Source: Aeromicrobium sp.
Lineage (GTDB): Bacteria > Actinomycetota > Actinomycetes > Propionibacteriales > Nocardioidaceae
Assembly: GCA_025965175.1 (NCBI GenBank)
Contig: JAOPXL010000112.1
Coordinates: 1-64,000 of the forward strand
Length of the DNA: 64,000 nucleotides
Direction: 5' to 3'
Position numbers and translations under genes: made by a program. The notes under the pieces were generated by a model that searched no databases, was not told the DNA's origin, and was given only the letters and a program-made list of their open reading frames with translations. Of the stretch, positions 1 to 64,000 are shown piece by piece (the stretch's first letter is position 1; every line of letters begins with the position of its first letter).

Positions 1-197
1 CGATCGTCGAGGACCTGCTCACGTGGCTGTGCGACCTGCTGCGCGGAAGGGTGTCGGCGTCGGCCATCACCACCTCCGCTCTGCTGCTGGCGGACACCAT
101 CGAGCATCAGGCGCCGGCAGGCGCGGACATCCTCCGCCAGGCCAGCGCACAGGTGCAGCTCGGCACCATGGAGCTCGATGGACGGGCCGTGGACTGA
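1..197 (+). CDS. 3' end of an unrecognised gene (partial)
   Basis: Reading in the frame that begins at base 3 gives 64 codons ending in TGA at 195-197, and the 5' part lies outside the window. The peptide is mostly helical (IVEDLLTWLCDLL near the start, then ILRQASAQVQLG). I do not recognise the family. It converges on the sigma factor gene, whose stop codon is 4 bases further on. The codon pattern (G or C at third positions) suits a real gene, but with no start or domain visible this is only a probable coding tail. Confidence 0.45.
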   Translation, partial: IVEDLLTWLCDLLRGRVSASAITTSALLLADTIEHQAPAGADILRQASAQVQLGTMELDGRAVD

Positions 198-201
198 GTT
201 C

Positions 202-966
202 TCAGCCGACGGGAACGGACATGTGGTGCCGCAGCGACAGCATCGCCCGGGTGTGCAGCTGGCTGACGCGGGACTCGCTGATGCCGAGGACCTGACCGAT
301 CTGGGCCAACGTAAACCGCTCCCAGTAGTACAGCGCCACGATGACGCGGTCGCGCTCGGGCAGCTCGTGCAGGGCCCGGAGGAACTCGGGCGGATCGTCC
401 GTGTCGTGGTCGGCCAGGAACGACATCCCATGGTCCGAGGAGTTCTCGTACCCCGCGCCCATCTCGTCGATGCTGGCGACGTGGGTGTAGGAGATCTTCC
501 CGTAGACGGACCTCAGCTCGGCCACCGAGATCGAGAGCTCCGCGGCCACGTCGCTGTCCTCGGGGGTTCGCCCCAGGCGGCGTTCGAGGGTGACCTGCAC
601 CGCCTCGATCTCGCGGAACTTGTCCCGTACCGACCGAGGCACCCAGTCCGAGCGTCGCAGACCGTCGATGATGGCCCCGCGGATGCGGCGCACGGCGTAG
701 GTCTGGAACTGCAGACCGCGTTGCCGCTCGAACTTGTCGATTGCGTCCATCAGCCCGATGATGCCGTCGGAGATGAGGTCGGCCTGGTCGACCTGGGGTG
801 GCAGTCCTGCGCGTACGCGGCCGGCGACGTACTTGACCAGAGGAGCGTACTGGACGATCAGTCGCTCTCGAGCGTCGCGATCACCGCTCTCCTTGTAGCT
901 GCGCCAGAGCCGTTCGACGCCTTCCTGTGGATATGCAGGGTCCATCACAGTGCCGTTCTCCCTCAT
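202..966 (-). CDS. whiG: RNA polymerase sigma factor, WhiG/FliA (sigma-28) family
   Basis: This is a 254-residue sigma factor of the WhiG/FliA group. Region 2 is seen as LVKYVAGRVRAGLPP, DLISDGIIGLMDAIDKFE and QTYAVRRIRGAIIDGLR. The sigma-28-type stretch DWVPRSVR follows, and region 4 reads ALYYWERFTLAQIGQVLGIS plus ESRVSQLH. Length and order fit Streptomyces WhiG. An in-frame GTG/ATG at 948/945 has a better-placed AGGGAG, so the protein may start 6-7 residues later. Upstream, TAGAAT (998-1003) could be a housekeeping -10. The gene lies at the edge of the type IV pilus locus. Five promoters with a sigma-28-like sequence occur in that locus, and an RsiG-like anti-sigma is encoded within it, so this factor most likely directs pilus transcription (inference). 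Confidence 0.93.
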   Translation of the reverse strand: MRENGTVMDPAYPQEGVERLWRSYKESGDRDARERLIVQYAPLVKYVAGRVRAGLPPQVDQADLISDGIIGLMDAIDKFERQRGLQFQTYAVRRIRGAIIDGLRRSDWVPRSVRDKFREIEAVQVTLERRLGRTPEDSDVAAELSISVAELRSVYGKISYTHVASIDEMGAGYENSSDHGMSFLADHDTDDPPEFLRALHELPERDRVIVALYYWERFTLAQIGQVLGISESRVSQLHTRAMLSLRHHMSVPVG

Positions 967-1040
967 ACGGTGCAGCTAGATCCTTCTCCCACGAGTGATT
1001 CTAGATGCTCCGCGTCACACAGGTCGCCGAACGGGATGTG

Positions 1041-3083
1041 TCAGGGTGACTCGAAGTGCCAGGGCTCGGGTCGCGAACCGCCCGCTGCCGCCCAGGTGGG
1101 GGAGACCCAGCCGAAGGACGTGCCATGCGTGACCAGCCAGCGGTGCTCGGGGGTGTCGAGACGCTCCACGCCACCACACAGGTCGACGGCCCGTCCGGCT
1201 CCGTGGACAGAGGTGCCCACGGCCGCGGGGAGCTTGCGCTTCGAGGGCGTGAGTGCGGTCCGACCGACGTGCGAGCGGTAGGAGTCGGTGATGCAGAGCT
1301 CAGTGCCCAGCTCGGCGGTGAACGCGGCGGACATCAGGCGGAACGACACCGCAGCGTCGCATGCGAGCAGGTGCGTCGATCCGACGGCCGCGCTGCACAA
1401 TGCCTTGTCCGGGACCTCGCCATCGGGATGGGCTGTCCGTGCAAGCTCGGGGATCGGCAGCACCAGCGCAGCGTCGACTGCCCGTCCGTCGAGCCGCACC
1501 TCCAGGTGGAGGTGCGGTCCGCTGCTGTTGCCCTCGTTGCCGACGGCCCCGATCCTCTCGCCCTTCCTGATCTGCTGGCCGGGGACGACGTCGACCGTCG
1601 AGAGGTGTCCGTACCAGGTCTCGACGCCACCACCGTGGTCGACGCGCACGAGATTCCCGGCCCACGACGGGTGCTCGACGGTGACCACGCCGTCGGCGAC
1701 GGCGGACACGGGGGTGCCGATCGGTGCGGCGAAGTCCTGCCCGCTGTGGACCGTGGACCACCGCGAACCGCGCTGGCCGAATCCTGCCGAGATCCGGTAG
1801 GACCCGGCCGCCAGCGGCAGTTGCAACGCGAAGGTGCCCGTGGCACCGTCCGGGGCCGCCTGGACGGTGCCAGCCGGCAGGCCGCACCGACCGGCAGGGG
1901 GCGCGTCGTACGTGTGGGAGACGGGAAGGCCGACGCGTCTGATGCCATAGAGCCGTGTGCGGCTGACCGATTGCACAGAGGCCGTGCCAGTGACGGGGTC
2001 GGCGACGATGACCTGACGGTCCCCGACATACACTCCGGACTCCTCGAGACCGTCGCGTCGGCCGCCGAGGAGCACGACGTCACCGACCTGCATCGCCGAC
2101 TGCGGGACCTTCGCGAGCGTGCGCCACTGCGTCATCGAGTCGGCGGCCAGTTGGTCCGTGGCTCCCCATGCGTCAGCGACCAGGCCGCCACACGCGAATG
2201 TCGAGGGGGTTCCTGCGGCCGGGACCGTGGTCAGACCCAGCCGTCCGAACGCCGTGGAGACGGCGCGGACCGTCTCGGCCGGCAGGACGATGAGCGGGGT
2301 GCCGTCCTCGTTCTCGATCTGGGCGACGCCGGCGATCGCCTCGCCGGTGCGGCTTCGGACCGCCTCGAGGCTGCCTGGAAGCCGGGTGGGGTCGGTGAGC
2401 CGTGCGGCCTGTGGTGGCACGACATCGGCATCGATGAGCCTGTCGAGGTAGCGCTCCCAGCGCGCCAGTGCCGCTTCGTTGCGGGTGTCCTGCTCCGGGT
2501 CCGTGACGACGTAGCGCTCGTCGGGGTGGGCCAACGATCGGGCGAACTCGGCCACATCCCCGGCTGACCAGCCTGCCTGGCGGCGGGCCTGCTCGGCCAG
2601 CACCTCGTCGTAGGCCCGGCGGGTGCTCTCGGCTTTCACGATCGCCGTGTCGAGCGCGCGTCGCGACGTTGCTGCCAGACGTGACAAGTGCCCTGCGTTG
2701 TCGGCGGACTCAACGGCTCGGTCGGCTGCGGAGGGCGCCCCCGAGAAGAACCGGCCGACGACCGAGCGGAGGGCGCCGCCGTCCTCGGTCTGGACGTCCG
2801 CGCGGAGACGTTCAGCCGCCAGGGTCGCCCGCTGGGCGCTTGCCGCCAGCCTCTCGCGCTGGGCACCGATCAGCTCGACGGCCTTGACGGCGTCGCCATA
2901 GGCCGTGCGCGCGCCGGTCAGCTCCTCGGCCGCTGACCCGGCGGACGGCGCCGTCATCGGGCTCGACCAAGCCGGCCCGACCCCGACCAGCGGCGTGAGG
3001 GAGCCGATCAGCACGACAGCTGCGGGTACGCATCGCCGCATGACCGCGGCTGCCACGGCGGGCAGTGCCATCGGGCTCATCAC
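1041..3083 (-). CDS. secreted three-module peptidoglycan peptidase (degenerate NlpC/P60, M23, VanY)
   Basis: The 680-residue protein has an N-terminal hydrophobic signal segment (residues about 15-40), then a coiled-coil region (about 50-170). Next comes an NlpC/P60-like module with Cys298 in FACGGLVADAW. An M23 module follows, with HSGQD and GPHLHLE zinc motifs (about 430-540). Last is a VanY/D,D-carboxypeptidase-like module with SVHGAGRAVD and EPWHFE (about 580-680). The NlpC module lacks the usual His before the GVYVG strand, and its Cys context is altered (FAC-GG in place of FDCSG), so it is probably inactive. M23 and VanY keep their metal ligands. The start overlaps the preceding gene by 4 bases. 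Between the pilin and whiG, it could remodel peptidoglycan for pilus assembly (inference). Confidence 0.85.
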   Translation of the reverse strand: MMSPMALPAVAAAVMRRCVPAAVVLIGSLTPLVGVGPAWSSPMTAPSAGSAAEELTGARTAYGDAVKAVELIGAQRERLAASAQRATLAAERLRADVQTEDGGALRSVVGRFFSGAPSAADRAVESADNAGHLSRLAATSRRALDTAIVKAESTRRAYDEVLAEQARRQAGWSAGDVAEFARSLAHPDERYVVTDPEQDTRNEAALARWERYLDRLIDADVVPPQAARLTDPTRLPGSLEAVRSRTGEAIAGVAQIENEDGTPLIVLPAETVRAVSTAFGRLGLTTVPAAGTPSTFACGGLVADAWGATDQLAADSMTQWRTLAKVPQSAMQVGDVVLLGGRRDGLEESGVYVGDRQVIVADPVTGTASVQSVSRTRLYGIRRVGLPVSHTYDAPPAGRCGLPAGTVQAAPDGATGTFALQLPLAAGSYRISAGFGQRGSRWSTVHSGQDFAAPIGTPVSAVADGVVTVEHPSWAGNLVRVDHGGGVETWYGHLSTVDVVPGQQIRKGERIGAVGNEGNSSGPHLHLEVRLDGRAVDAALVLPIPELARTAHPDGEVPDKALCSAAVGSTHLLACDAAVSFRLMSAAFTAELGTELCITDSYRSHVGRTALTPSKRKLPAAVGTSVHGAGRAVDLCGGVERLDTPEHRWLVTHGTSFGWVSPTWAAAGGSRPEPWHFESP

Positions 3084-3499
3084 TCCTCGAGGAACGCGAT
3101 CTCCTGGAGGAGCTCCAGGGAGGGTCCGGCCGGTCGACGGGAGATCTCTCGCGCCGGTTCGGGGGTGTTGTTGGTGGGGTCCGGGCCGGAGGCGACCACG
3201 GGGATCCCGGGCACGGGCAGCGAGGCCGGTGGGACCGAGACGCGGACGGCCGGCGTCGGCTGCTCCGGGGGGCTGGCCGACTCCGGCGGGCTGGCCGACT
3301 CGGGGGGGCTGGCCGGCTCGGGGGGGCTGGCCGGCTCGGGGGCGGCTGGGCCGAGCTGCGGTGGTGCCTGGATCGGGGAACGCACGCCGAACAGCACCCG
3401 GGTGAGCGCCGCCATCTCCACCGTGATGCGGTGAGCGCCCGCGGCGTCCAGCGACTCGGCCGAGGAGGTGGTCGGGATCGGTTGGGTGTGCCCGCTCAT
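3080..3499 (-). CDS. proline-rich hypothetical protein with PPE(S/P)AS repeats
   Basis: The 139-residue protein has no recognised domain. The middle (about residues 50-80) is a low-complexity tandem repeat of the type PASPPE/SASPPE. The C-terminus (LELLQEIAFLEE) is a short acidic helix. There is no signal peptide or membrane segment. Its stop overlaps the start of the peptidoglycan peptidase gene (ATGA), so the two are probably translationally coupled. A GGAGAGG lies 11 bases upstream of the ATG. It sits in the pilus locus downstream of pilA. The function is unknown; a cytoplasmic linker or adaptor is possible but not shown. Confidence 0.7.
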   Translation of the reverse strand: MSGHTQPIPTTSSAESLDAAGAHRITVEMAALTRVLFGVRSPIQAPPQLGPAAPEPASPPEPASPPESASPPESASPPEQPTPAVRVSVPPASLPVPGIPVVASGPDPTNNTPEPAREISRRPAGPSLELLQEIAFLEE

Positions 3500-3555
3500 C
3501 GGGACGGCAGCCTCTCCGCGGTCACGCGCGAGCCGGCGGTGCGTCGTGATGTCAT
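3496..3555 (-). CDS. possible 19-residue leader peptide
   Basis: A short reading frame of 19 codons begins with ATG at 3555, 5 bases after a GAGGAG ribosome-binding site. It ends with a TGA that overlaps the ATG of the next gene at 3499. The peptide is basic (five Arg). The coupled arrangement and good ribosome site suggest a translated leader for the downstream hypothetical and peptidase genes. A frame this short can arise by chance, and the next gene has its own weaker site. Confidence 0.3.
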   Translation of the reverse strand: MTSRRTAGSRVTAERLPSR

Positions 3556-3577
3556 GGATGCTCCTCGGAGGGGTGGA

Positions 3578-3667
3578 AACGCCTATGACGGCCGAGGGAG
3601 TCGGCCGCCACAGGCGTTGAAACTGCGATGGTCCAGGGAGATGGCCACCACAGGCGTGGGGTGGTGG
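3578..3667 (-). terminator. two hairpins with an imperfect direct repeat downstream of pilA
   Basis: Just after the pilA stop, CCACCAC (3645-3651) pairs with GTGGTGG (3661-3667). Further on, AACGCCT (3578-3584) pairs with AGGCGTT (3612-3618), with an inner GGCC/GGCC arm. The sequence GCC[G/A]CCACAGGCGT occurs twice, at 3604-3617 and 3644-3657. There is no T-run. The likely role is partial termination or RNA processing that separates abundant pilin mRNA from the genes downstream (inference). Confidence 0.4.
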
Positions 3668-3673
3668 GGTCGA

Positions 3674-4165
3674 TCAGGAAAGGGCCGCCCAGGTCAGGGA
3701 ACCTGCGCACGCGTCAGCGTTAGTGGGGACGTCGCCGGCCTTGCCGGGCTGGAGCCCGCCGGCCTTGGAGTCGTACCAGAAGGCCACCGACCCGCTCTCG
3801 GCGGTGCCGGCGGGGTTGTATCCGCGAATGCAGTAGCCGTTCGCCGGGCTGCCCGCGATCTCGATCGTGTTGTCCTTGGTGAGCTTGAGGCCAGCAGCCT
3901 CAAGGTTCTCCTGCGCCGTCTTCGCAGGGCTAGTAGTAGCGAAGCTCCCACCGGACGGGTCCTCGGTGATGAAGGTCTCCGCCGCGGTGGCGGAGCTCTT
4001 GAGGTCGGACTTGACGCCGGAGTCGACGCCCTTCTCACGCTGGCTGAGGAACATCGGGATGGCGACGGCGGCGAGGATGCCGATGATCACGATGACGACG
4101 AGGAGCTCGATCAGGGTGAAGCCCTTGTCCTTGCGGTCGGCGGGCAACTGTGGACGAACGGTCAT
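3674..4165 (-). CDS. pilA: type IV major pilin
   Basis: The 163-residue prepilin has a 15-residue basic leader and a class III cleavage site in DKGFTLIELLVV (cut after Gly, Phe at +1, Glu at +5). The hydrophobic N-terminal helix runs through VIVIIGILAAVAIP. The globular part has two Cys (in GYCIRGY and DACAGS) suited to the C-terminal pilin disulfide loop. The ATG at 4165 is preceded by AGGAG at 7 bases, so an in-frame ATG at 4213 is not the start. The prepilin peptidase at 19089 would process it. A WhiG-type promoter lies about 85-110 bases upstream, and hairpins follow the gene. Confidence 0.95.
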   Translation of the reverse strand: MTVRPQLPADRKDKGFTLIELLVVIVIIGILAAVAIPMFLSQREKGVDSGVKSDLKSSATAAETFITEDPSGGSFATTSPAKTAQENLEAAGLKLTKDNTIEIAGSPANGYCIRGYNPAGTAESGSVAFWYDSKAGGLQPGKAGDVPTNADACAGSLTWAALS

Positions 4166-4249
4166 GATGTTTCTCCTGAGGTGCGAATCACGGTGGATCG
4201 CGCGGTGCCTCACCGTCGGCGGGGGGTCCTGCGCTATTTGACAACGTGG

Positions 4250-4277
4250 TCTTCGGTCCCGGGACGAAAGACCTTGA
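4250..4277 (-). promoter_or_regulatory. WhiG-type promoter of pilA
   Basis: Read on the minus strand: TCAAG (4277-4273), a 15-base spacer, then ACCGAAGA (4257-4250). The spacing and the CCGA core are identical to those at 4346, 11245, 14749 and 17337. The expected start of transcription is near 4243, leaving a leader of about 78 bases before pilA. Confidence 0.6.
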
Positions 4278-4345
4278 GGCTTCGGATGATTTTTTTTTCA
4301 GGGAACTCTTCGTTCGTTCTCAGCAAGTCCCCGCGACACCGGGTC

Positions 4346-4373
4346 TCAAGTTCGGGCTCCCGGATGCCGATCT
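4346..4373 (+). promoter_or_regulatory. WhiG-type promoter of the minor pilin operon
   Basis: TCAAG (4346-4350), a 15-base spacer, then GCCGATCT (4366-4373). It compares with the sigma-28/WhiG consensus TAAA-N15-GCCGATAA. It lies about 49 bases before the ATG at 4422. The pilA to minor-pilin intergenic region (4166-4421) therefore holds two divergent promoters of the same class. It also has a run of nine T (4290-4298), which is not preceded by a clear hairpin. Confidence 0.6.
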
Positions 4374-4421
4374 CATGTGCGCGGGACCCGCTCGTCCCAG
4401 CTCCACCACCGAAAGGCACCG

Positions 4422-4916
4422 ATGTCGAACGCGGACGGGAACAGTGGTCCCCCCGACGGGGGATTCACGCTCGTCGAAGTTCTCATCGCGATCGCGCTGA
4501 GCGGCCTGATGGCCTCCCTGGCCATCGCGGGGTACTCAAGCTGGGCCCGGTCCAGCGCACACATCGGCACCGCCCGTGAGGTCCAGACGACCATGAGGCA
4601 GGCGCAGCAGCGGGCCGTCACGGAGGGCCGGGCGACGTGCGTGTGGTTCACGACGGCGAGCGACACCTACACCGTCTACCGAGGCGCCTGCGAGGCCACG
4701 ACGAAGCAGAAGCTCACCGGGCCCCACCACACCGCGTCGAGTGATGTCGAGCTGTCCGGTCCGTCGTTCGCCGGCTCGTCCGGGAGCAGCGCCGGGGTCA
4801 CGTTCTACGCCCGGGGCACCGCCACCGCCGGCGGGGTCAACGTGATCCGGTCGGGCTCGACGAAGGTGTACCGGCTCACGGTGGAAGGGTTGACCGGTCG
4901 TGTCTCGTTGGTCTGA
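4422..4916 (+). CDS. minor pilin, GspH/FimT-like
   Basis: The 164-residue prepilin-like protein has a short hydrophilic leader ending in PDGG, then FTLVEVLIAIALSGLMASLAI. This is a type III signal with Gly at -1 and Glu at +5. The rest (SSWARSSAHIGTAREVQTTM, then a beta-rich part with FYARGTA) matches the GspH/FimT pseudopilin layout. The ATG at 4422 has GAAAGG 5 bases upstream and is preferred over an ATG at 4377. It is first in a four-gene minor pilin operon and overlaps the next gene. It probably acts in the pilus tip or in initiation of assembly. Confidence 0.85.
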   Translation: MSNADGNSGPPDGGFTLVEVLIAIALSGLMASLAIAGYSSWARSSAHIGTAREVQTTMRQAQQRAVTEGRATCVWFTTASDTYTVYRGACEATTKQKLTGPHHTASSDVELSGPSFAGSSGSSAGVTFYARGTATAGGVNVIRSGSTKVYRLTVEGLTGRVSLV

Positions 4917-6657
4917 AGGTCGACGGTCCTCAGCGAGCCAGGACGATGGCTTCTCGCTCATCGAAGTGGTCGTCGCCCTCGGCATCCTGATGATGCTGGT
5001 GACGGCCTTGCTCCCGCAGCTGGTGGTCGGCATCCAGGCGACCAGCACATCTCGACTGGTCACGCAGGCGAAGGGAGTCGCCCAGGCTGAGCTCGAGACG
5101 ATGCGCAACCTTCCCTACCACGTGTCGTACGACGCAGGAGACTTTCGAGACGTCCTCGACTACTACTACAAGGACCTTGCCGCCCCCGGCACGTCGCCCG
5201 TCTGCAAGGCGGGCGCCAAGCTCGCGCCGCCCAAACCCGGGTGGACCGGCTACGTCGCGCCGTCTGCCGTGCGGTGCTCGTACGAACCGGCCACCGGCGC
5301 CTTCTATCGCACGGTCCGGCCGGTTCCCGCAGCCGAGGGCATCAGCGCGTTCACGGTCGTCACCAGCACCCAGTTCCTCTCCGCTAGCACACCACCTGCC
5401 GCCGTGACGCCGCAGTCCGGGTACAACACGCAGTCCGCGGTCGGCGGGGAGCCGGCCTCCTCACAGATTGGTGCCACGGTCACCGTGCTCTACACCGAAC
5501 GTGCCAGTCTGCGACCGACCTCGGTCACGACCCAGATCGCGCGGCAACCCCAGCTCACGACCAGGGTCCACGCCGACGCGGTGGTCAGCGCCGTCGAGGT
5601 GGGGTCGGAGACCCCCGCGGGCGTCCCCGTCTCCCTCAGCGCCGGTCAGCTCAGCCTGACGGGCTCCCTGACCCACGCGAGCAAGGTCGTCGCGACCCTC
5701 GCAGCCACGTCCGGCGCGCTGGCAACAGGGGAGAAGGCCGGCGGAGCAGCGGCAACGGTCTCCGCGCCGCCCGGCCGGAGCTCGTCGGTGTCGCTGGCAG
5801 GTGCGGCAGCACTGGGTGGGGCTGGTTGCGACTACGCGTGCTGGGGAGCGACTCGCGCGGACGTCCCCGGGCTCTCCGTTGCCGGCGGGCTGCCGCTGAT
5901 CGGCAGCCCGTCCGCTCCCGCACAGTCCCTGCTGACCGACACGTCGAACTACGGCATCTCGTTCGGCAACGGCCCCGTCGCCAGCTATCGTCCCGAGCTC
6001 AAGCTTTCGGCCCCCGTGGTCCGCCTGGACCCGAATGCCGTCACGGCGGGCAGCGGAGTCACCGACTCGTGCGTGGCGGGGACCTCCGGAACCGGCTCGT
6101 ACGTCACGGCGTCGGGCTTCGTCCGAACCACCGCGACGAGCGCAGCGACCGACCCCAGCACCGTCGAGTCCTGCGCCGTCTCACGCACCTCGACCCTCTC
6201 ACTGTTCCCGACCATTTTCGCCCCGCGAGGGATCGTCCTCATCGAGCTCCAACGTGCGTCTGTGCGATGCCGCGTCAGCGGCGCGAGCCACACCGCCAGC
6301 GTCGATCCACCCGACTACAAGGCCGTCGTGCAGTACTGGAACGGCTCGTCCTACCAGACGGCGGCGACCATCACGGCCTCGACCACGACGGACCCGCTGC
6401 AGAGCATCGACCTGGCCACGACCGCGACCGGCGACGGCACCTTCCTGGGCGACTACGTCAGCTCGTGGTCGGGGCTGACGCGCGGCGCGGTGACGACCTC
6501 GGCGGCGGCCGGGCGGGCCCTGGTCAAGGTGCCGGGCGTCGTCACGGTGGTCACGCAGCCGGTACGCAAGGACGACACGATCGCCACGGGGGATCCCACC
6601 TCGACGATCTCCCTGACGGTCGGCTCGCTGAGCTGCTCCGCGCTGGACGCGCGATGA
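4900..6657 (+). CDS. large PilV-like minor pilin
   Basis: The 585-residue protein starts with GTG at 4900, inside the end of the preceding gene. Its prepilin signal is DDGFSLIEVVVALGILMMLVTALLP with Glu at +5. The first 90 residues resemble PilV/GspI (ATSTSRLVTQAKGVAQAELE). The rest is a long Ser/Thr/Ala-rich region, far larger than the usual minor pilin of about 150-200 residues. Several Cys are present (CDYACW and later singles). I see no named domain in the long part. A large distal module on a tip pilin would suit adhesion (inference). Its stop overlaps the next gene by ATGA. Confidence 0.8.
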   Translation: MSRWSEGRRSSASQDDGFSLIEVVVALGILMMLVTALLPQLVVGIQATSTSRLVTQAKGVAQAELETMRNLPYHVSYDAGDFRDVLDYYYKDLAAPGTSPVCKAGAKLAPPKPGWTGYVAPSAVRCSYEPATGAFYRTVRPVPAAEGISAFTVVTSTQFLSASTPPAAVTPQSGYNTQSAVGGEPASSQIGATVTVLYTERASLRPTSVTTQIARQPQLTTRVHADAVVSAVEVGSETPAGVPVSLSAGQLSLTGSLTHASKVVATLAATSGALATGEKAGGAAATVSAPPGRSSSVSLAGAAALGGAGCDYACWGATRADVPGLSVAGGLPLIGSPSAPAQSLLTDTSNYGISFGNGPVASYRPELKLSAPVVRLDPNAVTAGSGVTDSCVAGTSGTGSYVTASGFVRTTATSAATDPSTVESCAVSRTSTLSLFPTIFAPRGIVLIELQRASVRCRVSGASHTASVDPPDYKAVVQYWNGSSYQTAATITASTTTDPLQSIDLATTATGDGTFLGDYVSSWSGLTRGAVTTSAAAGRALVKVPGVVTVVTQPVRKDDTIATGDPTSTISLTVGSLSCSALDAR

Positions 6658-7322
6658 GCCCCACGACGCGGATGGTGCCGCCCAAGGACGCCGGGTTCAG
6701 CCTGGTAGAGCTTCTGGTCGCGATGGGCCTGTTCGGTGTGCTCGGCAGCCTGCTGCTGGGCCTGGCCCTCTCGACGGGCAACGTCACCGAGAACGTCCGG
6801 GCCCTGTCGAACATCAACGAGGAGTCCCGCCTGGCCGTGGAGCGTCTCAGTCGTGAGCTGCGGCAGGCCACCCAGGTGACGGCCGTGTCGCTGCCTTCCA
6901 CCTCCACCTCCACCGACCGCACCGCCCTCACCTTCTGGACGGACTTCGACGGCAACGGTGCCCAGGACCTGAACGCCGCCGATCCGGAGATCCTCACCTA
7001 CGAGTGGGATCCGCACATTGATCGGCTGACCTTGACCGTCAACGACGCCTCCGGCACGTCAATCACCCGGCCCTTGCTGGCCGCCAACGTCTCCGCGCTC
7101 ACGCTGGACCTTCGCAGCAGCGAATGGCGGCTCGACGCGGACGGCGACGGGCGGACCACCTGGCAGGAGCTCGACGTCCCGGCGGCCGGCGGCAACGGCA
7201 ACGGCGTGCCTGACGGACCAGAGCTGCTCAAGCTCGACCTCATCGGCGTGACCATGACGGTCCTCGACGGGGCCCGCGCCCAGACCTACACCACACGCGT
7301 CGACCTCCGGAACCGGGGCTGA
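6654..7322 (+). CDS. PilW/GspJ-like minor pilin
   Basis: The 222-residue prepilin-like protein starts at an ATG that overlaps the preceding stop (ATGA). The type III signal is KDAGFSLVELLVAMGLFGVLGSLLLGLAL (Glu at +5). The following helix NINEESRLAVERLSRELRQA is the usual PilW/GspJ continuation. Two acidic loops, WTDFDGNGAQDLNAAD and DADGDGRTTWQELD, look like calcium-binding (EF-hand-like) loops. It is third in the minor pilin operon, and the next start is 2 bases past its stop. It is most likely a pilus tip-complex subunit. Confidence 0.8.
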   Translation: MSPTTRMVPPKDAGFSLVELLVAMGLFGVLGSLLLGLALSTGNVTENVRALSNINEESRLAVERLSRELRQATQVTAVSLPSTSTSTDRTALTFWTDFDGNGAQDLNAADPEILTYEWDPHIDRLTLTVNDASGTSITRPLLAANVSALTLDLRSSEWRLDADGDGRTTWQELDVPAAGGNGNGVPDGPELLKLDLIGVTMTVLDGARAQTYTTRVDLRNRG

Positions 7323-7324
7323 AC

Positions 7325-8719
7325 ATGCACGCCACCCACTCCACCCGTCCCGACCATGCTGGCGCCCGATGGCAGGACCGGGGCTCGGCGATGATCCTCA
7401 CGCTCATGGTGATGACCCTGGTCACAGTCCTGAGCACGACCGTTGCGGTCGTGACGGTCAACAACCTGCAGTCGTCCTGGCGCTCGCGCCAGGCCGGCGC
7501 GGCGCTGAGCGCGGCCGACGCGGGCGTCGCACAGGCGGTCACCTACCTGCGGAGCTCGGGAGTCCGTGGCCTGGACTGCTCGCCCACCTGCCCGAGCAAT
7601 CCGTGGGGCAGCTCGACGACCCCCGCCTCGGTGACGCTGCCAGGCGCTGCGGGTCAGTCGTACAAGGTCTGGATCAAGGCTGTCGCTCCCTTCCCCCAGA
7701 ACGATCCCGGGGTCTATCAGATCAACTCCACCGGCTCGGCGGCCGGCGCCGCCTCACGACCGGTGACCGCCGAGGTGAGCGTCACCCGGAGCGACGTCCC
7801 CAAGGGAGTCTTCGCCCGGTCCGTCAGTGGCGGTGGCAGCGCGTCGGTGACCAACCAGAGCGTCTTCTCGACCAGCTGCGTCAACGACCGGTCGAAGATC
7901 GCGACGAGCGGTTTCGACCTGGCCTACGACGGCATCCCGGTCGGCGTCCACTCGTCGGCGACCATCACCGGGTCCAAGGGCTGCACCACCACGAACTCGA
8001 TCCACTCGGCCAAGCCGTGCAGCACCGGCTATCCCTACGACCAGGATCGTCTCGGCGGACGGCTGACGGCGGGCGACGGGTGCTACGACGCGCGGATGGC
8101 AGCGTCAGGCCCGTGGGCGAAGTACTACTCGACGTACGACACGAACGGCGACGGCACCAAGGACGTGTCGTCGCTGATCAAGTCCGACGGCGACCTGTTC
8201 AAGATCTTCGGCTTCCAACCGGACCTGAGCCAGGAACGCATCGACTCGTTGCGGATGCTGGCGCAGTCACAGGGGAACTACTGGCGGTCCTCCAGCAACT
8301 GGAGCAGTCCGGACGAGGCCAACGCCGTCATGTTCTTCGATCTCGCCGGGACAGACACCGGCGGCACCGTGGACCTGAACAACATCACCGGGTTCGGCCG
8401 TGACACCACCACGTCCGGCACCGCCCCGTCGTGTCCTTCGCGATCGCTCATCATCGTCATCGAGGGCGGCAACGCGAAGCTGAACTCCAACCAGAAGCTC
8501 GCCGCGTCGCTGATCCTGACCGGGAAGTCCCCCAACCTGGGGCAGCTCGGCAAGGCCAACGGCAACGCGACGTTCATCGGCACGATCTTCGCCGACACGA
8601 TCAACCTGGTCGGCAACGTGGACATCACGATGGACGCCTGCTTCCTGGCCAACCCGAGTCCCGGCCTGATGGACTTTGCCGTGACGTCGTACCGCGAGGA
8701 GGACCGCGGACTCGGCTGA
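7325..8719 (+). CDS. PilX-like pilus assembly protein
   Basis: The 464-residue protein has a single N-terminal membrane helix (SAMILTLMVMTLVTVLSTTVAVVTV). AALSAADAGVAQAVTYL follows, the typical PilX/GspK-like N-terminal region in Gram-positive pilus loci. It lacks a clear Gly-Phe cleavage site. The rest is a beta-rich exported domain with a possible calcium loop (TYDTNGDGTKDVSSL) and several Cys (CSPTCP, CTTT, CYDAR). It is last in the minor pilin operon and converges on pilC across a short hairpin. It may cap the minor pilin complex (inference). Confidence 0.75.
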   Translation: MHATHSTRPDHAGARWQDRGSAMILTLMVMTLVTVLSTTVAVVTVNNLQSSWRSRQAGAALSAADAGVAQAVTYLRSSGVRGLDCSPTCPSNPWGSSTTPASVTLPGAAGQSYKVWIKAVAPFPQNDPGVYQINSTGSAAGAASRPVTAEVSVTRSDVPKGVFARSVSGGGSASVTNQSVFSTSCVNDRSKIATSGFDLAYDGIPVGVHSSATITGSKGCTTTNSIHSAKPCSTGYPYDQDRLGGRLTAGDGCYDARMAASGPWAKYYSTYDTNGDGTKDVSSLIKSDGDLFKIFGFQPDLSQERIDSLRMLAQSQGNYWRSSSNWSSPDEANAVMFFDLAGTDTGGTVDLNNITGFGRDTTTSGTAPSCPSRSLIIVIEGGNAKLNSNQKLAASLILTGKSPNLGQLGKANGNATFIGTIFADTINLVGNVDITMDACFLANPSPGLMDFAVTSYREEDRGLG

Positions 8720-8735
8720 CCGAGGCGGTCAGCCG
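8713..8735. terminator. bidirectional hairpin between pilX-like gene and pilC
   Basis: CGGCTGACC (8713-8721) and GGTCAGCCG (8727-8735) form a perfect 9-bp stem with a 5-base loop. It covers the stop codons of both convergent genes. There is no T-run, which is common for terminators in high-GC actinobacteria. Confidence 0.55.
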
Positions 8736-9943
8736 ATCAGCTCGAACACCTTGAAGATCGGCAGGTACAGGGCGATGATCATCGACCCGACCACGCCGCC
8801 GAGGAATGCGATCATCAGCGGCTCGATGAGGGCGGTGAGCGCCTCGGTCGTCGCCTCGACCTCGTCGTCGTAGAACTCCGCGATCTTCTGGAGCATCTTG
8901 TCGATGGCGCCGGACTCCTCGCCGGAGGCGATCATCTGCACGACCATCGGCGGGAAGACCTTGTGCGCCGCCAGCGGCGCTGACACGGACTCGCCGCGAC
9001 GCACCGACTCCTGGACCTCCTTGAGCGCCCGGGAGATGACGACGGAGCCCGTGGTCTCGGAGACGATCTCCAACGACTGCAGGATCGGTACGCCCGAGGA
9101 CAGCAACGTGCCCAGGTTGCGGGCGAAGCGAGCCAGGGCGAGCTTCTGGAACAGCTTGCCGAACACCGGCAGCCGCAGCTTCAGCGGATCGACGACGTTG
9201 CGCACCGGCTCGGTCTTGCCGAACCTGCGCCACCACCACAAGCCGACGACCGCGAGCACGACCACCAGCGGCAGCATGAACCGCATCGACTTGGACAGGA
9301 CGACCAGCACCTGGGTGGGCAGGGGGAGGGTGCCACCCAGGTCCTTGAACATGGCCTCGAAGGTGGGAACGACGAAGACCAGCATGCCGACGCACATGAG
9401 CATCGCGAGGATGAACACGACGATCGGGTAGGTCAGCGCCGCCTTGATCTTGCCGCGCAGTCTCACCTCGGCCTCGAAGTTGTCGGCGATCTGACGCATC
9501 GTGACGTCCAGGAACCCGCCGGCCTCGCCGGCCCGGGTCATGTTGACCATCAACGGGGGAAAGATGTCGTCCTTCGCGAACGCGGCCGACAGGCTCATGC
9601 CGGCCTCGATGTCCTGCTTGACCCTGCGCAGGATCCGGCGCATCTCGGGGTTGTCCGACTGCTCCGCGAGGATCGTCAGTCCCCGGAGCATCGTCAGGCC
9701 CGCGTCGATCATGGTGGCGAACTGCCGGGAGAAGATCGCGAGGTCCTTCATCTTCACGCGCTTCTTGCGCCCGAAGCTGATCTCCTTCTGCATGCCCGCA
9801 TTGGCGGGACGCACCTCGAGCGGGGCGTAGCCCATGCCACGAAGCTTCTCGGCGACGGCCGCCTCCGAGGCGGCCTCCACCTTGCCCTCGACCAGCTTGC
9901 CGCCGGGTCCTCGAACCTTGTACGAGTACTGCTGGGTGGTCAT
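8729..9943 (-). CDS. pilC: type IV pilus inner-membrane platform protein PilC (GspF family)
   Basis: The 404-residue GspF-family protein has the N-terminal strand YSYKVRGPGGKLVEGKVEAAS. Two GspF repeats then follow, each ending in long hydrophobic segments (LTYPIVVFILAMLMCVGMLVFVV, MLPLVVVLAVVGLWWW, and the C-terminal MIAFLGGVVGSMIIALYLPIF). The motifs FSRQFATMIDAGLTM and FARNLGTLLSSGVPI are typical. The ATG at 9943 has AGGAAA 4 bases upstream; an earlier in-frame ATG at 10051 lies inside pilT1 and is rejected. PilC couples the PilB and PilT motors to the pilin. It is last in the operon and follows pilT1 by 28 bases. Confidence 0.95.
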   Translation of the reverse strand: MTTQQYSYKVRGPGGKLVEGKVEAASEAAVAEKLRGMGYAPLEVRPANAGMQKEISFGRKKRVKMKDLAIFSRQFATMIDAGLTMLRGLTILAEQSDNPEMRRILRRVKQDIEAGMSLSAAFAKDDIFPPLMVNMTRAGEAGGFLDVTMRQIADNFEAEVRLRGKIKAALTYPIVVFILAMLMCVGMLVFVVPTFEAMFKDLGGTLPLPTQVLVVLSKSMRFMLPLVVVLAVVGLWWWRRFGKTEPVRNVVDPLKLRLPVFGKLFQKLALARFARNLGTLLSSGVPILQSLEIVSETTGSVVISRALKEVQESVRRGESVSAPLAAHKVFPPMVVQMIASGEESGAIDKMLQKIAEFYDDEVEATTEALTALIEPLMIAFLGGVVGSMIIALYLPIFKVFELIG

Positions 9944-9971
9944 GAAGTTTCCTCGGTGCTCGTCGGTGTCG

Positions 9972-11198
9972 TCAGCGCCGGCCGTCGGCAGCGGTGCCGC
10001 CGGCATTGACGAGAGTGTCGAAGTCGGCGCGGTTGGAGCAGTGCTCGACACCCGTCTCGTAGCTGATCCGGCCCGTCTTGACCAGTCCCGCCAGATCGGC
10101 GTTCAACGTCTGCATGCCGTCCTTGGCCCCCGACTGCAGCGCGCCCTGGATCTGCTGGAGCTTGTCGTCCCGGATCATCGCCCTGATGCCGGAGTTGCAG
10201 ACCATGATCTCCACGGCGGCCGCGCGGCCCTTGCCGTTCACGGTCTTGACCAGGGTCTGGCACAGCACGCCCTGGAGGGTCGCGGCCAGCTGGGTGCGGA
10301 CCTGCTGCTGCTGATCGGCGGGGAACACGTCGACGATGCGGGTGATGGTGTCCTGCGTGGACTGCGTGTGGAGCGTGGCGAAGACGAGGTGACCGGTCTC
10401 GGCGGCGGTCAGGGCGACCGAGATGGTGTCGAGGTCGCGGAGCTCACCGACGAGGATGACATCGGGATCCTGGCGCAGCACGTGCTTGAGGGCGCCCCGG
10501 AAGCCGTGCGTGTCCTGACCGATCTCCCGCTGGTTGACCAGGCAGCCCCGGTGCTGGTGCAAGAACTCGATCGGATCCTCGATCGTCATGATGTGACCGC
10601 GCCGGGAGCGATTGATCTTGTCGATCAGGGCGGCGAGCGTCGTGGACTTGCCCGAACCCGTGGGGCCGGTCACCAGCACGAGTCCACGCTTGAGGTGGGC
10701 GAAGCTCTCGACGACCGGGGGCATGCCCAGCTCCTCGAGCGGCTTGATCTCCCACGGGATCGCGCGCATGACGGCGCCGAGCGACTCGCGCTGCTGGAAG
10801 ACGTTGACGCGGAACCGGGCGTGACCGGGGACGGCGTAGGCGAAGTCCAGCTCGAGCTCTTCCTCGAAGACCTTGCGCTGCCGCTCCGTCATGACGCCGT
10901 AGAGGGTCTCCTGCAGCTGGCTCGGGGTCAGCTTGGCGTACCCGTCGATCACCTGCATCTCACCGCGGACCCGGACGGTCGGCGGGGCGTTCGTGGTGAG
11001 GTGTAGATCGGATCCGCCGAGCTCCAGCACATGGATGAGCAGGTCGTCGAGGACCAGGCGCCGGTCGGTGGGTGCGGGAGCGGGCGGCGCCTGCCGCGGG
11101 GGAGCGGCCGGCACGGCGGCCGCAGGTGCCACCTGCGGAGGGCCTGCGAGGGGGAGCCCGAAACCACCCGAGTCAACGGGCGAGGAGAACTGGTTCAC
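9972..11198 (-). CDS. pilT: type IV pilus retraction ATPase PilT (copy 1)
   Basis: The 408-residue secretion ATPase has GSDLHLTTNAPPTVRVRG (N-terminal domain), a Walker A TGPTGSGKSTT, an Asp box MTIEDPIEF, a Walker B DPDVILVGELRD and a His box ATLHTQST. GMQTLNADLAGLV is the conserved PilT C-terminal part. A Pro/Ala-rich N-terminal extension of about 45 residues precedes the domain. The GTG at 11198 has AGGA 5 bases upstream and lies 40 bases after a predicted WhiG start site, so longer frames reaching into pilB are not used. It powers depolymerisation of the pilus (family knowledge). A second PilT is encoded at 13516. Confidence 0.93.
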   Translation of the reverse strand: MNQFSSPVDSGGFGLPLAGPPQVAPAAAVPAAPPRQAPPAPAPTDRRLVLDDLLIHVLELGGSDLHLTTNAPPTVRVRGEMQVIDGYAKLTPSQLQETLYGVMTERQRKVFEEELELDFAYAVPGHARFRVNVFQQRESLGAVMRAIPWEIKPLEELGMPPVVESFAHLKRGLVLVTGPTGSGKSTTLAALIDKINRSRRGHIMTIEDPIEFLHQHRGCLVNQREIGQDTHGFRGALKHVLRQDPDVILVGELRDLDTISVALTAAETGHLVFATLHTQSTQDTITRIVDVFPADQQQQVRTQLAATLQGVLCQTLVKTVNGKGRAAAVEIMVCNSGIRAMIRDDKLQQIQGALQSGAKDGMQTLNADLAGLVKTGRISYETGVEHCSNRADFDTLVNAGGTAADGRR

Positions 11199-11244
11199 GT
11201 CTGTCCTACGGTCGATGGGGAGCGGGCGTTCGGAGCCGCTAGGA

Positions 11245-11272
11245 GCATCGGTCCCGGCAGTCACGATCTTGA
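11245..11272 (-). promoter_or_regulatory. WhiG-type promoter of pilT1-pilC
   Basis: On the minus strand: TCAAG (11272-11268), a 15-base spacer, ACCGATGC (11252-11245). It overlaps the 97-base gap between the pilB stop and the pilT1 GTG and gives an internal promoter within the minus-strand pilus operon. Confidence 0.6.
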
Positions 11273-11295
11273 GGGTCCCGCGCCGTGAGACCGGC

Positions 11296-12987
11296 TCAGA
11301 CGACGACGCGCAGGACCTCCTCGATCGACGTCCGGCCCTGCAGCACCTTGAGCCAGCCGTCGTGACGGAGCGTGACCATGCCCTGGGCCCGGGCGGCACG
11401 CCCGACGTCGTCGGTGGAGGCACGTGCGACGGCGAGGCGTTCGATCTCCTCGGTGACCGTCATGACCTCGTGCAGAGCCATCCGTCCGCGATAGCCCGTG
11501 TTGGCGCACTTCGAGCAGCCGCCGGGATGGTACAGCGTCGGCACGCCCGCCTCGGGGTCCCACGGAATGCCGAGGCGGTCGAGCTCCTCGGCCTCCGGCT
11601 GGTAGGGCTCCCGGCAGCGGTCGCACAGTGATCGGCACAACCGCTGGGCGAGCACCGCGTCGATCGCCGACCCGACCAGGAACGGCTCGATCCCCATCTC
11701 GACGAGACGGGTCACCGCCGAGGGTGCGTCGTTCGTGTGCAGGGTCGTCAGCACCAGGTGGCCAGTGAGGGCGGCCTCGATCGCGATCTGCGCTGTCTCG
11801 TGGTCACGGATCTCACCGATCAGGATGATGTCGGGATCCGACCGCAGGATCGAGCGCAGGGCCGAGGCGAAGGTGAGTCCGGCCCGGGCGTTGGTCTGCA
11901 CCTGGTTGATGCCGGTCATCCGGTACTCGACCGGGTCCTCGACCGTGATGACGTTGACATCGGGCTTGTTCAGCAGGTTCAGGGTCGCGTAGAGAGTCGT
12001 CGACTTGCCCGATCCGGTCGGACCGGTGGCCAGGATCATGCCGTAGGGCTTGGTGAACGACCGCTCGAACCGCTCGAAGTTGCCGGCGGAGAAGCCGAGG
12101 TCGTCCAGGCCCAGCAAGGTGTTGCTGTTGTCCAGGATGCGTGCCACGACCTTCTCGCCCCAGACCGTAGGCAGCGTCGCGACGCGCAGGTCGATGCGCC
12201 GTCCCTGGTGGTTCACCGACAGCCGGCCATCCTGGGGGATGCGCCGTTCGGCGATGTTCATCTCGGCCATGATCTTGAGCCGCGACACGACGCCGTTGTG
12301 GATGTTCTTGGGGGAGCGGTGGGCGTCCTGCAGGACACCGTCGATGCGATAGCGGACGCGTAGATCGTGCTCGGTGGGCTCGATGTGGATGTCGGAGGCA
12401 CGATCGCTGATGGCCTGGGAGATCAGCAGGTTGACGAAGCGGACGACGGGAGCCTCGTCGGAAACCTCGGTGAAGCTGTCGAGGTCATCGTCGGCCGACT
12501 GCTCGTTGGACACGAGGTTCGAGGTCAGGTCGTCGAGCTCGCCCTCTGCACGGTAGATCTGGTTGAGCTTGGTCACGATGTCGGTGCGGTTCGCCACGGC
12601 GAACCGCACCCGACGCCTGGTCAACCGGCTGATGTCGTCCTTGAGCTCGATGTTCCCGGCCTGCCTGATTGTCACGGCGACGACCAGCTCGTCCTCGTCC
12701 CAGTCGATCGGCAGAACCGACGCCCGACGCGCGAACTCGGCAGGCAACGCGGCGGCGGCACCGGCATTGACCGAGTACTCGGTCAGGTCGACGTACGACA
12801 GTCCGACCGACTCGGCAGCGGTCCGCATCAGGTCGTCCCTGCGCACGATGCCCTCGTCGACCAGCACCTCGAGGGCGTTGTGCGCCCCGAGCTCGGCCGT
12901 GCGCTCCGCGTCGGCGAGCTGCTCAGGCGTCACCAGGCCGGCGTCGAGAAGCGCCCGGGCGGTGTTGCCTGACTGGTGGGGCGTCAC
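11296..12987 (-). CDS. pilB: type IV pilus extension ATPase PilB
   Basis: The 563-residue protein has an N-terminal GspE/MshEN-like domain (ALLDAGLVTPEQLADAE through VTIRQAGNIELKDD). The ATPase domain follows: Walker A GPTGSGKSTT near residue 330, Asp box VEDPVEY, Walker B DPDIILIGEIRD, and His box TTLHTNDA. A zinc tetracysteine, CDRC and CSKC, is present. The MshEN type of domain binds c-di-GMP in other PilB proteins; whether this one does cannot be read from the sequence alone. The GTG start has AGGAG 5 bases upstream. It powers pilin polymerisation and lies between rsiG and pilT1. Confidence 0.95.
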   Translation of the reverse strand: MTPHQSGNTARALLDAGLVTPEQLADAERTAELGAHNALEVLVDEGIVRRDDLMRTAAESVGLSYVDLTEYSVNAGAAAALPAEFARRASVLPIDWDEDELVVAVTIRQAGNIELKDDISRLTRRRVRFAVANRTDIVTKLNQIYRAEGELDDLTSNLVSNEQSADDDLDSFTEVSDEAPVVRFVNLLISQAISDRASDIHIEPTEHDLRVRYRIDGVLQDAHRSPKNIHNGVVSRLKIMAEMNIAERRIPQDGRLSVNHQGRRIDLRVATLPTVWGEKVVARILDNSNTLLGLDDLGFSAGNFERFERSFTKPYGMILATGPTGSGKSTTLYATLNLLNKPDVNVITVEDPVEYRMTGINQVQTNARAGLTFASALRSILRSDPDIILIGEIRDHETAQIAIEAALTGHLVLTTLHTNDAPSAVTRLVEMGIEPFLVGSAIDAVLAQRLCRSLCDRCREPYQPEAEELDRLGIPWDPEAGVPTLYHPGGCSKCANTGYRGRMALHEVMTVTEEIERLAVARASTDDVGRAARAQGMVTLRHDGWLKVLQGRTSIEEVLRVVV

Positions 12988-13003
12988 GGTGGCTCCTGCA
13001 TGC

Positions 13004-13519
13004 CTAGTCGGGGAGGATGGACAGGGCCAGGAGCGGGTCTTCGCGGTAGCGACGGATCAGCTCGGCGCTGGCTTCGTCGATCCGCGCATGCAGGGCCCGG
13101 CGGTAGCGGGTCAGCTGCTCGACAGCGGAGCGGATCCGATCGATTGCGTCGGTGACCTGCTCCGGGTCGTGAGGATTCACCTCTCTGGCCCACATGTCGG
13201 CCAGATCGGGCAGGTCGGGCAGAGGGTCGCCCGCTCGGATGCTGGCGAGCTGGCCACGTGCCTGACCGCTTCCCGTGTCCCCCAACGCGCGCACGAGATC
13301 GCCGAAGCTGAGGTTGCCCTCGCTGTGGGCGCCGGCCTCCAGGACGTCGATCCGGGCGTGGGCGAGCCGCCGCCAGTACGAGACCTTGTCCTCCTCGGCC
13401 GTGAGGTGCTGGCGGTACGCCCGCAGCTCGTCGAAGGTCAGGCTCCTCGGCTCGCGCTCGGGTGGCGTGCCGGCCGAGACGGCGTCGCCTGGCAATCCAG
13501 GCTGCGGGGTGACGTTCAC
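13004..13519 (-). CDS. rsiG: RsiG-like c-di-GMP-dependent anti-sigma factor for WhiG
   Basis: The 171-residue protein has two predicted helices with the RsiG signature. The known motif is E-x3-S-x2-R-x3-Q-x3-D. Helix 1 has E43-x3-S47-x2-R50-x3-H54-x3-D58, and helix 2 has V133-x3-T137-x2-R140-x3-H144-x3-D148. His replaces the usual Gln in both. Both helices end in the same HARID, suggesting internal duplication. In Streptomyces, RsiG binds c-di-GMP and sequesters WhiG. In Rubrobacter the same switch controls type IV pili. The gene overlaps pilT2 (GTGA) and precedes pilB by 16 bases, in the same window as a WhiG homologue. Activity on that WhiG is inference. Confidence 0.8.
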   Translation of the reverse strand: MNVTPQPGLPGDAVSAGTPPEREPRSLTFDELRAYRQHLTAEEDKVSYWRRLAHARIDVLEAGAHSEGNLSFGDLVRALGDTGSGQARGQLASIRAGDPLPDLPDLADMWAREVNPHDPEQVTDAIDRIRSAVEQLTRYRRALHARIDEASAELIRRYREDPLLALSILPD

Positions 13520-14625
13520 GCGGCTCCCACCGGAGCATCGACCAGTGTTGGATCGAGGCCCGCACGCTTCAGCATGACGCCGAAGTCATGCGTGTTCGAC
13601 GACGCGAGCTTGGCCGCCGGGATGGACACGATGCCGTCGAGCACGAGCCGGACGAGGTGCTGGTCGAACGTCTGCATGCCGGAGTACCCGCCCCCGGCAA
13701 CGATCTCGTCGATGGTGTCAGTGCGGTCAGGATCGGCGATGGCCTCGGACAGACGGGGGCCGTTCACCGCGATCTCCATGATCACCACCCGGCCCTGTCC
13801 ATCGGCGCGGGGCACGAGCCGCTGGCAGACGATGCCTCTGAGGGCGGTGGCGAGGCCCAGTCGTACCTGCTTCTGCTCGTGCGGTGGGAAGAAGTCGATG
13901 ATGCGGTTGATCGTCTCCTTGGCGTCCGTCGTATGAAGGGTGGACATCACGAAGTGGCCTGTCTCAGCGGCCGAGAGACCAGCCTTGACCGTGTCGGCGT
14001 CGCGCATCTCGCCGATCAGGATCACGTCGGGGTCCTGGCGCATCGCAGCACGGAGCGCCGTCGCCCAGTCAGCGGTGTCGGTGCCGAGCTCACGCTGGCT
14101 GACACTGGCCAGCTTGTCGCGGTGGATCACCTCGATGGGGTCCTCGATCGTCAGGACGTGCACCGCCCGGCTCTCGTTGATCGCGTCCACCATCGCCGCC
14201 ATGGTGGTCGTCTTGCCGGAGCCTGTCGGGCCAGTGACCAGCAGGAGGCCGCGGGGCTCCAGGGCCAGCTGTCCGACGACGTCGGGCAGGCTCAGCGCTG
14301 CGAGTGACATCGGCTCGTCGCCGACCAGCCGCAGCACACAGCCGGCTGTGCCGCGGGTCCGGAAGGCGTTGACCCGGAACCGGCCGATGCCGGGCACGTC
14401 GAGTGCGTAGTCGGCCTCGTTGGTGGCGGCGAAGCTGTCCTCGACGTCACGCGGCATCGTCTCCAGGATGAGCGCCTCGGCCACCTCGGCCGTCAGAGGA
14501 TCGACCTGCAACGGGACCAGGGATCCGGAGATGCGAATCTTCGGGGGGCTGCCGACCTTGATGTGGAGGTCCGACCCATGATTGACGACCACCGCATTCA
14601 AGTACGGTGCGATTTGCGTGGTCAC
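13516..14625 (-). CDS. pilT: type IV pilus retraction ATPase PilT (copy 2)
   Basis: The 369-residue PilT-family ATPase has GSDLHIKVGSPPKIRISG, Walker A TGPTGSGKTTT, the Asp box LTIEDPIEV, Walker B DPDVILIGEMRD and the His box STLHTTDA. GMQTFDQHLVRLV sits near the C-terminus. The GTG at 14625 with GGAGG 10 bases upstream is preferred over an ATG at 14682 that would add 19 unrelated residues. It is first in the minus-strand operon, overlapping rsiG by 4 bases. It is diverged from the other PilT here, so this may be a PilU-like accessory retraction motor (inference). No WhiG-type promoter was seen upstream. Confidence 0.92.
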   Translation of the reverse strand: MTTQIAPYLNAVVVNHGSDLHIKVGSPPKIRISGSLVPLQVDPLTAEVAEALILETMPRDVEDSFAATNEADYALDVPGIGRFRVNAFRTRGTAGCVLRLVGDEPMSLAALSLPDVVGQLALEPRGLLLVTGPTGSGKTTTMAAMVDAINESRAVHVLTIEDPIEVIHRDKLASVSQRELGTDTADWATALRAAMRQDPDVILIGEMRDADTVKAGLSAAETGHFVMSTLHTTDAKETINRIIDFFPPHEQKQVRLGLATALRGIVCQRLVPRADGQGRVVIMEIAVNGPRLSEAIADPDRTDTIDEIVAGGGYSGMQTFDQHLVRLVLDGIVSIPAAKLASSNTHDFGVMLKRAGLDPTLVDAPVGAA

Positions 14626-14748
14626 TTCGCCGACGCCTCCGCATGATCTTTCGTCCGGACGGACCCTCCGTCCAGGCGACACGTTAGCGCCGAAGTCTGC
14701 CCGTGAGCGGCTGGACTGCCGAGTCGACGCCGGAAAAAATCCAAGGCC

Positions 14749-14776
14749 TCAAGCCGAGGCTGTCCCGCGCCGATGA
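14749..14776 (+). promoter_or_regulatory. WhiG-type promoter of the pilM-pilN operon
   Basis: TCAAG (14749-14753), a 15-base spacer, GCCGATGA (14769-14776). The -10 element matches the WhiG consensus GCCGATAA at 7 of 8 positions. The predicted start is about 53 bases before the ATG at 14836. It lies in the 210-base divergent gap between pilT2 and pilM-pilN. Confidence 0.65.
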
Positions 14777-14835
14777 GAAGGATGGCTCGGGATCCATCGT
14801 CGTGGACCGGGTGGCCGACGCGAAGTGAAGGACAC

Positions 14836-16671
14836 ATGGCACGCACCTTGGTGGGTCTCGACATCGGCAGCTCTGGCCTGCGGGCCGGGGAGTTCTCGGC
14901 AGGCAGCCGAAGGCTTCGTCTTCGCAGATTCGCAGAGCTGAGGCTTCCCCCGGGGGTCGTGCGTGCCGGGATGGTCGTCGACCCTGACGCTCTCACCGCT
15001 GCACTCGCCGAGCTGTGGTCGATCGGGCGGTTCCGGAGCAAGACGGTCGTGCTGGGAGTGGCCAACGCCGGCGTCCTGGTGAGACAGATGGACCTGGACT
15101 GGATGGCCCCGGCCGACTTCGGCAGGGCACTGCGCTATCAGGTCGAGGATGCGCTGCCGATGGCGGTGGACGACGCCAATCTCGACTACCACCTGCTCGA
15201 CGACCTGGAGCTCAAGGGCGAGGACGGCACACCCCGGCGCGTGGCGCGCGTGCTCCTCGTGGCCGCCGCTCGGGAGATGGTGGACGCGTTCGTGGGGGCG
15301 GTGGACCGCGCGGGCCTCCGCGCCGTGAGCGTCGACCTGGTGCCGTTCGCGCTCGTCCGGTCGGCGCTGATGTGCTTGCCGTCGGAGCCGGATGAGACGG
15401 CTCCGCTGGAGGCGTTGGTCGACATCGGTTTCGACGTCGTGACCTTGGTGGTGCATCAGGGCGGCAAGCCGCGCTACGTGCGGATGCTGCCCGGGGTGGG
15501 CAGCGACGCCATGTCACAGGCCATTCAGGAACGCTACGACTGGACGTGGGACGAAGCTGAACGGACCAAGGTGGTCGTCGGGCTGCCCGGCCACGCGTCC
15601 GTGAAGCCGGAGGTCCCCCGCGCGGACGGGCTGGACCACCCCGCCCAACGCGTCGTGGCCGCTGAGGCCGAGGCGCTGGCTGCCGAGATCGCGACGACCC
15701 TGGACTACGTGCGTGACGCAGACAGTCCCGAGCTGGCACGGGTCCTGCTCGCGGGCGCGGGCAGTCGGCTCGGTGGCCTGCCGCAGCTGTTCGAGAAGAG
15801 GCTCGGCGTCCCGGTGGAGCAGATGGCGCTCACCGATCGGGTGCGGACCGCCGGCCGCGGCCGGGACACCGAGATCGACGACACGTCCCTGATGATCCCG
15901 GCCGGTCTGTGTCTGCGGGCCGGGGCCACCCGAGGCGCGGAGGCGAAGCGGAATCCGGTCGCGGCCGTCCTGCCGTCGGTCAACCTGCTCTCCCCGTGGT
16001 CGTTCGGACGCATCGCTGTCCGACGTCTGCGGATACGTTTTGCGGTCGGCTGTCTCGTGCTCGTGTCCGTCGCCACCGCTGGCTGGGGCCTCCAGGTGAT
16101 GCGCGTCGGTGACGCCGACGCGTTGCTGAGGGTAGAGACGGCCGAGACGACCCGGCTCACCGAACGCACCAACGTCCTGCAACCGGTCAAGACCTTCGTT
16201 GCCGGTGTCGAGCAGCAGAAGGTGACCATCTCGAAGACCATGGCCTCCGAGATCTACTTCTCCAAGGTGCTGCGGTCCATGAGCGATGCAGCACCCTCCG
16301 GTGTCGTGCTGGACTCGCTCGCCGTGACGCTGGCCCCACCGGCGCCGGCGCCCGCCCCCGCCAAAGGTTCGAAGGACAAGTCACCGGCCGCCGTGCCGGC
16401 CACGCCGTCCCCATGTCCGGGGCCCGACCCGTTCCAGACCCGCACGGTAGTGGGGTGTATCACCCTGTCCGGCACTGCCGGCAGTCGCGCCGCGGTGGGC
16501 GCCCTCGTCGTTGCGCTCCGGGCCGACGACTCGTTCGTGGAGCCGTTCATCTCCACCACTACCACCGCTGACGCCACGAAGGTCACCTTCAGTGGATCGG
16601 TTGGGCTGTCCAAGAAGGTCTTCAGCTCGCGCTACGCCAAGCTCGACCAGCTGTTGAGCGGGAAGGACTGA
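14836..16671 (+). CDS. pilM: PilM-PilN fusion protein
   Basis: The 611-residue protein joins two pilus proteins. Residues 1 to about 370 are PilM: an actin-like fold with VGLDIGSSGLRAGEF, GVANAGVLVRQMDL, RYQVEDALPM, LVDIGFDVVTLVV and LLAGAGSRLGGLP. From about 380 the PilN part begins with PSVNLLSPW, matching the INLLP peptide by which separate PilN binds PilM. A membrane helix (FAVGCLVLVSVATAGWGLQVM) and a coiled-coil/periplasmic-type domain follow. The ATG at 14836 has AAGGA just upstream. In most species these are two genes. The fusion would fix the cytoplasmic ring protein to its membrane partner. pilO follows after 2 bases. Confidence 0.88.
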   Translation: MARTLVGLDIGSSGLRAGEFSAGSRRLRLRRFAELRLPPGVVRAGMVVDPDALTAALAELWSIGRFRSKTVVLGVANAGVLVRQMDLDWMAPADFGRALRYQVEDALPMAVDDANLDYHLLDDLELKGEDGTPRRVARVLLVAAAREMVDAFVGAVDRAGLRAVSVDLVPFALVRSALMCLPSEPDETAPLEALVDIGFDVVTLVVHQGGKPRYVRMLPGVGSDAMSQAIQERYDWTWDEAERTKVVVGLPGHASVKPEVPRADGLDHPAQRVVAAEAEALAAEIATTLDYVRDADSPELARVLLAGAGSRLGGLPQLFEKRLGVPVEQMALTDRVRTAGRGRDTEIDDTSLMIPAGLCLRAGATRGAEAKRNPVAAVLPSVNLLSPWSFGRIAVRRLRIRFAVGCLVLVSVATAGWGLQVMRVGDADALLRVETAETTRLTERTNVLQPVKTFVAGVEQQKVTISKTMASEIYFSKVLRSMSDAAPSGVVLDSLAVTLAPPAPAPAPAKGSKDKSPAAVPATPSPCPGPDPFQTRTVVGCITLSGTAGSRAAVGALVVALRADDSFVEPFISTTTTADATKVTFSGSVGLSKKVFSSRYAKLDQLLSGKD

Positions 16672-16673
16672 CC

Positions 16674-17309
16674 ATGCAGCTCCACACGCCTCGCGCGACC
16701 ACGATCATCGGGGTCGCGTCTCTGCTCCTGATCGCTGCCGTGTCCTGGATCGTGGTGATCGGCCCGGAGATGTCGCGGCTGTCCGCGGTGCGCACCCAGA
16801 TCCAGGACACCAGGGACCAGAACGCCCTCCTCCAGGTACAGCTCGCGAGACTCGTGAAGCAGTCGAAGGATCTCGACGACGTGCGGGGGACGGCCGAGGC
16901 GCTCGCCGCCAAGTTCCCGCCCACCGCGGACCAGCCTGGACTGTTCGAGGCCGTGACGGAGGCTGCGGTCGACGCCGGCATCGGTGCGGACGGCATCACC
17001 ACCCTTGCTCCCAGCCCACCCGTCACGGGTGGCGACCCCGCCGCAGGCGTGGCGGCGCAGCAGCCGACGAAGGGTGGCCAGCTGGCCCGCCAGGCCGTGT
17101 CGATCTCCATTGAGGGCAGCTACCAAAAGACGCTTCGACTGCTGGACAACCTCGAGCAGATGTCGCGGGCCTACCTGGTCACGTCGGTGTCCCTGAACGG
17201 CGGAGCGGAGGATGGGTTCACCACGACCCTGACCGGCGACATGTTCGTGATGCCGCCTCTGACGGACCCGGGTGACGTCGACCAGGACGCTGTCCCTTCG
17301 GCCGGCTGA
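16674..17309 (+). CDS. pilO: PilO-like pilus alignment protein
   Basis: The 211-residue bitopic protein has one N-terminal helix (TTIIGVASLLLIAAVSWIVVIGP). A coiled coil follows (about residues 35-75, RLSAVRTQIQDTRDQNALLQVQLARL), then a compact domain with SYQKTLRLLDNLEQMSRAYLVTSV. This is the PilO layout, and the YQKTLRLLDNLE helix is typical. It starts 2 bases after the pilM-pilN stop. It would pair with the PilN half of the upstream fusion. Confidence 0.85.
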   Translation: MQLHTPRATTIIGVASLLLIAAVSWIVVIGPEMSRLSAVRTQIQDTRDQNALLQVQLARLVKQSKDLDDVRGTAEALAAKFPPTADQPGLFEAVTEAAVDAGIGADGITTLAPSPPVTGGDPAAGVAAQQPTKGGQLARQAVSISIEGSYQKTLRLLDNLEQMSRAYLVTSVSLNGGAEDGFTTTLTGDMFVMPPLTDPGDVDQDAVPSAG

Positions 17310-17336
17310 CCAACCGGAAAATCGACCGCCAGCCCT

Positions 17337-17364
17337 TCAGAGCACCCCGCGACCCTGCCGATAC
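17337..17364 (+). promoter_or_regulatory. WhiG-type promoter of the 17400-19892 genes
   Basis: TCAGA (17337-17341), a 15-base spacer, GCCGATAC (17357-17364). The -35 differs from the other four copies at two bases. The predicted start is about 30 bases before the ATG at 17400. It sits in the 90-base gap after pilO. Confidence 0.5.
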
Positions 17365-17399
17365 ACCGGTTGACCGACCTGGAGACGAAAGGACTACCG

Positions 17400-18254
17400 A
17401 TGGGGGACCTCCACCTTCCTCTGCTCACGCTTCTTCTGGTCGTGCTGGCCGCTCTGTTGGTGCTGGCAGCTGTGAAGCGTCGTCGTCCGGCCCTTGCTGA
17501 TGACGGTTCGTCCGACGTCGTGGCGTCCCGTGAGCAGGGCCCCGTTCGGCGAGCCCCTGGTCGCCACTCCGCCGTGCTCCCTGTCTCCTCGGGCGGCCTG
17601 CTCCGCCAGCTGGTCCCACTCGCGGTGAGGCGCGGTCATCTGCCAGATGTCACTCCTCGGCTCGTGCCGACACCGACCGACCCGGTCGATGACGTCGCGG
17701 TGCTGGAGGCCCCGGTAGGGCGCGAGCAGGACATGGGGACGGACGCAGTCCCACGGTCCTCCGAGGTCGACGACACCGTCGCGGCGGCCGAGGACGTCCA
17801 CCTCTACCGACGACGGGTGAACGCCACCATCCAGGCGATGAGCCGGCGTATCGAGCCGGGCGAGCCTCCCGAGCTGGTCGAGGCACGCATGCTCGCGGCA
17901 GTGGACCGGCTGGACGGACCGGTCGGGTTCGTCCGACCCACACTCAGCCCCTCCGGGCCCCCTCGTTCGGGGCATGAGCTCGGTCCCGTGCCGCAGACCG
18001 AGTCGCCCGCCAGCCCCGTGGGACTGCCCTCGGCGCAGGTCGCGGGCGAGCGGGATGTCGGCCACGTGCCTCCGCCGGCTGGCCTGCCGCCGACCTCACA
18101 GGAGGCGGCGCCGACCGAAGAGCTGGAGGCGGCCGAGGTGCACGATGAGGCGTCCTTGGTCGAGGATGCGGAAGTCGTTCTGCCTGTACCGCCCTTGCCG
18201 CCTTCGGACGATCCCCGTAGGCGTGGCCTCCGGCGGCGTGGCAAGGCCGGCTGA
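17400..18254 (+). CDS. uncharacterised bitopic protein of the pilus operon
   Basis: The 284-residue protein is not recognised. It has one N-terminal membrane helix (LPLLTLLLVVLAALLVLAAV) followed by Arg-rich KRRRP, which predicts a cytoplasmic bulk. The middle contains a helix of about 45 residues (VHLYRRRVNATIQAMSRRIE). The C-terminal third is Pro/Glu-rich and ends in a basic tail (RRRGLRRRGKAG). The ATG at 17400 has AAAGGA 6 bases upstream. The position after pilO is where PilP lies in diderm loci, but this is not a PilP by sequence. It may be a cytoplasmic-side scaffold (inference). Confidence 0.7.
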   Translation: MGDLHLPLLTLLLVVLAALLVLAAVKRRRPALADDGSSDVVASREQGPVRRAPGRHSAVLPVSSGGLLRQLVPLAVRRGHLPDVTPRLVPTPTDPVDDVAVLEAPVGREQDMGTDAVPRSSEVDDTVAAAEDVHLYRRRVNATIQAMSRRIEPGEPPELVEARMLAAVDRLDGPVGFVRPTLSPSGPPRSGHELGPVPQTESPASPVGLPSAQVAGERDVGHVPPPAGLPPTSQEAAPTEELEAAEVHDEASLVEDAEVVLPVPPLPPSDDPRRRGLRRRGKAG

Positions 18255-18273
18255 CACCGAAGTGGAGCACGCC

Positions 18274-19092
18274 ATGAACGCCCCCTCGACCCGAAGCGCC
18301 GAGAGCGACGACGTCGCCGCCGCTGGTCACCGCGAGCTCCTCGAGCTGCTCGAGGGCTACGCATCCCTGTCGCGCGACTACGCCGACGCTCGGGAGCCCC
18401 GGCTGGCGCTGCTCGCGATGTGGGCAGCGGACGTCCACGTGCTGCAGCTGCTGCTGCTGGAGAGCGGGCTCGACAGGGCCCCCGACCCGTCCGCGCAGCT
18501 GGCAGGAGTGGGGAATGCGGTGAACAGGTCGCTGAGCGGGATCAGCCCGGAAGGCGTGACCCCGCGCCAGCTCCTCGAGCGGTCACGAGAGGCCATGGTC
18601 GCCACCTTCGATCCGTCCGTCCACGCCCTGCTGGTGAACCGGTTCCAGTCCTTGAGCCACCTCGATGCCGTGGAGGGTCTGGAAGTCGATTCGCCGGACT
18701 CGGCGATCGAGCGAAGGCTCGACGGACGGACGTGCGAACAGCTCGTCGCGGACCTCGAGGCCACGGCCGACGAGTGCGTGGCCGTGGCCGGGGCAATGGT
18801 CGTCGCAGATGACCTGAAGGGTTCGCTGCGCCAGATGCACCATGCCGATCTCGCCACCTTCGAGGCGTTCCTGCTGCGCACGGCGATGGAGTCCGGTGAC
18901 CAGACCCTGGCATCGGTCGACCTGAGCTGGGACCTTGCAGCCCGTGCGTTCGCGGAGCACTCCACGCAGCCCGCCGGCGACGTCGACTTCGCGGCGATGG
19001 TGGTCGCTTGGCGGGAGCAGCTGGTGGTGTTCGGCGGCTGGGCGCAGGCGGCGCGCATGAGGGCATCCTTCCTTCCGGTGCGGGTCCCATGA
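18274..19092 (+). CDS. uncharacterised helical protein of the pilus operon
   Basis: The 272-residue protein has no membrane segment, signal peptide or recognised motif. It is predicted mostly helical (ELLELLEGYASLSRDYAD, LLAMWAADVHVLQLLLLE, ECVAVAGAMVVADDLKGSL). The ATG has GTGGAG 6 bases upstream, 19 bases after the preceding gene, and its stop overlaps pilD (ATGA). The location makes a pilus-related role likely, but nothing in the sequence assigns one. Confidence 0.75.
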   Translation: MNAPSTRSAESDDVAAAGHRELLELLEGYASLSRDYADAREPRLALLAMWAADVHVLQLLLLESGLDRAPDPSAQLAGVGNAVNRSLSGISPEGVTPRQLLERSREAMVATFDPSVHALLVNRFQSLSHLDAVEGLEVDSPDSAIERRLDGRTCEQLVADLEATADECVAVAGAMVVADDLKGSLRQMHHADLATFEAFLLRTAMESGDQTLASVDLSWDLAARAFAEHSTQPAGDVDFAAMVVAWREQLVVFGGWAQAARMRASFLPVRVP

Positions 19093-19892
19093 GCGACCCG
19101 CTGATCCCCATGGGGTTATTCGTCGCGATCGTCGGTGTCCTGGGCCTGGTCGTGGGGTCGTTCCTCAACGTCGTCATCCACCGGGTCCCCATGGGCATGT
19201 CGGTCGTGAGTCCAGGATCGAGCTGTCCGGTCTGCCACTCACCGGTCCGCGCGCACGACAACGTCCCGGTGGTGTCGTGGCTCCTGCTGCGCGGCAGGTG
19301 TCGGGACTGCGCGGCACCGATCGCGGCCCGCTACCCGCTGGTCGAGCTCGCCACGGCCGTCCTCTTCGCGGTGAGCGCCTGGCGCCTCGGGCCCTCCGTG
19401 TACCTCGGCGCCGTTATCGTGCTGATGGCTGGAGGGGTGGCGCTGTTCATGATCGACCTCGATCACCAACGCCTGCCGTTCTCGATCACGGGCCTCGTCG
19501 CGGTGGGTGTCGTGGCGGCCATGGCCGTCGCGGCAGCAGCCGGCAACGCCGGCCACGTCACTCCAGCACTGCTGTCGACCGCCCTGTGGCTCGCGGTGTA
19601 CGGCGGGATCCACCTGGTCACCAGGGGACGTGGCATGGGGCTCGGTGACGTGGCCCTCGCCCCAGTGCTGGGGCTGGTGCTGGGCTGGTCGGGATGGGGT
19701 CCGAGCCTGGTCGGTCTGCTAGCGGGCTTCACGATTGGGGCTGTGGTCGGCGTCGGCCTGCTCGTCTCAGGGCGGGCCGGGGCCCGGTCGCGCGTCCCGC
19801 ACGGTCCGTTCCTGCTCACCGGGGCCGTCGTGGGACTGTTCGTCGGACAGCCGCTCTGGCATGACTACCTGCGCCTGTTCGGGCTCGGCTGA
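19089..19892 (+). CDS. pilD: prepilin peptidase / N-methyltransferase PilD
   Basis: The 267-residue polytopic membrane protein has the A24 peptidase features: the N-terminal VVGSFLNVVIHRVP, and a zinc-type tetracysteine CPVC and CRDC. The catalytic Asp pair is in FMIDLDHQRLP and GMGLGDVALAP. About seven membrane segments are predicted. It cleaves the Gly-Phe bond of the pilin and minor pilins in this window and N-methylates the new N-terminus. It is last in the plus-strand pilus operon, with a 4-base overlap with the gene before. Confidence 0.95.
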   Translation: MSDPLIPMGLFVAIVGVLGLVVGSFLNVVIHRVPMGMSVVSPGSSCPVCHSPVRAHDNVPVVSWLLLRGRCRDCAAPIAARYPLVELATAVLFAVSAWRLGPSVYLGAVIVLMAGGVALFMIDLDHQRLPFSITGLVAVGVVAAMAVAAAAGNAGHVTPALLSTALWLAVYGGIHLVTRGRGMGLGDVALAPVLGLVLGWSGWGPSLVGLLAGFTIGAVVGVGLLVSGRAGARSRVPHGPFLLTGAVVGLFVGQPLWHDYLRLFGLG

Positions 19893-19907
19893 CTCTGGTC
19901 GACCCCA

Positions 19908-19995
19908 GGGCGGTGCACTAGTCGCCTCACCTGGCCGGATAGGGCGACCCATGCACCGCCCACGAGGCGGTAGGGCGACCCATGCACCGTCCACG
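19908..19995. repeat. 25-bp direct repeat with an inverted third copy
   Basis: A 25-base sequence, TAGGGCGACCCATGCACCG plus six more bases, occurs at 19940-19964 and again at 19971-19995 with one mismatch. An imperfect inverted copy (GGGCGGTGCA...GTCGCC) lies at 19908-19926. It can fold into alternative hairpins between the convergent ends of pilD and the membrane protein gene. It is probably a terminator or a small dispersed intergenic repeat. Confidence 0.5.
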
Positions 19996-20361
19996 TCAGA
20001 CGCGCGAGTGCCGCGGGACTTCCTGACGGAGCGCCACGAAGCCCGCCAGGATCGCCACGACCTCGGACAGTGCTGCCGCCATCACCCAGCCGCCGCTCCA
20101 CACCTCGTTCGTGCCGAACAGGCCGACCGTGGTGGAGAGGATGAAGGCACCGAGCGTCGATGCCCCGAACCCGACGGCCAGGAACAGCGGGATCCAGCTG
20201 TTCCAGCGCAGCAGGAGGATCGTGATCACGATCCCGGCGCTGGCGTTGACCATGAACGCCGGGCCGATGACGTGGATGTGGCGGAACCCGTCGATCCACA
20301 GCCAGAGGTGGACGAAGGCCGAGACCAGAACTCCGGCCGCAGTCAGGATGCGCATTGTCAT
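19996..20361 (-). CDS. small four-helix membrane protein, SigL-controlled
   Basis: The 121-residue protein has four predicted membrane helices: ILTAAGVLVSAFVHLWLWI, FMVNASAGIVITILLL, WIPLFLAVGFGASTLGAFIL and [20 protein letters not shown]. There are no catalytic motifs. Similar small proteins are common in actinobacteria without assigned function. GGAGAACACC precedes the ATG. A SigL-type promoter 50-75 bases upstream faces this gene, and sigL lies divergently next to it. It is therefore likely part of the envelope or redox response governed by that sigma factor (inference). Confidence 0.8.
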   Translation of the reverse strand: MTMRILTAAGVLVSAFVHLWLWIDGFRHIHVIGPAFMVNASAGIVITILLLRWNSWIPLFLAVGFGASTLGAFILSTTVGLFGTNEVWSGGWVMAAALSEVVAILAGFVALRQEVPRHSRV

Positions 20362-20411
20362 GGTGTTCTCCGTTCGTCGAGGGAATCCCGCAGAGCGGGC
20401 CTCTTCTTGTA

Positions 20412-20439
20412 GGCACGTGTCCGGGGGCCCGCCGGTTCA
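20412..20439 (-). promoter_or_regulatory. SigL-type promoter (small membrane protein gene)
   Basis: On the minus strand: TGAACC (20439-20434), a 16-base spacer, CGTGCC (20417-20412). It has the same architecture as the copies at 20557, 24110 and 24160. It matches the mycobacterial SigL promoter TGAACC-N16-CGTGTC. Confidence 0.65.
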
Positions 20440-20556
20440 GTCCCCTCCACAGCCGCCACCGCCGTGCACCGAGTCTTGATCCCGGCGGCCGGCCAGGCGT
20501 ATAGGTGGGACGAGGGGACTGGGCAGGACCACGAGGCGACCGGCACGTGATCCGAC

Positions 20557-20584
20557 TGAACCTTTTGGCTCCGTCTGTCGTGTC
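20557..20584 (+). promoter_or_regulatory. SigL-type autoregulatory promoter of sigL-rslA
   Basis: TGAACC (20557-20562), a 16-base spacer, CGTGTC (20579-20584). It lies 18 bases before the sigL GTG, the arrangement expected for an autoregulated ECF sigma factor. Confidence 0.65.
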
Positions 20585-20601
20585 GTTCGGTAGGAGGCGC
20601 C

Positions 20602-21114
20602 GTGTCCGACAACCAGGTCGAGCTGATGCAGCGGCTGCACGCCGAGCACGCGGCGGCGCTGTGGGGCTATTGCGTGCGCCTGACCGGCAACGACCGGGCC
20701 CGCGCCGAGGACGTCGTGCAGGAGACCCTGCTGCGGGCCTGGCGGCACCCGTCCGTGCTCGACGAGAGCCGGGGGTCAGTGCGCGCGTGGTTGTTCACCG
20801 TCGCGCGCCACATCGTGATCGACCAGTGGCGTGCGCACCGCGCCCACGGCGAGTACGCGGTCGCGGACGTTCCCGAGGTTGCCGATCCGGTCGACCGCAC
20901 GGACCAGCAGCTGCTGTCGTGGGTCGTGGCCGACGCCCTCCTGACGCTGTCCGCCGAGCATCGTGCCGTCCTCGTGGACTGCTACTACCGTGGCCTGCCG
21001 GTGGCGGAGGCGGCGCGGCACCTCGACGTACCGGAGGGCACCGTGAAGTCCCGGACCCACTACGCGCTGCGCGCACTGCGGCTGGCCCTCGAGGAGATGG
21101 GGGTCGGCGCATGA
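20602..21114 (+). CDS. sigL: ECF RNA polymerase sigma factor, SigL-like
   Basis: The 170-residue ECF sigma factor has region 2 (YCVRLTGNDRARAEDVVQETLLRAW, then VRAWLFTVARHIVIDQWR) and region 4 (LSAEHRAVLVDCYYRGLPVAEAA, then VPEGTVKSRTHYALRALRLALEEMGV). The closest resemblance I recall is mycobacterial SigL, including the C-terminal RALRLxLxELGV. The GTG start has GGAGG 4 bases upstream. Four TGAACC-N16-CGTG[T/C]C promoters nearby fit the SigL consensus. It is co-transcribed and overlapping (ATGA) with a zinc anti-sigma gene. Confidence 0.88.
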   Translation: MSDNQVELMQRLHAEHAAALWGYCVRLTGNDRARAEDVVQETLLRAWRHPSVLDESRGSVRAWLFTVARHIVIDQWRAHRAHGEYAVADVPEVADPVDRTDQQLLSWVVADALLTLSAEHRAVLVDCYYRGLPVAEAARHLDVPEGTVKSRTHYALRALRLALEEMGVGA

Positions 21115-21791
21115 GCTGCGACTTCGCCCACTTCGACGGCTCCTATGTCCTGGGCTCGCTCTCCCCGACCGATCGACAGGAGTTCGAGCAGCACCTCGAC
21201 GACTGCGCCGGGTGCGCTCAGTCGGTCCGGGAGCTCGCCGGCCTACCGGGCCTGCTGGCCCGGGTCCACCCGGACGTCCTCGACCTGCCCTCCGACCCGG
21301 TGCCCGAGACGCTGCTGCCGGGTCTGGTCCGGGAGGTGCGACGGACCCACCGTCGCCGCACGCGTGTCGCGGCGGGGCTGGCAGCCGCAGTTGTCGTGAC
21401 GATCGCCGCAGGCACCGCAGCAGTCGTCAACGACGAGGAGGGCCCCGCCTCGCCTCCCAGCGCCAGCGCCAGCGCCGGGGTGGCTATGACCCCCGTCCAG
21501 CAGAGCCAGGTCACAGCGCGTGTGGCGCTCGAGACGGTGCCGTGGGGGACCCGACTGACGATGACCTGCAGCTATGCGGGACTGGACGAGTACGCGACGC
21601 CGGCACCCACCGGCTACGCCATGTTCGTCCACACCCGCGACGGGGACACTGAGCAGGTGGCCACCTGGAAGCCGATCCCCGGCAGGACCATGACGCTCGC
21701 CGCAGCGACCGCCGCCCAGCGCAAGGACATCACCTCCGTGGAGGTGCGCACGACGGACGGCACCACGGTGCTGACATCGGCAGGGACCTGA
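21111..21791 (+). CDS. rslA: membrane anti-sigma factor with zinc motif, RslA-like
   Basis: The 226-residue protein has an N-terminal zinc anti-sigma domain. It includes SYVLGSLSPTDRQEFEQHLDDCAGC, carrying the H-x3-C-x2-C motif. One membrane helix follows (about residues 85-105, VAAGLAAAVVVTIAAGTAAVV), then an extracytoplasmic domain with WGTRLTMTCSY. The layout matches RslA, which binds SigL and releases it under oxidising conditions in mycobacteria. It overlaps sigL by 4 bases. The extracytoplasmic part has one visible Cys. It would hold SigL inactive until a redox or envelope signal. Confidence 0.87.
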   Translation: MSCDFAHFDGSYVLGSLSPTDRQEFEQHLDDCAGCAQSVRELAGLPGLLARVHPDVLDLPSDPVPETLLPGLVREVRRTHRRRTRVAAGLAAAVVVTIAAGTAAVVNDEEGPASPPSASASAGVAMTPVQQSQVTARVALETVPWGTRLTMTCSYAGLDEYATPAPTGYAMFVHTRDGDTEQVATWKPIPGRTMTLAAATAAQRKDITSVEVRTTDGTTVLTSAGT

Positions 21792-21795
21792 CGGT

Positions 21796-24123
21796 TCAAG
21801 GACGTGGCCCGTACGCCGTGAGGAAGCGGTCGCGGAACGCGTCCATCCGCCACACCGGCGCGTGAGGATCCGGCCTCATCCCGTCCTGCCAGCGCCACCC
21901 GGAGATCCTGTCCAGGACGGCCGGGTCGCGGGAGATGATCGAGATCGGCACGTCATGGCTCGCGTTGTGACCGCTCACGATCGTGGCGGGCTGGTGGTCG
22001 CCGAGGACGATCAGGACGAGATCGTCGTCGCCGTACGTCTGGACGAAGCTCACGAGCGCATTCAGCGAGTACTGGACGGATCGGCCATAGGCAGCTCGCA
22101 CGCTTTCCGGCGAGCGCCAGACCTCCTTCTCCGACGGGGCGCGGTCGGGCATCCCCGCGAAGATCGAACCGTCCCCGACCGCCGCCTGGTCGATCATGTG
22201 GGGCGTCCGTGACCACGGCGCATGGCTCGAGACGAGGTCGATCTCCGCCATCACCGGCGTGCGGTGGGGCGGGCCGAGCTCCAGGCGGTGGAAGGCATCG
22301 AGGGTGTATTGGTCCGGCATCGTCGGGTAGCCGAACCTCGGGCCGGCGTACCCGACGTTGCCGGAGTCGTAGACCACGTCGAAGTCGTAGAACGCGCCTT
22401 GCGGCCAGTCGTGGGTGTTGGCGGGCACGTCGCCGACGGTGCGCCAGCCCGCGCGCTCGAAGGCGCGGCTCAGGGTGAGGCGGTCGCTGGTGACGAGGGC
22501 GTCGTAGCGCTGCTGGCCGTCGACCCACAGTCCGGACTGCAGGGTCGAGTGCGCCAGCCAGCTGACCGCGCCGAACGTCGGGGAGGTGAGGAAAGCGCTG
22601 CGTGCGGAGAACCCGGACGCGTGCAACCGGCGGGTTCCCGAGTCCAGCACGGCACCGACGCCCGGCGAGACGCTCGACCCCTGCACGGCGACCCGCCCGT
22701 AGCTCTCGACGAACGCGATGATGACGTCCTTGCCCCGCAGCCCGGTCAGCAGCCTGTTGGCGGGAACATCCCGCAGTGGATCGTCGGCCGCAGCCTTCTG
22801 GAACGAGCGCTGGTCCCGGATCTCGGACGGAATGTGGCTCAGCTGGCCGTACGCGTAGTGGGCCGCATCGGCCGAGGCGATCGGCACGCCCGGCGTGAGG
22901 TGCACACCGAGCAGGGCGCAAAGCAGCCAGACGGCGCCGCCGACCGCCACCCCTCGCCTCGAGCGCAGTGGGTGCTGCGCGAGGGTCCGGGTGAGCCGCA
23001 GGACGGCCCAGGGCATCAGGACCAGGACGATGAGGCACAGCAGGGAGGCCGCCGTCACCACCCCGATGGCCGCGGGCCGGCCCGTGGAGGTGTCGACGAC
23101 CCCCACTGCGGATCCGAGGTAGCGCCAGTCGATGATCGAGTCGAACGGACGGTCGAGGACCTCGAAGAAGCCCATGTCGAAGACCTTGATGATCATCAGC
23201 ACACCGAGGACCACACCGATCATGGTCGCGATGACCCGGTGGGCGCGGGAAGGCAGCACCAGCGGGAGCACCAAGAGAAGGAGTCCCTCGACCGGGAGGC
23301 GGGCGAACGCACCCGGCGTCAACCGACTGATCTCGTTCGGGGCGAGCAGGGCGATCCACACCAGCAGCCCGGCGAACGACGAGGACACCACGGTGGCGGC
23401 CGGATTCGGCCTGGGGTGGTCCTGCCCGCGCAGGCCGCGCCGATCAACCCACAGGCACGCCACCTCGCTGCCGAACGACATCGTGAGCAGCACGAGCGAC
23501 ACGGCCAGCGCGGCCTCGGTCAGGGAGCGAGGCAGGACGTCGGCCGCCGCGACCGTCAGGACGATGCCCTGGGCCGCCGCGACTACCTTGCGCCAGTAGC
23601 GAGCAGGCAAGGATCCACGCAACCATGGCAGCAGCCAGCCGGCCGCGACGAACGCATAGCGCGCCACCCCGATGGCGAGCACCCACGCGCCGGTCGAGCG
23701 GGCAACGTAGACGCTGAGGACGAGGATCAGGAACGCGTCGACCTCCATGTCGAAGCGCGCGCCCAGCGCCGACACCGTGTGGGTGCGGCGCGCCACCGGG
23801 CCGTCGACCGCGTCCAGGGCGAGCGCCACCGCGGCGAGCGCCACCAGCACCGCGACCGACGTGGGTCCGGTGGAGGAGTCCGCGACCAATGCCGCCACCC
23901 CACCGACGAGCGTGGCCCGGGTGAGGGTGACCCGGCTGGCCGGACCCAGCCCGTCGGCGCCAGTACGCACGACAGCGCGAGCCAGGAGCGCATTGACGAC
24001 CACGCCGGAGCCGACACCGACGACCCACCCGGGACCGCTCAGGCCGACGGTCGCCGCGAGCGCCACGAGCAGCGCCAGCAAGGCGATCGGCCCGATCACC
24101 GGGCCCCGTTGAACCGTTCGCAC
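21796..24123 (-). CDS. CDP-alcohol phosphatidyltransferase fused to a sulfatase-family domain
   Basis: The 775-residue membrane protein joins two enzyme types. Residues about 1-215 are a CDP-alcohol phosphatidyltransferase with the full D-x2-DG-x2-AR-x8-G-x3-D-x3-D signature (DAVDGPVARR then GARFDMEVD). About five further membrane helices follow. The C-terminal 350 residues are an alkaline phosphatase/sulfatase fold like LtaS (AFVESYGR, SPTFGAVSW, LVLIVLGDHQP). GTG at 24123 has GGAG 5 bases upstream and is chosen over an ATG at 24228 because a SigL promoter occupies 24160-24187. It may build and then decorate a phospholipid-linked head group (inference). Confidence 0.82.
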   Translation of the reverse strand: MRTVQRGPVIGPIALLALLVALAATVGLSGPGWVVGVGSGVVVNALLARAVVRTGADGLGPASRVTLTRATLVGGVAALVADSSTGPTSVAVLVALAAVALALDAVDGPVARRTHTVSALGARFDMEVDAFLILVLSVYVARSTGAWVLAIGVARYAFVAAGWLLPWLRGSLPARYWRKVVAAAQGIVLTVAAADVLPRSLTEAALAVSLVLLTMSFGSEVACLWVDRRGLRGQDHPRPNPAATVVSSSFAGLLVWIALLAPNEISRLTPGAFARLPVEGLLLLVLPLVLPSRAHRVIATMIGVVLGVLMIIKVFDMGFFEVLDRPFDSIIDWRYLGSAVGVVDTSTGRPAAIGVVTAASLLCLIVLVLMPWAVLRLTRTLAQHPLRSRRGVAVGGAVWLLCALLGVHLTPGVPIASADAAHYAYGQLSHIPSEIRDQRSFQKAAADDPLRDVPANRLLTGLRGKDVIIAFVESYGRVAVQGSSVSPGVGAVLDSGTRRLHASGFSARSAFLTSPTFGAVSWLAHSTLQSGLWVDGQQRYDALVTSDRLTLSRAFERAGWRTVGDVPANTHDWPQGAFYDFDVVYDSGNVGYAGPRFGYPTMPDQYTLDAFHRLELGPPHRTPVMAEIDLVSSHAPWSRTPHMIDQAAVGDGSIFAGMPDRAPSEKEVWRSPESVRAAYGRSVQYSLNALVSFVQTYGDDDLVLIVLGDHQPATIVSGHNASHDVPISIISRDPAVLDRISGWRWQDGMRPDPHAPVWRMDAFRDRFLTAYGPRP

Positions 24124-24137
24124 CTGATCTCCGTGCC
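24110..24137 (+). promoter_or_regulatory. SigL-type promoter of the pterin-like/glycosyltransferase operon
   Basis: TGAACC (24110-24115), a 16-base spacer, CGTGCC (24132-24137). It points right towards the five-gene operon, and the predicted start is near 24144. The -35 lies just inside the N-terminal codons of the divergent gene. Confidence 0.6.
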
Positions 24138-24159
24138 TAAAGGTAGTGGTACATGCATA

Positions 24160-24187
24160 GACACGAAGATCGCGACGGTCCGGTTCA
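24160..24187 (-). promoter_or_regulatory. SigL-type promoter of the phosphatidyltransferase-sulfatase gene
   Basis: On the minus strand: TGAACC (24187-24182), a 16-base spacer, CGTGTC (24165-24160). The predicted start is near 24152, about 29 bases before the GTG. The two divergent SigL promoters are only 22 bases apart. Confidence 0.65.
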
Positions 24188-24203
24188 TTCGCCGGAGTCT
24201 GGG

Positions 24204-25193
24204 GTGAGGCCGGTGCAGGGTGACGCACGAGCCTTCTGGCTGCGCGAGCCGGGAGTGGGGGAGATCAGGACGGTCCGTCTGCCCGAGCCGGGTCCGGACG
24301 ACGTCCTCGTGCGCACACTGCGATCCGGGATCAGTCGCGGGACCGAGACGATGGTGTTCCGGGGCGGCGTCCCGCCGAGTCAGCACCGCGCGATGCGAGC
24401 GCCGTTCCAGGACGGCGACTTCCCGGGGCCGGTCAAGTACGGCTATCTCAACGTCGGCGTGGTCGAGGCGGGACCGGCCGAGCTGCGCGGACGTACGGTG
24501 TTCTGCCTGTATCCGCACCAGTCCGCGTACGTCGTGCCGGCCCGGGCCGTGGTTGTCGTGCCGGGGGACGTGCCGCCGACACGGGCCGTGCTGGCCGGCA
24601 CCGTGGAGACCGCTGTCAACGCCGTGTGGGACGCCGCACCGCTGCTCGGTGACCGGGTCACGGTCGTCGGCGCGGGGATGGTCGGCTGCTGCGTCGCGCG
24701 CCTCCTCGCCCTGTTCCCCGGGACCCAGGTCATTCTCGTCGACATCGACGCCGACCGCGCTGGCGTTGCATGCGCCCTGGGCGTGGGCTTCGCGCTCCCC
24801 GAGGAGGCCGACGGCGGCCGCGACCTCGTCGTGCACACGAGCGCGACGTCCGCCGGACTGCAGCGGTCGCTGGACCTGCTCGCACCGGAGGGCACCGTCC
24901 TCGACCTCAGCTGGTACGGCGACGCTGAGAGTCGGCTGTCGCTCGGTGGTGCCTTCCACTCCGGCCGACTCACGATCCGCGCCAGCCAGGTCGGCATGGT
25001 CTCCCCGGCGCGCCGCGGGCGACGCACCGCGTCAGACCGGCTGGCGCTCGCCCTGGACCTGCTGCGCGATCCCGCGTTCGACGCGCTGCTCACTGGTGAG
25101 TCCGGCTTCGAGGAGCTGCCGGACGTCATGGCCGGGCTGGCCGCAGGGAGCCGGCCGGCGCTCTGCCACACCATCTCCTATGGATCGGGGTGA
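24204..25193 (+). CDS. zinc-type alcohol dehydrogenase-like (MDR superfamily) oxidoreductase
   Basis: The 329-residue MDR-family protein has an N-terminal GroES-like part ([27 protein letters not shown]). A Rossmann part contains [22 protein letters not shown] and [11 protein letters not shown]. The usual catalytic-zinc Cys and GHE motif are absent: [15 protein letters not shown] occupies that place. This is the variant seen in pterin-cluster or bacteriochlorophyllide-like dehydrogenases. GTG at 24204 with GGAG 6 bases upstream is chosen. An ATG at 24153 would fall within the opposing promoter and leave a leader of about 9 bases. It heads the SigL-type operon. Confidence 0.8.
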
Positions 25194-25197
25194 GTCG

Positions 25198-25596
25198 ATG
25201 TTCAGCGTCACCGTCCGCGACCACATGATGGTCGCCCACAGCCTGACGGGCGAGGTGTTCGGCCCGGCGCAGCGGCTGCACGGCGCGACGTACGTCGTCG
25301 ACGCGACGTTCCTGCGGCCCGACCTGGACGCCGACGACCTCGTGGTCGACATCGGGGCAGCGGCGACGGAATTGGGTGCCGTCGTCGGCGATCTGAGCTA
25401 CCGCAACCTCGACGAGGAGGACGCCTTCGCCGGGATGAACACCTCGACCGAGGCGCTGGCCCGGGTGATCGCCGACCGGCTCGCGGCACGCGTTCACGCC
25501 GGAGCACTCGGTGACGGGGCCCGCGGGTTGACCGGGATGTCCGTCACGCTGCACGAGTCGCACATCGCCTGGGCGAGTTATGAGAGACCACTGTGA
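25198..25596 (+). CDS. 6-pyruvoyl-tetrahydropterin synthase/QueD-like protein with altered active site
   Basis: The 132-residue protein has the T-fold layout of Que[29 protein letters not shown], a central [15 protein letters not shown] helix and a terminal [13 protein letters not shown] with the pterin-binding Glu. It departs from the family at the active site. The conserved C-x3-HGH is here A-x3-HGA, so the catalytic Cys and one zinc His are missing. The LDH-type His is replaced by LSY. It therefore probably does not do the standard reaction. It could bind a pterin-like or pyrimidine substrate for another step (inference). GGGGTGAG precedes the ATG; it is 4 bases after the preceding gene. 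Confidence 0.75.
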
Positions 25597-26654
25597 ACGC
25601 CGTGCACGTCGTCGTGCCGGACGGCATCGACGAGCCGACCCGCCCGAGCGGCGGCAACGTCTATGACCGCCGGATCTGTCAGGGGCTCGCGGCGGACGGC
25701 TGGTCGGTGCACGAGCACCCCGTGCCCGGTTCCTGGCCCCGGCCCGACCGGGCTGCGCGTGCCGCCCTGTCCGAGGTGGTCGCGAAGATCCCTGACGGCG
25801 CTGTCGTGCTGCTCGACGGCCTGGTCGCCTCCACGTCCCCGGAGACGCTGGTGCCCGAGGCGCGTCGGCTGCGCCTCGTCGTGCTCGTGCACATGCCACT
25901 CGGCGTCGAGCCTGCCGATGACGGCGCCGCCGCCGCGCGGGAACGCGCGGTGCTGTCGGCCGCCGCGGCGGTCGTCGCGACCAGCCCGTGGACCAGGCGA
26001 CGGCTGCTCGACCGTCACGCGCTGAGGCCGAGCCGGGTGCACGTCGCCGAGCCCGGCGTCGACCCCGCTGGCCTCGTGCCCGGAACCGCGTCCGGCGGCG
26101 AGCTGCTCTGCGTTGCGGCGGTGACGCAGGACAAGGGGCACGAGGTGCTGCTCCCCGCGCTCGCCCTGCTCAGGGATCGGCCGTGGCGCTGTGTCCTCGT
26201 GGGCACACTGGATCGCGAGCCGGATCTCGTCGTCCGCCTCCGTCGTCGGACCTGGGACGACGGCATCGCCGAACGGGTGTGCTTCGCCGGCCCGCGGACC
26301 GGCAGCGACCTCGACGCCGCCTACGCCTCCGCAGACGTGCTGGTGCTCCCCTCGCGCGCCGAGACCTTCGGCATGGTGGTCACCGAGGCGCTCGTACGCG
26401 GGCTCCCCGTCATCGCCACGGCCGTCGGAGGGCTGCCGGAGACCCTCGGCCGCGCGGCCGGCGGGGGTCGTCCCGGCCTCTTGGTCCCACCTGACCAGCC
26501 GGGGGCCCTCGCCGAGGCTCTGTCCGGCTGGCTCGACGACGCCGATCTGCGGCAGAGGCTCCGTCGCGCGGCACGGGCGCGCCGCGCGGCACTGCCGGGC
26601 TGGCAAACCACCACCGCCCGGCTCTCGACGGTCCTGACCGAGGTGATGACATGA
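25593..26654 (+). CDS. GT4-family glycosyltransferase
   Basis: The 353-residue GT-B glycosyltransferase has an N-terminal acceptor domain with [20 protein letters not shown]. The C-terminal nucleotide-sugar domain has [53 protein letters not shown], which includes the E-x7-E motif of GT4. The GTG start overlaps the preceding stop (GTGA), and its own stop overlaps the next gene. No membrane segment is seen, so it acts on the cytoplasmic side. The donor and acceptor are unknown. The flippase-like protein next to it suggests that a lipid-linked product is glycosylated and then moved. Confidence 0.85.
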
Positions 26655-27667
26655 CGATCGACCTGATGCGCGGCGACCCCGCCTCCCCGACGGCGGGCGC
26701 CGGGACGGGCCGCGCCCTGTGGGCGCAGGTCCGGGTGCTGGCTGGTGGCGGGATCCTTGGTGTCGTCATCTGGCGGCTGGGCACGGGTCCCTTCCTCGAG
26801 GGCCTCCGCACGATCGACGCACGGGTGCTGGCCGCGGCCGCCGTCCTCTCCGGGCTCACCACCGTGTGCAGCGCCTGGCGGTGGTGCCTGGTCGCACGCG
26901 GTCAGGGCGTCGCCCTGCCGCTGCGCGCGGCTCTTGCCGCGTACTACCGGTCCCAGCTCCTCAACACGGTCCTGCCGGGTGGCGTGCTCGGGGACGTCCA
27001 CCGCGGGGTGAGCCATGGCCGCGACGTCGACGATGTCGGTCGGGGCCTGCGATCCGTCGCGTGGGAACGGCTCGCCGGGCAGGCCGTGCAGCTCGCGCTG
27101 ACACTGCTGGTCCTGCTCGCGCTGCCGTCGCCGGTGCGCTCCTCGATGCCGGTCGTGCTGGTCGCGGTCGGAGCGGCCGCACTCGGAGCCGTGCTGGTGG
27201 GCCGAGCCCTGCCCCGTCCGGGGCCCTCCCGGTGGGGGAGGGTCGTGCGTGCGGCCGGCGCCGACGTCCGCGTCGGGCTGCTTCCACGACAGGTCTGGCC
27301 GGGGGTCGTCGTCGCGTCGATCGTCGTGGTGGCCGGGCACACGCTGACGTTCGTGATCGCCGCCCGAACTGCCGGATTGACCGCGTCGCCGGCGCGGATC
27401 GTGCCGCTCGCGCTGCTCGTCCTGCTGGCGTCGGCGGCGCCCACGAACGTCGGCGGCTGGGGGCCCCGTGAAGGTTTCGCCGCTTGGGCGTTCGGTGTGG
27501 CCGGCCTGGGCGCGGGCCAGGGCTTCGCCACCACCGTGGTCTACGGCGTCATGGTGCTCGTCGGCACGCTGCCCGGTGCCGGCGTAATGATCGCGTCGTG
27601 GCTGCGCCGTGACCCGCCGAGTCGGGTGCTGGCCACCGGTGCCCCGGAAGGAGTCGTCCGTGGCTGA
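26651..27667 (+). CDS. lysylphosphatidylglycerol synthase TM/flippase-like membrane protein
   Basis: The 338-residue polytopic protein belongs to the LPG-synthase transmembrane (UPF0104/AglD-like) group. It has eight or so hydrophobic segments and the motifs AYYRSQLLNTVLPGGVLGDVHRG and ASAAPTNVGGWGPREG. These match the two re-entrant PGxxGGD-like elements of the family. It lacks the soluble aminoacyltransferase domain of MprF. Relatives translocate lipids or assist lipid-linked glycosyl transfer. It overlaps both neighbours and probably flips the product of the cluster (inference). Confidence 0.8.
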   Translation: MTIDLMRGDPASPTAGAGTGRALWAQVRVLAGGGILGVVIWRLGTGPFLEGLRTIDARVLAAAAVLSGLTTVCSAWRWCLVARGQGVALPLRAALAAYYRSQLLNTVLPGGVLGDVHRGVSHGRDVDDVGRGLRSVAWERLAGQAVQLALTLLVLLALPSPVRSSMPVVLVAVGAAALGAVLVGRALPRPGPSRWGRVVRAAGADVRVGLLPRQVWPGVVVASIVVVAGHTLTFVIAARTAGLTASPARIVPLALLVLLASAAPTNVGGWGPREGFAAWAFGVAGLGAGQGFATTVVYGVMVLVGTLPGAGVMIASWLRRDPPSRVLATGAPEGVVRG

Positions 27668-28373
27668 CCGTCCCTACACGCTGCTGAGCTGCTGCATGTC
27701 GATTGATGGCTACCTCGGCGGCGGTACCGAGAAGCGGTTGGCGCTCTCCAACGACTCCGACTTCGACCGGGTCGATGCCGTGCGGGCGACGTGCGACGCG
27801 ATCCTCGTCGGCGCGGCCACGATCCGCAAGGACGACCCTCGGCTCCTGGTGCGCTCCCGGACCCGTCAGGACGAGCGGGTCGCCCGCGGTCTGGGGCCCT
27901 CGCCGATCAAGGTGACCGTGACCGAGCGGATGCAGCTGGCGAGACGGTCGAGCTTCTTCGCGGTCGGCGACGCCGAGAAGCTGGTCTACTGTGCCAGCGC
28001 GTCGGTGGCGAGGGCGCGGAACCGGCTCGGGCAGGTGGCGACCGTGATCGACGGCGGCCAGCCGGTCGAGATGCGCCGGATCAGCGAGGACCTGCACGCC
28101 CGCGGCGTGCAGCGCCTCATGGTCGAGGGCGGCGGGATCGTGCACACGCAGTTCTTGACCGCGGACCTCGCCGACGAGCTGCAGCTCGTCGTCGCGCCGT
28201 TCTTCGTGGGCGACTCCCGGGCTCGGCGGTTCGTCAGCGACGGCATGTTCCCCTGGAACCCCGGACGGCGTGCAACCCTCGCCGAGGTGCGTCAGATCGG
28301 GGACGTGGTGCTGCTGCGCTATGCGCTCTCGGAGCGCTTCGAGACCGACCACGAGCCGCTCAGGAGGCGATGA
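27660..28373 (+). CDS. RibD C-terminal/dihydrofolate reductase-like pyrimidine reductase
   Basis: The 237-residue protein is of the RibD_C/DHFR-like fold: SCCMSIDGYLGGG at the N-terminus, DAVRATCDAILVGAATIRKDDP, VEGGGIVHTQFLTADLADELQLVVAP, and a short C-terminal strand. It lacks the deaminase domain of RibD. Family members reduce the ribosyl side chain of pyrimidine intermediates with NADPH. GTG at 27660 has AAGGAG 6 bases upstream and overlaps the previous gene by 8 bases. With a PTPS-like protein in the same operon it points to a pterin- or pyrimidine-derived molecule. The 3' end overlaps the convergent arsenic gene by 14 bases. Confidence 0.82.
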   Translation: MADRPYTLLSCCMSIDGYLGGGTEKRLALSNDSDFDRVDAVRATCDAILVGAATIRKDDPRLLVRSRTRQDERVARGLGPSPIKVTVTERMQLARRSSFFAVGDAEKLVYCASASVARARNRLGQVATVIDGGQPVEMRRISEDLHARGVQRLMVEGGGIVHTQFLTADLADELQLVVAPFFVGDSRARRFVSDGMFPWNPGRRATLAEVRQIGDVVLLRYALSERFETDHEPLRRR

Positions 28374-29028
28374 GGCGTGGCGCGAGTGCCCCGACGCGGC
28401 GGCTGATCTCGTCGTACGCCACCTCGAAGGCGTGCGCGTCCCCAATCCGTACCGGGTCGGGGACGGACCAGTGGACGGCCACCGCGTCACCGAGCTCCTC
28501 ATACGCGTTGTCGCACACGGCCACCACCAGCTCGTCGGCGTCGGACGTGGGCAGGAACGATTGGAGCTTGTCATTCAGGATCAGGTTCCGACGATCGGCG
28601 ACCGCGCGAGCGCCGGGCGCCACGGCCTCGGCCGGGTGCGTGCCCGCGGACGAGGCCGGGATGCCGCTGACCTGTCCCCACAGTGCTGCGGCGAGCTGCG
28701 AGCGCGCCGAGTTGGCCGTGCAGACGAACACGACGCGCCCGGCGGACAGGCCCGGCTGGGCGTCGACGACGGCGGACGGGTCCGACAGTGTCAGATAGGT
28801 GCGTCGGCGATCGCCCTCGGAGCGTCGGCGGGACACGATGCCGGCTGCCTGCAGGACCTTGAGGTGGTGCGCCAGCAGGCTCGACGAGAGATCCAGGACG
28901 CTCTGGAGCTCACCGGGGGACTTGTCGCCGATGGCCAGCTCGTCGACGACCGCCAGCCGCATCACGTCCGACAGCGCCGCGTGACGATGCGCGTGCACGG
29001 ATAGCACGTCCAGTCGCTCAATGTTCAT
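28360..29028 (-). CDS. ArsR-type regulator fused to a low-molecular-weight phosphatase/arsenate reductase domain
   Basis: The 222-residue fusion has residues about 1-85 as a winged-helix ArsR domain (MRLAVVDELAIGDKSPGELQ, LLAHHLKVLQAAGIVSRRRSEGDRR). Residues about 93-222 are an LMW-PTPase-like domain with the active-site loop CTANSARSQ and a DPVRIG segment. Such two-domain proteins occur in actinobacterial ars loci. The reductase part keeps C-x5-R/S-type loop residues. The ATG at 29028 has no Shine-Dalgarno and sits next to the promoter, so it may be leaderless. It is divergent from acr3 across a palindrome and likely represses the operon until As(III) is present. Confidence 0.82.
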   Translation of the reverse strand: MNIERLDVLSVHAHRHAALSDVMRLAVVDELAIGDKSPGELQSVLDLSSSLLAHHLKVLQAAGIVSRRRSEGDRRRTYLTLSDPSAVVDAQPGLSAGRVVFVCTANSARSQLAAALWGQVSGIPASSAGTHPAEAVAPGARAVADRRNLILNDKLQSFLPTSDADELVVAVCDNAYEELGDAVAVHWSVPDPVRIGDAHAFEVAYDEISRRVGALAPRLIAS

Positions 29029-29048
29029 TGAGTCAAGTTTGACTGAGC
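29028..29048. promoter_or_regulatory. ArsR-type operator between the fusion gene and acr3
   Basis: The perfect palindrome AGTCAAGTTTGACT lies at 29031-29044, within a longer imperfect one (TTGAGTCAA/TTGACTGAG). On the minus strand, TTGACC 17 bases before CAAACT could be the promoter overlapped by it. The site sits in the 45-base gap between the divergent genes. Confidence 0.55.
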
Positions 29049-29073
29049 GACTCGCCTGGGTCAAGATCGAGGG

Positions 29074-30186
29074 GTGACTGCCACCTCGCGAGCCGCTCGA
29101 ACCACCGACAGCGATGTGATCGCCGGACTGTCGCGGCTCGACCGCTTCCTGCCTGTGGGGATCGTCGTGGCGATGGCCGTCGGACTCGTCTTGGGGCGGA
29201 CGGTCGACCGCCTGGACGACGCGCTCGACGCGGTCAAGATCGGGTCGGTGTCGCTGCCGATCGCGATCGGCCTGCTCGTCATGATGTACCCGGTCCTGGC
29301 CAAGGTCCGATACGACGAGACCAACCGCGTCACCGCAGATCGCAAGCTCCTGTTCGCGTCGCTGGTGATGAACTGGCTCCTCGGCCCGGCGCTGATGTTC
29401 GCCCTGGCCTGGCTCCTGCTCCCGGACCTGCCCGAGTTCCGCACCGGCCTCATCATCGTGGGCCTGGCCAGGTGCATCGCGATGGTGCTGATCTGGAACG
29501 ACCTTGCGTGCGGCGACCGGGAGGCCGCCGCGGTGCTGGTGGCGATCAACTCGGTGTTCCAGGTGCTCGCCTTTGCCGCTCTCGGCTGGTTCTACCTGCA
29601 GACCCTGCCCGGCTGGCTCGGGTTGGAGACCACCTCGGCGGACTTCTCGGTGTGGGCCATCACGGCCAGCGTCCTGGTGTTCCTCGGCGTCCCTCTGGGC
29701 GCCGGGTTCCTCACCCGCACGATCGGCGAGCGGGCCAAGGGTCGCGACTGGTACGAGTCGACGTTCCTGCCCCGGCTGGGCCCGTGGGCGCTGTACGGCC
29801 TGCTGTTCACCATCGTGGTGCTGTTCGCGCTGCAGGGCGACGCCATCACCAATCAGCCGCTCGACGTCGTCCGCATCGCCGTCCCGCTGCTGGTGTACTT
29901 CGCGATAACCTTCGCACTTGGCATGGCCGCCGGCCGTTGGCTCGACCTCGGCTACGCCAAGGCCGCCACGCTCGCCTTCACCGCAGCAGGCAACAACTTC
30001 GAGCTCGCGATCGCGGTGGCCATCGGGACCTTCGGGGTGACCTCCGGCCAGGCGCTGGCCGGTGTCGTCGGCCCCCTCATCGAGGTCCCCGTCCTGGTCG
30101 GCCTCGTGTACGTCTCGCTGTGGGCGCGGAGGTTCTTCTCCGACCCCACGGCATCCTCCACCACACCAGGAGCCACGCATGTCTGA
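29074..30186 (+). CDS. acr3: arsenite efflux transporter Acr3
   Basis: The 370-residue transporter of the Acr3/BASS fold has ten predicted membrane helices. The family motifs are MMYPVLAKVRYDE, MNWLLGPALMF, the conserved Cys in GLARCIAMVLIWNDLACGD, and the TM9-10 motif TAAGNNFELAIAVAIGTFG. It exports As(III) using the proton gradient. The GTG start lies in GAGGGGTGA. Its stop overlaps arsC by 8 bases. Confidence 0.94.
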   Translation: MTATSRAARTTDSDVIAGLSRLDRFLPVGIVVAMAVGLVLGRTVDRLDDALDAVKIGSVSLPIAIGLLVMMYPVLAKVRYDETNRVTADRKLLFASLVMNWLLGPALMFALAWLLLPDLPEFRTGLIIVGLARCIAMVLIWNDLACGDREAAAVLVAINSVFQVLAFAALGWFYLQTLPGWLGLETTSADFSVWAITASVLVFLGVPLGAGFLTRTIGERAKGRDWYESTFLPRLGPWALYGLLFTIVVLFALQGDAITNQPLDVVRIAVPLLVYFAITFALGMAAGRWLDLGYAKAATLAFTAAGNNFELAIAVAIGTFGVTSGQALAGVVGPLIEVPVLVGLVYVSLWARRFFSDPTASSTTPGATHV

Positions 30187-30598
30187 TCGCCCCAGGGTCC
30201 TGTTCGTCTGCGTCCACAATGCCGGCCGCTCCCAGATGGCGGCAGGGTTCCTGCAGTCGCTGGGCGAGGGCCGGATCGTCGTCCGCTCCGCCGGGTCGAT
30301 GGCCGGCGAGCAGATCAACCCCGTCGCCGTCGAGGCAATGGCCGAGGTCGGCATCGACATCGCCGGTGAGCAGCCCAAGAAGCTCACCGAGGACGCGGTC
30401 CTCGCTTCCGACGTCGTCATCACGATGGGCTGCGGCGACGAGTGCCCCTATTTCCCGGGCAAGCGCTACGAGGACTGGGTCCTGGAGGACCCCGCGGGGC
30501 GGGGCATTGACTCGGTGCGCCCGATCCGGGACGAGATCCGCACCCGCATCGAGGCGCTCATCGCCACCTTGGTCCCCGCCGAGGCCGACCGAGCCTGA
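30179..30598 (+). CDS. arsC: arsenate reductase (LMW phosphatase family)
   Basis: The 139-residue protein has the P-loop VCVHNAGRSQMA (C-x5-R), AGSMAGEQINPVAVEAMAEVGID, and a redox-type CGDECPYFPG segment followed by EDWVLEDPAG with the general acid Asp. This is the thioredoxin- or mycothiol-linked ArsC group. AGGAG lies 6 bases before the ATG. It reduces As(V) to As(III) for export by the overlapping acr3. A hairpin (30590-30607) covers its stop. Confidence 0.93.
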   Translation: MSDRPRVLFVCVHNAGRSQMAAGFLQSLGEGRIVVRSAGSMAGEQINPVAVEAMAEVGIDIAGEQPKKLTEDAVLASDVVITMGCGDECPYFPGKRYEDWVLEDPAGRGIDSVRPIRDEIRTRIEALIATLVPAEADRA

Positions 30599-30607
30599 AC
30601 CGGCTCG
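30590..30607. terminator. short hairpin after arsC
   Basis: CGAGCC (30590-30595) pairs with GGCTCG (30602-30607) around a 6-base loop. It lies between the convergent ends of arsC and the arsR gene. The stem is only 6 bp with no T-run. Confidence 0.3.
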
Positions 30608-30613
30608 AAGGGG

Positions 30614-30955
30614 TCAGGCGCGAAGGGAGTCGCCCAACGCGGGCAGCGCCCCGGGGACGAGCGCGTAGTACGACCACGTGCCCCGCTTCGTGCGTGACAG
30701 CAGTCCGGCCTTGACCAGCAGGCCCAGGTGGTGGCTGACCGTGCCCTGGCTCAGGTCGAGTTGGTCGTTGAGGTCGCACACGCATGCCTCGCCGCTCTCG
30801 GCGGCAGCAACCATAGACAGCAGGCGCAGCCGCGTGGGATCGCCCATCGCCTTGAACTTCGCGGCGAGGCTCGTCGCCTCGACGTCGCTCATGACCCCGC
30901 CGGTGACGGGGGAGCAGCAGCCCGAGGTCGCGACGAGGGGAAGTGCGGTGGTCAT
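30614..30955 (-). CDS. arsR: ArsR/SmtB-family metalloregulator
   Basis: The 113-residue winged-helix regulator has MGDPTRLRLLSMVAAAESGEACVCDL, then LSQGTVSHHLGLLVKAGLLSRTKRGTWSYY. Candidate As(III) ligands are Cys in the ACVCDL helix and the N-terminal pair in SGCCSP. This arrangement is seen in actinobacterial ArsR. It is divergent from the flavoprotein gene, with two palindromes between that probably bind it. The start region has only AGGG directly before the ATG, so translation may be leaderless. Confidence 0.9.
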   Translation of the reverse strand: MTTALPLVATSGCCSPVTGGVMSDVEATSLAAKFKAMGDPTRLRLLSMVAAAESGEACVCDLNDQLDLSQGTVSHHLGLLVKAGLLSRTKRGTWSYYALVPGALPALGDSLRA

Positions 30956-30972
30956 CCCTGCAGCATAGACCT

Positions 30973-31032
30973 ATTCATTGACATCTGTCGATGAATGGGT
31001 AGGGTGGAATTCATTGACAGGCGTCAATGCCC
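30973..31032. promoter_or_regulatory. two tandem ArsR operators and a promoter
   Basis: ATTCATTGACA-N2-TGTCGATGAAT (30973-30996) is a palindrome with one mismatch. A second copy begins at 31009 (ATTCATTGACA-N2-CGTCAATGCCC) with a weaker right arm. TTGACA at 30978-30983 with TAGGGT at 31000-31005 (16-base spacer) could be the promoter of the flavoprotein gene, covered by the first operator. Confidence 0.6.
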
Positions 31033-31053
31033 ACTGACCGAGGAGAGCGAGCC

Positions 31054-32403
31054 ATGACCGCTCAGTCCGCCCACGACCTGCCCGTCGTCGTCATCGGAGC
31101 CGGTCCGTCCGGTCTCGCCGCGGCGGCCCACCTGCACAGCCGCGATCTGCCGGTCATCGTCCTGGAGGCCGGCGCGACCGCCGGGTCGGCGGTCGCCGAG
31201 TGGGGCCACGTCCGGCTGTTCTCACCCTGGTCCGAGCTCATCGACCCCGCGGCGGAGAAGCTCCTGGCCGATGCCGGCTGGTCGTCCCCGGACCTGGAGC
31301 GATACCCGACCGGAGCGGACTGGGTGGGCGGATATCTCCAACCCCTGGCCGAGGCCCTCGGGGACTCGGTGCGCTGTGGCGTCATCGTGACGGCGGTGGC
31401 CAGGCAGGGACGCGACCGGCTGGTCAGCTCCGGACGGGACGAGGCGCCCTTCACGGTCCACGTCCGCACCTCGACCGGCGCCGAGCGCCTCGCGGCGCGC
31501 GCGGTCATCGACGCCTCCGGGACCTGGACCGGTCCGAACCCGCTAGGCAGCGATGGGGTCCCGGCTGTCGGCGAGGTCGACGCCGCAGACCACATCACGT
31601 ACCGCATCCCGGACCTGCGCGACGCGACCACGCGGGCTCGGTACGCCGGCAAGCACGTCGTCGTGGCCGGGACCGGCGCCTCCGCCAAGGGAGCACTCAT
31701 CGGGCTCACCGCCTTGGCCACGGAGGCGCCGGGCACCCGCATCAGCTGGCTGGTGCGCCGGGCCAGCGTGGGGGAGGCGTTCGCCGGCAGCGCTCAGGAC
31801 GAGCTTCCCGAGCGCGGCGCACTCGGCCAGAAGGCGCAGGCAGCGGTCGCGGCCGGCCCCGTCACGACCCTGAAAGGGTTTCGGACCGGGTCGGTCACCA
31901 CCGGTGCCGACGGCCGCATGGTCATCGAGTCGTTCGACGGCCAGTCGGTCGAGGGAGTCGACGAGGTCGTCGTGCTGACGGGGTTCCGGCCCGACCTGCA
32001 GATGCTGTCGGAGATCCGCCTCGACCTCGACCCCGTACTGCAGGCTCCGCGCGAGCTGGCCCCGCTGATCGACCCCAACGAGCACTCCTGCGGCACCGTC
32101 TATCCCCACGGCGCCAAGGAGCTCGCCCAGCCCGAGTTCGGGTTCTACCTGGTGGGAATGAAGTCCTACGGCCGGGCGACGTCGTTCCTGGCACTGACCG
32201 GCTTCGAGCAGACCCGCTCGGTCGCCGCGGCGATCGCGGGGGACCACGAGTCGGCAGCCCGGGTCGAGCTGACCCTGCCCGACACGGGTGTCTGCGGCGG
32301 ATCCGGGACGTTCGACGACGAGGCCACCGACGGCGGTTGCTGCGGCGCGCCGGCGACGCCCGAGCTCATTGCCCTCGAGCGTCCCTCAGCGCGGAATCGG
32401 TGA
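31054..32403 (+). CDS. ArsO-like FAD/NADPH flavoprotein with Cys-rich tail
   Basis: The 449-residue flavoprotein has an FAD site (VVVIGAGPSGLAAAAHLHSR), FSPWSELIDPAAEKLL, a second Rossmann site (HVVVAGTGASAKGALIGLTAL) and a C-terminal GMKSYGRATSFLALTG-type motif. It resembles the flavin monooxygenases (ArsO) found in actinobacterial arsenic loci. The tail has VCGGSGTF and GGCCGAP, a Cys cluster that could bind As(III). The ATG at 31054 has GAGGAG upstream. It is divergent from arsR behind two operators. The reaction is not established from the sequence. Confidence 0.8.
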   Translation: MTAQSAHDLPVVVIGAGPSGLAAAAHLHSRDLPVIVLEAGATAGSAVAEWGHVRLFSPWSELIDPAAEKLLADAGWSSPDLERYPTGADWVGGYLQPLAEALGDSVRCGVIVTAVARQGRDRLVSSGRDEAPFTVHVRTSTGAERLAARAVIDASGTWTGPNPLGSDGVPAVGEVDAADHITYRIPDLRDATTRARYAGKHVVVAGTGASAKGALIGLTALATEAPGTRISWLVRRASVGEAFAGSAQDELPERGALGQKAQAAVAAGPVTTLKGFRTGSVTTGADGRMVIESFDGQSVEGVDEVVVLTGFRPDLQMLSEIRLDLDPVLQAPRELAPLIDPNEHSCGTVYPHGAKELAQPEFGFYLVGMKSYGRATSFLALTGFEQTRSVAAAIAGDHESAARVELTLPDTGVCGGSGTFDDEATDGGCCGAPATPELIALERPSARNR

Positions 32404-32421
32404 CCTTGGACCCTTGGCCGT
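32401..32421 (+). promoter_or_regulatory. DevR/DosR-type box(es) upstream of the DUF1918 gene
   Basis: TGACCTTGGACCCT (32401-32414) and the overlapping GGACCCTTGGCCGT (32408-32421) resemble the GGGACCTTGGNCC element found upstream of several genes in this window. The first copy overlaps the flavoprotein stop. Confidence 0.35.
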
Positions 32422-32487
32422 CACGCCGCCTGGGCGGACTCTGGCGGTCAGGCGGTCGCCGCCGGGACTCCGGAGTGGCGAGGTGAG

Positions 32488-32709
32488 GTGAGGCTGATGT
32501 CGAACGGGATTCACGCTGTCGTCGGCGACAGGTTGATCGTGCACAGCACGCACGTGGGCGAGGCGGTCAGGGAGGCCGAGATCCTCGAGGCCAGGGGCGA
32601 GGACGGGGGACCCCCGTTCGTGGTCCGCTGGTCGGACACGGGTCACGAAGGAGTGATCTTCCCCGGGCCGGATGCCGAGGTCCAGCACGTCGGGGGGCGC
32701 ACCACATAG
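32488..32709 (+). CDS. DUF1918 small protein
   Basis: The 73-residue protein is of the DUF1918 type: HAVVGDRLIVHSTHVGEAVR, then EILEARGEDGGPPFVVRWSD and GHEGVIFPGPDAEVQHV. The fold is a small SH3-like barrel and the function is unknown. GTG at 32488 or ATG at 32497 could start it; GAGGTGAGG precedes both. DevR-type boxes lie upstream, in keeping with the stress genes downstream. Confidence 0.85.
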   Translation: MRLMSNGIHAVVGDRLIVHSTHVGEAVREAEILEARGEDGGPPFVVRWSDTGHEGVIFPGPDAEVQHVGGRTT

Positions 32710-32821
32710 CGCCGGGACTGAACGCCGACGAGCGTCGAGCGGCCGTGATCGCCCGAGCCCGTCACCACCGGTCTGCTTGACTTGGAGGAGCTTCTCCAGG
32801 GGGAGAAGGATTCAGAACCCT

Positions 32822-33733
32822 ATGTTGTCGCTGCGTGCTGTGCTGCACTCGCGGGTGTTGTTGGTCCTGGGTGCGGCCGTGGCTGTTGCCGTTCCCGCCC
32901 TCACCCTGCCCGGGCTTCCGTCCGTGTCCCCGTGGCCCGTCGTCCTGGGTCTGCTGCCCTGGGTGGTGGGCAAGTACGTCCTGTGCCCCCTGCGCTGGCG
33001 GGCCCTGACGAACGCCGATCTGGGGCGCTGGTGGCACTCCCGCGCCTACGCGGAGTCCGAGCTGCTCGGCCTGCTGACCCCGGGACACATCGGGGCCGAC
33101 GTGTGGCGGATGCGCCGCCTCACCCGCGCCGACGTCGGTCGCGGTGACGCGCTGTCGAGCGTCGCGGTGGACCGAGTGGTGGGAGCCCTGGGCCTGACGG
33201 TCTTCATGGTCTTCGCCGGCGCGGCCCTCCCCGTGCGGATGCTCGTCGTCGCGCTGGGCATCGGTGCTGTGGGGATCGTCGTGCTGCTGGTGGTCCGGCG
33301 CGTCCGCCCGGAGCTGCTCCCGTCCGGGCCGCTGCCCCCGGCGAGGAGCCTCGTGCACGGACTGGTCCTGTCGATGGCCTATCAGGCTTCGATCGCCCTC
33401 CTGCTGCTCGGGACCCTGGGCGCGACCGGCCACACCCTCTCTCCGCTGCAGCTGCTGGGTGCCTTCGGGGCCAGCCAGGTCGCCGGCGCCGTGCCCGGCC
33501 CCAATGGCGCGAGCCCGCGCGAGGGGGCGCTCGTCGTGGCGCTGGTCGCCCTGGGCATCCCCTGGACCGCCGCCGCGGCCGCAGTGAGCCTCAAGGCTGC
33601 ACTCGCCTGGCTGCCCGCCCTGGCGCTGGGAGGCGCCAGCCTGATTGCCCACCGGCGGCTGAGCAGCCGAGACCAGGCCCTCACCCCCAGCGCCGTCCCG
33701 ACTCCAGTCCCCATCCCGGTGCCCGCCGCCTGA
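32822..33733 (+). CDS. flippase-like LPG-synthase TM family protein
   Basis: The 303-residue polytopic protein is of the same UPF0104 group as the one at 26651 but only distantly similar. It has RAYAESELLGLLTPGHIGADVWRMRR and QVAGAVPGPNGASPREGALVVALVALG, which are the two re-entrant family motifs. About seven membrane helices are seen, and the C-terminal tail is Pro-rich. The ATG at 32822 with GGAGAAGG 12 bases upstream is chosen. PAP2 and GDPD genes follow, suggesting phospholipid turnover. Confidence 0.75.
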   Translation: MLSLRAVLHSRVLLVLGAAVAVAVPALTLPGLPSVSPWPVVLGLLPWVVGKYVLCPLRWRALTNADLGRWWHSRAYAESELLGLLTPGHIGADVWRMRRLTRADVGRGDALSSVAVDRVVGALGLTVFMVFAGAALPVRMLVVALGIGAVGIVVLLVVRRVRPELLPSGPLPPARSLVHGLVLSMAYQASIALLLLGTLGATGHTLSPLQLLGAFGASQVAGAVPGPNGASPREGALVVALVALGIPWTAAAAAVSLKAALAWLPALALGGASLIAHRRLSSRDQALTPSAVPTPVPIPVPAA

Positions 33734-33752
33734 GGACCGTCCTTTGGACGAC

Positions 33753-33766
33753 GGGACCTTGGCCTG
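33753..33766 (+). promoter_or_regulatory. DevR/DosR-type box upstream of the PAP2 gene
   Basis: GGGACCTTGGCCTG lies 57 bases before the TTG start at 33823. It shares the GGGACCTTGG core with the sites at 45283 and 47787. Confidence 0.45.
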
Positions 33767-33822
33767 CGGTGCCCCGCGTGTGATCTGCGCAGACTGGAGG
33801 AGGGAGCTGAGGAAGGACCGGA

Positions 33823-34590
33823 TTGCGGACGGGTTTGTGGGTCGTCAAGCAGGCCGTCGTCGTGGTCAGCGCGATCGCGGCCTACTTCGGCGTCCGGGGC
33901 TTCACGGAGGGCTCGGCCGACGAAGCGGTGCGCCATGCGAGCAACATCGTCGAGTGGGAGCAGCATCTGGGCTTGTATGTCGAGAAGGCGCTCGCGGAGC
34001 CCGTCGCATCGTCGCCAGTGCTCGCAACGATGGCGAACTGGGTCTACATCTGGGGCCATTGGCCGGTCATCACCGCCACGATGCTGTGGACCGGCATCTG
34101 GCACCGCAAGGCATTCGTCCGGCTCCGTGACGCCATGATCGTGTCCGGGCTGCTTGGCATGATGATCTTCGTGGCCTACCCGGTCGCCCCGCCACGACTG
34201 GCCGGTCTGGGCTTCGTCGACACGGTGTCCGAGCGCTCCCTGTCCTACCGTGTGCTCCAACCGCCGGCGTTCGTCGACCAGTACGCCGCCATGCCGAGCC
34301 TGCACGCCGGGTGGAACGTGCTGGTCGGGATCGCCATCGTGTCGAGCGCGTCATCGCTGGCCCTCCGCGTCTTCGGTCTCGTGATGCCCGCACTCATGGC
34401 CGTCGCCGTCATGGCGACCGCCAACCACTACGTCCTGGACGTCATCGCCGGCGTCGTCCTGGTGCTTGTCGGTCATCTCGCGGCCCTGGTCCTGGGGCGC
34501 CGCCGAACCCGACGACTCAGGCCAAGGACGACCACCGCACCGGCCGAGCCAGCCGACCCGGTCGAACCGGTCGGGAGGGTCGCGCGGTGA
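33823..34590 (+). CDS. PAP2-superfamily membrane phosphatase
   Basis: The 255-residue protein has five or six membrane helices and PAP2 signatures: the central AMPSLHAGWN (motif 2 with the catalytic His) and NHYVLDVIAG (motif 3). Motif 1 is replaced by VAYPVAPPRLAG, as in the inositol phosphorylceramide synthase-like subgroup. TTG start at 33823 with GGAAGGA 5 bases upstream. Its stop overlaps the GDPD gene (GTGA), and a DevR-type box is upstream. The substrate is unknown; a lipid phosphate is likely. Confidence 0.8.
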   Translation: MRTGLWVVKQAVVVVSAIAAYFGVRGFTEGSADEAVRHASNIVEWEQHLGLYVEKALAEPVASSPVLATMANWVYIWGHWPVITATMLWTGIWHRKAFVRLRDAMIVSGLLGMMIFVAYPVAPPRLAGLGFVDTVSERSLSYRVLQPPAFVDQYAAMPSLHAGWNVLVGIAIVSSASSLALRVFGLVMPALMAVAVMATANHYVLDVIAGVVLVLVGHLAALVLGRRRTRRLRPRTTTAPAEPADPVEPVGRVAR

Positions 34591-35237
34591 GCACCATCGC
34601 GATCGCGCACCGGGCCGGCAACTCGCTCGCCGGGCTGCACGAGGCGAATGTGCTCGGCGTCGACGTCATCGAGTGCGACATCCACCACCACCGCGGCCGG
34701 CTCGAGGTCAGGCACCTCAAGACCGCCGGCCCCCTGCCGTTCCTGTGGGACCGCTGGGAGCTGGCCCCGGCCTCGGCACCCCGCCTGGGTCTGCAGGAGC
34801 TGCTGGAGGCGGACCGGCACGGCGCCACCTTCATGCTCGACCTCAAGGGCTGGGGGACCGGCGTGGGCGCCGCGGTCGCCCGGCTGCTCCACGAGAGTGG
34901 GCACGACCGGCCGGTCATGGTGTGTGGGCGGCACTGGCCGGCCGTCGAGGCGCTGGCCCGGCTCGACCACGTCCGGCCCGTCCTGTCGGCGCGACGACCT
35001 CGCGAGCTCGCGGCCCTGTGGCACGAGCTTCTCCGTCGACAGGTCCACGGGGTCTCAGTCCACCGTTCCCTGCTCGACACCGAGGTCGTGTCCCGGCTAC
35101 GCCGCCACGTCGGCATCGTGATGAGCTGGCCGATCAACGACGTGTCGTCGATGGACCGGATGGTCGACATCGGGGTCGAGGGGATCATCAGCGACGAGCC
35201 CACCGTCCTGGACGAGGTGCTGCGCCGCCGGGGCTGA
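34587..35237 (+). CDS. glycerophosphodiester phosphodiesterase-family protein
   Basis: The 216-residue GDPD TIM-barrel protein has the N-terminal AIAHRAGNSLAGLHEA (HR-x-N motif), then DVIECDIHHHRGRLEVRHL (the E-x-D pair and the second His), TFMLDLKG (Lys), and MSWPIND near the end. It has no signal peptide, so it acts in the cytoplasm. It hydrolyses glycerophosphodiesters from phospholipid turnover (family knowledge). The GTG start overlaps the PAP2 gene. Confidence 0.85.
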   Translation: MSTIAIAHRAGNSLAGLHEANVLGVDVIECDIHHHRGRLEVRHLKTAGPLPFLWDRWELAPASAPRLGLQELLEADRHGATFMLDLKGWGTGVGAAVARLLHESGHDRPVMVCGRHWPAVEALARLDHVRPVLSARRPRELAALWHELLRRQVHGVSVHRSLLDTEVVSRLRRHVGIVMSWPINDVSSMDRMVDIGVEGIISDEPTVLDEVLRRRG

Positions 35238-35270
35238 CTCACCCGCCCTGTGACGGTGACCGTGGGGTGC

Positions 35271-35417
35271 GCCCTCAGTCGAGACGTGCGGCAGGATCCG
35301 GTCCAGCCAGCCGGGGAGCCACCAGGCCGCGCGGCCGAGGAGGACCAGCGTCGCGGGGGCGAGCGTCACCGCGAGGATCCCCTCAAGGAGCACCGCGACC
35401 GAGAGCCATCCCCCGCC
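35271..35417 (-). pseudogene. C-terminal remnant of an MMPL-family transporter
   Basis: About 49 codons on the minus strand read WGGGWLSVAVLLEGILAV, then LAPATLVLLGRAAWWLPGWLDRILPH. This is the last membrane helix and tail of MMPL/RND-type transporters. Nothing upstream on that strand continues the protein; it abuts the cls remnant. The frame stays open beyond the match into unrelated codons. Confidence 0.6.
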
Positions 35418-35425
35418 CCACTGGA

Positions 35426-35756
35426 CACACGCTGTGCTCCTACTCCCAGGCACTGCTCGAAGCAGGGGTGCGCATCTATCTCTGTCCGGCGCCATGGGTG
35501 CTGCACTCCAAGCACCTTCTCGATCCACGACGATGTCGCCGTCATCGGCTCGAGCAACATGGACATGCGCTCGTTCGCCCTCAACTACGAGGTGTCCCAG
35601 GTCCTCACGGGAGGCGACGTCGTGGCCCGCTTCCGCGCCGTGGAGGACGCCTACGGCATGCGCTCGCGCGAGCTGACGCTCGAGGAGTGGCAGCAACGCC
35701 CGGCACTGCGGCGGCACGTCGACAACGCCATGCGCCTGACCGCGGCCCTGCAGAGC
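35426..35756 (+). pseudogene. C-terminal remnant of cardiolipin synthase with frameshift
   Basis: The remnant reads YSQALLEAGVRIYLCPAPWVLHSKH in one frame and FSIHDDVAVIGSSNMDMRSF onward in the next. These are the second HKD motif region of cardiolipin synthase. One extra base near 35517-35519 (in AAGCACCTTCTCG) causes the shift. The first two-thirds of the gene is missing; homology begins abruptly next to the MMPL remnant. It ends in MRLTAALQ, as the family does. The 549-base stretch 35238-35786 holds only these two remnants and a hairpin. Confidence 0.75.
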
Positions 35757-35783
35757 GGCTCACTGGCTTCTGCAGGGCCGCGG
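35740..35783. terminator. 14-bp perfect inverted repeat
   Basis: CCGCGGCCCTGCAG (35740-35753) and CTGCAGGGCCGCGG (35770-35783) are perfect inverted copies with a 16-base spacer. They sit 3 bases past the stop of the minus-strand SHOCT gene and at the end of the cls remnant. This is a strong candidate bidirectional terminator. Confidence 0.65.
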
Positions 35784-35786
35784 AGA

Positions 35787-36173
35787 TCAGGTCAGCACCT
35801 TGGTCTTGGCCTGCTCGTACTCGACCGTCGAGATGGTGCCACTGTCACGCAGCTCAGCGAGCTCCTTGAGCTGGCTGGACACGTTGGACCCTCCGGCCGC
35901 GTCTTGCACGTACGCGCGCATCTGGGCATCCTGATCCGCCATCGCCTGCCGCGAGCGCTCGCTCATCGAGCTGCCGCGGGCGATGATGTAGGAGAGGGCA
36001 CCCAGCCAGGGCAGCAGCACGACGAAGGCGACCCACAGCGCCTTGACGCCGCCGCTGAGCGAGCTGTCGCGGAAGATGTCGCTGAGGATGTGGATGAGCA
36101 GCGAGATCCACGCCAGCAACATCGTGAACCAGAAGATCGAGACGAACAGGTCCCAGAAGCTGAAGTCTTCCAT
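35787..36173 (-). CDS. PLDc_N/SHOCT-domain membrane protein
   Basis: The 128-residue protein has two N-terminal helices (FWDLFVSIFWFTMLLAWISLLIHIL and ALWVAFVVLLPWLGALSYIIARG) of the PLDc_N type. A linker follows, and a C-terminal SHOCT motif (LKELAELRDSGTISTVEYEQAKTKVL) ends it. This small family often lies near lipid or stress genes; its function is not known. GGGAGAG precedes the ATG. The intergenic region on its upstream side (36174-36331) carries a TCACCC-N5-GGGTGA palindrome. Confidence 0.85.
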   Translation of the reverse strand: MEDFSFWDLFVSIFWFTMLLAWISLLIHILSDIFRDSSLSGGVKALWVAFVVLLPWLGALSYIIARGSSMSERSRQAMADQDAQMRAYVQDAAGGSNVSSQLKELAELRDSGTISTVEYEQAKTKVLT

Positions 36174-36254
36174 GAGTTGACTCTCCCTTGGCTCTCGTGA
36201 CGGGACGGGGGTCGCTCGTCCGCTCCAGCCTGTCGCGTCCGGACGCCGACGGGC

Positions 36255-36271
36255 TCACCCGTACGGGGTGA
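36255..36271. promoter_or_regulatory. TCACCC-N5-GGGTGA palindrome
   Basis: TCACCC (36255-36260), GTACG, GGGTGA (36266-36271). The same arms and spacing occur at 40954-40970, and a spacer-less version lies at 38178-38189. All lie around two LuxR-type regulator genes, which makes these candidate binding sites. A further half site, CTCACCC, is at 36280-36286. Confidence 0.4.
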
Positions 36272-36331
36272 ATACGACCCTCACCCGCCGGAGGGGACGC
36301 GACGGCGACCGGGACGCTGCACGGTGGGCGG

Positions 36332-36811
36332 ATGGAGCAGCGCACCTCGTCCACCGGCGCACCCGAAGCGATGTACGAAGTCCTGCTCGCGCGCAGGCCG
36401 TCGACGGACCTCCTCACGCGCTTCGCGCCCCTGTCAGTGCGGGCGACCGGGGTTCACACCGTGCTGACCAGACGGGGCAGCGGGGCCCCGCAGCTGGAGG
36501 TCCTTCTCGATTCGCTGCGCTCGGTCGGTGCCCGGCTCCTCGAGGTCCATCGGGAACTGGCCGGGTCGGGCGACGAGCAGACGTACGAGGTGCGTGTCGA
36601 GGGCGAGGTCGGGGAGCCACTCCTGCGGTGGCTTGACTGGGCGCACCGGGTGGTTCCCGGGCAGACGCGGGTGCGGATCGCGGCGTCCACCGACGATCTG
36701 CACCGCTTCCTGCAGGCCTGCACCGCGCACCACATGGGCATCCAGCACGTCCACCGGCTCAGCAGAGGCCGAGCTGACGCCCCCGGCGCACGGCGTCGAC
36801 CCGCCGGTTGA
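36332..36811 (+). CDS. hypothetical protein
   Basis: The 159-residue soluble protein has no recognised domain. Visible elements are MYEVLLARRPSTDLLTRFAP, GAPQLEVLLDSLRSVGARLLEVHREL and GEPLLRWLDWAHRVVPGQTRVRIAAS, an alternating alpha/beta pattern. An in-frame ATG at 36374 is an alternative start. Its 3' end overlaps the convergent LuxR gene by 53 bases, which is unusual in this window, so the true stop region or gene status deserves caution. Confidence 0.6.
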   Translation: MEQRTSSTGAPEAMYEVLLARRPSTDLLTRFAPLSVRATGVHTVLTRRGSGAPQLEVLLDSLRSVGARLLEVHRELAGSGDEQTYEVRVEGEVGEPLLRWLDWAHRVVPGQTRVRIAASTDDLHRFLQACTAHHMGIQHVHRLSRGRADAPGARRRPAG

Positions 36812-38099
36812 CGCACAGCTTGCCGAAGATGCCCTTCAGATGGGTCTTGACGGTGTTGGGCGACACGTACAGGGTCGCCGCGATCTCCTCGGTCGAGTAC
36901 ATCTGCGCGAGGAGGTCGAGGACCTGCGCCTCTCGCTTCGTGAGGTGCGCACCCAGGACCGGGTCCGACTGGTCCGGGGGACCGGTGGGGGGGCCATGCC
37001 CGGTGCTCGCAGACCTCACGTCGCGCAGGCTCGCCAGGAAGTCCCGATGGGTACGCCTCAGACCCGGATGACGGTCCACCAGGGGCCGCACCCAGTGCCA
37101 CTCCCGGCGTACGGGAGCTCGCAGACCCTCCCATTCCGCCGCCTCCAGCGCCCGATCGACCAGGGTCCGTCCGCGGCCCGTCCGGCCCCGGTCCTCGGCG
37201 ATGCGGGCCTCGAGGAGCCAGGCGCGGATCTCCAGCGCGAGAGGCGCGCGGTCGAGGGCATCGGTCACCTCGCGCAGCGCGGCGTCCGCCCCTCGGACGT
37301 CGCCGATCGTGAGTCGCGCAGCCGCGGTCGCGACGCTCGCCTCCACGGCCGCACCGGCTGGCAGCGGGACGAGAGCGCTCAGCGCCCGGCCGGCCTCACC
37401 CGCCGCGAGCAGGGCATCAGCACGGGCCGCCGTCAGCACGCTCGTGGTCCAGCTGGACCGCGCGAACGTCTCGTCGTTCGTCGCGAGCAGACGAACGGCG
37501 GCGTCGGGGCGACGGGCGTCGACGAGCAGTCGGGCCCGCAGGAGAAGTGCGACTGTGGCGGTCCAGGGCTCCGGGGCCAGTTCCGGCTCCTGAGCCAGCA
37601 GCGACTCCTGCTCGAGGAGGTCCGCCCCCCGGACCACCTCGGCGCGCTCGAGCTGGATCCAGTCCCGCGCCACGTGGACGGGGTAGGCGCCGTCGTTGTC
37701 GACGCCGCGGGGACCACCGGCGGGCCGCGCATGGACCTCCGCACGCCGTAGGTCGCCCTGGACGGCTTCCACCAGGGCCAGGTGCTCGAGGCAGCTCCGC
37801 CGCTCCCGCACCCCGGACGGGCCGTGAGTACCCTGCAGGAAAGATCGGGCTGCCTCGGGCAGATACCCCATCGCCGCCTGGAGCAGGCCCACCCGAGACG
37901 CGAACGCTGCCGAGCGGAAGAGAGCCGGTCCCGGCGCGGTCATCGCACCGGTGGCTCGAAGTGCGTCCTCAGGTCCGGTCGAGCTCACGACTTCGGCGCG
38001 GCCGGGACTGCCGTCCGCCCGGATCTCGAGCACGGCCCAGTGGCGTCTGGCACCGAGCTCCGTCCGCTCGAGCTCGACCGGGATCGACGAGATGCTCAT
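36759..38099 (-). CDS. LuxR-type regulator lacking the ATPase domain
   Basis: The 446-residue protein has an all-helical TPR-like middle (repeats such as ARADALLAAGEAGRALSALVPL and ALEIRAWLLEARIAEDRGRTGRG). A C-terminal LuxR helix-turn-helix follows (LTKREAQVLDLLAQMYSTEEIAATLYVSPNTVKTHLKGIFGKL). It corresponds to the C-terminal half of MalT/LAL regulators without the AAA+ NTPase. The ATG at 38099 has AGGACC upstream. It lies downstream of a full-length LAL gene in the same direction, 98 bases away, so it could be a partner or a derivative by duplication and truncation. Confidence 0.82.
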   Translation of the reverse strand: MSISSIPVELERTELGARRHWAVLEIRADGSPGRAEVVSSTGPEDALRATGAMTAPGPALFRSAAFASRVGLLQAAMGYLPEAARSFLQGTHGPSGVRERRSCLEHLALVEAVQGDLRRAEVHARPAGGPRGVDNDGAYPVHVARDWIQLERAEVVRGADLLEQESLLAQEPELAPEPWTATVALLLRARLLVDARRPDAAVRLLATNDETFARSSWTTSVLTAARADALLAAGEAGRALSALVPLPAGAAVEASVATAAARLTIGDVRGADAALREVTDALDRAPLALEIRAWLLEARIAEDRGRTGRGRTLVDRALEAAEWEGLRAPVRREWHWVRPLVDRHPGLRRTHRDFLASLRDVRSASTGHGPPTGPPDQSDPVLGAHLTKREAQVLDLLAQMYSTEEIAATLYVSPNTVKTHLKGIFGKLCVNRRVDAVRRGRQLGLC

Positions 38100-38173
38100 G
38101 TGGAGGTCCTGACGTACGGGGTCAGATGTCCCATTGACGCACTGCTCGAGGTGAGAACGCCTCATCCCCCCGT

Positions 38174-38193
38174 GATCTCACCCGGGTGAGATC
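38174..38193. promoter_or_regulatory. 20-bp perfect palindrome between the two LuxR genes
   Basis: GATCTCACCC followed at once by GGGTGAGATC is a perfect palindrome at 38174-38193, 75 bases before the start of the shorter regulator gene. It contains the TCACCC/GGGTGA arms found at 36255 and 40954 but with no spacer. It is a candidate operator for one of these regulators. Confidence 0.45.
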
Positions 38194-38197
38194 TCGA

Positions 38198-40462
38198 TCA
38201 GATGAAACCCTGACGGCGTCCCGTCACCAGGGCGTCCGCGCGCGCGTGCACGCCCAGCTTGCGATAGATCGCACGCGCATGTGTCTTGACGGTGTTGGAC
38301 GAGAGGTAGAGCTCCTCGGAGATCTCATGGAGGCTCATCGTGCCCTGCAGGATCCGGAGGATGTCGAGCTCCCGGTCGGTCAGGGCCTGCCCCGGGGCGA
38401 CGTCGCCGTCCTCGTCGTGGAGGAGGCGTCGGACGTGGGCCACCCGGGCGTCGATGGCCTCGAGCCCCTCGGTGAAGCGCGCCAGGTGCGAGTCCAGCTC
38501 GTCGAGCAGGCGACGAGCCAGCACGGCGTGCCCGGCCTCGGCCGCGACCCGGGAGTGGACTATCAGGTGGTCGACCATGCCCCACGGGCCGTGCGCGGGG
38601 CTCTCACGACGGAGGGAGAGGCCGCGGGCGAGGGTGGCGAGCCCAGGCTCGACCGCGCCGTCAGCAGCGAGTGCGCGCCCGTGGGCGGTGAACGCGAGCG
38701 AAGCTTGGGGCACTCCCCGCAGCCCGTGCGAGTCCAACAGCTCCATCGCCGAGTCGGCGCGCTCGCGAGCCCGCTCGGTCTCGCCCAGCTCGTCCTGGAC
38801 CAATGACTCGATCGCGAGCGCCACCACCTGGATGATGACGGGCGCCCGGTCGTTGCGCCAGGCGTTGACGAGTGGGGCGAGAGCGCGGTCGAGGTCCCCG
38901 CGCACGTACGCCGCGTGTCCCAGCGCGGCGTTCGCGACGGCGTAGAACGGGGAGTAGCGGTCGGTCTCCAACGCCACGGCGCGCTCGGCGCCTCGCATCA
39001 TCTCGCCCGGTCCGCCGTAGCCGAAGAGCCCAGCGATCATCGCCGTCGCGGACTCGACCGATCGTGATCCGTCCGGGAGCGGACCGTGCTCGCGGACGGA
39101 TGTCAGCGAGGCGAGCCGCGTGCGGAGCGCCGCCTCGTCGCCGACGAGCGCAGCCATCCACGCGGCGGTCGCGGACGCGGCGGGATCGGAGGCCTCGTTG
39201 AGGGGGCCGATGGCCTTCAGCCAGGCGAGGACCGTGGCAATCCGGCCGGCGTCCACGTAGTCGAGCCAGTGCACCTCCACCAACATGGAGGCGGTCTGCA
39301 GGTCACCGGCCGCGATCGAGTGCCGCACCGCCTCGTCGACGTTGCCCCGACGGCTGAACCACTCGGCAGCGCGCGCATGCAGGACACGCGCCTCTCCGGG
39401 ACGGTGAAGGTCAAGCTCACTGCGGGCGACGGCCGCGAGCAGGTGGTGAAACCTGTACCAGTGCCGGTCGTCGTCCAGGGGCACGAGGAACAGGTTGGTG
39501 CGCTCGAGCTCACGCAGGGCCATGCCTGAACGGGTCGTCCCGGTGACGCGGTCGCACAAGTCGGGCGAGAAGCGGTCGAGCACGGAGACGCTCTCGATGA
39601 ACGTGCGCAGGTCGTCGGAGTGCCGTGCGAGCACCTCCTCGACGAGGTAGTCACCGATGAACCGATTGCCGCCACTGAAGTCTCGTACGAAGGAGTCGGG
39701 GTCAGCGCGACCGGCCAGGGACAGCCCGGCCAGGTAGAGCCCCGCGGGCCATCCCTCGGTGCGGTCCATCAGCCGGTGGGTGGAGTCCACGTCGAGCGTC
39801 GCACCTTCGCGGGCCAGGACCGCCTCGGCCTCGTCCACCGTGAACGCCAGGTCGTCTGCCCGGATCTCCAACAGGTCGCCGGACGCGCGAAGTCGACCGA
39901 GACGGAGCCCGGGATCGGCACGCGTCAGAATCACCAGGTGTGCCTGCGGCGGGAGGTGCTCGACGAGGTGCTCGATCTGCGCATGGCCTTCCGCGCCAGT
40001 GATGACATGGAAGTCGTCCAGCACCACGACGATGTCCTCGGCGGTGGCGGCCAAGGAGTCCACGATGGCGGAGAGCGTGGGGCCCGGTGCGGCGGAGTCG
40101 TCGATCAAGCCGCCGGTGGCCGGGCCCGGCCCCGATCCGCCGTCTGCCCGCTCCAGCGCCGCCGCCACGTGCGCCCTCAGCCGGCATGGGTCGTTCTCGT
40201 CGGGGTCCAGCGACAGCCAGGCTGAGCGAGGGCCTGCCTCCTCGAGCCACTGCGCCGCCAGGATCGTCTTGCCGTAGCCGACGGGGGCGGCGATCAACGT
40301 GACCGGATGATCGCGGACGGCGCCCATGCGGCTCATCAACCGCTCACGTCGCACCCAGTCGCCGCGGCTGGGTGGGCGGCGCAGCTTGACCTCGAGGAAC
40401 GAGCCACCGGATGCCTGGGGCTGCGCTCGACCGACCGATCGCGCTCCTGCGCCATCTCTCAT
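38198..40462 (-). CDS. LAL/MalT-type LuxR transcriptional regulator
   Basis: The 754-residue protein is a full-length LAL regulator. It has an N-terminal NTPase with Walker A IAAPVGYGKTILAAQWL and Walker B VVLDDFHVI. Next is a winged-helix region (RFSPDLCDRVTG), then TPR-like repeats. The C-terminal LuxR domain reads LTDRELDILRILQGTMSLHEISEELYLSSNTVKTHARAIYRKLGVHAR. The ATG at 40462 with GGAGG 10 bases upstream is chosen over an ATG at 40537. The effector is unknown. The gene sits among stress genes and next to TCACCC/GGGTGA palindromes. Confidence 0.88.
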   Translation of the reverse strand: MRDGAGARSVGRAQPQASGGSFLEVKLRRPPSRGDWVRRERLMSRMGAVRDHPVTLIAAPVGYGKTILAAQWLEEAGPRSAWLSLDPDENDPCRLRAHVAAALERADGGSGPGPATGGLIDDSAAPGPTLSAIVDSLAATAEDIVVVLDDFHVITGAEGHAQIEHLVEHLPPQAHLVILTRADPGLRLGRLRASGDLLEIRADDLAFTVDEAEAVLAREGATLDVDSTHRLMDRTEGWPAGLYLAGLSLAGRADPDSFVRDFSGGNRFIGDYLVEEVLARHSDDLRTFIESVSVLDRFSPDLCDRVTGTTRSGMALRELERTNLFLVPLDDDRHWYRFHHLLAAVARSELDLHRPGEARVLHARAAEWFSRRGNVDEAVRHSIAAGDLQTASMLVEVHWLDYVDAGRIATVLAWLKAIGPLNEASDPAASATAAWMAALVGDEAALRTRLASLTSVREHGPLPDGSRSVESATAMIAGLFGYGGPGEMMRGAERAVALETDRYSPFYAVANAALGHAAYVRGDLDRALAPLVNAWRNDRAPVIIQVVALAIESLVQDELGETERARERADSAMELLDSHGLRGVPQASLAFTAHGRALAADGAVEPGLATLARGLSLRRESPAHGPWGMVDHLIVHSRVAAEAGHAVLARRLLDELDSHLARFTEGLEAIDARVAHVRRLLHDEDGDVAPGQALTDRELDILRILQGTMSLHEISEELYLSSNTVKTHARAIYRKLGVHARADALVTGRRQGFI

Positions 40463-40671
40463 GCGCCACGCACCTCCGACCGCCGGGCCGGTCCGGAGGT
40501 GCCGGACCTGCCATTGCGCTCGACCGCGGCATGACATCTGCGAGAACGCCTACGACGCGGTGGGCGTCCCTGTCACCTGGGTCTTTCCCGTTCTGGGACA
40601 GCACCATGCTAGCCCGGACCGATTTCGCTGTCCATGACCGAGATCCGGGCGATGACCGGGTCAGAGGTGGG

Positions 40672-40893
40672 TCACGAGCCGTCGTCCGGTTCCTTGCGGA
40701 CGTCGACCAGGGAGAAGCCTTCCCGACTCAGGGCAGCCAGCACCCCGTGCAGCTCGGCCTCGTCGGCCAGCTCCGCGCGGATCAGGCTTCCCATGACGTC
40801 CATCGTGACGGTGACTCCCGGGAAGTCCTCGAGGAGGCGGGAGGGCACCGCCCCAACCGCTCGGATCTCGTAGGCGGCCTTCGTCATGGGCAT
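40672..40893 (-). CDS. small hypothetical protein of the stress island
   Basis: The 73-residue protein (or 71 residues from the ATG at 40887, which has a better-spaced GGGG) reads AAYEIRAVGAVPSRLLEDFPG, then AELADEAELHGVLAALSREGF and LVDVRKE. The alternating strand/helix pattern is a ferredoxin-like or BON-like mini domain. Proteins like this sit beside universal stress protein genes in other actinobacteria. It is divergent from the USP gene at 41028, sharing a region with a palindrome and a DevR-type box. Confidence 0.75.
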   Translation of the reverse strand: MPMTKAAYEIRAVGAVPSRLLEDFPGVTVTMDVMGSLIRAELADEAELHGVLAALSREGFSLVDVRKEPDDGS

Positions 40894-40953
40894 CCCCTTT
40901 CCTCGATCGGCGGCGGGTCATCGCCACGATGCGTCACGAACGGACCGGACGAG

Positions 40954-40970
40954 TCACCCCTGGCGGGTGA
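40954..40970. promoter_or_regulatory. TCACCC-N5-GGGTGA palindrome
   Basis: TCACCC (40954-40959), CTGGC, GGGTGA (40965-40970), extended by G and C on the outside. It matches the arms and spacing of the site at 36255. It lies between the divergent small protein gene and the USP gene. Confidence 0.45.
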
Positions 40971-40977
40971 CGTTCGC

Positions 40978-40991
40978 AGGACCTTCGACCA
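40978..40991 (+). promoter_or_regulatory. DevR/DosR-type box upstream of a USP gene
   Basis: AGGACCTTCGACCA lies 37 bases before the ATG at 41028. It shares the GGACCTT core with the other DevR-type boxes in this island. Confidence 0.45.
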
Positions 40992-41027
40992 TTCCGGTTC
41001 GTCGGACCTGATGTCTAGCCTCCGTGC

Positions 41028-41642
41028 ATGGCGATTCGACGGGAGATCAGGGCCCGCGGCGGGATACTCGTCGGTCACGACGGGTCTGAGGTGGCTGACC
41101 GGGCGCTGCACACCGCGGTCAAGATCGCCGGAGCGCTCCGTGCCCCGGTGACGGTCGTGCGCGCCTGGGATGTGTTCACCGCGCCCCGACCCGACACGTG
41201 GCGGGCGGGATGCGTCCCACCGATGGAGGACTTCGAGGCCTCCGCGCTCCAGGCACTCAACGAGGACGTCGCGCCGGTCCGCGCGTCCCACCCGGACGTC
41301 GAGATCGAGTCGCAGGTCGTCCACGGATGTGCCGCCGAGAAGCTCATCGGGGCCTCCCAGCACGTCAACCTCGTCGTCGTGGGCAGCCGCGGCCACGGCG
41401 GCTTCGCGGGTCTGCTGCTGGGATCGGCCAGCGAGCAGGTGGTCCGCCACGCGGGCTGCCCCGTCCTGGTCGATCGCGGCAGCGGGGACATCGTGACGAC
41501 GCCTGACGAGCACCGGGCCATGGAGATGGCCCTGTTGAGCGAGCTCCGGCTCGACGACCCCGACGGGCTGCCGGAGGACGATGGTCCCTCGAGCAGGGGC
41601 GCTGGACCCTATGTGCACGACGGGCCGCTGGGGGAGCATTGA
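41028..41642 (+). CDS. universal stress protein, single domain with intact ATP loop
   Basis: The 204-residue protein has a single USP domain (GILVGHDGSEVADRALHTAVKIAGAL, with the ATP-loop motif GSRGHGGFAGLLLGSASEQV at residues about 118-137). It has a 50-residue acidic C-terminal extension. It is the only USP here with the canonical G-x2-G-x9-G-S loop, so it should bind ATP. A DevR-type box and a palindrome lie upstream. Confidence 0.92.
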   Translation: MAIRREIRARGGILVGHDGSEVADRALHTAVKIAGALRAPVTVVRAWDVFTAPRPDTWRAGCVPPMEDFEASALQALNEDVAPVRASHPDVEIESQVVHGCAAEKLIGASQHVNLVVVGSRGHGGFAGLLLGSASEQVVRHAGCPVLVDRGSGDIVTTPDEHRAMEMALLSELRLDDPDGLPEDDGPSSRGAGPYVHDGPLGEH

Positions 41643-41667
41643 CGGATCGCCGATGCGAGGAGCCGTC

Positions 41668-41832
41668 ATGAAAGCAGCCGTCATGCATCGCCCGGGCCAG
41701 CCCTTCGCCGTGGAGGACCGTCCCGTGCCGCAGCCGTCCGCCGACCAGGTGCTGGCCCGGATGGAGGCCGGCACTGCGGTGGCCCAGCTCATGCGCGGCG
41801 ACGTCCCCGCCCGACTGGTCTTCGAGTTCTGA
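41668..41832 (+). pseudogene. internally deleted zinc alcohol dehydrogenase
   Basis: The frame of 54 codons reads MKAAVMHRPGQPFAVEDRPV and VLARMEAG, the start of an MDR alcohol dehydrogenase. It passes directly into TAVAQLMRGDVPARLVFEF, the last residues of the same family. The roughly 280-residue centre, with the zinc and NAD sites, is missing with the frame kept. The start keeps a GAGGAG ribosome site. It is followed after one base by the next gene. It is probably a decayed gene; a translated short peptide remains possible. Confidence 0.7.
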
Positions 41833-41833
41833 C

Positions 41834-42310
41834 ATGGCCGACAACGAGCTCGCCCAGGACTTCGTCACTGTCCCGTTGCTGCCGTTCGCGAGAGCCGATG
41901 ACGCCGTTCGCTTCGCCGCCGCGCTGGTCAGGGACCGGGGATACGCGGTGCGTCTGATCGCGACCCACCCCCAGCTCCGTCCGCGTCGTCCCGACGCGCT
42001 CGTCAGGCACGCCCTGCTGCGCACCCGGGCAGTGGTGGACCTCGAGGCGGCGGCCGAGCTGGTCCACGAAATCGCCGGTCCGCACGTCTGCCTGGAGCTG
42101 GTCCTCGTGCGCGGCTCCATGGCCGCCTGCCTGGAGGCGGAGGCCGACGGGTCGAGCCTGATCGCGATCCAGGACACCGACCGCCGTCGCCGTGAGGCCC
42201 AGCCCTTCGAGCGGATGCTCGGCCGGGTCCCGTGCCCGGTGGTGCGTGTCTCCGCCGACGCCTTGCGCCAGGTCGACCGGTCGACACCCCGCCTGCGCGT
42301 CTCGTCATGA
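41834..42310 (+). CDS. divergent USP-like protein
   Basis: The 158-residue protein has an alpha/beta order like a USP (VTVPLLPFARADDAVRFAAALVRDRGYAVRLIATH, then SLIAIQDTDRRRREAQPFERMLGRVPCPVVRVSAD). The terminal CPVVRVSAD matches the last USP strand. The ATP loop is missing. It starts one base after the dehydrogenase remnant. It is probably an accessory member of the stress island, with moderate certainty on the family. Confidence 0.65.
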   Translation: MADNELAQDFVTVPLLPFARADDAVRFAAALVRDRGYAVRLIATHPQLRPRRPDALVRHALLRTRAVVDLEAAAELVHEIAGPHVCLELVLVRGSMAACLEAEADGSSLIAIQDTDRRRREAQPFERMLGRVPCPVVRVSADALRQVDRSTPRLRVSS

Positions 42311-42398
42311 CCACCCGCGAGCGCCATCGAGCGGTCGCGGTCGAGCTGGCGACCGGACCGGTCCCGCCCTGTCCACATGGCTGCGCGCGTTCTACCTC

Positions 42399-42635
42399 GT
42401 GATGGCCGGTATCAACATCGGGCTGGTGACCGGCGACCCCGAGTCGTACCGATCGCTGGCCTTCCTCGGCTTGCCGGGCTGGCGCCGAGCCGCCTACATC
42501 GCCGCGATCGCGTTCCACGGCGCGCTCCTGGTCCTCAGCTGGGGCCTGTGGTTCTGGGCCGTGCCGGCCCTGGCGCTACTGGCATGGGGCAAGCGCCACG
42601 ACCCGGCCGCGGCGCGAGGCGATGACGAGCCATGA
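42399..42635 (+). CDS. small membrane protein, possibly 5'-frameshifted
   Basis: From GTG 42399 (or ATG 42402) the frame gives about 78 residues with two membrane helices (SYRSLAFLGLPGWRRAAYIAAIAF and GALLVLSWGLWFWAVPALALLAW). The same frame extends upstream as TWLRAFYLVMAGINIGL with no start codon. An ATG at 42307 in another frame runs into TGA at 42400-42402. One base too many near 42360-42375 would join them. It is either a real short protein coupled to the next gene (4-base overlap) or a recently frameshifted one. Confidence 0.5.
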   Translation: MMAGINIGLVTGDPESYRSLAFLGLPGWRRAAYIAAIAFHGALLVLSWGLWFWAVPALALLAWGKRHDPAAARGDDEP

Positions 42636-43456
42636 ACCGGCCGGTGGTGGTCGGGGTCGACGGACGACACCAGGCACCGCTGCGGTTCGCGATCGACGAG
42701 GCCAGGCGGCGCGGTGCGCCCCTGCGGGTCCTGCACTGCGCCGCAATGCCGTTCGAGCAGATGGAGATATACGTCAGTGACCTGGGCTACCGGGAGATGC
42801 TGGCCGCCGGCCAACGGGTCCTGGACGAGACGAGCGAGCTCCTGCAGCAGGAGGCCCCCGAGATACCCACGGAGTACGACCTGTCGACCCGGACCCCTGT
42901 CGACCTGCTCCTCGAGGAGGGCGCGTCTGCGCAGCTGCTCGTGATCGGGATCGAGGACATCCCGTGGTACGACCGGGTCCTTGGCGGCGCGGTGGCGGGC
43001 CATCTCGCCCGCGTGGCGCCGTGCCCGATGGTGGCGGTCCCCGAGGTCGACGACATCCTGGCACGGCACGAGGGAGTGGTCGTCGCCCTCGACTGCACCC
43101 GCGCTGCGGACGAGCTGCTGCGGCTTGCCTTCGACCTGGCCCAGCACCGGCGGTGCCCCCTGCACGCGCTCACCGTCATGGCGCAGGGCTCTGCTCCCGA
43201 CGACATCGACGACACCCGGGTCGTCCTGGGCGAGGTGCTGGCCGGGTGGCGCGAGGCATATCCCGAGGTCCGGGTCCAGCAGCACGTCGTGGTTGGGGCC
43301 CCCGACGAGGTCTGCCGGACCGCGACCCAGGGCGCCGAACTGGTGCTGGTGGGCCGTTCGCGGCACCACGGCTTCCGGCGCCCCCTCGCCGTCAGCGTCC
43401 TGAGGCACGCGGCGTGCCCCGTCGGTGTCGTGCCGACGGACGAGCGACGTGGATGA
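42632..43456 (+). CDS. tandem-domain universal stress protein (degenerate ATP loops)
   Basis: The 274-residue protein has two USP domains. Domain 1 has VVVGVDGRHQAPLRFAIDEARRRG and, in place of the ATP loop, VIGIEDIPWYDRVLGGAVAGHLA. Domain 2 has VVVALDCTRAADELLRLAFDLAQ and VGRSRHHGFRRPLAVSVLRHA. Neither keeps the G-x2-G-x9-G(S/T) loop. The IPWYDR element is shared with the USP at 47882 and, as KPWFAR, with the one at 43636. It overlaps the preceding small gene (ATGA). Confidence 0.88.
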   Translation: MNRPVVVGVDGRHQAPLRFAIDEARRRGAPLRVLHCAAMPFEQMEIYVSDLGYREMLAAGQRVLDETSELLQQEAPEIPTEYDLSTRTPVDLLLEEGASAQLLVIGIEDIPWYDRVLGGAVAGHLARVAPCPMVAVPEVDDILARHEGVVVALDCTRAADELLRLAFDLAQHRRCPLHALTVMAQGSAPDDIDDTRVVLGEVLAGWREAYPEVRVQQHVVVGAPDEVCRTATQGAELVLVGRSRHHGFRRPLAVSVLRHAACPVGVVPTDERRG

Positions 43457-43548
43457 CAGCGACGTGGATGACACCGTCCCGGAGTCCGGCACGCACGCGC
43501 CGCTCCCGAGCACGTCGCCGCGATCCTGCTGTCTGTTCTTCCCCTGAC

Positions 43549-43562
43549 GGGACCTCGGTCCT
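43549..43562 (+). promoter_or_regulatory. DevR/DosR-type box upstream of a USP gene
   Basis: GGGACCTCGGTCCT, a near-palindrome, lies 74 bases before the ATG at 43636. The rest of the 179-base gap 43457-43635 shows no gene. Confidence 0.5.
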
Positions 43563-43635
43563 CCGGCGAGGGGTCGTCGGGCCGGTGCGCGGCGCGGGCA
43601 CCGGGCGGACGATGGACGCCACCGAAGGAGTGCCT

Positions 43636-44478
43636 ATGAGCGTTGAGGAGTCCCGTCCTGTCGTGGTGGGCGTGGCCGGGCGGCACACCCCGGTCCTGCG
43701 GTACGCCCGCCGCGAGGCCGAGCGCGCCGGGTGCGCCATCGAGCTGGTGCACGCCTATACCGTCCCGCCCTCGGCGATGGGCAACCTCTACGGGCTCGAT
43801 GTCCCTGCAGCGTACGAGGCCGGCGGCCACGAGGTGCTGAACGAGGCCCACCTCGAGCTCACGGCGATGGGCACGACGAGCCCCGTGCACAGCGTCCTCG
43901 TGAGGGGGTTCGCGCCGGCTGTCCTGGAGGAGGAGTCGTGTCGGGCCCGGCTGCTGGTGATCGGGCCCGACGAGTCCAAGCCATGGTTCGCTCGCATCCT
44001 CGAGGGTCGGGTCGCCCGACACCTGGTGGACCACGCCAAGTGCCCGGTCGCCGTCGTCCCCGACACGTGGGAGCCGTCCCGGGACGACGAACCCGTCGTC
44101 GTCATCGTCGACGACGAGCCCCTCGCCCAGGGCGCACTGGCGTTCGCGTTCGAGACGGCCGAGCGCCGCCACGTCGAGCTCAGGATCCTGCACGTCGCCG
44201 CCAAGATGCAGGACGAGACCGACGCCGAGTGGTCCTCGATGAAGTGGATCGTCGACACCTGGCAGCAGCGGTTCCCCGACGTCCGGGAGTCCAGTCACAT
44301 CGTGACGAGGGACGTCCACGCGGAGGCCGTGAGCGCCGGCAGCGGCGCCGGTCTGCTCGTCGTGGGCAGGAGCCGAAGCCACGGGGCGGGCAACCTGCTC
44401 GGCGCCTCGCTCGCTCGGGACATCATCTCGGTGTCCGACTGCCCCGTCGTGGTCGTCCCGACGGCATCCGTGCGGTGA
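43636..44478 (+). CDS. tandem-domain universal stress protein
   Basis: The 280-residue protein has two USP domains. The first carries VVVGVAGRHTPVLRYARREAERAG and VIGPDESKPWFARILEGRVARHL. The second carries VVVIVDDEPLAQGALAFAFETAE and VVGRSRSHGAGNLLGASLARDI, whose GAGNLLGAS is closer to a nucleotide loop than in its paralogues. AAGGAG lies 5 bases before the ATG. A DevR-type box is upstream. Confidence 0.9.
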   Translation: MSVEESRPVVVGVAGRHTPVLRYARREAERAGCAIELVHAYTVPPSAMGNLYGLDVPAAYEAGGHEVLNEAHLELTAMGTTSPVHSVLVRGFAPAVLEEESCRARLLVIGPDESKPWFARILEGRVARHLVDHAKCPVAVVPDTWEPSRDDEPVVVIVDDEPLAQGALAFAFETAERRHVELRILHVAAKMQDETDAEWSSMKWIVDTWQQRFPDVRESSHIVTRDVHAEAVSAGSGAGLLVVGRSRSHGAGNLLGASLARDIISVSDCPVVVVPTASVR

Positions 44479-44481
44479 GTG

Positions 44482-45189
44482 CTACCTGACGTCGCCGGGC
44501 GTACGGGCGGCAGACGCCTCGGTCCCACCCTGGTCCAGCCGGAACGGCGGGTACTGGTCCGTCATGAGCGCCGCATAGGCCACGACGCGCAGGACCCAGC
44601 GCTGCAGGCCGACGACCAGGTCGAACAGTGGGCGCGGGTAGCGTCCGGTGAACAGCAGGGTCACCGCTGCGATGACCACCAGCACGGTGATCAGGCCTGC
44701 GGAGAGCTCCGCACCGGGTCGGTCGTGCGTGCTGCTGACGCCGCCACTGGTCTCCAGCGCCGCGACAACCAGGTAGTGCGGGATGGCCAGGAGCCACCAC
44801 TTGACCAGCACGAGGCCACGGGAGAGCTCCCCGGGGCGCGCGACCTCGAGGTGGGCGGGATAGTCGTGGACGTCGGCCAGGGTGAACGGCGGATAACGGT
44901 CCGTGGACAGGACCCCGTGCGCGTAGGCCGAGACCCGCCACGTCCACCGCATGACGCCGACGTTGAAGTCGAAGAGTCCCTGCGGGTACCGGCCGGTCAC
45001 GAGGATCGCGAAGAACGCCGCGACGCTCGCGAGGAAGAAGGCGATCCACAGGAAGATCAGGATGATGAAGTGCGGGATCGCCAGCAGCCACTTGACCAGC
45101 CACATCCACCGGCTGAGGTCGGGATCGAGCGACGCGTCCAGACGCAGCGGGTACGGCCGGAGCGGTGCGGTCTCTGCTGATGGCGTCAT
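44482..45189 (-). CDS. DUF4389 membrane protein
   Basis: The 235-residue protein is built from two similar halves. Each has a helix pair and the motif TGRYP-x-x-LFD followed by a W-R-V-x-A-Y-A segment and Y(P)PF (TGRYPQGLFDFNVGVMRW and TGRYPRPLFDLVVGLQRW). About four membrane helices are predicted. DUF4389 proteins are common in actinobacteria with unknown function. The gene is divergent from the response regulator, and two DevR-type boxes lie between them. Confidence 0.88.
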   Translation of the reverse strand: MTPSAETAPLRPYPLRLDASLDPDLSRWMWLVKWLLAIPHFIILIFLWIAFFLASVAAFFAILVTGRYPQGLFDFNVGVMRWTWRVSAYAHGVLSTDRYPPFTLADVHDYPAHLEVARPGELSRGLVLVKWWLLAIPHYLVVAALETSGGVSSTHDRPGAELSAGLITVLVVIAAVTLLFTGRYPRPLFDLVVGLQRWVLRVVAYAALMTDQYPPFRLDQGGTEASAARTPGDVR

Positions 45190-45246
45190 GCCGCCACCGT
45201 CGCGCTCGGGGACACGGCGTCACAGGTGCGATGGTCACGGCCTGCC

Positions 45247-45260
45247 GGGACCTTCAGCCA
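45247..45260 (+). promoter_or_regulatory. DevR/DosR-type box, distal copy
   Basis: GGGACCTTCAGCCA at 45247-45260 starts 36 bases before a second, better copy. Both are in the divergent region between the DUF4389 gene and devR. Confidence 0.45.
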
Positions 45261-45282
45261 CACCGCCACCCGTGCGGGGACG

Positions 45283-45296
45283 GGGACCTTGGACCC
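45283..45296 (+). promoter_or_regulatory. DevR/DosR-type box, proximal copy upstream of devR
   Basis: GGGACCTTGGACCC at 45283-45296 is the best match in the window to the GGGACTTNNGNCCC class bound by DosR. Two tandem boxes upstream of the regulator gene itself suggest autoregulation. Confidence 0.55.
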
Positions 45297-45374
45297 TCGC
45301 CCCGGGCCACGTCCTGCACCAGACTGGCCGGCACAGCACCAGGGGAGAAGAGGCGGCCATGAGAAGAGGTGGCC

Positions 45375-46013
45375 ATGACACGTGTCTTCCTGCTTGACGA
45401 CCACGAGGTCGTCCGCGCAGGCCTGCGCCAGCTCCTGGAGAGCAGCGGTGACATTGACGTGGTCGGCGACGCCGACACCGCGTCAGCGGCCCTGGTTCGG
45501 ATCCCGGCGTTGCGGCCCGACGTCGCGGTCCTGGACGCTCGCCTTCCCGACGGCAGCGGCATCGAGGTGTGCCGGGCGATCCGCTCGTCGCACCCGGACA
45601 TCAAGGTCATCATCCTGACGTCGTTCGATGACGACGAGGCGTTGTTCGCGTCGATCATGGCCGGTGCAGCCGGCTACGTCCTCAAGCAGGTCACCGGCCA
45701 GGACCTGATCGCCGCGGTCCACCACGTCGCGAACGGGGGTTCGCTGCTGGATCCCAGCGTGACGGCCAAGGTGATGGACCGTTTGCGCGACGGTGCCCCC
45801 GGCGAGCCAGAGGAGCTGAGGTCGCTGACTGCTCAGGAGCGTCGGATCCTGGAGCTGGTCGCTGAGGGGCTGACCAACCGGCAGATCGGTGAGCGACTGT
45901 TCCTGGCCGAGAAGACGGTCAAGAACTATATGTCCAACGTCCTCGCGAAGCTGGGGCTCGAGCGTCGTACGCAGGCCGCCGTCTTCGCGACCCGGTTGCT
46001 CGAGGACCACTAG
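45375..46013 (+). CDS. devR: DevR/DosR-like NarL-family response regulator
   Basis: The 212-residue protein has a receiver domain (RVFLLDDHEVVRAGL, phospho-Asp in VAVLDARLPDGSGIEVC, VIILTSFDDDEALFASIMAGAAGYVLKQ). A LuxR helix-turn-helix follows (LTAQERRILELVAEGLTNRQIGERLFLAEKTVKNYMSNVLAKLGLERRTQAAVFAT). The output helix is almost the same as in mycobacterial DosR. ATG at 45375 with AAGAGG upstream is preferred to GTG at 45369. The kinase gene is convergent and 8 bases away. Confidence 0.92.
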   Translation: MTRVFLLDDHEVVRAGLRQLLESSGDIDVVGDADTASAALVRIPALRPDVAVLDARLPDGSGIEVCRAIRSSHPDIKVIILTSFDDDEALFASIMAGAAGYVLKQVTGQDLIAAVHHVANGGSLLDPSVTAKVMDRLRDGAPGEPEELRSLTAQERRILELVAEGLTNRQIGERLFLAEKTVKNYMSNVLAKLGLERRTQAAVFATRLLEDH

Positions 46014-46021
46014 ACCGATCC

Positions 46022-47707
46022 TCAGACGGGCACCGACCACTCGACCCGCGTGCCACCCGACCCCGCCGGACCGATCTCGAAGTCGCCGTGACGAGCCTGC
46101 GCACGGTCGCGAAGATTTGCCAACCCGCTCAGCCGGGGCGTGTCCCCGGGACCCGTGCCGTCGTCGGTGACCTCGACCCGGATCTGACCGGCCACCGCCG
46201 ACACCGTGATCTCGATGGTCCGCGCCCCGGCATGGCGGACCGCGTTGGTCAGCGCCTCCGTCACGACGGCGGAGATGTCATCGATCAGGCTCGCGTCCGC
46301 CATCAGGTCGACCGGTCCGAGGAATGTGACCCGCGGCTTGTCCCTCATGTGCTCGGCGGAGTGGTCGACGATCTCGAGGATGCGAGCGCGGAGGCTGACG
46401 TGCGTGCTGTCACTGTCCCGCTTGATGCCGAAGATGCTCTGCCGGATCTGCGCGATCGCGGCGTCGATCTCGCGGATCTGCACCGTGATGCGGTCGGCCA
46501 GCGCTGGATCGGCCGCCGATGCGACGGCCTGCAGGTTGAGGCCCGTCGCGAAGAGGCGCTGGATCACGTGGTCGTGCAAGTCCCGCGCGATGCGGCTGCG
46601 ATCCTCCAGCAGGGCCACCCGGCGGCGTGCCGTGCGTGACTCGGCCCGGTCTAGGACGACGGTCACGTGGCCGGCGAACGACACGCCCATGTCGAGGTCC
46701 CGCGGAGCGAACGCCGGCTTGCCCAGTGCCCGCGCGATCATCAGGACGCCGGAGGTCTTCTCACCGGCGCTGAACGGGACCAGCATCGCGTTGCCGAGGA
46801 GGGACTGCTTGTCGAAGGTCTGGCGGCTGTACTCGCTGAGGCTGCTGACGAGGATGGGCTCGCCCGCCTGGAACGCTCCGCCGGCCAAGGTCTCGCCCAT
46901 CGGGAACGACGTCGCCAGCAGCTCCTCGGCCCCCACGCCGACGGCGTGGGTGACGGTGACCTTCTCACGGTGCGTGTCAATCATCGCGACGCTCACCAGG
47001 TCCGCCAGGGCGAGCTCCTGGACCCGGCTGATGAGGGTCTCGACCTCGTCGGTGTCGTCGAGAGTCATCAGCCGGCGGGAGACCTCGACCAGCGCTGTCG
47101 ACCAGCGTGCGCGGTACTCGGAGTCCTCGAACAGTCGGGCGTTCTCGATCGCGATCCCGGCGGTGGCGGCCAGGGCCTGGGCCAGCTCCTCGTCGTCCGG
47201 GGAGAACTCGCCGACCACGCTGTCGGTGAGGTAGAGGTTGCCGAAGATCTCGTCACGGACCCTGATCGGCACGCCGATGAAGCTCTGCATCGGCGGGTGG
47301 TGCTCGGGGAAGCCGCTCGAGCGTGGATGCGCCGCGATCTTGCTGAGCCGGACGGGGCGGGGGTCGTCGATCAGGACGCCAAGTAGTCCCTTGCCCTCGG
47401 GCAGGTGACCGATGCGATCGGCGATCTCGGGCTCCATCCCGACGTGGATGAACTGCTCGAGTCGGCGCTCCTCGCCGACGACGCCCATGGCTCCGTAGCG
47501 TGCCCGGATGAGCTCGACCCCGATCTCGACGATGCGGCGCAGGACGGTGGGAAGATCGAGGTTGCTGGTGAGCTCGTTGTTGACCCGGATCAGCTCACGC
47601 AAGCGGGACTGCGAGTCGCGCATCTGCTCGGCGCGCTCGACGAACTGGGCCAGCAGCACCTCGAACTCCAGTGTGGGCCCGTCCTTCTCGCCGCTCCCAT
47701 GCCCCAT
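46022..47707 (-). CDS. devS: DevS/DosT-like GAF sensor histidine kinase
   Basis: The 561-residue kinase has two GAF domains (about residues 55-200 and 225-370). A HisKA_3 box follows (RIARDLHDHVIQRLFATGLNLQAVAS, phospho-His in DLHDH). The HATPase part has VVTEALTNAVRHAGA and LSGLANLRDRAQARHGDFE. The first GAF contains FPEHHPPMQSFIGVPIRVRDEIFGNLYLTD, the region where DosS/DosT bind heme through a His. A heme-based sensor for oxygen, NO or CO is therefore plausible. It pairs with devR next to it. Confidence 0.9.
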   Translation of the reverse strand: MGHGSGEKDGPTLEFEVLLAQFVERAEQMRDSQSRLRELIRVNNELTSNLDLPTVLRRIVEIGVELIRARYGAMGVVGEERRLEQFIHVGMEPEIADRIGHLPEGKGLLGVLIDDPRPVRLSKIAAHPRSSGFPEHHPPMQSFIGVPIRVRDEIFGNLYLTDSVVGEFSPDDEELAQALAATAGIAIENARLFEDSEYRARWSTALVEVSRRLMTLDDTDEVETLISRVQELALADLVSVAMIDTHREKVTVTHAVGVGAEELLATSFPMGETLAGGAFQAGEPILVSSLSEYSRQTFDKQSLLGNAMLVPFSAGEKTSGVLMIARALGKPAFAPRDLDMGVSFAGHVTVVLDRAESRTARRRVALLEDRSRIARDLHDHVIQRLFATGLNLQAVASAADPALADRITVQIREIDAAIAQIRQSIFGIKRDSDSTHVSLRARILEIVDHSAEHMRDKPRVTFLGPVDLMADASLIDDISAVVTEALTNAVRHAGARTIEITVSAVAGQIRVEVTDDGTGPGDTPRLSGLANLRDRAQARHGDFEIGPAGSGGTRVEWSVPV

Positions 47708-47786
47708 GTCCCTCCCCGTCCTGTCGGGGTGATCTCCTCACGATACGCCCGCGGCAGCGGGCAAAGGCATCCTGTCGCGCGCTCAT

Positions 47787-47800
47787 GTGACCTTGGTCCC
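47787..47800 (+). promoter_or_regulatory. DevR/DosR-type box upstream of a USP gene
   Basis: GTGACCTTGGTCCC at 47787-47800, 82 bases before the ATG at 47882. On the other strand it reads GGGACCAAGGTCAC. Confidence 0.5.
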
Positions 47801-47881
47801 GGCGATCATGGTCACGCGCCCGTGGTGGCCCGCCGGCCCGGGCCCGCACGGTGGAGCGACAGCCCGTGACCAGGAGGTGCC

Positions 47882-48727
47882 ATGACCACCAGCTCGCATC
47901 CCGTCGTCGTCGGAATCGTTGGCAAGCAACCCAGCGTCCTCGGCTTCGCGGTCGGCCAGGCCCGAGCCGCCCGGAGCTCGCTGTGGGTCGTGCACTCGAC
48001 TGGCACCCCTGCCCAGGCGGGCGACTTCTACGGGGGCTTGGAGGTGCTCGAGGACCTGCGACGCACCGGCCAAGCGGTCCTCGACGACGCGCGCCGACTC
48101 ATGGAGGAGGAGGCGCCGGACCTCGAGGTCGAGTACGTCCTCACGAGCGAGGCCCCGAGCCACGCCCTGCTGCACGCCGTGCCGAGTGCCAGCCTGCTGG
48201 TCCTGGGCGCGGACGACGTGCCGTGGTACGACCGCCTGATGCGCACCCGGGTGGCCGGGCACCTGGCCCTGCACGCACCGTGCCCCGTGGTCGTGGTGCC
48301 CGAGCAGGCGTACCCGTGGAGCCGCGACGGCGACGTGGTCGTCGCCCTCGACGGGGACACGTCGGCGGACGGGCCCCTCCAGCTCGCGTTCGAGGAGGCC
48401 CATGCGAGAGACGCGGCCCTCCACATCCTTCATGCGACCCCGCCCGGGACGATCACCTCCGATGCGGACGAGATCCGCGCCAACCTCGCCGAGGTCGTGG
48501 CCGGGTGGCGCAGCACGTTCCCCGACGTCATCGTCCTGACCGCCATTGCGACCGGCGACCCCAAGAAGGCCGTTGCGCACGCCACCGAGAGTGCCGCGCT
48601 GGTCGTCGTCGGCCGGCCCCACGGGCACGTCGTTCCGTTCGCGGTCTCCCGACCGCTCGCGAGCGACGTCCTGCGGCGTGCCCACTGTCCGGTGGCCGTG
48701 GTCCCCCCGACGTACCGATGTGTCTGA
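47882..48727 (+). CDS. tandem-domain universal stress protein (degenerate ATP loops)
   Basis: The 281-residue protein has two USP domains. Domain 1 reads VVVGIVGKQPSVLGFAVGQARAA and VLGADDVPWYDRLMRTRVAGHLA; domain 2 reads VVVALDGDTSADGPLQLAFEEAH and VVGRPHGHVVPFAVSRPLASDVL. The ATP loop is absent from both. The VPWYDR element is shared with the USP at 42632. AGGAGGTGCC precedes the ATG. A DevR-type box lies upstream, so control by the adjacent two-component system is likely. Confidence 0.9.
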   Translation: MTTSSHPVVVGIVGKQPSVLGFAVGQARAARSSLWVVHSTGTPAQAGDFYGGLEVLEDLRRTGQAVLDDARRLMEEEAPDLEVEYVLTSEAPSHALLHAVPSASLLVLGADDVPWYDRLMRTRVAGHLALHAPCPVVVVPEQAYPWSRDGDVVVALDGDTSADGPLQLAFEEAHARDAALHILHATPPGTITSDADEIRANLAEVVAGWRSTFPDVIVLTAIATGDPKKAVAHATESAALVVVGRPHGHVVPFAVSRPLASDVLRRAHCPVAVVPPTYRCV

Positions 48728-48728
48728 C

Positions 48729-49170
48729 ATGGCGGGCCCAGTCAGCGCGAGGAAGCTCGTCGTCGCCGCGGCGAGCCGTCACGGCTCCACCCGCGAGATC
48801 CGACCGGATCGCGATGACGCTCGCGGTAGAGCCGCCGGACCAGTGGTCGGTCGTCCGCGAGGACCTGACGGACCTGCGCGTCCTCGACGCCGATGCCGTG
48901 GTGCTCGGCAGCGCGATCTACTACGGCCACTGGATGCGGCAGGCGGCGCGGGCGCTCGAGTTCCTCCGGGACTGCGTCCCGCAGAGGGTCTGGCTCTTGA
49001 GCACCGCCCCGATCTCGCAGGAGGAGACCGAGAACGCCCAGGTCATCTCGGCCGACGCCATGGCCGATGTCGGTGAGACCGACGAGCACATGGTGTTCGG
49101 CGGGAACCTGCAGACCGCCGACCTGACCTTCGAGCACATCGCCGGGAAGCTGCGCAGCGGGGTCACGTGA
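48729..49170 (+). pseudogene. flavodoxin-domain protein with frameshift
   Basis: The first frame gives MAGPVSARKLVVAAASRHGSTREI, the phosphate loop of flavodoxin/protoporphyrinogen oxidase-like proteins. The next frame gives DRIAMTLAVEPPDQW, then LDADAVVLGSAIYYGHWMRQ to the end at 49170. Two bases (GC of an expected GAGATCGCC) appear lost after 48800. All other parts look intact, so this is a recent lesion or a sequencing error. The start is 1 base after the USP stop. Confidence 0.75.
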
Positions 49171-49226
49171 GGTCGGCGCGCGACTAGTCTGGACCCACCG
49201 AGACCCAGCAGTCCCAGGAGGCGACG

Positions 49227-50054
49227 ATGCGACCGGCCGACTCGCGAGGTGCTGCGTGGGACCGTGCACTGCGAACCGTACGCCGCTCGACCCGCGCGCC
49301 CATCGCCTTCGGGGGCTCCGTCGACCAGGGTGTGCTGACGCTGGAGCACTTCTCCGGCACGACCACCGACCTGCTGCGCGGCCTGGCCGTCGAGCACGGC
49401 TCGGGCGTGGGCGGGCGTGCCGCCGCGACGGCCCGCATGATCGCGGTCGACGACTACCGGTCAGCCCGGTCGATCTCCCACGAGTACGACCTGCCCGTCC
49501 TGTCCGAGGGCATCGCCTCCACCGCCGCGGTCCCGGTGATCGTGGCCGGTCGTCCGCGGGGTGTCCTGTACATCGCTGTGCGCGAGCGCACGGTGTTCGG
49601 CAACCGCGCCGAGGACGTGCTGGCCGGCGCGGCAGCCCAGCTGGCCGACGACCTCGCCCGGTGGGACGCGATCGAGCGCCATGCCTCGGTGCTGACGGCG
49701 CAGCACCTGGCCGACGACGCCGGCCGGGTCGCGATCGACCGGATGCGCGAAGCCCAGGCCGAGCTCCGGGTGCTGATGTCGACGATGTCCGATCCGGTGC
49801 TGCATGGCCGCCTGCGGACCGTCGTCGACCTGCTGCAGCCCAGCGCGTCCCGGCCCGACGTACGCCTGTCCGCCCGGGACATCGACGTGCTGGCGCTCGT
49901 CGCGCTCGGTTGCACCTACGCCGAAGTCGGCCGGCGGCTGGGCCTCAGCCCGCAGACCGTCAAGACGTACATGCGTGACATCTGCGCCCGTCTGCAGGTG
50001 AGTGGTCGACACGAGGCCGTCGTGGTCGCCCGCAGGCTCAACCTGCTGCTCTGA
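49227..50054 (+). CDS. GAF-LuxR transcriptional regulator
   Basis: The 275-residue protein has an N-terminal GAF-like sensor domain (HGSGVGGRAAATARMIAVDDY, EGIASTAAVPVIVAGRPRGVLYIAVRE). A helical linker follows, then a C-terminal LuxR domain (LSARDIDVLALVALGCTYAEVGRRLGLSPQTVKTYMRDICARLQVSGRHEAVV). This GAF-plus-LuxR form often precedes acyl-CoA synthetase genes in actinobacteria and probably senses an acid substrate. It is 101 bases upstream of the ligase gene, in the same direction. Confidence 0.88.
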   Translation: MRPADSRGAAWDRALRTVRRSTRAPIAFGGSVDQGVLTLEHFSGTTTDLLRGLAVEHGSGVGGRAAATARMIAVDDYRSARSISHEYDLPVLSEGIASTAAVPVIVAGRPRGVLYIAVRERTVFGNRAEDVLAGAAAQLADDLARWDAIERHASVLTAQHLADDAGRVAIDRMREAQAELRVLMSTMSDPVLHGRLRTVVDLLQPSASRPDVRLSARDIDVLALVALGCTYAEVGRRLGLSPQTVKTYMRDICARLQVSGRHEAVVVARRLNLLL

Positions 50055-50085
50055 GAGCCGCTGGGGACGTCGGCGCCCCGGGACA

Positions 50086-50098
50086 CCCCCATCGGGGG
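50086..50098. promoter_or_regulatory. CCCCC-N3-GGGGG inverted repeat
   Basis: CCCCC (50086-50090), ATC, GGGGG (50094-50098) lies 58 bases before the acyl-CoA synthetase ATG, just after the regulator gene. It is a candidate operator or a weak hairpin. Confidence 0.25.
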
Positions 50099-50155
50099 AT
50101 GGTCGGTGCGTGACGGTCGACACACCATGGTCCGAACCCGACTGTGAGGAAGACC

Positions 50156-51865
50156 ATGACCCACCCGACTGCCGCGCTCCGCGAGGCCCGTGACCTGCTG
50201 CTGGACCTGCGCGCCGACTACACGTCCGCGGTCGACACGTTCGAGTGGCCAGATGTCGGCGACAGCTTCAACTTCGCGCATGACTGGTTCGACACCTACG
50301 CCCGCGGCAACCGCCGCGACGCCCTGGTCATCGTGGAGGAGGCCGGCTTTCGCCGGGTCTTCTCGTTCGACGATATGGCGTGCCGGTCCGACCGCCTGGC
50401 GGTCTGGCTGCAGCAGCAGGGCGTGCGCCCCGGCGAGAGCGTCATCGTCATGCTGGGCAACCAGGTCGAGCTGTGGGTCGTGATGCTCGCGGTCATGAAG
50501 ATCGGCGCGGTCCTGATGCCGACCACGACAGCGGTCGGGAGCACCGACCTCGTCGACCGGCTCGCGCGGGGCAACGCCAGGCACGTGATCTGCAACGCCG
50601 CCGACACCGCCAAGTTCGACGAGGTGCCCGGCAGCTACACCCGCATCGCCGTCGACGCCCCCGAGGGCTGGCTCGACCTGTCGGCCGCCGAGTCGCTGGG
50701 CGACGTGCGCCCAGAGCACCCGCGCAACTCCTCGACCGACCGGCTGCTCCTCTACTTCACGTCCGGGACCACCAGCAAGCCCAAGCTCGTCGAGCACACC
50801 CACACGTCGTACCCCGTGGGGCACCTGACGACGATGTACTGGCTCGGGCTGCGCCCCGGCGACGTGCACCTCAACATCTCGTCACCGGGCTGGGCCAAGC
50901 ACGCGTGGTCCAACTTCTTCGCACCGTGGCTCGCCGAGGCGACGATCTTCATCTACAACTACGGCCGGTTCGACGCGAGCGCGCTGCTCGAGCAGCTGCG
51001 CAGCGAGCACGTCACGAGCTTCTGCGCACCGCCGACGGTTTGGCGGATGCTGATCAACGCCGACCTCACCGGTGGCCCCGGGTCCCTGCGCGAGGCCATC
51101 GCGGCGGGGGAGCCCCTCAACCCCGAGGTCATCAGCCAGGTCGAGCGGCACTGGGGCCTGACGATCCGCGACGGATTCGGCCAGACCGAGATGACCGCGA
51201 CGATCGCCAACACCCCCGGCCAGCCGGTCAAGGCCGGCTCGATGGGCCGGGCCCTGCCGGGCGTGCCTGTCGTGCTGCTCGACGTCGCGACGGGACGTCC
51301 CGTCGACCCGGCCTCCGCCGAGGCGGAGGGAGAGATCTGCCTCGACCTCACCGAGCGACCGCTGACCCTGATGACGGGCTACCAGGACGACGAGGAGCGC
51401 AACGCCGCCGCGATGGAGGGCGGCTACTTCCACACCGGGGACGTTGCCTCGATCGACGCCGAGGGCTACGTCACGTACATCGGACGGACCGACGACGTGT
51501 TCAAGGCCAGCGACTACAAGATCAGCCCGTTCGAGCTCGAGAGCGTCCTGATCGAGCACCCCGCGGTCGCGGAGTCCGCCGTCGTCCCGGCACCCGATCC
51601 GGTGCGCCTCGCGGTCCCCAAGGCGTACGTGCTGCTGGCCCCGGGGCACGAGCCCACCCGGGAGACGGCCCTGTCGATCCTCGCGCACGCCCGGACGAAC
51701 CTGGCGCCGTACCTGCGGGTCCGGCGGATCGAGTTCTACACCCTGCCGAAGACGATCTCGGGCAAGATCCGGCGTGTCGAGCTACGGGAGCGGGAGGACG
51801 AGCTGGCGCAGGTGGACATCTCGACCGAGTGGCGCGTCGACATGTTCCCCGAGCTGACCTCGTAG
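50156..51865 (+). CDS. AMP-forming acyl-CoA/acetyl-CoA synthetase family protein
   Basis: The 569-residue ANL-superfamily ligase has motif A3 YFTSGTTSKPKLVEHTH, GWAKHAWSNFFAPW, motif A5 DGFGQTEMTAT, motif A7/A8 YFHTGDVASIDAEGYVTYIGRTDDVFKASDYKISPFELE and the catalytic Lys in PKTISGKIRR. The closest group I can name is the acetyl/acyl-CoA synthetases acting on short or medium acids. The ATG at 50156 has AGGAA 4 bases upstream. A GAF-LuxR gene lies before it and an aldehyde dehydrogenase gene converges from after it, suggesting aldehyde-to-acid-to-CoA catabolism (inference). Confidence 0.88.
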   Translation: MTHPTAALREARDLLLDLRADYTSAVDTFEWPDVGDSFNFAHDWFDTYARGNRRDALVIVEEAGFRRVFSFDDMACRSDRLAVWLQQQGVRPGESVIVMLGNQVELWVVMLAVMKIGAVLMPTTTAVGSTDLVDRLARGNARHVICNAADTAKFDEVPGSYTRIAVDAPEGWLDLSAAESLGDVRPEHPRNSSTDRLLLYFTSGTTSKPKLVEHTHTSYPVGHLTTMYWLGLRPGDVHLNISSPGWAKHAWSNFFAPWLAEATIFIYNYGRFDASALLEQLRSEHVTSFCAPPTVWRMLINADLTGGPGSLREAIAAGEPLNPEVISQVERHWGLTIRDGFGQTEMTATIANTPGQPVKAGSMGRALPGVPVVLLDVATGRPVDPASAEAEGEICLDLTERPLTLMTGYQDDEERNAAAMEGGYFHTGDVASIDAEGYVTYIGRTDDVFKASDYKISPFELESVLIEHPAVAESAVVPAPDPVRLAVPKAYVLLAPGHEPTRETALSILAHARTNLAPYLRVRRIEFYTLPKTISGKIRRVELREREDELAQVDISTEWRVDMFPELTS

Positions 51866-51869
51866 GTCG

Positions 51870-53243
51870 TCAGAAGATCTTGCGGAGCAGCTTGAGTCCA
51901 CGCTCCCCGTACGGCGGGTAGACCACCTGGAAGTCCGGCCGGGATCGCTTGGCCAGGACGGACCGACGGTGGCTGAACGTCTGGAAGCCCCACTCCCCGT
52001 GGTAGGCGCCCGTGCCGCTGGGGCCCACGCCGCCGAACGGGAGGTCGGGAGCCAGCAGGTGGACGATCGCATGGTTGATGACGGCTCCGCCGGACGGCAT
52101 CTGGTCGACCAGTCGGGTGCCGGTGTCCTTGGACTCGGTGAAGACGTACAGCGCGAGCGGCTTGGGCCGGCCGTTGACGAAGGCGACGACCTCGTCCACG
52201 GAGTCGTACGCCAGAACGGGCAGGATCGGGCCGAACAGCTCGTCGGTCATGGCCGGCTCGTCGGGATCGGGGTCCACGATGACCGTCGGCTCGATCGTCA
52301 AGGTGGTCCGGTCGTGGCCGCCGCCGGTCACGACCTCCCCCTTGGTCGCCTCGAGATATCCCGTGAGACGGTCGAACTGCCGCTCGTTGACGACTCGCAT
52401 CCCGGGTGTCGGCTCGTCGGCGCGAAAGACGATGAGCTTCTCGCGGATCTTCCGCACCAGCTCGTCACGGATCGACCGGTCGGCGAGGACGTAGTCCGGC
52501 GCGATGCAGGTCTGCCCGGAGTTCAGGATCTTGGTCCACACGATCCGGCGTGCTGCGATCTCCAGGTCGGCGTCGGCGACCACGACCGCCGGGCTCTTGC
52601 CGCCCAGCTCGAGCGTCACCGGGGTGAGAGTCGCCGCCGCCCCGGCCATGATCTTGCGGCCGATCTCGGTGCCGCCTGTGAAGAGCACGTGGTCGAACCC
52701 CTGGGCGAGAAGGTCCTGGGTCACGGCTCCGTCGCCCTCCACGATCCTGACCGCCTCGGGGTCGACGTACTCCGGGATCAGACGGGCCAGGAGCGCCGAG
52801 CACGCCGGGGCCAGCTCCGACGGCTTGACCACGACGCAGTTGCCGGCGGAGACGGCCGCGACGAGCGGCGCCAGCGCCAGCTGGACCGGATAGTTCCACG
52901 GCGCGATGACCATCACGACGCCCAGCGGCTCGTACTGGATCCACGCCGTGCCGGGCTGGAGCACCATCGGCACCGACTGTCGACGGCGGCGCATCCACGA
53001 CCTGACGTGCCTGCGGGCGTGACGCGCCTCGTCGCGGCTGAGCGCGATCTCACCCAGGTACGTGCCTGCAGCATCACGCCCGAGGTCGGCCGCGACGGCT
53101 TCGGCGATCTCGCTCTCACGCTCGACCACGAGGCGCTCGATGCCCTCGAGCTGCCTGACGCGCCACTCCAGGTCACGGGTGCGGCCGGTGGCGTGCACGG
53201 CCCGCAGGGTGGCCATCAGGTCGGGCAGGTCCTCAACAGTCAT
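51870..53243 (-). CDS. aldehyde dehydrogenase (class 3-like)
   Basis: The 457-residue NAD(P)-dependent aldehyde dehydrogenase has APWNYPVQLALAPLVAAVSAGNCVVVKPSE, FTGGTEIGRKIM, the catalytic Glu in VTLELGGKSPA, and the catalytic Cys in NSGQTCIAPDYVL. GPILPVLAYD and the C-terminal FGGVGPSGTGAYHG follow. The length and C-terminus place it in the class 3 group that oxidises medium-chain or aromatic aldehydes. ATG at 53243 is assumed; GTG at 53276 is possible. It converges on the CoA ligase with a 4-base gap. Confidence 0.92.
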   Translation of the reverse strand: MTVEDLPDLMATLRAVHATGRTRDLEWRVRQLEGIERLVVERESEIAEAVAADLGRDAAGTYLGEIALSRDEARHARRHVRSWMRRRRQSVPMVLQPGTAWIQYEPLGVVMVIAPWNYPVQLALAPLVAAVSAGNCVVVKPSELAPACSALLARLIPEYVDPEAVRIVEGDGAVTQDLLAQGFDHVLFTGGTEIGRKIMAGAAATLTPVTLELGGKSPAVVVADADLEIAARRIVWTKILNSGQTCIAPDYVLADRSIRDELVRKIREKLIVFRADEPTPGMRVVNERQFDRLTGYLEATKGEVVTGGGHDRTTLTIEPTVIVDPDPDEPAMTDELFGPILPVLAYDSVDEVVAFVNGRPKPLALYVFTESKDTGTRLVDQMPSGGAVINHAIVHLLAPDLPFGGVGPSGTGAYHGEWGFQTFSHRRSVLAKRSRPDFQVVYPPYGERGLKLLRKIF

Positions 53244-53299
53244 GCCGCCATCATGGCGGTCCTGCCGAGCTGTCACCGACGCTTTGACGGAATCGCCGG

Positions 53300-54316
53300 T
53301 CAGAGCAGGCCGAGCGACTCCGCGTGCCGCCGCACGACCTGGCTGTCGGCTGCCAGCACGAACGGCACCTCCCGGGCCCAGGCGCTGACCACGTCCTCGA
53401 CACGGCCGTCGCCGGGATCGAGCCGCACCTCACGGATGTAGACGCTGATGACCTGGTGCGGGTGGGAGCGGACGATGTCGGCGTAGATCTCCGGGTCCTT
53501 CTCGCCCGAGTCGCCGATCAGCACGAACCGCAGCCCGGGGTGCAAGTCGAGGATCTCCCGGATCCGCCCGTGCTTCTGCTCGCGTCCCTCCGCGGTGCCC
53601 AGCAGGTCGCGGAGCAGGAGGGGCCCGCGGGGGAATCCGTGGTGCTCGAGGAAGGCCGTCAGGAACGTGTGCAGGTTCCACGGGCTCGAAGAGACGTAGA
53701 AGACCGGGTTCACGTCGGCGACGAGGTCCCGGTAGAGCTCGGCGGCTCCCGGGAACGGGGCGCGGGTCAGCTCCGACCCGGTCAGTGTCTGCAGCACCAT
53801 CTGCCCGACCCGCTGGACGCCGGTCCTGATGACGGTGTCGTCGAGGTCTGAGATGATCCCGAACCTGGCAGAATCCGCCGGCACCCGGGCCTCGACCGGT
53901 GTCGAGTGCGGTGCGGTCAGGCCGCGGTAGTCGCCCGCGAGCGCGACCGTCCCGACGGTCCAGGGCGACTCGAGGGCATCCGTCGCGGCGAGCCGGACCA
54001 GGAAGTAGCCGTCCTCATCCGTGACGGTCTCGACGTGCGTCCCGCCGAGATCGACCCGCAGTGGCACTCCGGCGAGCTCACGCGTGAGGAAGGACCGCAC
54101 GCTGCGACGTACCGTGGCGCTGACGCCCTCTCCCTCGGTGGCCGTGGACGGGACGCTGTTGTCCAGCACGCGTCCACGGACCACGACTCCCTCCGCGCCG
54201 CCGTGCCCGCCGTAGCAGGCGATCCGGAAACGGGTAGGCGTAGCTCCCTTGGCGTTCCGCAGATGGACTTTCTCGAGAGCCGACTCGACGTTCGTGACCC
54301 AACGGCTCATGCCCAT
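53300..54316 (-). CDS. App1-type (DUF2183) HAD phosphatase-like protein
   Basis: The 338-residue protein has an N-terminal beta-rich region (VVVRGRVLDN, TVTDEDGYFLVRL). The App1-like HAD domain follows, with ISDLDDTVIRTGVQ (D-x-D-x-T nucleophile motif), FYVSSSPWNLHTFLTAFLEHHGFPRGPLLLRD and FVLIGDSGEKDPEIY (motif IV). Yeast App1 is a phosphatidate phosphatase. The bacterial proteins are probably phosphatases of phospholipids or related compounds. The start is either ATG 54316 or 54310; an earlier ATG at 54394 would overlap the divergent gene. Confidence 0.88.
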   Translation of the reverse strand: MGMSRWVTNVESALEKVHLRNAKGATPTRFRIACYGGHGGAEGVVVRGRVLDNSVPSTATEGEGVSATVRRSVRSFLTRELAGVPLRVDLGGTHVETVTDEDGYFLVRLAATDALESPWTVGTVALAGDYRGLTAPHSTPVEARVPADSARFGIISDLDDTVIRTGVQRVGQMVLQTLTGSELTRAPFPGAAELYRDLVADVNPVFYVSSSPWNLHTFLTAFLEHHGFPRGPLLLRDLLGTAEGREQKHGRIREILDLHPGLRFVLIGDSGEKDPEIYADIVRSHPHQVISVYIREVRLDPGDGRVEDVVSAWAREVPFVLAADSQVVRRHAESLGLL

Positions 54317-54372
54317 GCGCTCACGGTAGCGAGGCTCAGCGGGGTGTTGTGGACCGCAGTAGCGTTGTCGAC

Positions 54373-55758
54373 GTGACCTCTCCCACCCTGGCAACCGTCG
54401 GCGAGCTCCGGTCCTCCGGACACGTCCAGAAGACCCTGCGCGCCGAGATCCGCGACAATCTCCTCGATGCCCTCCGTGAGGGCCGCGACCCGTGGCCGGG
54501 GCTGCACGGCTTCGAGTCGACCGTCATCCCACAGCTCGAGCGCGCCCTCATCGCGGGCCACGACATCGTGCTGCTGGGGGAGCGCGGCCAGGGCAAGACC
54601 CGCTTGCTGCGCACCCTCGGCGGCCTGCTCGACGAATGGTCCCCGGTCATCGCGGGCTCCGAGCTGGGCGAGCACCCCTTCGAGCCCATCACCGCTGCGA
54701 GCCTGCGTCGGGCCGCCGAGCTCGGCGACGACCTGCCGATCGCCTGGCGGCACCGCGACGAGCGGTACGCCGAGAAGCTCGCGACCCCCGACACGAGCGT
54801 CGCGGACCTGATCGGCGACGTCGACCCCATGAAGGTCGCCGAGGGCCGCAGCCTGGGCGATCCCGAGACGATCCACTTCGGCCTCATTCCGCGCAGCCAC
54901 CGGGGGATCGTGGCGATCAACGAGCTGCCCGACCTCGCCGAGCGCATCCAGGTCGCGATGCTCAACGTCATGGAGGAGCGTGACATCCAGATCCGGGGGT
55001 ACGTCCTGCGCGTCCCGCTCGACGTCCTCGTCGTGGCGAGCGCCAACCCCGAGGACTACACCAACCGCGGTCGGATCATCACGCCGCTGAAGGATCGCTT
55101 CGGCGCCGAGATCAGGACGCACTACCCGACCGAGCTGGTCGACGAGGTCGCGGTGATCCGCCAGGAGGCCGAGCTCGCCGCCGAGGTCCCGGACCACCTG
55201 GTCGAGATCCTCGCCCGGTTTACCCGTGCGCTGCGGGAGTCATCGGCGGTCGACCAGCGCAGCGGGGTCAGTGCCCGCTTCGCGATCGCCGGCGCCGAGA
55301 CCATCGCGGCAGCCGCGATCCATCGGGCGACCCGGCAGGGCGAGGAGCAGGCCGTGGCGCGCCCCGTCGACCTCGAGACCGCGGTCGACGTGCTGGGCGG
55401 CAAGATCGAGTTCGAGTCCGGCGAGGAGGGCCGCGAGGACCAGATCCTGGACCACCTCCTGCGGACTGCGACGGCCGAGACCGTCCGAGCCCACTTCCGC
55501 GGCATCGACTTCGCGGTGCTGGTGGAGGCGATCGAGGCCGGGGCGATGGTCTCGACGGGGGAACAGGTCACCGCACGCGACTTCCTGTCGGGGCTGCCTG
55601 TCCTGGGCGAGTCCGAGCTGTACGACGAGGTGTGCGACCGGCTCGGCGCCACCAACGACGGACAGCGCGCCGGTGCGATCGAGCTCGCCCTGGAGGGCCT
55701 GTACCTGGCCCGCCGGGTCAGCAAGGACAGCGGAGGCGGCGAGACGATCTATGGCTAG
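54373..55758 (+). CDS. AAA+ ATPase of the magnesium chelatase I/MoxR type
   Basis: The 461-residue AAA+ protein has Walker A LLGERGQGKTRLL, Walker B RGIVAINELPDL, the sensor region VVASANPEDYTNRGRIITPLKDRF and a C-terminal lid with GVSARFAIAGAETIAAAA. This is the ChlI-like class that works with a VWA-domain partner. GTG at 54373 or at 54349 starts it; neither has a strong ribosome site. It overlaps the VWA gene by 8 bases. The pair resembles an uncharacterised actinobacterial AAA/VWA couple seen in mycobacteria. Confidence 0.88.
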   Translation: MTSPTLATVGELRSSGHVQKTLRAEIRDNLLDALREGRDPWPGLHGFESTVIPQLERALIAGHDIVLLGERGQGKTRLLRTLGGLLDEWSPVIAGSELGEHPFEPITAASLRRAAELGDDLPIAWRHRDERYAEKLATPDTSVADLIGDVDPMKVAEGRSLGDPETIHFGLIPRSHRGIVAINELPDLAERIQVAMLNVMEERDIQIRGYVLRVPLDVLVVASANPEDYTNRGRIITPLKDRFGAEIRTHYPTELVDEVAVIRQEAELAAEVPDHLVEILARFTRALRESSAVDQRSGVSARFAIAGAETIAAAAIHRATRQGEEQAVARPVDLETAVDVLGGKIEFESGEEGREDQILDHLLRTATAETVRAHFRGIDFAVLVEAIEAGAMVSTGEQVTARDFLSGLPVLGESELYDEVCDRLGATNDGQRAGAIELALEGLYLARRVSKDSGGGETIYG

Positions 55759-57796
55759 GCCCAATCGCCGGCTGACCCATGACGCGCGCTACGGCAGGTA
55801 CGTCGACGGGCCCGATCCGCTCGCGCCGCCGGTCGACCTCTCGGAGGCGCTCGACGCGATCGGCGAGGAGGTCATGGCCGGCTACTCGCCTGAGCGGGCG
55901 ATGCGGGAGTTCCTCCGGCGCGGTGGGAAGGACCAGTCAGGCCTCGACGACCTGGCCCGACGGGTCGCCGAGCGCCGACGTGAGCTCACCCAGCGCCACA
56001 ACCTGGACGGCACGTTGCAGGAGGTCAAAGAGCTGCTCGACCGCGCCGTCCTGGCCGAGCGCAAGCAGCTCGCGCGCGACGTGGAGCTCGACGACGGGGA
56101 TCGGGCGCTGGCCCAGATGCAGCTCGACAACCTCCCCACCTCGCCGGCTGCCGCCGTCAGCGAGCTGGCCGGCTACGACTGGCAGAGCCGGGAGGCCCGC
56201 GAGGACTACGAGAAGATCAAGGACCTGCTGGGCCGCGAGATGCTCGAGCAGCGCTTCGCCGGGATGAAGAACGCCCTCGAGAACGCGACCGACGAGGACC
56301 GGGCCGCGATCAACGAGATGCTCCAGGACCTCAACACGCTGCTCGACGCGCATCGCCGCGGCGAGGATACCCAGGAGCAGTTCGACGCGTTCATGGACCA
56401 GCACGGGGACTTCTTCCCCGAGCAGCCGAAGGACATTGACGAGCTGCTGGACGCCCTGGGCCAGAGGGCCGCCGCGGCCCAGCGGATGCGCAACTCGATG
56501 ACGCAGGAGCAGCGCGACGAGCTCGACGCCCTGGCCCAGCAGGCGTTCGGCTCGCCGGAGCTGATGCAGACGCTGGCGCAGCTGGACGGCAACCTGCAGG
56601 CCCTGCGGCCCGGTGAGGACTGGGGTGGCTCGGAGCGCATGGACGGCGAGGAGGGTCTCGGCCTCGGCGACGGCACCGGGGTGTTCCAGGACATCGCTGA
56701 CCTCGACGAGCTGTCCGAGCAGCTCTCCCAGTCGTACTCTGGCTCCCGCATGGACGACCTGGACCTCGAGATGCTCGCCCGGCAGCTGGGGGACGAGGCC
56801 GCCGTCGACGCGCGCACGCTGCAGGCACTGGAGAAGGCCCTCCGCGACTCCGGGACCGTCAAGCGCGGCACCGACGGACAGCTCAAGCTGACGCCGAAGG
56901 CCATGCGCCAGCTCGGCAAGGCGCTGCTGCGCGACGTCGCCGACAAGATGTCAGGACGGCAGGGCAACCGTGACCTCCACCAGGCCGGCGCCGCGGGGGA
57001 GCGGTCCGGTGCGACGCGCGAGTGGGAGTTCGGCGACACCGAGCCGTGGGACGTGACCCGAACGATCACCAATGCCGTGACCCGCACGGCCGGCGAGGGC
57101 GGCTCGACCGCCGATGGGGTCCGGATCCGGATCGGCGACGTCGAGGTCCAGGAGACCGAGGCGCGGACCCAGGCGTGCGTCGCGTTGCTGGTGGACACCT
57201 CGTTCTCGATGGCGATGGACGGGCGCTGGGTCCCGATGAAGCGCACCGCGCTGGCGCTGCACACCTTGATCACGAGCCGCTTCCGGGGCGATGACCTGCA
57301 GCTCATCGGCTTCGGCCGGCACGCCGAGGTCATGGACATCGAGGAGCTCACGGGCCTCGACGCGAGATGGGACAAGGGCACCAACCTGCACCACGCGCTG
57401 CTGCTGGCCAACCGGCACTTCCGCAAGCACCCCAACGCGCAGCCCGTGCTGCTGATCGTGACGGACGGGGAGCCGACGTCGCACCTGGAGTCGAGCGGCG
57501 ACGTGTTCTTCAGCTATCCACCACACCCCGTGACGGTCGCCCACGCGGTGCGTGAGCTCGACGGGTCGATGCGACTCGGCGCCCAGACGACGTTCTTCCG
57601 CCTCGGCGAGGACCCGGGGCTGGCCCGGTTCATCGAGTCGATGGCGCGGCGGGTCGGGGGCACTGTCGTGGCGCCCGAGCTCGACGACCTCGGGGCTGCT
57701 GTCGTGGGGTCCTACCTGGGCTCGCGCCGCGGCCCGGGCGGGGGGGGCGGGGACTACGGCGACGTGTTCGGCGAACGGGGCTTCTGGGTCGGGTGA
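55751..57796 (+). CDS. VWA-domain protein, partner of the AAA+ ATPase
   Basis: The 681-residue protein has a long, highly charged helical N-terminal region (about residues 30-420, with many Gln/Asp/Glu-rich helices). The C-terminal VWA domain has an intact MIDAS: DTSFSMAMDG (D-x-S-x-S), KGTNLHHAL (Thr) and VTDGEPT (Asp). The tail is Gly-rich and ends in DYGDVFGERGFWVG. It is probably a chaperone-like complex with the overlapping AAA+ protein, remodelling or metallating an unknown target. Confidence 0.88.
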   Translation: MARPNRRLTHDARYGRYVDGPDPLAPPVDLSEALDAIGEEVMAGYSPERAMREFLRRGGKDQSGLDDLARRVAERRRELTQRHNLDGTLQEVKELLDRAVLAERKQLARDVELDDGDRALAQMQLDNLPTSPAAAVSELAGYDWQSREAREDYEKIKDLLGREMLEQRFAGMKNALENATDEDRAAINEMLQDLNTLLDAHRRGEDTQEQFDAFMDQHGDFFPEQPKDIDELLDALGQRAAAAQRMRNSMTQEQRDELDALAQQAFGSPELMQTLAQLDGNLQALRPGEDWGGSERMDGEEGLGLGDGTGVFQDIADLDELSEQLSQSYSGSRMDDLDLEMLARQLGDEAAVDARTLQALEKALRDSGTVKRGTDGQLKLTPKAMRQLGKALLRDVADKMSGRQGNRDLHQAGAAGERSGATREWEFGDTEPWDVTRTITNAVTRTAGEGGSTADGVRIRIGDVEVQETEARTQACVALLVDTSFSMAMDGRWVPMKRTALALHTLITSRFRGDDLQLIGFGRHAEVMDIEELTGLDARWDKGTNLHHALLLANRHFRKHPNAQPVLLIVTDGEPTSHLESSGDVFFSYPPHPVTVAHAVRELDGSMRLGAQTTFFRLGEDPGLARFIESMARRVGGTVVAPELDDLGAAVVGSYLGSRRGPGGGGGDYGDVFGERGFWVG

Positions 57797-57884
57797 TCCC
57801 CGGCCCGGCGAGCCGGGGCGGCGTCGCCGTGCAGGTATCGTCGGCCCGCGGCGACGTACGCCGCACACACCACCGGGAGCACAC

Positions 57885-58412
57885 GTGACACTCGTCAGGA
57901 ACCACACCGACATCACCAGCCTGCCCGGGGCGATCGTGGTTGGCACCGATGGGTCCTGCATCACGAACCCCGGCCCGACCGGGTGGGCGTACGTCGGTGA
58001 CGACGGCAGCTCGGCGAGCGGTGGCTTCGTGCAGGGAACCAACAACATCGGCGAGCTGACCGCGGTTCTCGAGGCGCTCCGGGACTTCGCCGACCGCCCC
58101 CTCGTGATCCAGGCCGACTCCGCCTACACGATCGGGTGCACGACGACGTGGGCCGCCGGCTGGGCCCGCAACGGCTGGAAGAACTCCAAGAAGGAAGTCG
58201 TGGCCAACGTCGAGATCGTCCGGGCGATCTACGCACTGATGCAGGCGCGGCGCGACTCGGGCACCCCGGTGCACTTCCAGAAGGTCAAGGCACACCTCGC
58301 GGACGTGTCGGTGTGGCCCCTCAACGTCGCCGCGGACGAGCTCGCCGGCCTGGCGTCGGCCCGCGCCGCCCGCGGTGACGTCGCGTCGAGGCGGTCCCCG
58401 GCCGTCGGGTGA
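57885..58412 (+). CDS. rnhA: ribonuclease HI-family protein
   Basis: The 175-residue RNase H has catalytic residues in GTDGSCITNPGPTGWAYV (Asp), NNIGELTAVLEAL (Glu), VIQADSAYTIGCTT (Asp) and LNVAADELAG (Asp). It also has the basic handle-like helix WAAGWARNGWKNSKK. It degrades RNA in RNA-DNA hybrids. The GTG start has GGGAG 5 bases upstream. It stands alone, 88 bases after the VWA gene. Confidence 0.9.
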   Translation: MTLVRNHTDITSLPGAIVVGTDGSCITNPGPTGWAYVGDDGSSASGGFVQGTNNIGELTAVLEALRDFADRPLVIQADSAYTIGCTTTWAAGWARNGWKNSKKEVVANVEIVRAIYALMQARRDSGTPVHFQKVKAHLADVSVWPLNVAADELAGLASARAARGDVASRRSPAVG

Positions 58413-58554
58413 ACACCCGCTGAATGATCAACGTCCCGTCACGGCCGGGTCCTCCGGTCGTGCCCCGCCGTGCACCGACACCGTATCGTGGTGTCCGGCA
58501 TCCCGGCCGTTATCCACCGAGCGCCCCATCAGTGGGCTCGCGACCCGCATCGAG

Positions 58555-59595
58555 GTGACAACAATTTCGTCCCCCCAGGTGTTCGAGCGCGGCCATGAAG
58601 GGCGCGAGGCAGACACCCGCACGACCTACGGCTGGGTCACGGCGACGTGGGTCCTCGTCGGGGCTTTCGGCGTGGTCACGGCGTTGCGCGCTGCCCAGGT
58701 CGACCTGCCGCTGAGGGATCCGAAGGGATCGATCTTCAGCGGGCGGATCGCGCTGTCGTACGGGATCGCCGCCGCGCTGATCCTGCTCGACGCCGCGATC
58801 CGGACGGGCCGCCGCGGGTGGACGGTGCGCAAGGCCTTCGGCGTGATGCGCTCGCGCTGGCCGCTGGACCGGCTCGTGCTGCTCGTGACCGGGCTGCTGG
58901 CGTACCACGTGGTCTACAGCTGCTATCGCAACCTCAAGAGCTGGAACGCCTTCCGAGACCAGCACGACGCGGGCCTGGAACGCGTCGACACGTGGCTGTT
59001 CTTCGGCAACAGCCCCGCCGTGCTGCTGCACGACATGTTCGGCCAGGACATCGCGCCGCACGTGTTCCGCGCGATCTACGAGTCGTTCTCGATCATGGTG
59101 CCGATCTCGTTCGTCGCCGCGCTGGTGCTCGCGACGCGCATCCGCGAGGGGTATGTCTTCCTGACCTCCGCGATGTGGGTGTGGATCCTGGGGGTCGCCT
59201 CCTACTACCTGATCCCCGCGATCGGCCCGTTCCACTCCGCCGCGAGCGACTTCGCCGGGCTCGACCCGACCAGCGTGACCGCGACGCAGGCCAAGTACAT
59301 GGCTCAGCGGGAGCAGCTGCTCCAGCATCCTGCGTGGGGGGACTCATTCGCCAGCATCGGCGCGTTCGCGAGCCTGCACACCGGGTTCACCTGCATGATC
59401 CTGCTGATGCTGCACTACTACGGCTTCACCCGGTGGGTGCGGGTCATGACGGTCTATCTCGTGGCCGTCATGGTCTCGACGATCTATCTCGGCTGGCACT
59501 TCGTGCTTGACGACGTGGCCGGCATCCTCCTGGCCGTCGCGGCGGTCCAGCTGGGACGCCTCACGGTCTACGGGCGGAGCAGGCGCGCACCATGA
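58555..59595 (+). CDS. PAP2-superfamily membrane protein (inositol phosphorylceramide synthase-like)
   Basis: The 346-residue protein has about seven membrane helices and the motifs SYYLIPAIGPFHSA, GDSFASIGAFASLHTGFTCMILLML (motif 2 with His) and LGWHFVLDDVAGI (motif 3 with His and Asp). These are those of the Aur1/IPC synthase-like PAP2 group. The start is uncertain; GTG at 58555 fits the first hydrophilic residues. It overlaps the next gene by 4 bases (ATGA). The 142-base gap before it (58413-58554) shows no feature. Confidence 0.78.
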   Translation: MTTISSPQVFERGHEGREADTRTTYGWVTATWVLVGAFGVVTALRAAQVDLPLRDPKGSIFSGRIALSYGIAAALILLDAAIRTGRRGWTVRKAFGVMRSRWPLDRLVLLVTGLLAYHVVYSCYRNLKSWNAFRDQHDAGLERVDTWLFFGNSPAVLLHDMFGQDIAPHVFRAIYESFSIMVPISFVAALVLATRIREGYVFLTSAMWVWILGVASYYLIPAIGPFHSAASDFAGLDPTSVTATQAKYMAQREQLLQHPAWGDSFASIGAFASLHTGFTCMILLMLHYYGFTRWVRVMTVYLVAVMVSTIYLGWHFVLDDVAGILLAVAAVQLGRLTVYGRSRRAP

Positions 59596-61187
59596 CGCTC
59601 CTCGACGACCGCGTCGAGTTGTTCACGACTCGTCTGCGGGGTTCCATGGGCCGGTGGTGGCTCCTGTGCGCGACGATCGTGGTCGCGCTCCGCGTGCCAT
59701 TCCTCGGCGTCCCGCTCGGCATCGACGAGGGCGGAGACTCGTTCGTCGCCCGCGCCTGGGGCACGACCGAGGGCTCGATGTACGGCAACTCCTGGCTCGA
59801 CCGACCGCCGCTGCTGGTCATGGTCTACAAGCTGGGGGTACTCGGCGGTGACATCGGTGTACGCCTGCTGGGCTTGGCCGCCGCGCTCCTCCTGGTGGCG
59901 GGCACGATGGCGATCGCCCACAGCATCAGCGGGTCGCACGCCGCGCGCGTCACCGGGGTCATCACCGCCGTGATGACGTCGTCCGTCGTGCTCGGCGCGG
60001 TGTTCACCGACAACGAGCTGCTGGCCACGGTGCCAGCGACGCTGTCGATCCTGATGCTCGTCCGTGCCCGTGACGCCGTCGAGCCCCGCGTTTGGCTCTT
60101 CGCCTCGGGCTTCCTGGCCACGTGCGCGCTGCTGATCAAGCAGTCGTTCGGCGAGGCGCTGGTCGCCGGCGCGGTGTTCCTCGCGGTGAGCTGGGTGACG
60201 CGGGTCGGGTCCGGTTTCCGCAGCCGGTGGGTCACGTGGTGGGTCATCGGCACGGCCGCTCCCGTCGCGATCACGTTCGCCTGGTTCGAGGCCTACTCGG
60301 TAGGGGCCCAGCGCTTCGTCTATGCCATCGCGGGCTTCCGCGTCGACAGCCTCAACCAGCTGCACGCGTCGCCGCACGGCGCCGGCTACATGCTGATGCA
60401 CCTCGGCCTGCCGATCGCGATCGCCTCGGGCTGCCTGTTCCTCGTGCCATGGTCGGTGTCGTGGCTCCTGCGGCACCGCGCCGACCCGCGACTGGTCCTC
60501 CCGCTCGCGGCGTGGCTCGCAGTCGGGTTCGTGGGCGTCGCCGGAGGCGGCAACTACTACCCGCATTACTTCATCCAGCCCCTCGCCGCCCTGGCCGTGC
60601 TGACCGGCTGCGCCCTCGCGGTCACGACACGCCGCCGCCTCTTCGCCGCGACCGCCGGACTCCTGGCCGTCCTCGCGGTGGGCAACGTCGCCGTCGGCGC
60701 CACGCTGAAGAGCGTCAACCCGCCCCAGCAGCGCACCCTCGCGGTCGCCGACTACCTGCGCAGCAACGCCGAGACCGATGACAGCCTCTACGTCCTGTAC
60801 GCCCGGGCCAACCTGCTCTACTACGCCCAGATGAGGACGCCCTACCCCTACTCATGGAGCCAGATGGTGCGGACGGTGCCCGACGCGGAGGCACGCCTGC
60901 GCACCATGCTGCGGTCGGGCACCGAGCGGCCCACGTGGATCGTCGAGTGGCAGCCGGCCACGCTGTTCGGCATGGACAGCTCGGGGGAGACCCGGCGCCT
61001 GGTCGCGCGGCACTATGTGCAGACCGGCGAGATCTGCGACAAGCCGATCCTCATCCGCAAGGACGAGGCCGACCGCGACCTGGTCCCGGCGCCCGACGTC
61101 AAGTGCGCGACGCTCAACCTGCCGAAGAAGCTGGGCCCCAACAACTCCCGCAGCCCCGAGGACAGCGCCGACTACCTCTGGCAATAG
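59592..61187 (+). CDS. GT-C-type (GT39-like) membrane glycosyltransferase
   Basis: The 531-residue protein has about ten membrane helices. An N-terminal loop carries LGIDEGGDSFVARAW (Asp/Glu motif) and WLDRPPLLVMVYKLG, the D-x-P-P pair typical of GT-C dolichyl-phosphate sugar mannosyl/arabinosyl transferases. A C-terminal extracytoplasmic domain of about 150 residues (SDDSLYVLYARANLLYYAQM-type) follows. It uses a lipid-linked sugar outside the membrane (family knowledge). It is coupled to the PAP2 gene, so both may serve one glycolipid or cell-wall step (inference). Confidence 0.75.
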   Translation: MTLLDDRVELFTTRLRGSMGRWWLLCATIVVALRVPFLGVPLGIDEGGDSFVARAWGTTEGSMYGNSWLDRPPLLVMVYKLGVLGGDIGVRLLGLAAALLLVAGTMAIAHSISGSHAARVTGVITAVMTSSVVLGAVFTDNELLATVPATLSILMLVRARDAVEPRVWLFASGFLATCALLIKQSFGEALVAGAVFLAVSWVTRVGSGFRSRWVTWWVIGTAAPVAITFAWFEAYSVGAQRFVYAIAGFRVDSLNQLHASPHGAGYMLMHLGLPIAIASGCLFLVPWSVSWLLRHRADPRLVLPLAAWLAVGFVGVAGGGNYYPHYFIQPLAALAVLTGCALAVTTRRRLFAATAGLLAVLAVGNVAVGATLKSVNPPQQRTLAVADYLRSNAETDDSLYVLYARANLLYYAQMRTPYPYSWSQMVRTVPDAEARLRTMLRSGTERPTWIVEWQPATLFGMDSSGETRRLVARHYVQTGEICDKPILIRKDEADRDLVPAPDVKCATLNLPKKLGPNNSRSPEDSADYLWQ

Positions 61188-61192
61188 TTCCG

Positions 61193-61400
61193 CTGACGAG
61201 TCACGCAGATCCGGTGAAGAGTCACGGAGATCCAGTGAGGAGTCACGGAGATCCAGTGAGGAGTCACGTACGGCTTTCGTACCGACACTCGTCGGCCGAC
61301 CCAGGTGACTCCTCAGCGAACCTGCGTGACTCGTCAGCGAACCTGCGTGACTCGTCAGCGAACCTGCGTGACTCGTCAGCGAACCTGCGTGACTCCTCAG
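61193..61400. repeat. two oppositely oriented arrays of 21-nt repeats
   Basis: Left arm (61193-61273): four units of the form GTGAGGAGTCACGGAGATCCA, the last cut short. Right arm (61301-61400): five units of the form CTGCGTGACTCGTCAGCGAAC in the inverse sense. Both share TGA(C/G)GAGTCACG or its complement. Between them CGTACG (61266-61271... near the centre) and CGTAC form a small hairpin. The arms lie between convergent genes and can form long stems. They are not a CRISPR array because the repeats are contiguous with no spacers. Confidence 0.75.
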
Positions 61401-61837
61401 CGGTGGGGGTGGGGGCGGAGCTCGTCGCGGCGCCGCCAGGCCCCGGTCGACCACAGCGCCAGCGCCACGAGGGCGGGCTGGAACGGCAGGCGAAGCCACC
61501 GGGCGCGGTCGGTCTCGAGGCCGAACGCGTCGATGTGGTTGACGAGCTGGTTGATGTTGCCCGGGAACACCGCGACGAAGAACGCCGCCACGACCCAGCC
61601 CACGCGCACCCGCTGACGGGGGAGCGCCACAAGGGCGCCGCCCAGCGCGATCTCGACGACGCCCGAGGCCACGACGACCGGGTCCGTACCGAGCGGCAGC
61701 CAGTCCGGGACCTGCGCCTGGAACTCCTGGCGCGCCCACGTCAGGTGGCTGACACCGGCGAACACCAGACCCGCGCCGAGCAGGACCCGGCCGGCCGTGC
61801 GGACGACGGGGGAGCGGTACGTCTCGGTGGTCGACAT
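61397..61837 (-). CDS. DoxX-family membrane protein
   Basis: The 146-residue protein has four membrane helices of the DoxX/DoxD group (GRVLLGAGLVFAGVSHLTWAR, VVVASGVVEIALGGALVAL, VGWVVAAFFVAVFPGNINQLVNH, PALVALALWSTGAW). FPGNINQ with the following NHIDAFGL is typical of one subfamily. The ATG at 61837 is chosen over one at 61903, which would overlap the divergent gene. Its stop lies within the last unit of the 21-nt repeat array. Confidence 0.85.
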   Translation of the reverse strand: MSTTETYRSPVVRTAGRVLLGAGLVFAGVSHLTWARQEFQAQVPDWLPLGTDPVVVASGVVEIALGGALVALPRQRVRVGWVVAAFFVAVFPGNINQLVNHIDAFGLETDRARWLRLPFQPALVALALWSTGAWRRRDELRPHPHR

Positions 61838-61896
61838 GCCCCAAAGTCTGTCACGCCCGACTGCGGCAGGCGTCGATCCGCGGTACGTTCCCGAGC

Positions 61897-62619
61897 ATGG
61901 CAAACGACCTCAGCGGACCCGAGAAGCGGGAGGTCAGCGGCCGGCGGTCCGCCCAGGGCGAGCACCGACTCCCGCCCGCCTCCGCCGTCGTCGTGGCGGC
62001 GCTGGCGTACGCCCTGCTGCCCAGCGAGCTCCTGTTCGTGCCCCGCCTCGTGATCCCCGCGATCGAGGTGGCACTCCTGGTGGCACTCGTCGTGACGAAC
62101 CCGCGACGGATGACGCGCCAGACGCGCTGGTCGCGCCAGCTGTCGATCGCCGTCGCCGCGCTCCTGATCGTCACCAACCTGGTGGCGCTGGGCATGCTGG
62201 TGCATGCGCTGACCCAGTCGTCAACCTCGGGCGGCCCGCTGCTGATCGCCGCGATGCAGGTGTGGGTCACGAACGTCATCGGCTTCGCGCTCCTGTTCTG
62301 GGAGCTCGACCGCGGCGGCTCCGTGGCGCGTCACTCCGTGCCGCGCACCAAGATGCAGGCGGCCGACTGGCGCTTCTCCCAGGATGAGAACCACGACACG
62401 ATCGACGAGGTCGCCTCGACGTCGAGCAAGGCGGCCGGCTGGATCCCGACGTTCGTCGACTACCTGTACGTCTCGCTGACCAACTCCAGCGCGTTCAGCC
62501 CCACCGACACGATGCCGCTGTCGTCCCGCGCGAAGATCCTGATGGGGGTCGAGGCCACGGCCGCCCTCCTGACGTCGTTGCTGGTCATCGCCCGTGCCGT
62601 CGGCTCGCTGGGCGGCTGA
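61897..62619 (+). CDS. polytopic membrane protein, DUF1345-like
   Basis: The 240-residue protein has about five membrane helices (SAVVVAALAYALLPSELLFVP, VALLVALVVTNP, LSIAVAALLIVTNLVALGMLVHAL, VWVTNVIGFALLFWELDRGG, TAALLTSLLVIARAVG). The conserved stretch YLYVSLTNSSAFSPTDTMPLSSRAKILMGVEA looks like the ion-channel pore-like region of this uncharacterised family. The function is unknown. It is divergent from the DoxX gene. Confidence 0.78.
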   Translation: MANDLSGPEKREVSGRRSAQGEHRLPPASAVVVAALAYALLPSELLFVPRLVIPAIEVALLVALVVTNPRRMTRQTRWSRQLSIAVAALLIVTNLVALGMLVHALTQSSTSGGPLLIAAMQVWVTNVIGFALLFWELDRGGSVARHSVPRTKMQAADWRFSQDENHDTIDEVASTSSKAAGWIPTFVDYLYVSLTNSSAFSPTDTMPLSSRAKILMGVEATAALLTSLLVIARAVGSLGG

Positions 62620-62742
62620 GCGACAAATTTCTGTCAGTGCGGAATACGATCATGGACGGTAGTGCTGACACCCTCGAGCGGCGCGGACACCCGGTCCGTC
62701 TGCAGAGCCGCCACCCGCTGACCAGTCCTGAGGACGATTCGC

Positions 62743-64000
62743 ATGACCACCGCCCCCTCTTCGACACCCGGCGCCACCGCCCCTGACCCCCGACGCTGGC
62801 TCGCACTCGGCGTGATTGCCGTCGCGCAGCTCATGATCGTGCTCGACGCCTCGATCGTGAACATCGCGCTGCCCTCCGCACAGGAGGATCTCGGCATCAG
62901 CGACGCGGATCGTCAATGGGTCGTCACGGCCTACACCCTTGCCTTCGGCGGTCTGCTCCTGCTGGGCGGGCGCATCGCGGACTTCGCCGGCCGCAAACGC
63001 ATGTTCATCGTCGGGTTGATCGGCTTCGCCGCCGCGTCCGCCCTCGGTGGGGTCGCGTCGACTGCCGGCCTGCTGTTCGCCGCACGCGGTCTCCAGGGAG
63101 CCTTCGCCGCCCTCCTGGCCCCTGCCGCCCTGTCGCTGATCTCCGTCACGTTCACCGAGAGCAAGGAGCGGGCCACGGCATTCGGCGTGTTCGGCGCGAT
63201 CTCGGGCGGTGGCGCCGCGATCGGGCTCATCGTCGGCGGCGTGCTGACCGAGTACGCCTCGTGGCGCTGGTGCCTCGGGGTCAACGTCCCGATCGCGCTG
63301 CTCGCGGCTGCCGCTGCGGCCCGGGTGGTCCGGGAGAGCAAGGCCGAGGGCAACACCAAGTACGACATCCCGGGCGCGATCCTCGTGACGCTGGGCCTGG
63401 TGTCGTTGGTCTACGGGTTCACCGAGGCGGCCAAGCTCAAGGATCCGGGCAAGAGCACCGAGGTGCTGGGCTGGACCGACAACAGCACGCTGACGTTCCT
63501 CGGCGTGGCTGTCGTCCTGCTGGTCGCTTTCGTGGTGTGGGAGGGCCGCACCAAGCATCCGCTGCTCCCGCTTCGGGTCGCGCTCGACCGCAATCGCGGC
63601 GGCTCCTACCTGGTCTTCCTGTTCGTCGGGGCCGGACTGTTCGCGATGTTCCTGTTCCTCACGTTCTACTTCCAGCTGACCCTCGGCTACAGCCCCCTCA
63701 AGTCGGGCTTCGCGTTCCTGCCGTTCAGCATCGGGATCATCCTCGGCGCAGGTGTGGTCTCCCAGCTGCTGCCCCGACTCGGCCCCAAGCCGCTCATGGT
63801 GCCAGGACTGGCGAGTGCCTCGATCGGCATGCTCCTGCTGACCCAGGTCACGGCCGACACCTCCTACTGGACCCACGTCCTGCCGGCGATCGTGCTGATG
63901 AGCCTCGGCATGGCAGCGGTCTTCGTCCCCGCGTCCAGCACTGCCCTCATCGGGGTCGGCTCGCACGATGCCGGCGTCGCCAGCGCCCTGCTCAACACCT
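62743..64000 (+). CDS. DHA2-family (EmrB/QacA) MFS exporter, 3' end outside window
   Basis: At least 419 residues are seen, and the gene runs past the window end. Motif LMIVLDASIVNIALPSAQEDL (motif D1), WVVTAYTLAFGGLLLLGGRIADFAGRKR (motif A) and GGGAAIGLIVGGVLTEYASWRWCLGVNVP (motif C) are those of 14-helix drug-proton antiporters. The ATG at 62743 has TGAGGA upstream. No regulator gene is visible next to it. The 123-base gap 62620-62742 holds its promoter region, with no confident -35/-10. Confidence 0.9.
   Translation, partial: MTTAPSSTPGATAPDPRRWLALGVIAVAQLMIVLDASIVNIALPSAQEDLGISDADRQWVVTAYTLAFGGLLLLGGRIADFAGRKRMFIVGLIGFAAASALGGVASTAGLLFAARGLQGAFAALLAPAALSLISVTFTESKERATAFGVFGAISGGGAAIGLIVGGVLTEYASWRWCLGVNVPIALLAAAAAARVVRESKAEGNTKYDIPGAILVTLGLVSLVYGFTEAAKLKDPGKSTEVLGWTDNSTLTFLGVAVVLLVAFVVWEGRTKHPLLPLRVALDRNRGGSYLVFLFVGAGLFAMFLFLTFYFQLTLGYSPLKSGFAFLPFSIGIILGAGVVSQLLPRLGPKPLMVPGLASASIGMLLLTQVTADTSYWTHVLPAIVLMSLGMAAVFVPASSTALIGVGSHDAGVASALLNT

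Follow-up and report, generated by a model that had tools for sequence, protein, structure and literature searches.

The 21-nt repeat array at positions 61193-61400 of the window, by which we mean the whole stretch of 64,000 nucleotides analysed from Aeromicrobium sp., probably belongs, as a non-autonomous copy, to a dispersed repeat family paired with a trans-acting AbiEi/nuclease-like protein whose gene lies elsewhere in the genome. The observations that directly support this reading are the anatomy of the array, its dispersal, the inward direction of its arms, the pairing of repeat cores with proteins and their co-divergence, the conservation of residues that are putatively catalytic, the recurrence of the layout in other actinobacterial families, and the turnover of arrays.

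Direct reading of the sequence confirms the layout given in the original prediction, namely four left and five right 21-nt units, inverted relative to each other around a central hairpin and located between convergent genes. The features are as follows.

59592..61187, + strand: gene for a PMT_2-domain membrane protein, flanking the left arm
61186..61268, + strand: left arm, four 21-nt units with cores at 61193-61204, 61214-61225, 61235-61246 and 61256-61267
61268-61282, no strand: central hairpin between the arms, 5-bp stem GTACG-GCTTT-CGTAC, found by direct reading
61284..61294, - strand: possible sixth unit of the right arm, degenerate, found by the chaining of the unit finder with at most 2 mismatches
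61305..61401, - strand: right arm, five 21-nt units starting at 61305, 61326, 61347, 61368 and 61389
61397..61837, - strand: gene for a MauE/DoxX-like membrane protein (below the Pfam cut-off), flanking the right arm

The unit period is exactly 21 nt in both arms. The first core of the left arm starts 6 nt past the PMT_2 stop codon, and on the other side the outermost right unit supplies, with its TGA, the stop codon (61397-61399) of the MauE/DoxX-like gene. The core originally given, TGACGAGTCAC, is present, but it is not strict, since one position varies (TGA[C/A/G]GAGTCAC). A two-unit pattern matches seven times in the window, versus 0.00 matches expected from shuffled sequences. No unit of a second repeat family, whose core is GCGTGGGTT, lies inside the window. 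Elsewhere in the window, at positions 3263-3354, a sequence of 18 nt (CTCGGGGGGGCTGGCCGA) is tandemly repeated in 5 copies with 90% matches.

Three other descriptions of the array were considered and dropped. A palindromic site, GTGAC-GA-GTCAC, does not serve as a general rule, given that cores without a palindrome exist; the motif CUGANGAG recalls a hammerhead but lacks the GAAA half; and in a CRISPR array the spacers would be unique, whereas here the units are contiguous and the "spacers" are near-identical.

When the window element is compared by BLAST with its own genome (G000), approximately 20 array loci are found, most of which are inverted and two-armed and some of which are one-armed. 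Arrays of the window family are present in 8 of the 49 Aeromicrobium genomes; the search of the genome and its relatives, proposed originally as a check, thus reveals a family. In a scan that used one genome per species, most copies were found in Aeromicrobium, together with one array in Sinomonas, which is a real match, and one in a Frankiaceae MAG, where the array is present though the sequence may be misbinned. The remaining off-genus matches probably reflect chance or repeats of another kind; they come from Bacteroidaceae, Halorubrum, Streptomyces, Myxococcales and others. Contigs of the Bacteroidaceae MAG RGIG8676 (L053, L066, L076, L088-L090) and of Prevotellaceae (L070) contain matches at 23-nt spacing, with units GTGACTCGTCC in L053, that apparently belong to an unrelated repeat.

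The arms aim inwards from the 3' ends of genes. After de-duplication the set comprised 173 arms, of which 132 could be classified and 41 could not; a same-strand coding frame precedes 114 arms and an opposite-strand frame 18 (p = 3e-18), in a sample of retrieved loci that were picked because they bear arrays. The outermost unit has the form CGC-TGA-SGAGTCAC, and among the 114 same-strand arms there are 37 whose gene has this TGA as its stop codon; most of the others begin at most 16 nt from the stop codon. The 8-9 nt that separate the cores resemble one another within a species and differ between species, and the GAGTCAC core carries about 2 bits at most positions across species, which indicates that arrays are homogenised within genomes and that the core is conserved.

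Orthologous loci also allow the turnover of arrays to be followed. Between G012 and G152 the array loci mostly coincide, so movement must be slow or old, and the number of units differs at 6 of 9 loci. At the gene pair of the window, the own genome has a 216-bp array, G013 a remnant of about 25 bp and G133 none; the PMT_2 orthologs of G013 and G133 adjoin the same - strand gene. The G013 remnant consists of the outer array ends only (CCGCTG...GACTCGTCAGCGG), and this genome, whose PMT protein is 96% identical to that of the own genome, has no close homolog of the nuclease-like protein described below. Copy number, the second check proposed originally, is thus not fixed, and the suggestion of an expanding repeat is compatible with the differences in unit number. 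No target-site duplication was identified at the arrays. In one region of G012 (L250, G012:C2:625000-634000), a segment of about 7.4 kb with F420-biosynthesis-like genes splits an array locus that is single in G000 and G152, with an array at each end (688-828 and 8156-8317); it looks as if the segment was gained, lost or moved through recombination at arrays.

The candidate partner of the repeats is encoded in the own genome at positions 4691-5605 of contig C112, between two inverted arrays of the window repeat. Array pairs that enclose at least about 1 kb encode one kind of protein, about 305 amino acids long, in six examined stretches from six organisms; a few other array pairs surround unrelated genes. 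The protein matches the family profiles REase_MTES_1575, DUF559 and AbiEi, mostly below the curated cut-offs. No Y1 (HUH) transposase domain (PF01797) was detected, the matches at E <= 1 being only of the MTES_1575/DUF559/AbiEi type or due to chance, and a sequence search of the PDB gave nothing useful.

An AlphaFold2 model of the protein (pLDDT 90) was used in a structure search. Its N-terminal part matches the AbiEi antitoxin 6y8q (E 8e-7). For the C-terminal domain the search shows a resemblance to the homing endonuclease I-Bth0305I (3r3p; TM 0.71 by target and probability 0.96, but with a weak E of 0.28) and, less closely, to Vsr. Across 26 proteins, five putatively catalytic residues never vary, namely E200, D232, D245 (D245-G), H250 and D259; we infer that E200, D232, H250 and D259 may form an EDxHD set. 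In our preferred reading the protein would join an AbiEi-like winged-helix DNA-binding half to a half resembling Vsr and the EDxHD homing endonucleases. In viral contigs, none of the 45 stretches that match the peptide patterns encodes a relative of this protein.

Core and protein are paired within Aeromicrobium. The protein of this clade is flanked by window-family arrays in 7 of the 8 array-bearing genomes. Six of these (G000, G152, G012, G015, G157 and G166) encode a protein at least 65% identical to that of the own genome, and none of the array-free genomes among the 49 searched does so. In the seventh, G021 (apparently A. ginsengisoli), a homolog with 49% identity is flanked by the window core. 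The eighth, G184, which is 71% complete, has only weak homologs and no clear cognate gene. The co-occurrence of array and protein in the 49 genomes has a Fisher p of 9e-8, a value that ignores phylogeny and is indicative only. Note that G184, an Aeromicrobium MAG that is likely YM.16, ranks first for GAGTCAC array pairs among the genomes of its search, with 56 matches.

Other homologs, with about 50% identity, are also flanked by inverted arrays of 21-22-nt units, nearly all of them with different cores, namely GCGTGGGTT, GAGAGACTT, GAGGGTT, GGGGGTT, GGGTACTT and ACCCTT; the flank of the G186 homolog has the variant GCGAGTCAC. This leads to the prediction that those cores are dispersed in the genomes concerned and not elsewhere, which was tested for two cores known beforehand only from the flanks of homologs. 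The core GCGTGGGTT, in units GCTGACGCGTGGGTT, occurs 125 times in G157, 104 in G000, 50 in G013, 35 in G169 and 17 in G008, and at most 4 times in each of the other 44 genomes; its co-occurrence with the protein has a Fisher p of 5e-7, again indicative only, with phylogeny ignored. The core GAGAGACTTC, in units CTGACGAGAGACTTC, occurs 35 times in G155 and at most twice elsewhere. Mapping the core label on the protein tree takes 8 changes, versus 14 for shuffled labels, and none of the 200 shuffles was as low. As judged from sequence, the own genome carries two repeat-protein pairs, that of contig C112 with the window family and that of contig C136 with the GCGTGGGTT arrays. The gene of the second pair (G000:C136:11626-12534, L186) lies between a DUF349 gene and rel, and its units number about 104 genome-wide. 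More generally, the nuclease-like genes occupy fixed syntenic sites, either next to livF or between rel and the DUF349 gene.

The arrangement extends beyond the genus. In a profile search, 212 of the 395 class genomes sampled, from many families, have a homolog at E <= 1e-25. Inverted repeats common to both flanks are present at 21 of 25 homologs from other genera, compared with none of 29 MauE control loci. The mismatched-pair null of this test is 5% class-wide and 22% in the Aeromicrobium clade, where the sharing of cores by related loci raises it; the class-wide set is thus the fair one. One such core, GTGATCATGCA, is present in 413, 328, 106, 90 and 45 copies in five genomes and in at most 8 copies in each of the other 11 searched. 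A family with a 26-nt period recurs in G113 (160-kb sample), and in G102 a sample of 160 kb showed no further copy of the array family that flanks the homolog. Several distant DUF559 genes of Aeromicrobium (L143, L144, L147 and L142) are flanked by inverted, hairpin-like copies of 40-70 bp. A tandem-repeat scan had suggested the distant homologs as array-free negative controls; this use was dropped because a looser test finds non-tandem flanking inverted copies in 8 of 11.

These observations suggest a mechanism. AbiEi proteins are reported to bind 23-bp repeats (PMC7319586), and by analogy it is a natural guess that each 21-22-nt unit would be the binding site of one protein. The conserved putative nuclease site suggests that the protein, once bound, may nick or cut at the units. 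Repair from other copies would then spread, homogenise and maintain the arrays. Favoured landing sites would be the 3' ends of convergent genes, where little harm would be done because the CGC-TGA end of the unit can supply or overlap the stop codon. Local influence on transcription ends would be a by-product, and termination is at most a secondary effect. The original prediction of a protein-binding array is compatible with all of this, although the genome-wide family and the paired nuclease-like gene were invisible to it; as a whole, the prediction is partly supported. We lean, with modest confidence, towards a broader conclusion, that such arrays belong to a widespread class of actinobacterial elements, mobile or domesticated, whose AbiEi-EDxHD nuclease copies the arrays that it recognises, keeps them uniform and maintains them where host genes end, at the 3' side, with a repeat specificity that depends on the species. 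Such elements would be a counterpart of REP-RAYT with a non-HUH enzyme and may account for many "AbiEi/DUF559" genes of Actinobacteria.

The main rival, which we consider unlikely, is that the arrays serve the host: a domesticated AbiEi/nuclease-like factor would block convergent transcription or organise the chromosome, and selection, not self-spread, would keep the arrays. Such a roadblock or organiser would account for arms that begin right past stop codons in alignment with transcription, for a unit period of two helical turns, for the many loci kept between species, and for the fixed syntenic sites of the nuclease-like genes. However, relatives have different arrays, or none, at the same gene pair, and the approximately 20 loci, counting only the window family, are a small share of all gene ends. 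Moreover, cores and proteins change together across species, and the putative nuclease residues are invariant although mere binding would not need them.

It is very improbable that the nuclease-like genes are passengers that inserted into pre-existing arrays spread by something else. The gene is indeed always enclosed by an array pair, as expected of an insert, but the coincidence would have to recur in several families and at two sites that are unrelated, and on each occasion the core would have to match the protein clade.

The folding into stems that was proposed originally holds for the whole array region (-127.7 kcal/mol, z = -8.4, with 0 of 200 shuffles equally stable); single arms do not fold clearly better than shuffles (z -2.3 to +1.0). 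The two-way terminator that was also proposed is plausible from its position just past the stop codons, but the least probable reading of all is that the inverted repeats are simply an intrinsic terminator for both directions and have no cognate protein: the location between convergent genes and the stability of the whole element favour it, whereas the lack of a clear folding excess in single arms, the existence of one-armed arrays, the absence of a U-tract and the unexplained pairing of core with flanking nuclease gene argue against it.

The dispersed family with its trans-acting protein, which remains our preferred reading, can be compared with three known systems. REP-RAYT is the best-known bacterial case of repeats kept by a single-copy nuclease. 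It is recognised by flanking inverted repeat copies, an abundance that tracks the cognate gene, and the co-divergence of repeat and protein (PMC2817692), and REPINs are doublets of REPs (PMC3116915). Our system is similar in that the gene lies between two inverted repeat copies, the repeats are species-specific and dispersed between genes, their abundance follows the presence of the cognate gene, and repeat and protein co-diverge. It differs in the enzyme, which combines an AbiEi-like wHTH with a Vsr/EDxHD-type nuclease and in which no Y1/HUH domain was found; in the units, which are arranged head-to-tail in about 2-8 copies per arm with a 21-22-nt period; in the cores, such as GCGTGGGTT, which are not palindromic, so that the units are not short hairpins; and in the outer array end, where CGC-TGA overlaps stop codons.

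The catalytic domain of the EDxHD homing endonuclease I-Bth0305I resembles the C-terminal fold, at the weak E value given above, and the invariant E...D...H...D set of our proteins may be of the EDxHD type. Here, however, the gene lies outside any intron or intein, the nuclease is joined to an AbiEi-like domain, and the recognition site would be a dispersed host repeat. The AbiE antitoxin AbiEi (6y8q; Rv2827c) shares the N-terminal fold, and the 23-bp repeats bound by AbiEi proteins (PMC7319586) are close in length to our units. In contrast to AbiE, a single gene is present, fused to a nuclease domain; the cassette between the arms has room for one gene only, and the repeats are genome-wide. 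With respect to a neighbouring DUF1814 toxin gene, inspection of the outer neighbours by eye suggests livF, rel and DUF349-type genes.

In the open-access literature, with subscription journals and preprints outside the scope, we found no account that ties DUF559, MTES_1575 or AbiEi genes to dispersed repeats. Among the described repeat-nuclease pairs that we know of or found, none has a homolog of either component; the logic of the system is RAYT-like. No described role was found for the DUF559/MTES_1575/AbiEi-antitoxin genes that are common in Actinobacteria, and the pairing with repeats, if true, gives them a testable one. It would also name a source for many unexplained intergenic repeats in actinobacterial genomes and provide an independent counterpart to REP-RAYT, and the matched core-protein pairs form a natural series for studying the evolution of DNA specificity.

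Finally, the nuclease-like genes share an upstream motif. CTGTGGA[CT] or its complement (TCCACAG), which resembles part of a DnaA box, is found upstream of 52 of 53 nuclease-like genes versus 1 of 29 controls, and the motif is located 50-120 nt upstream of most of them (e.g., L120-L137 and L223-L249).
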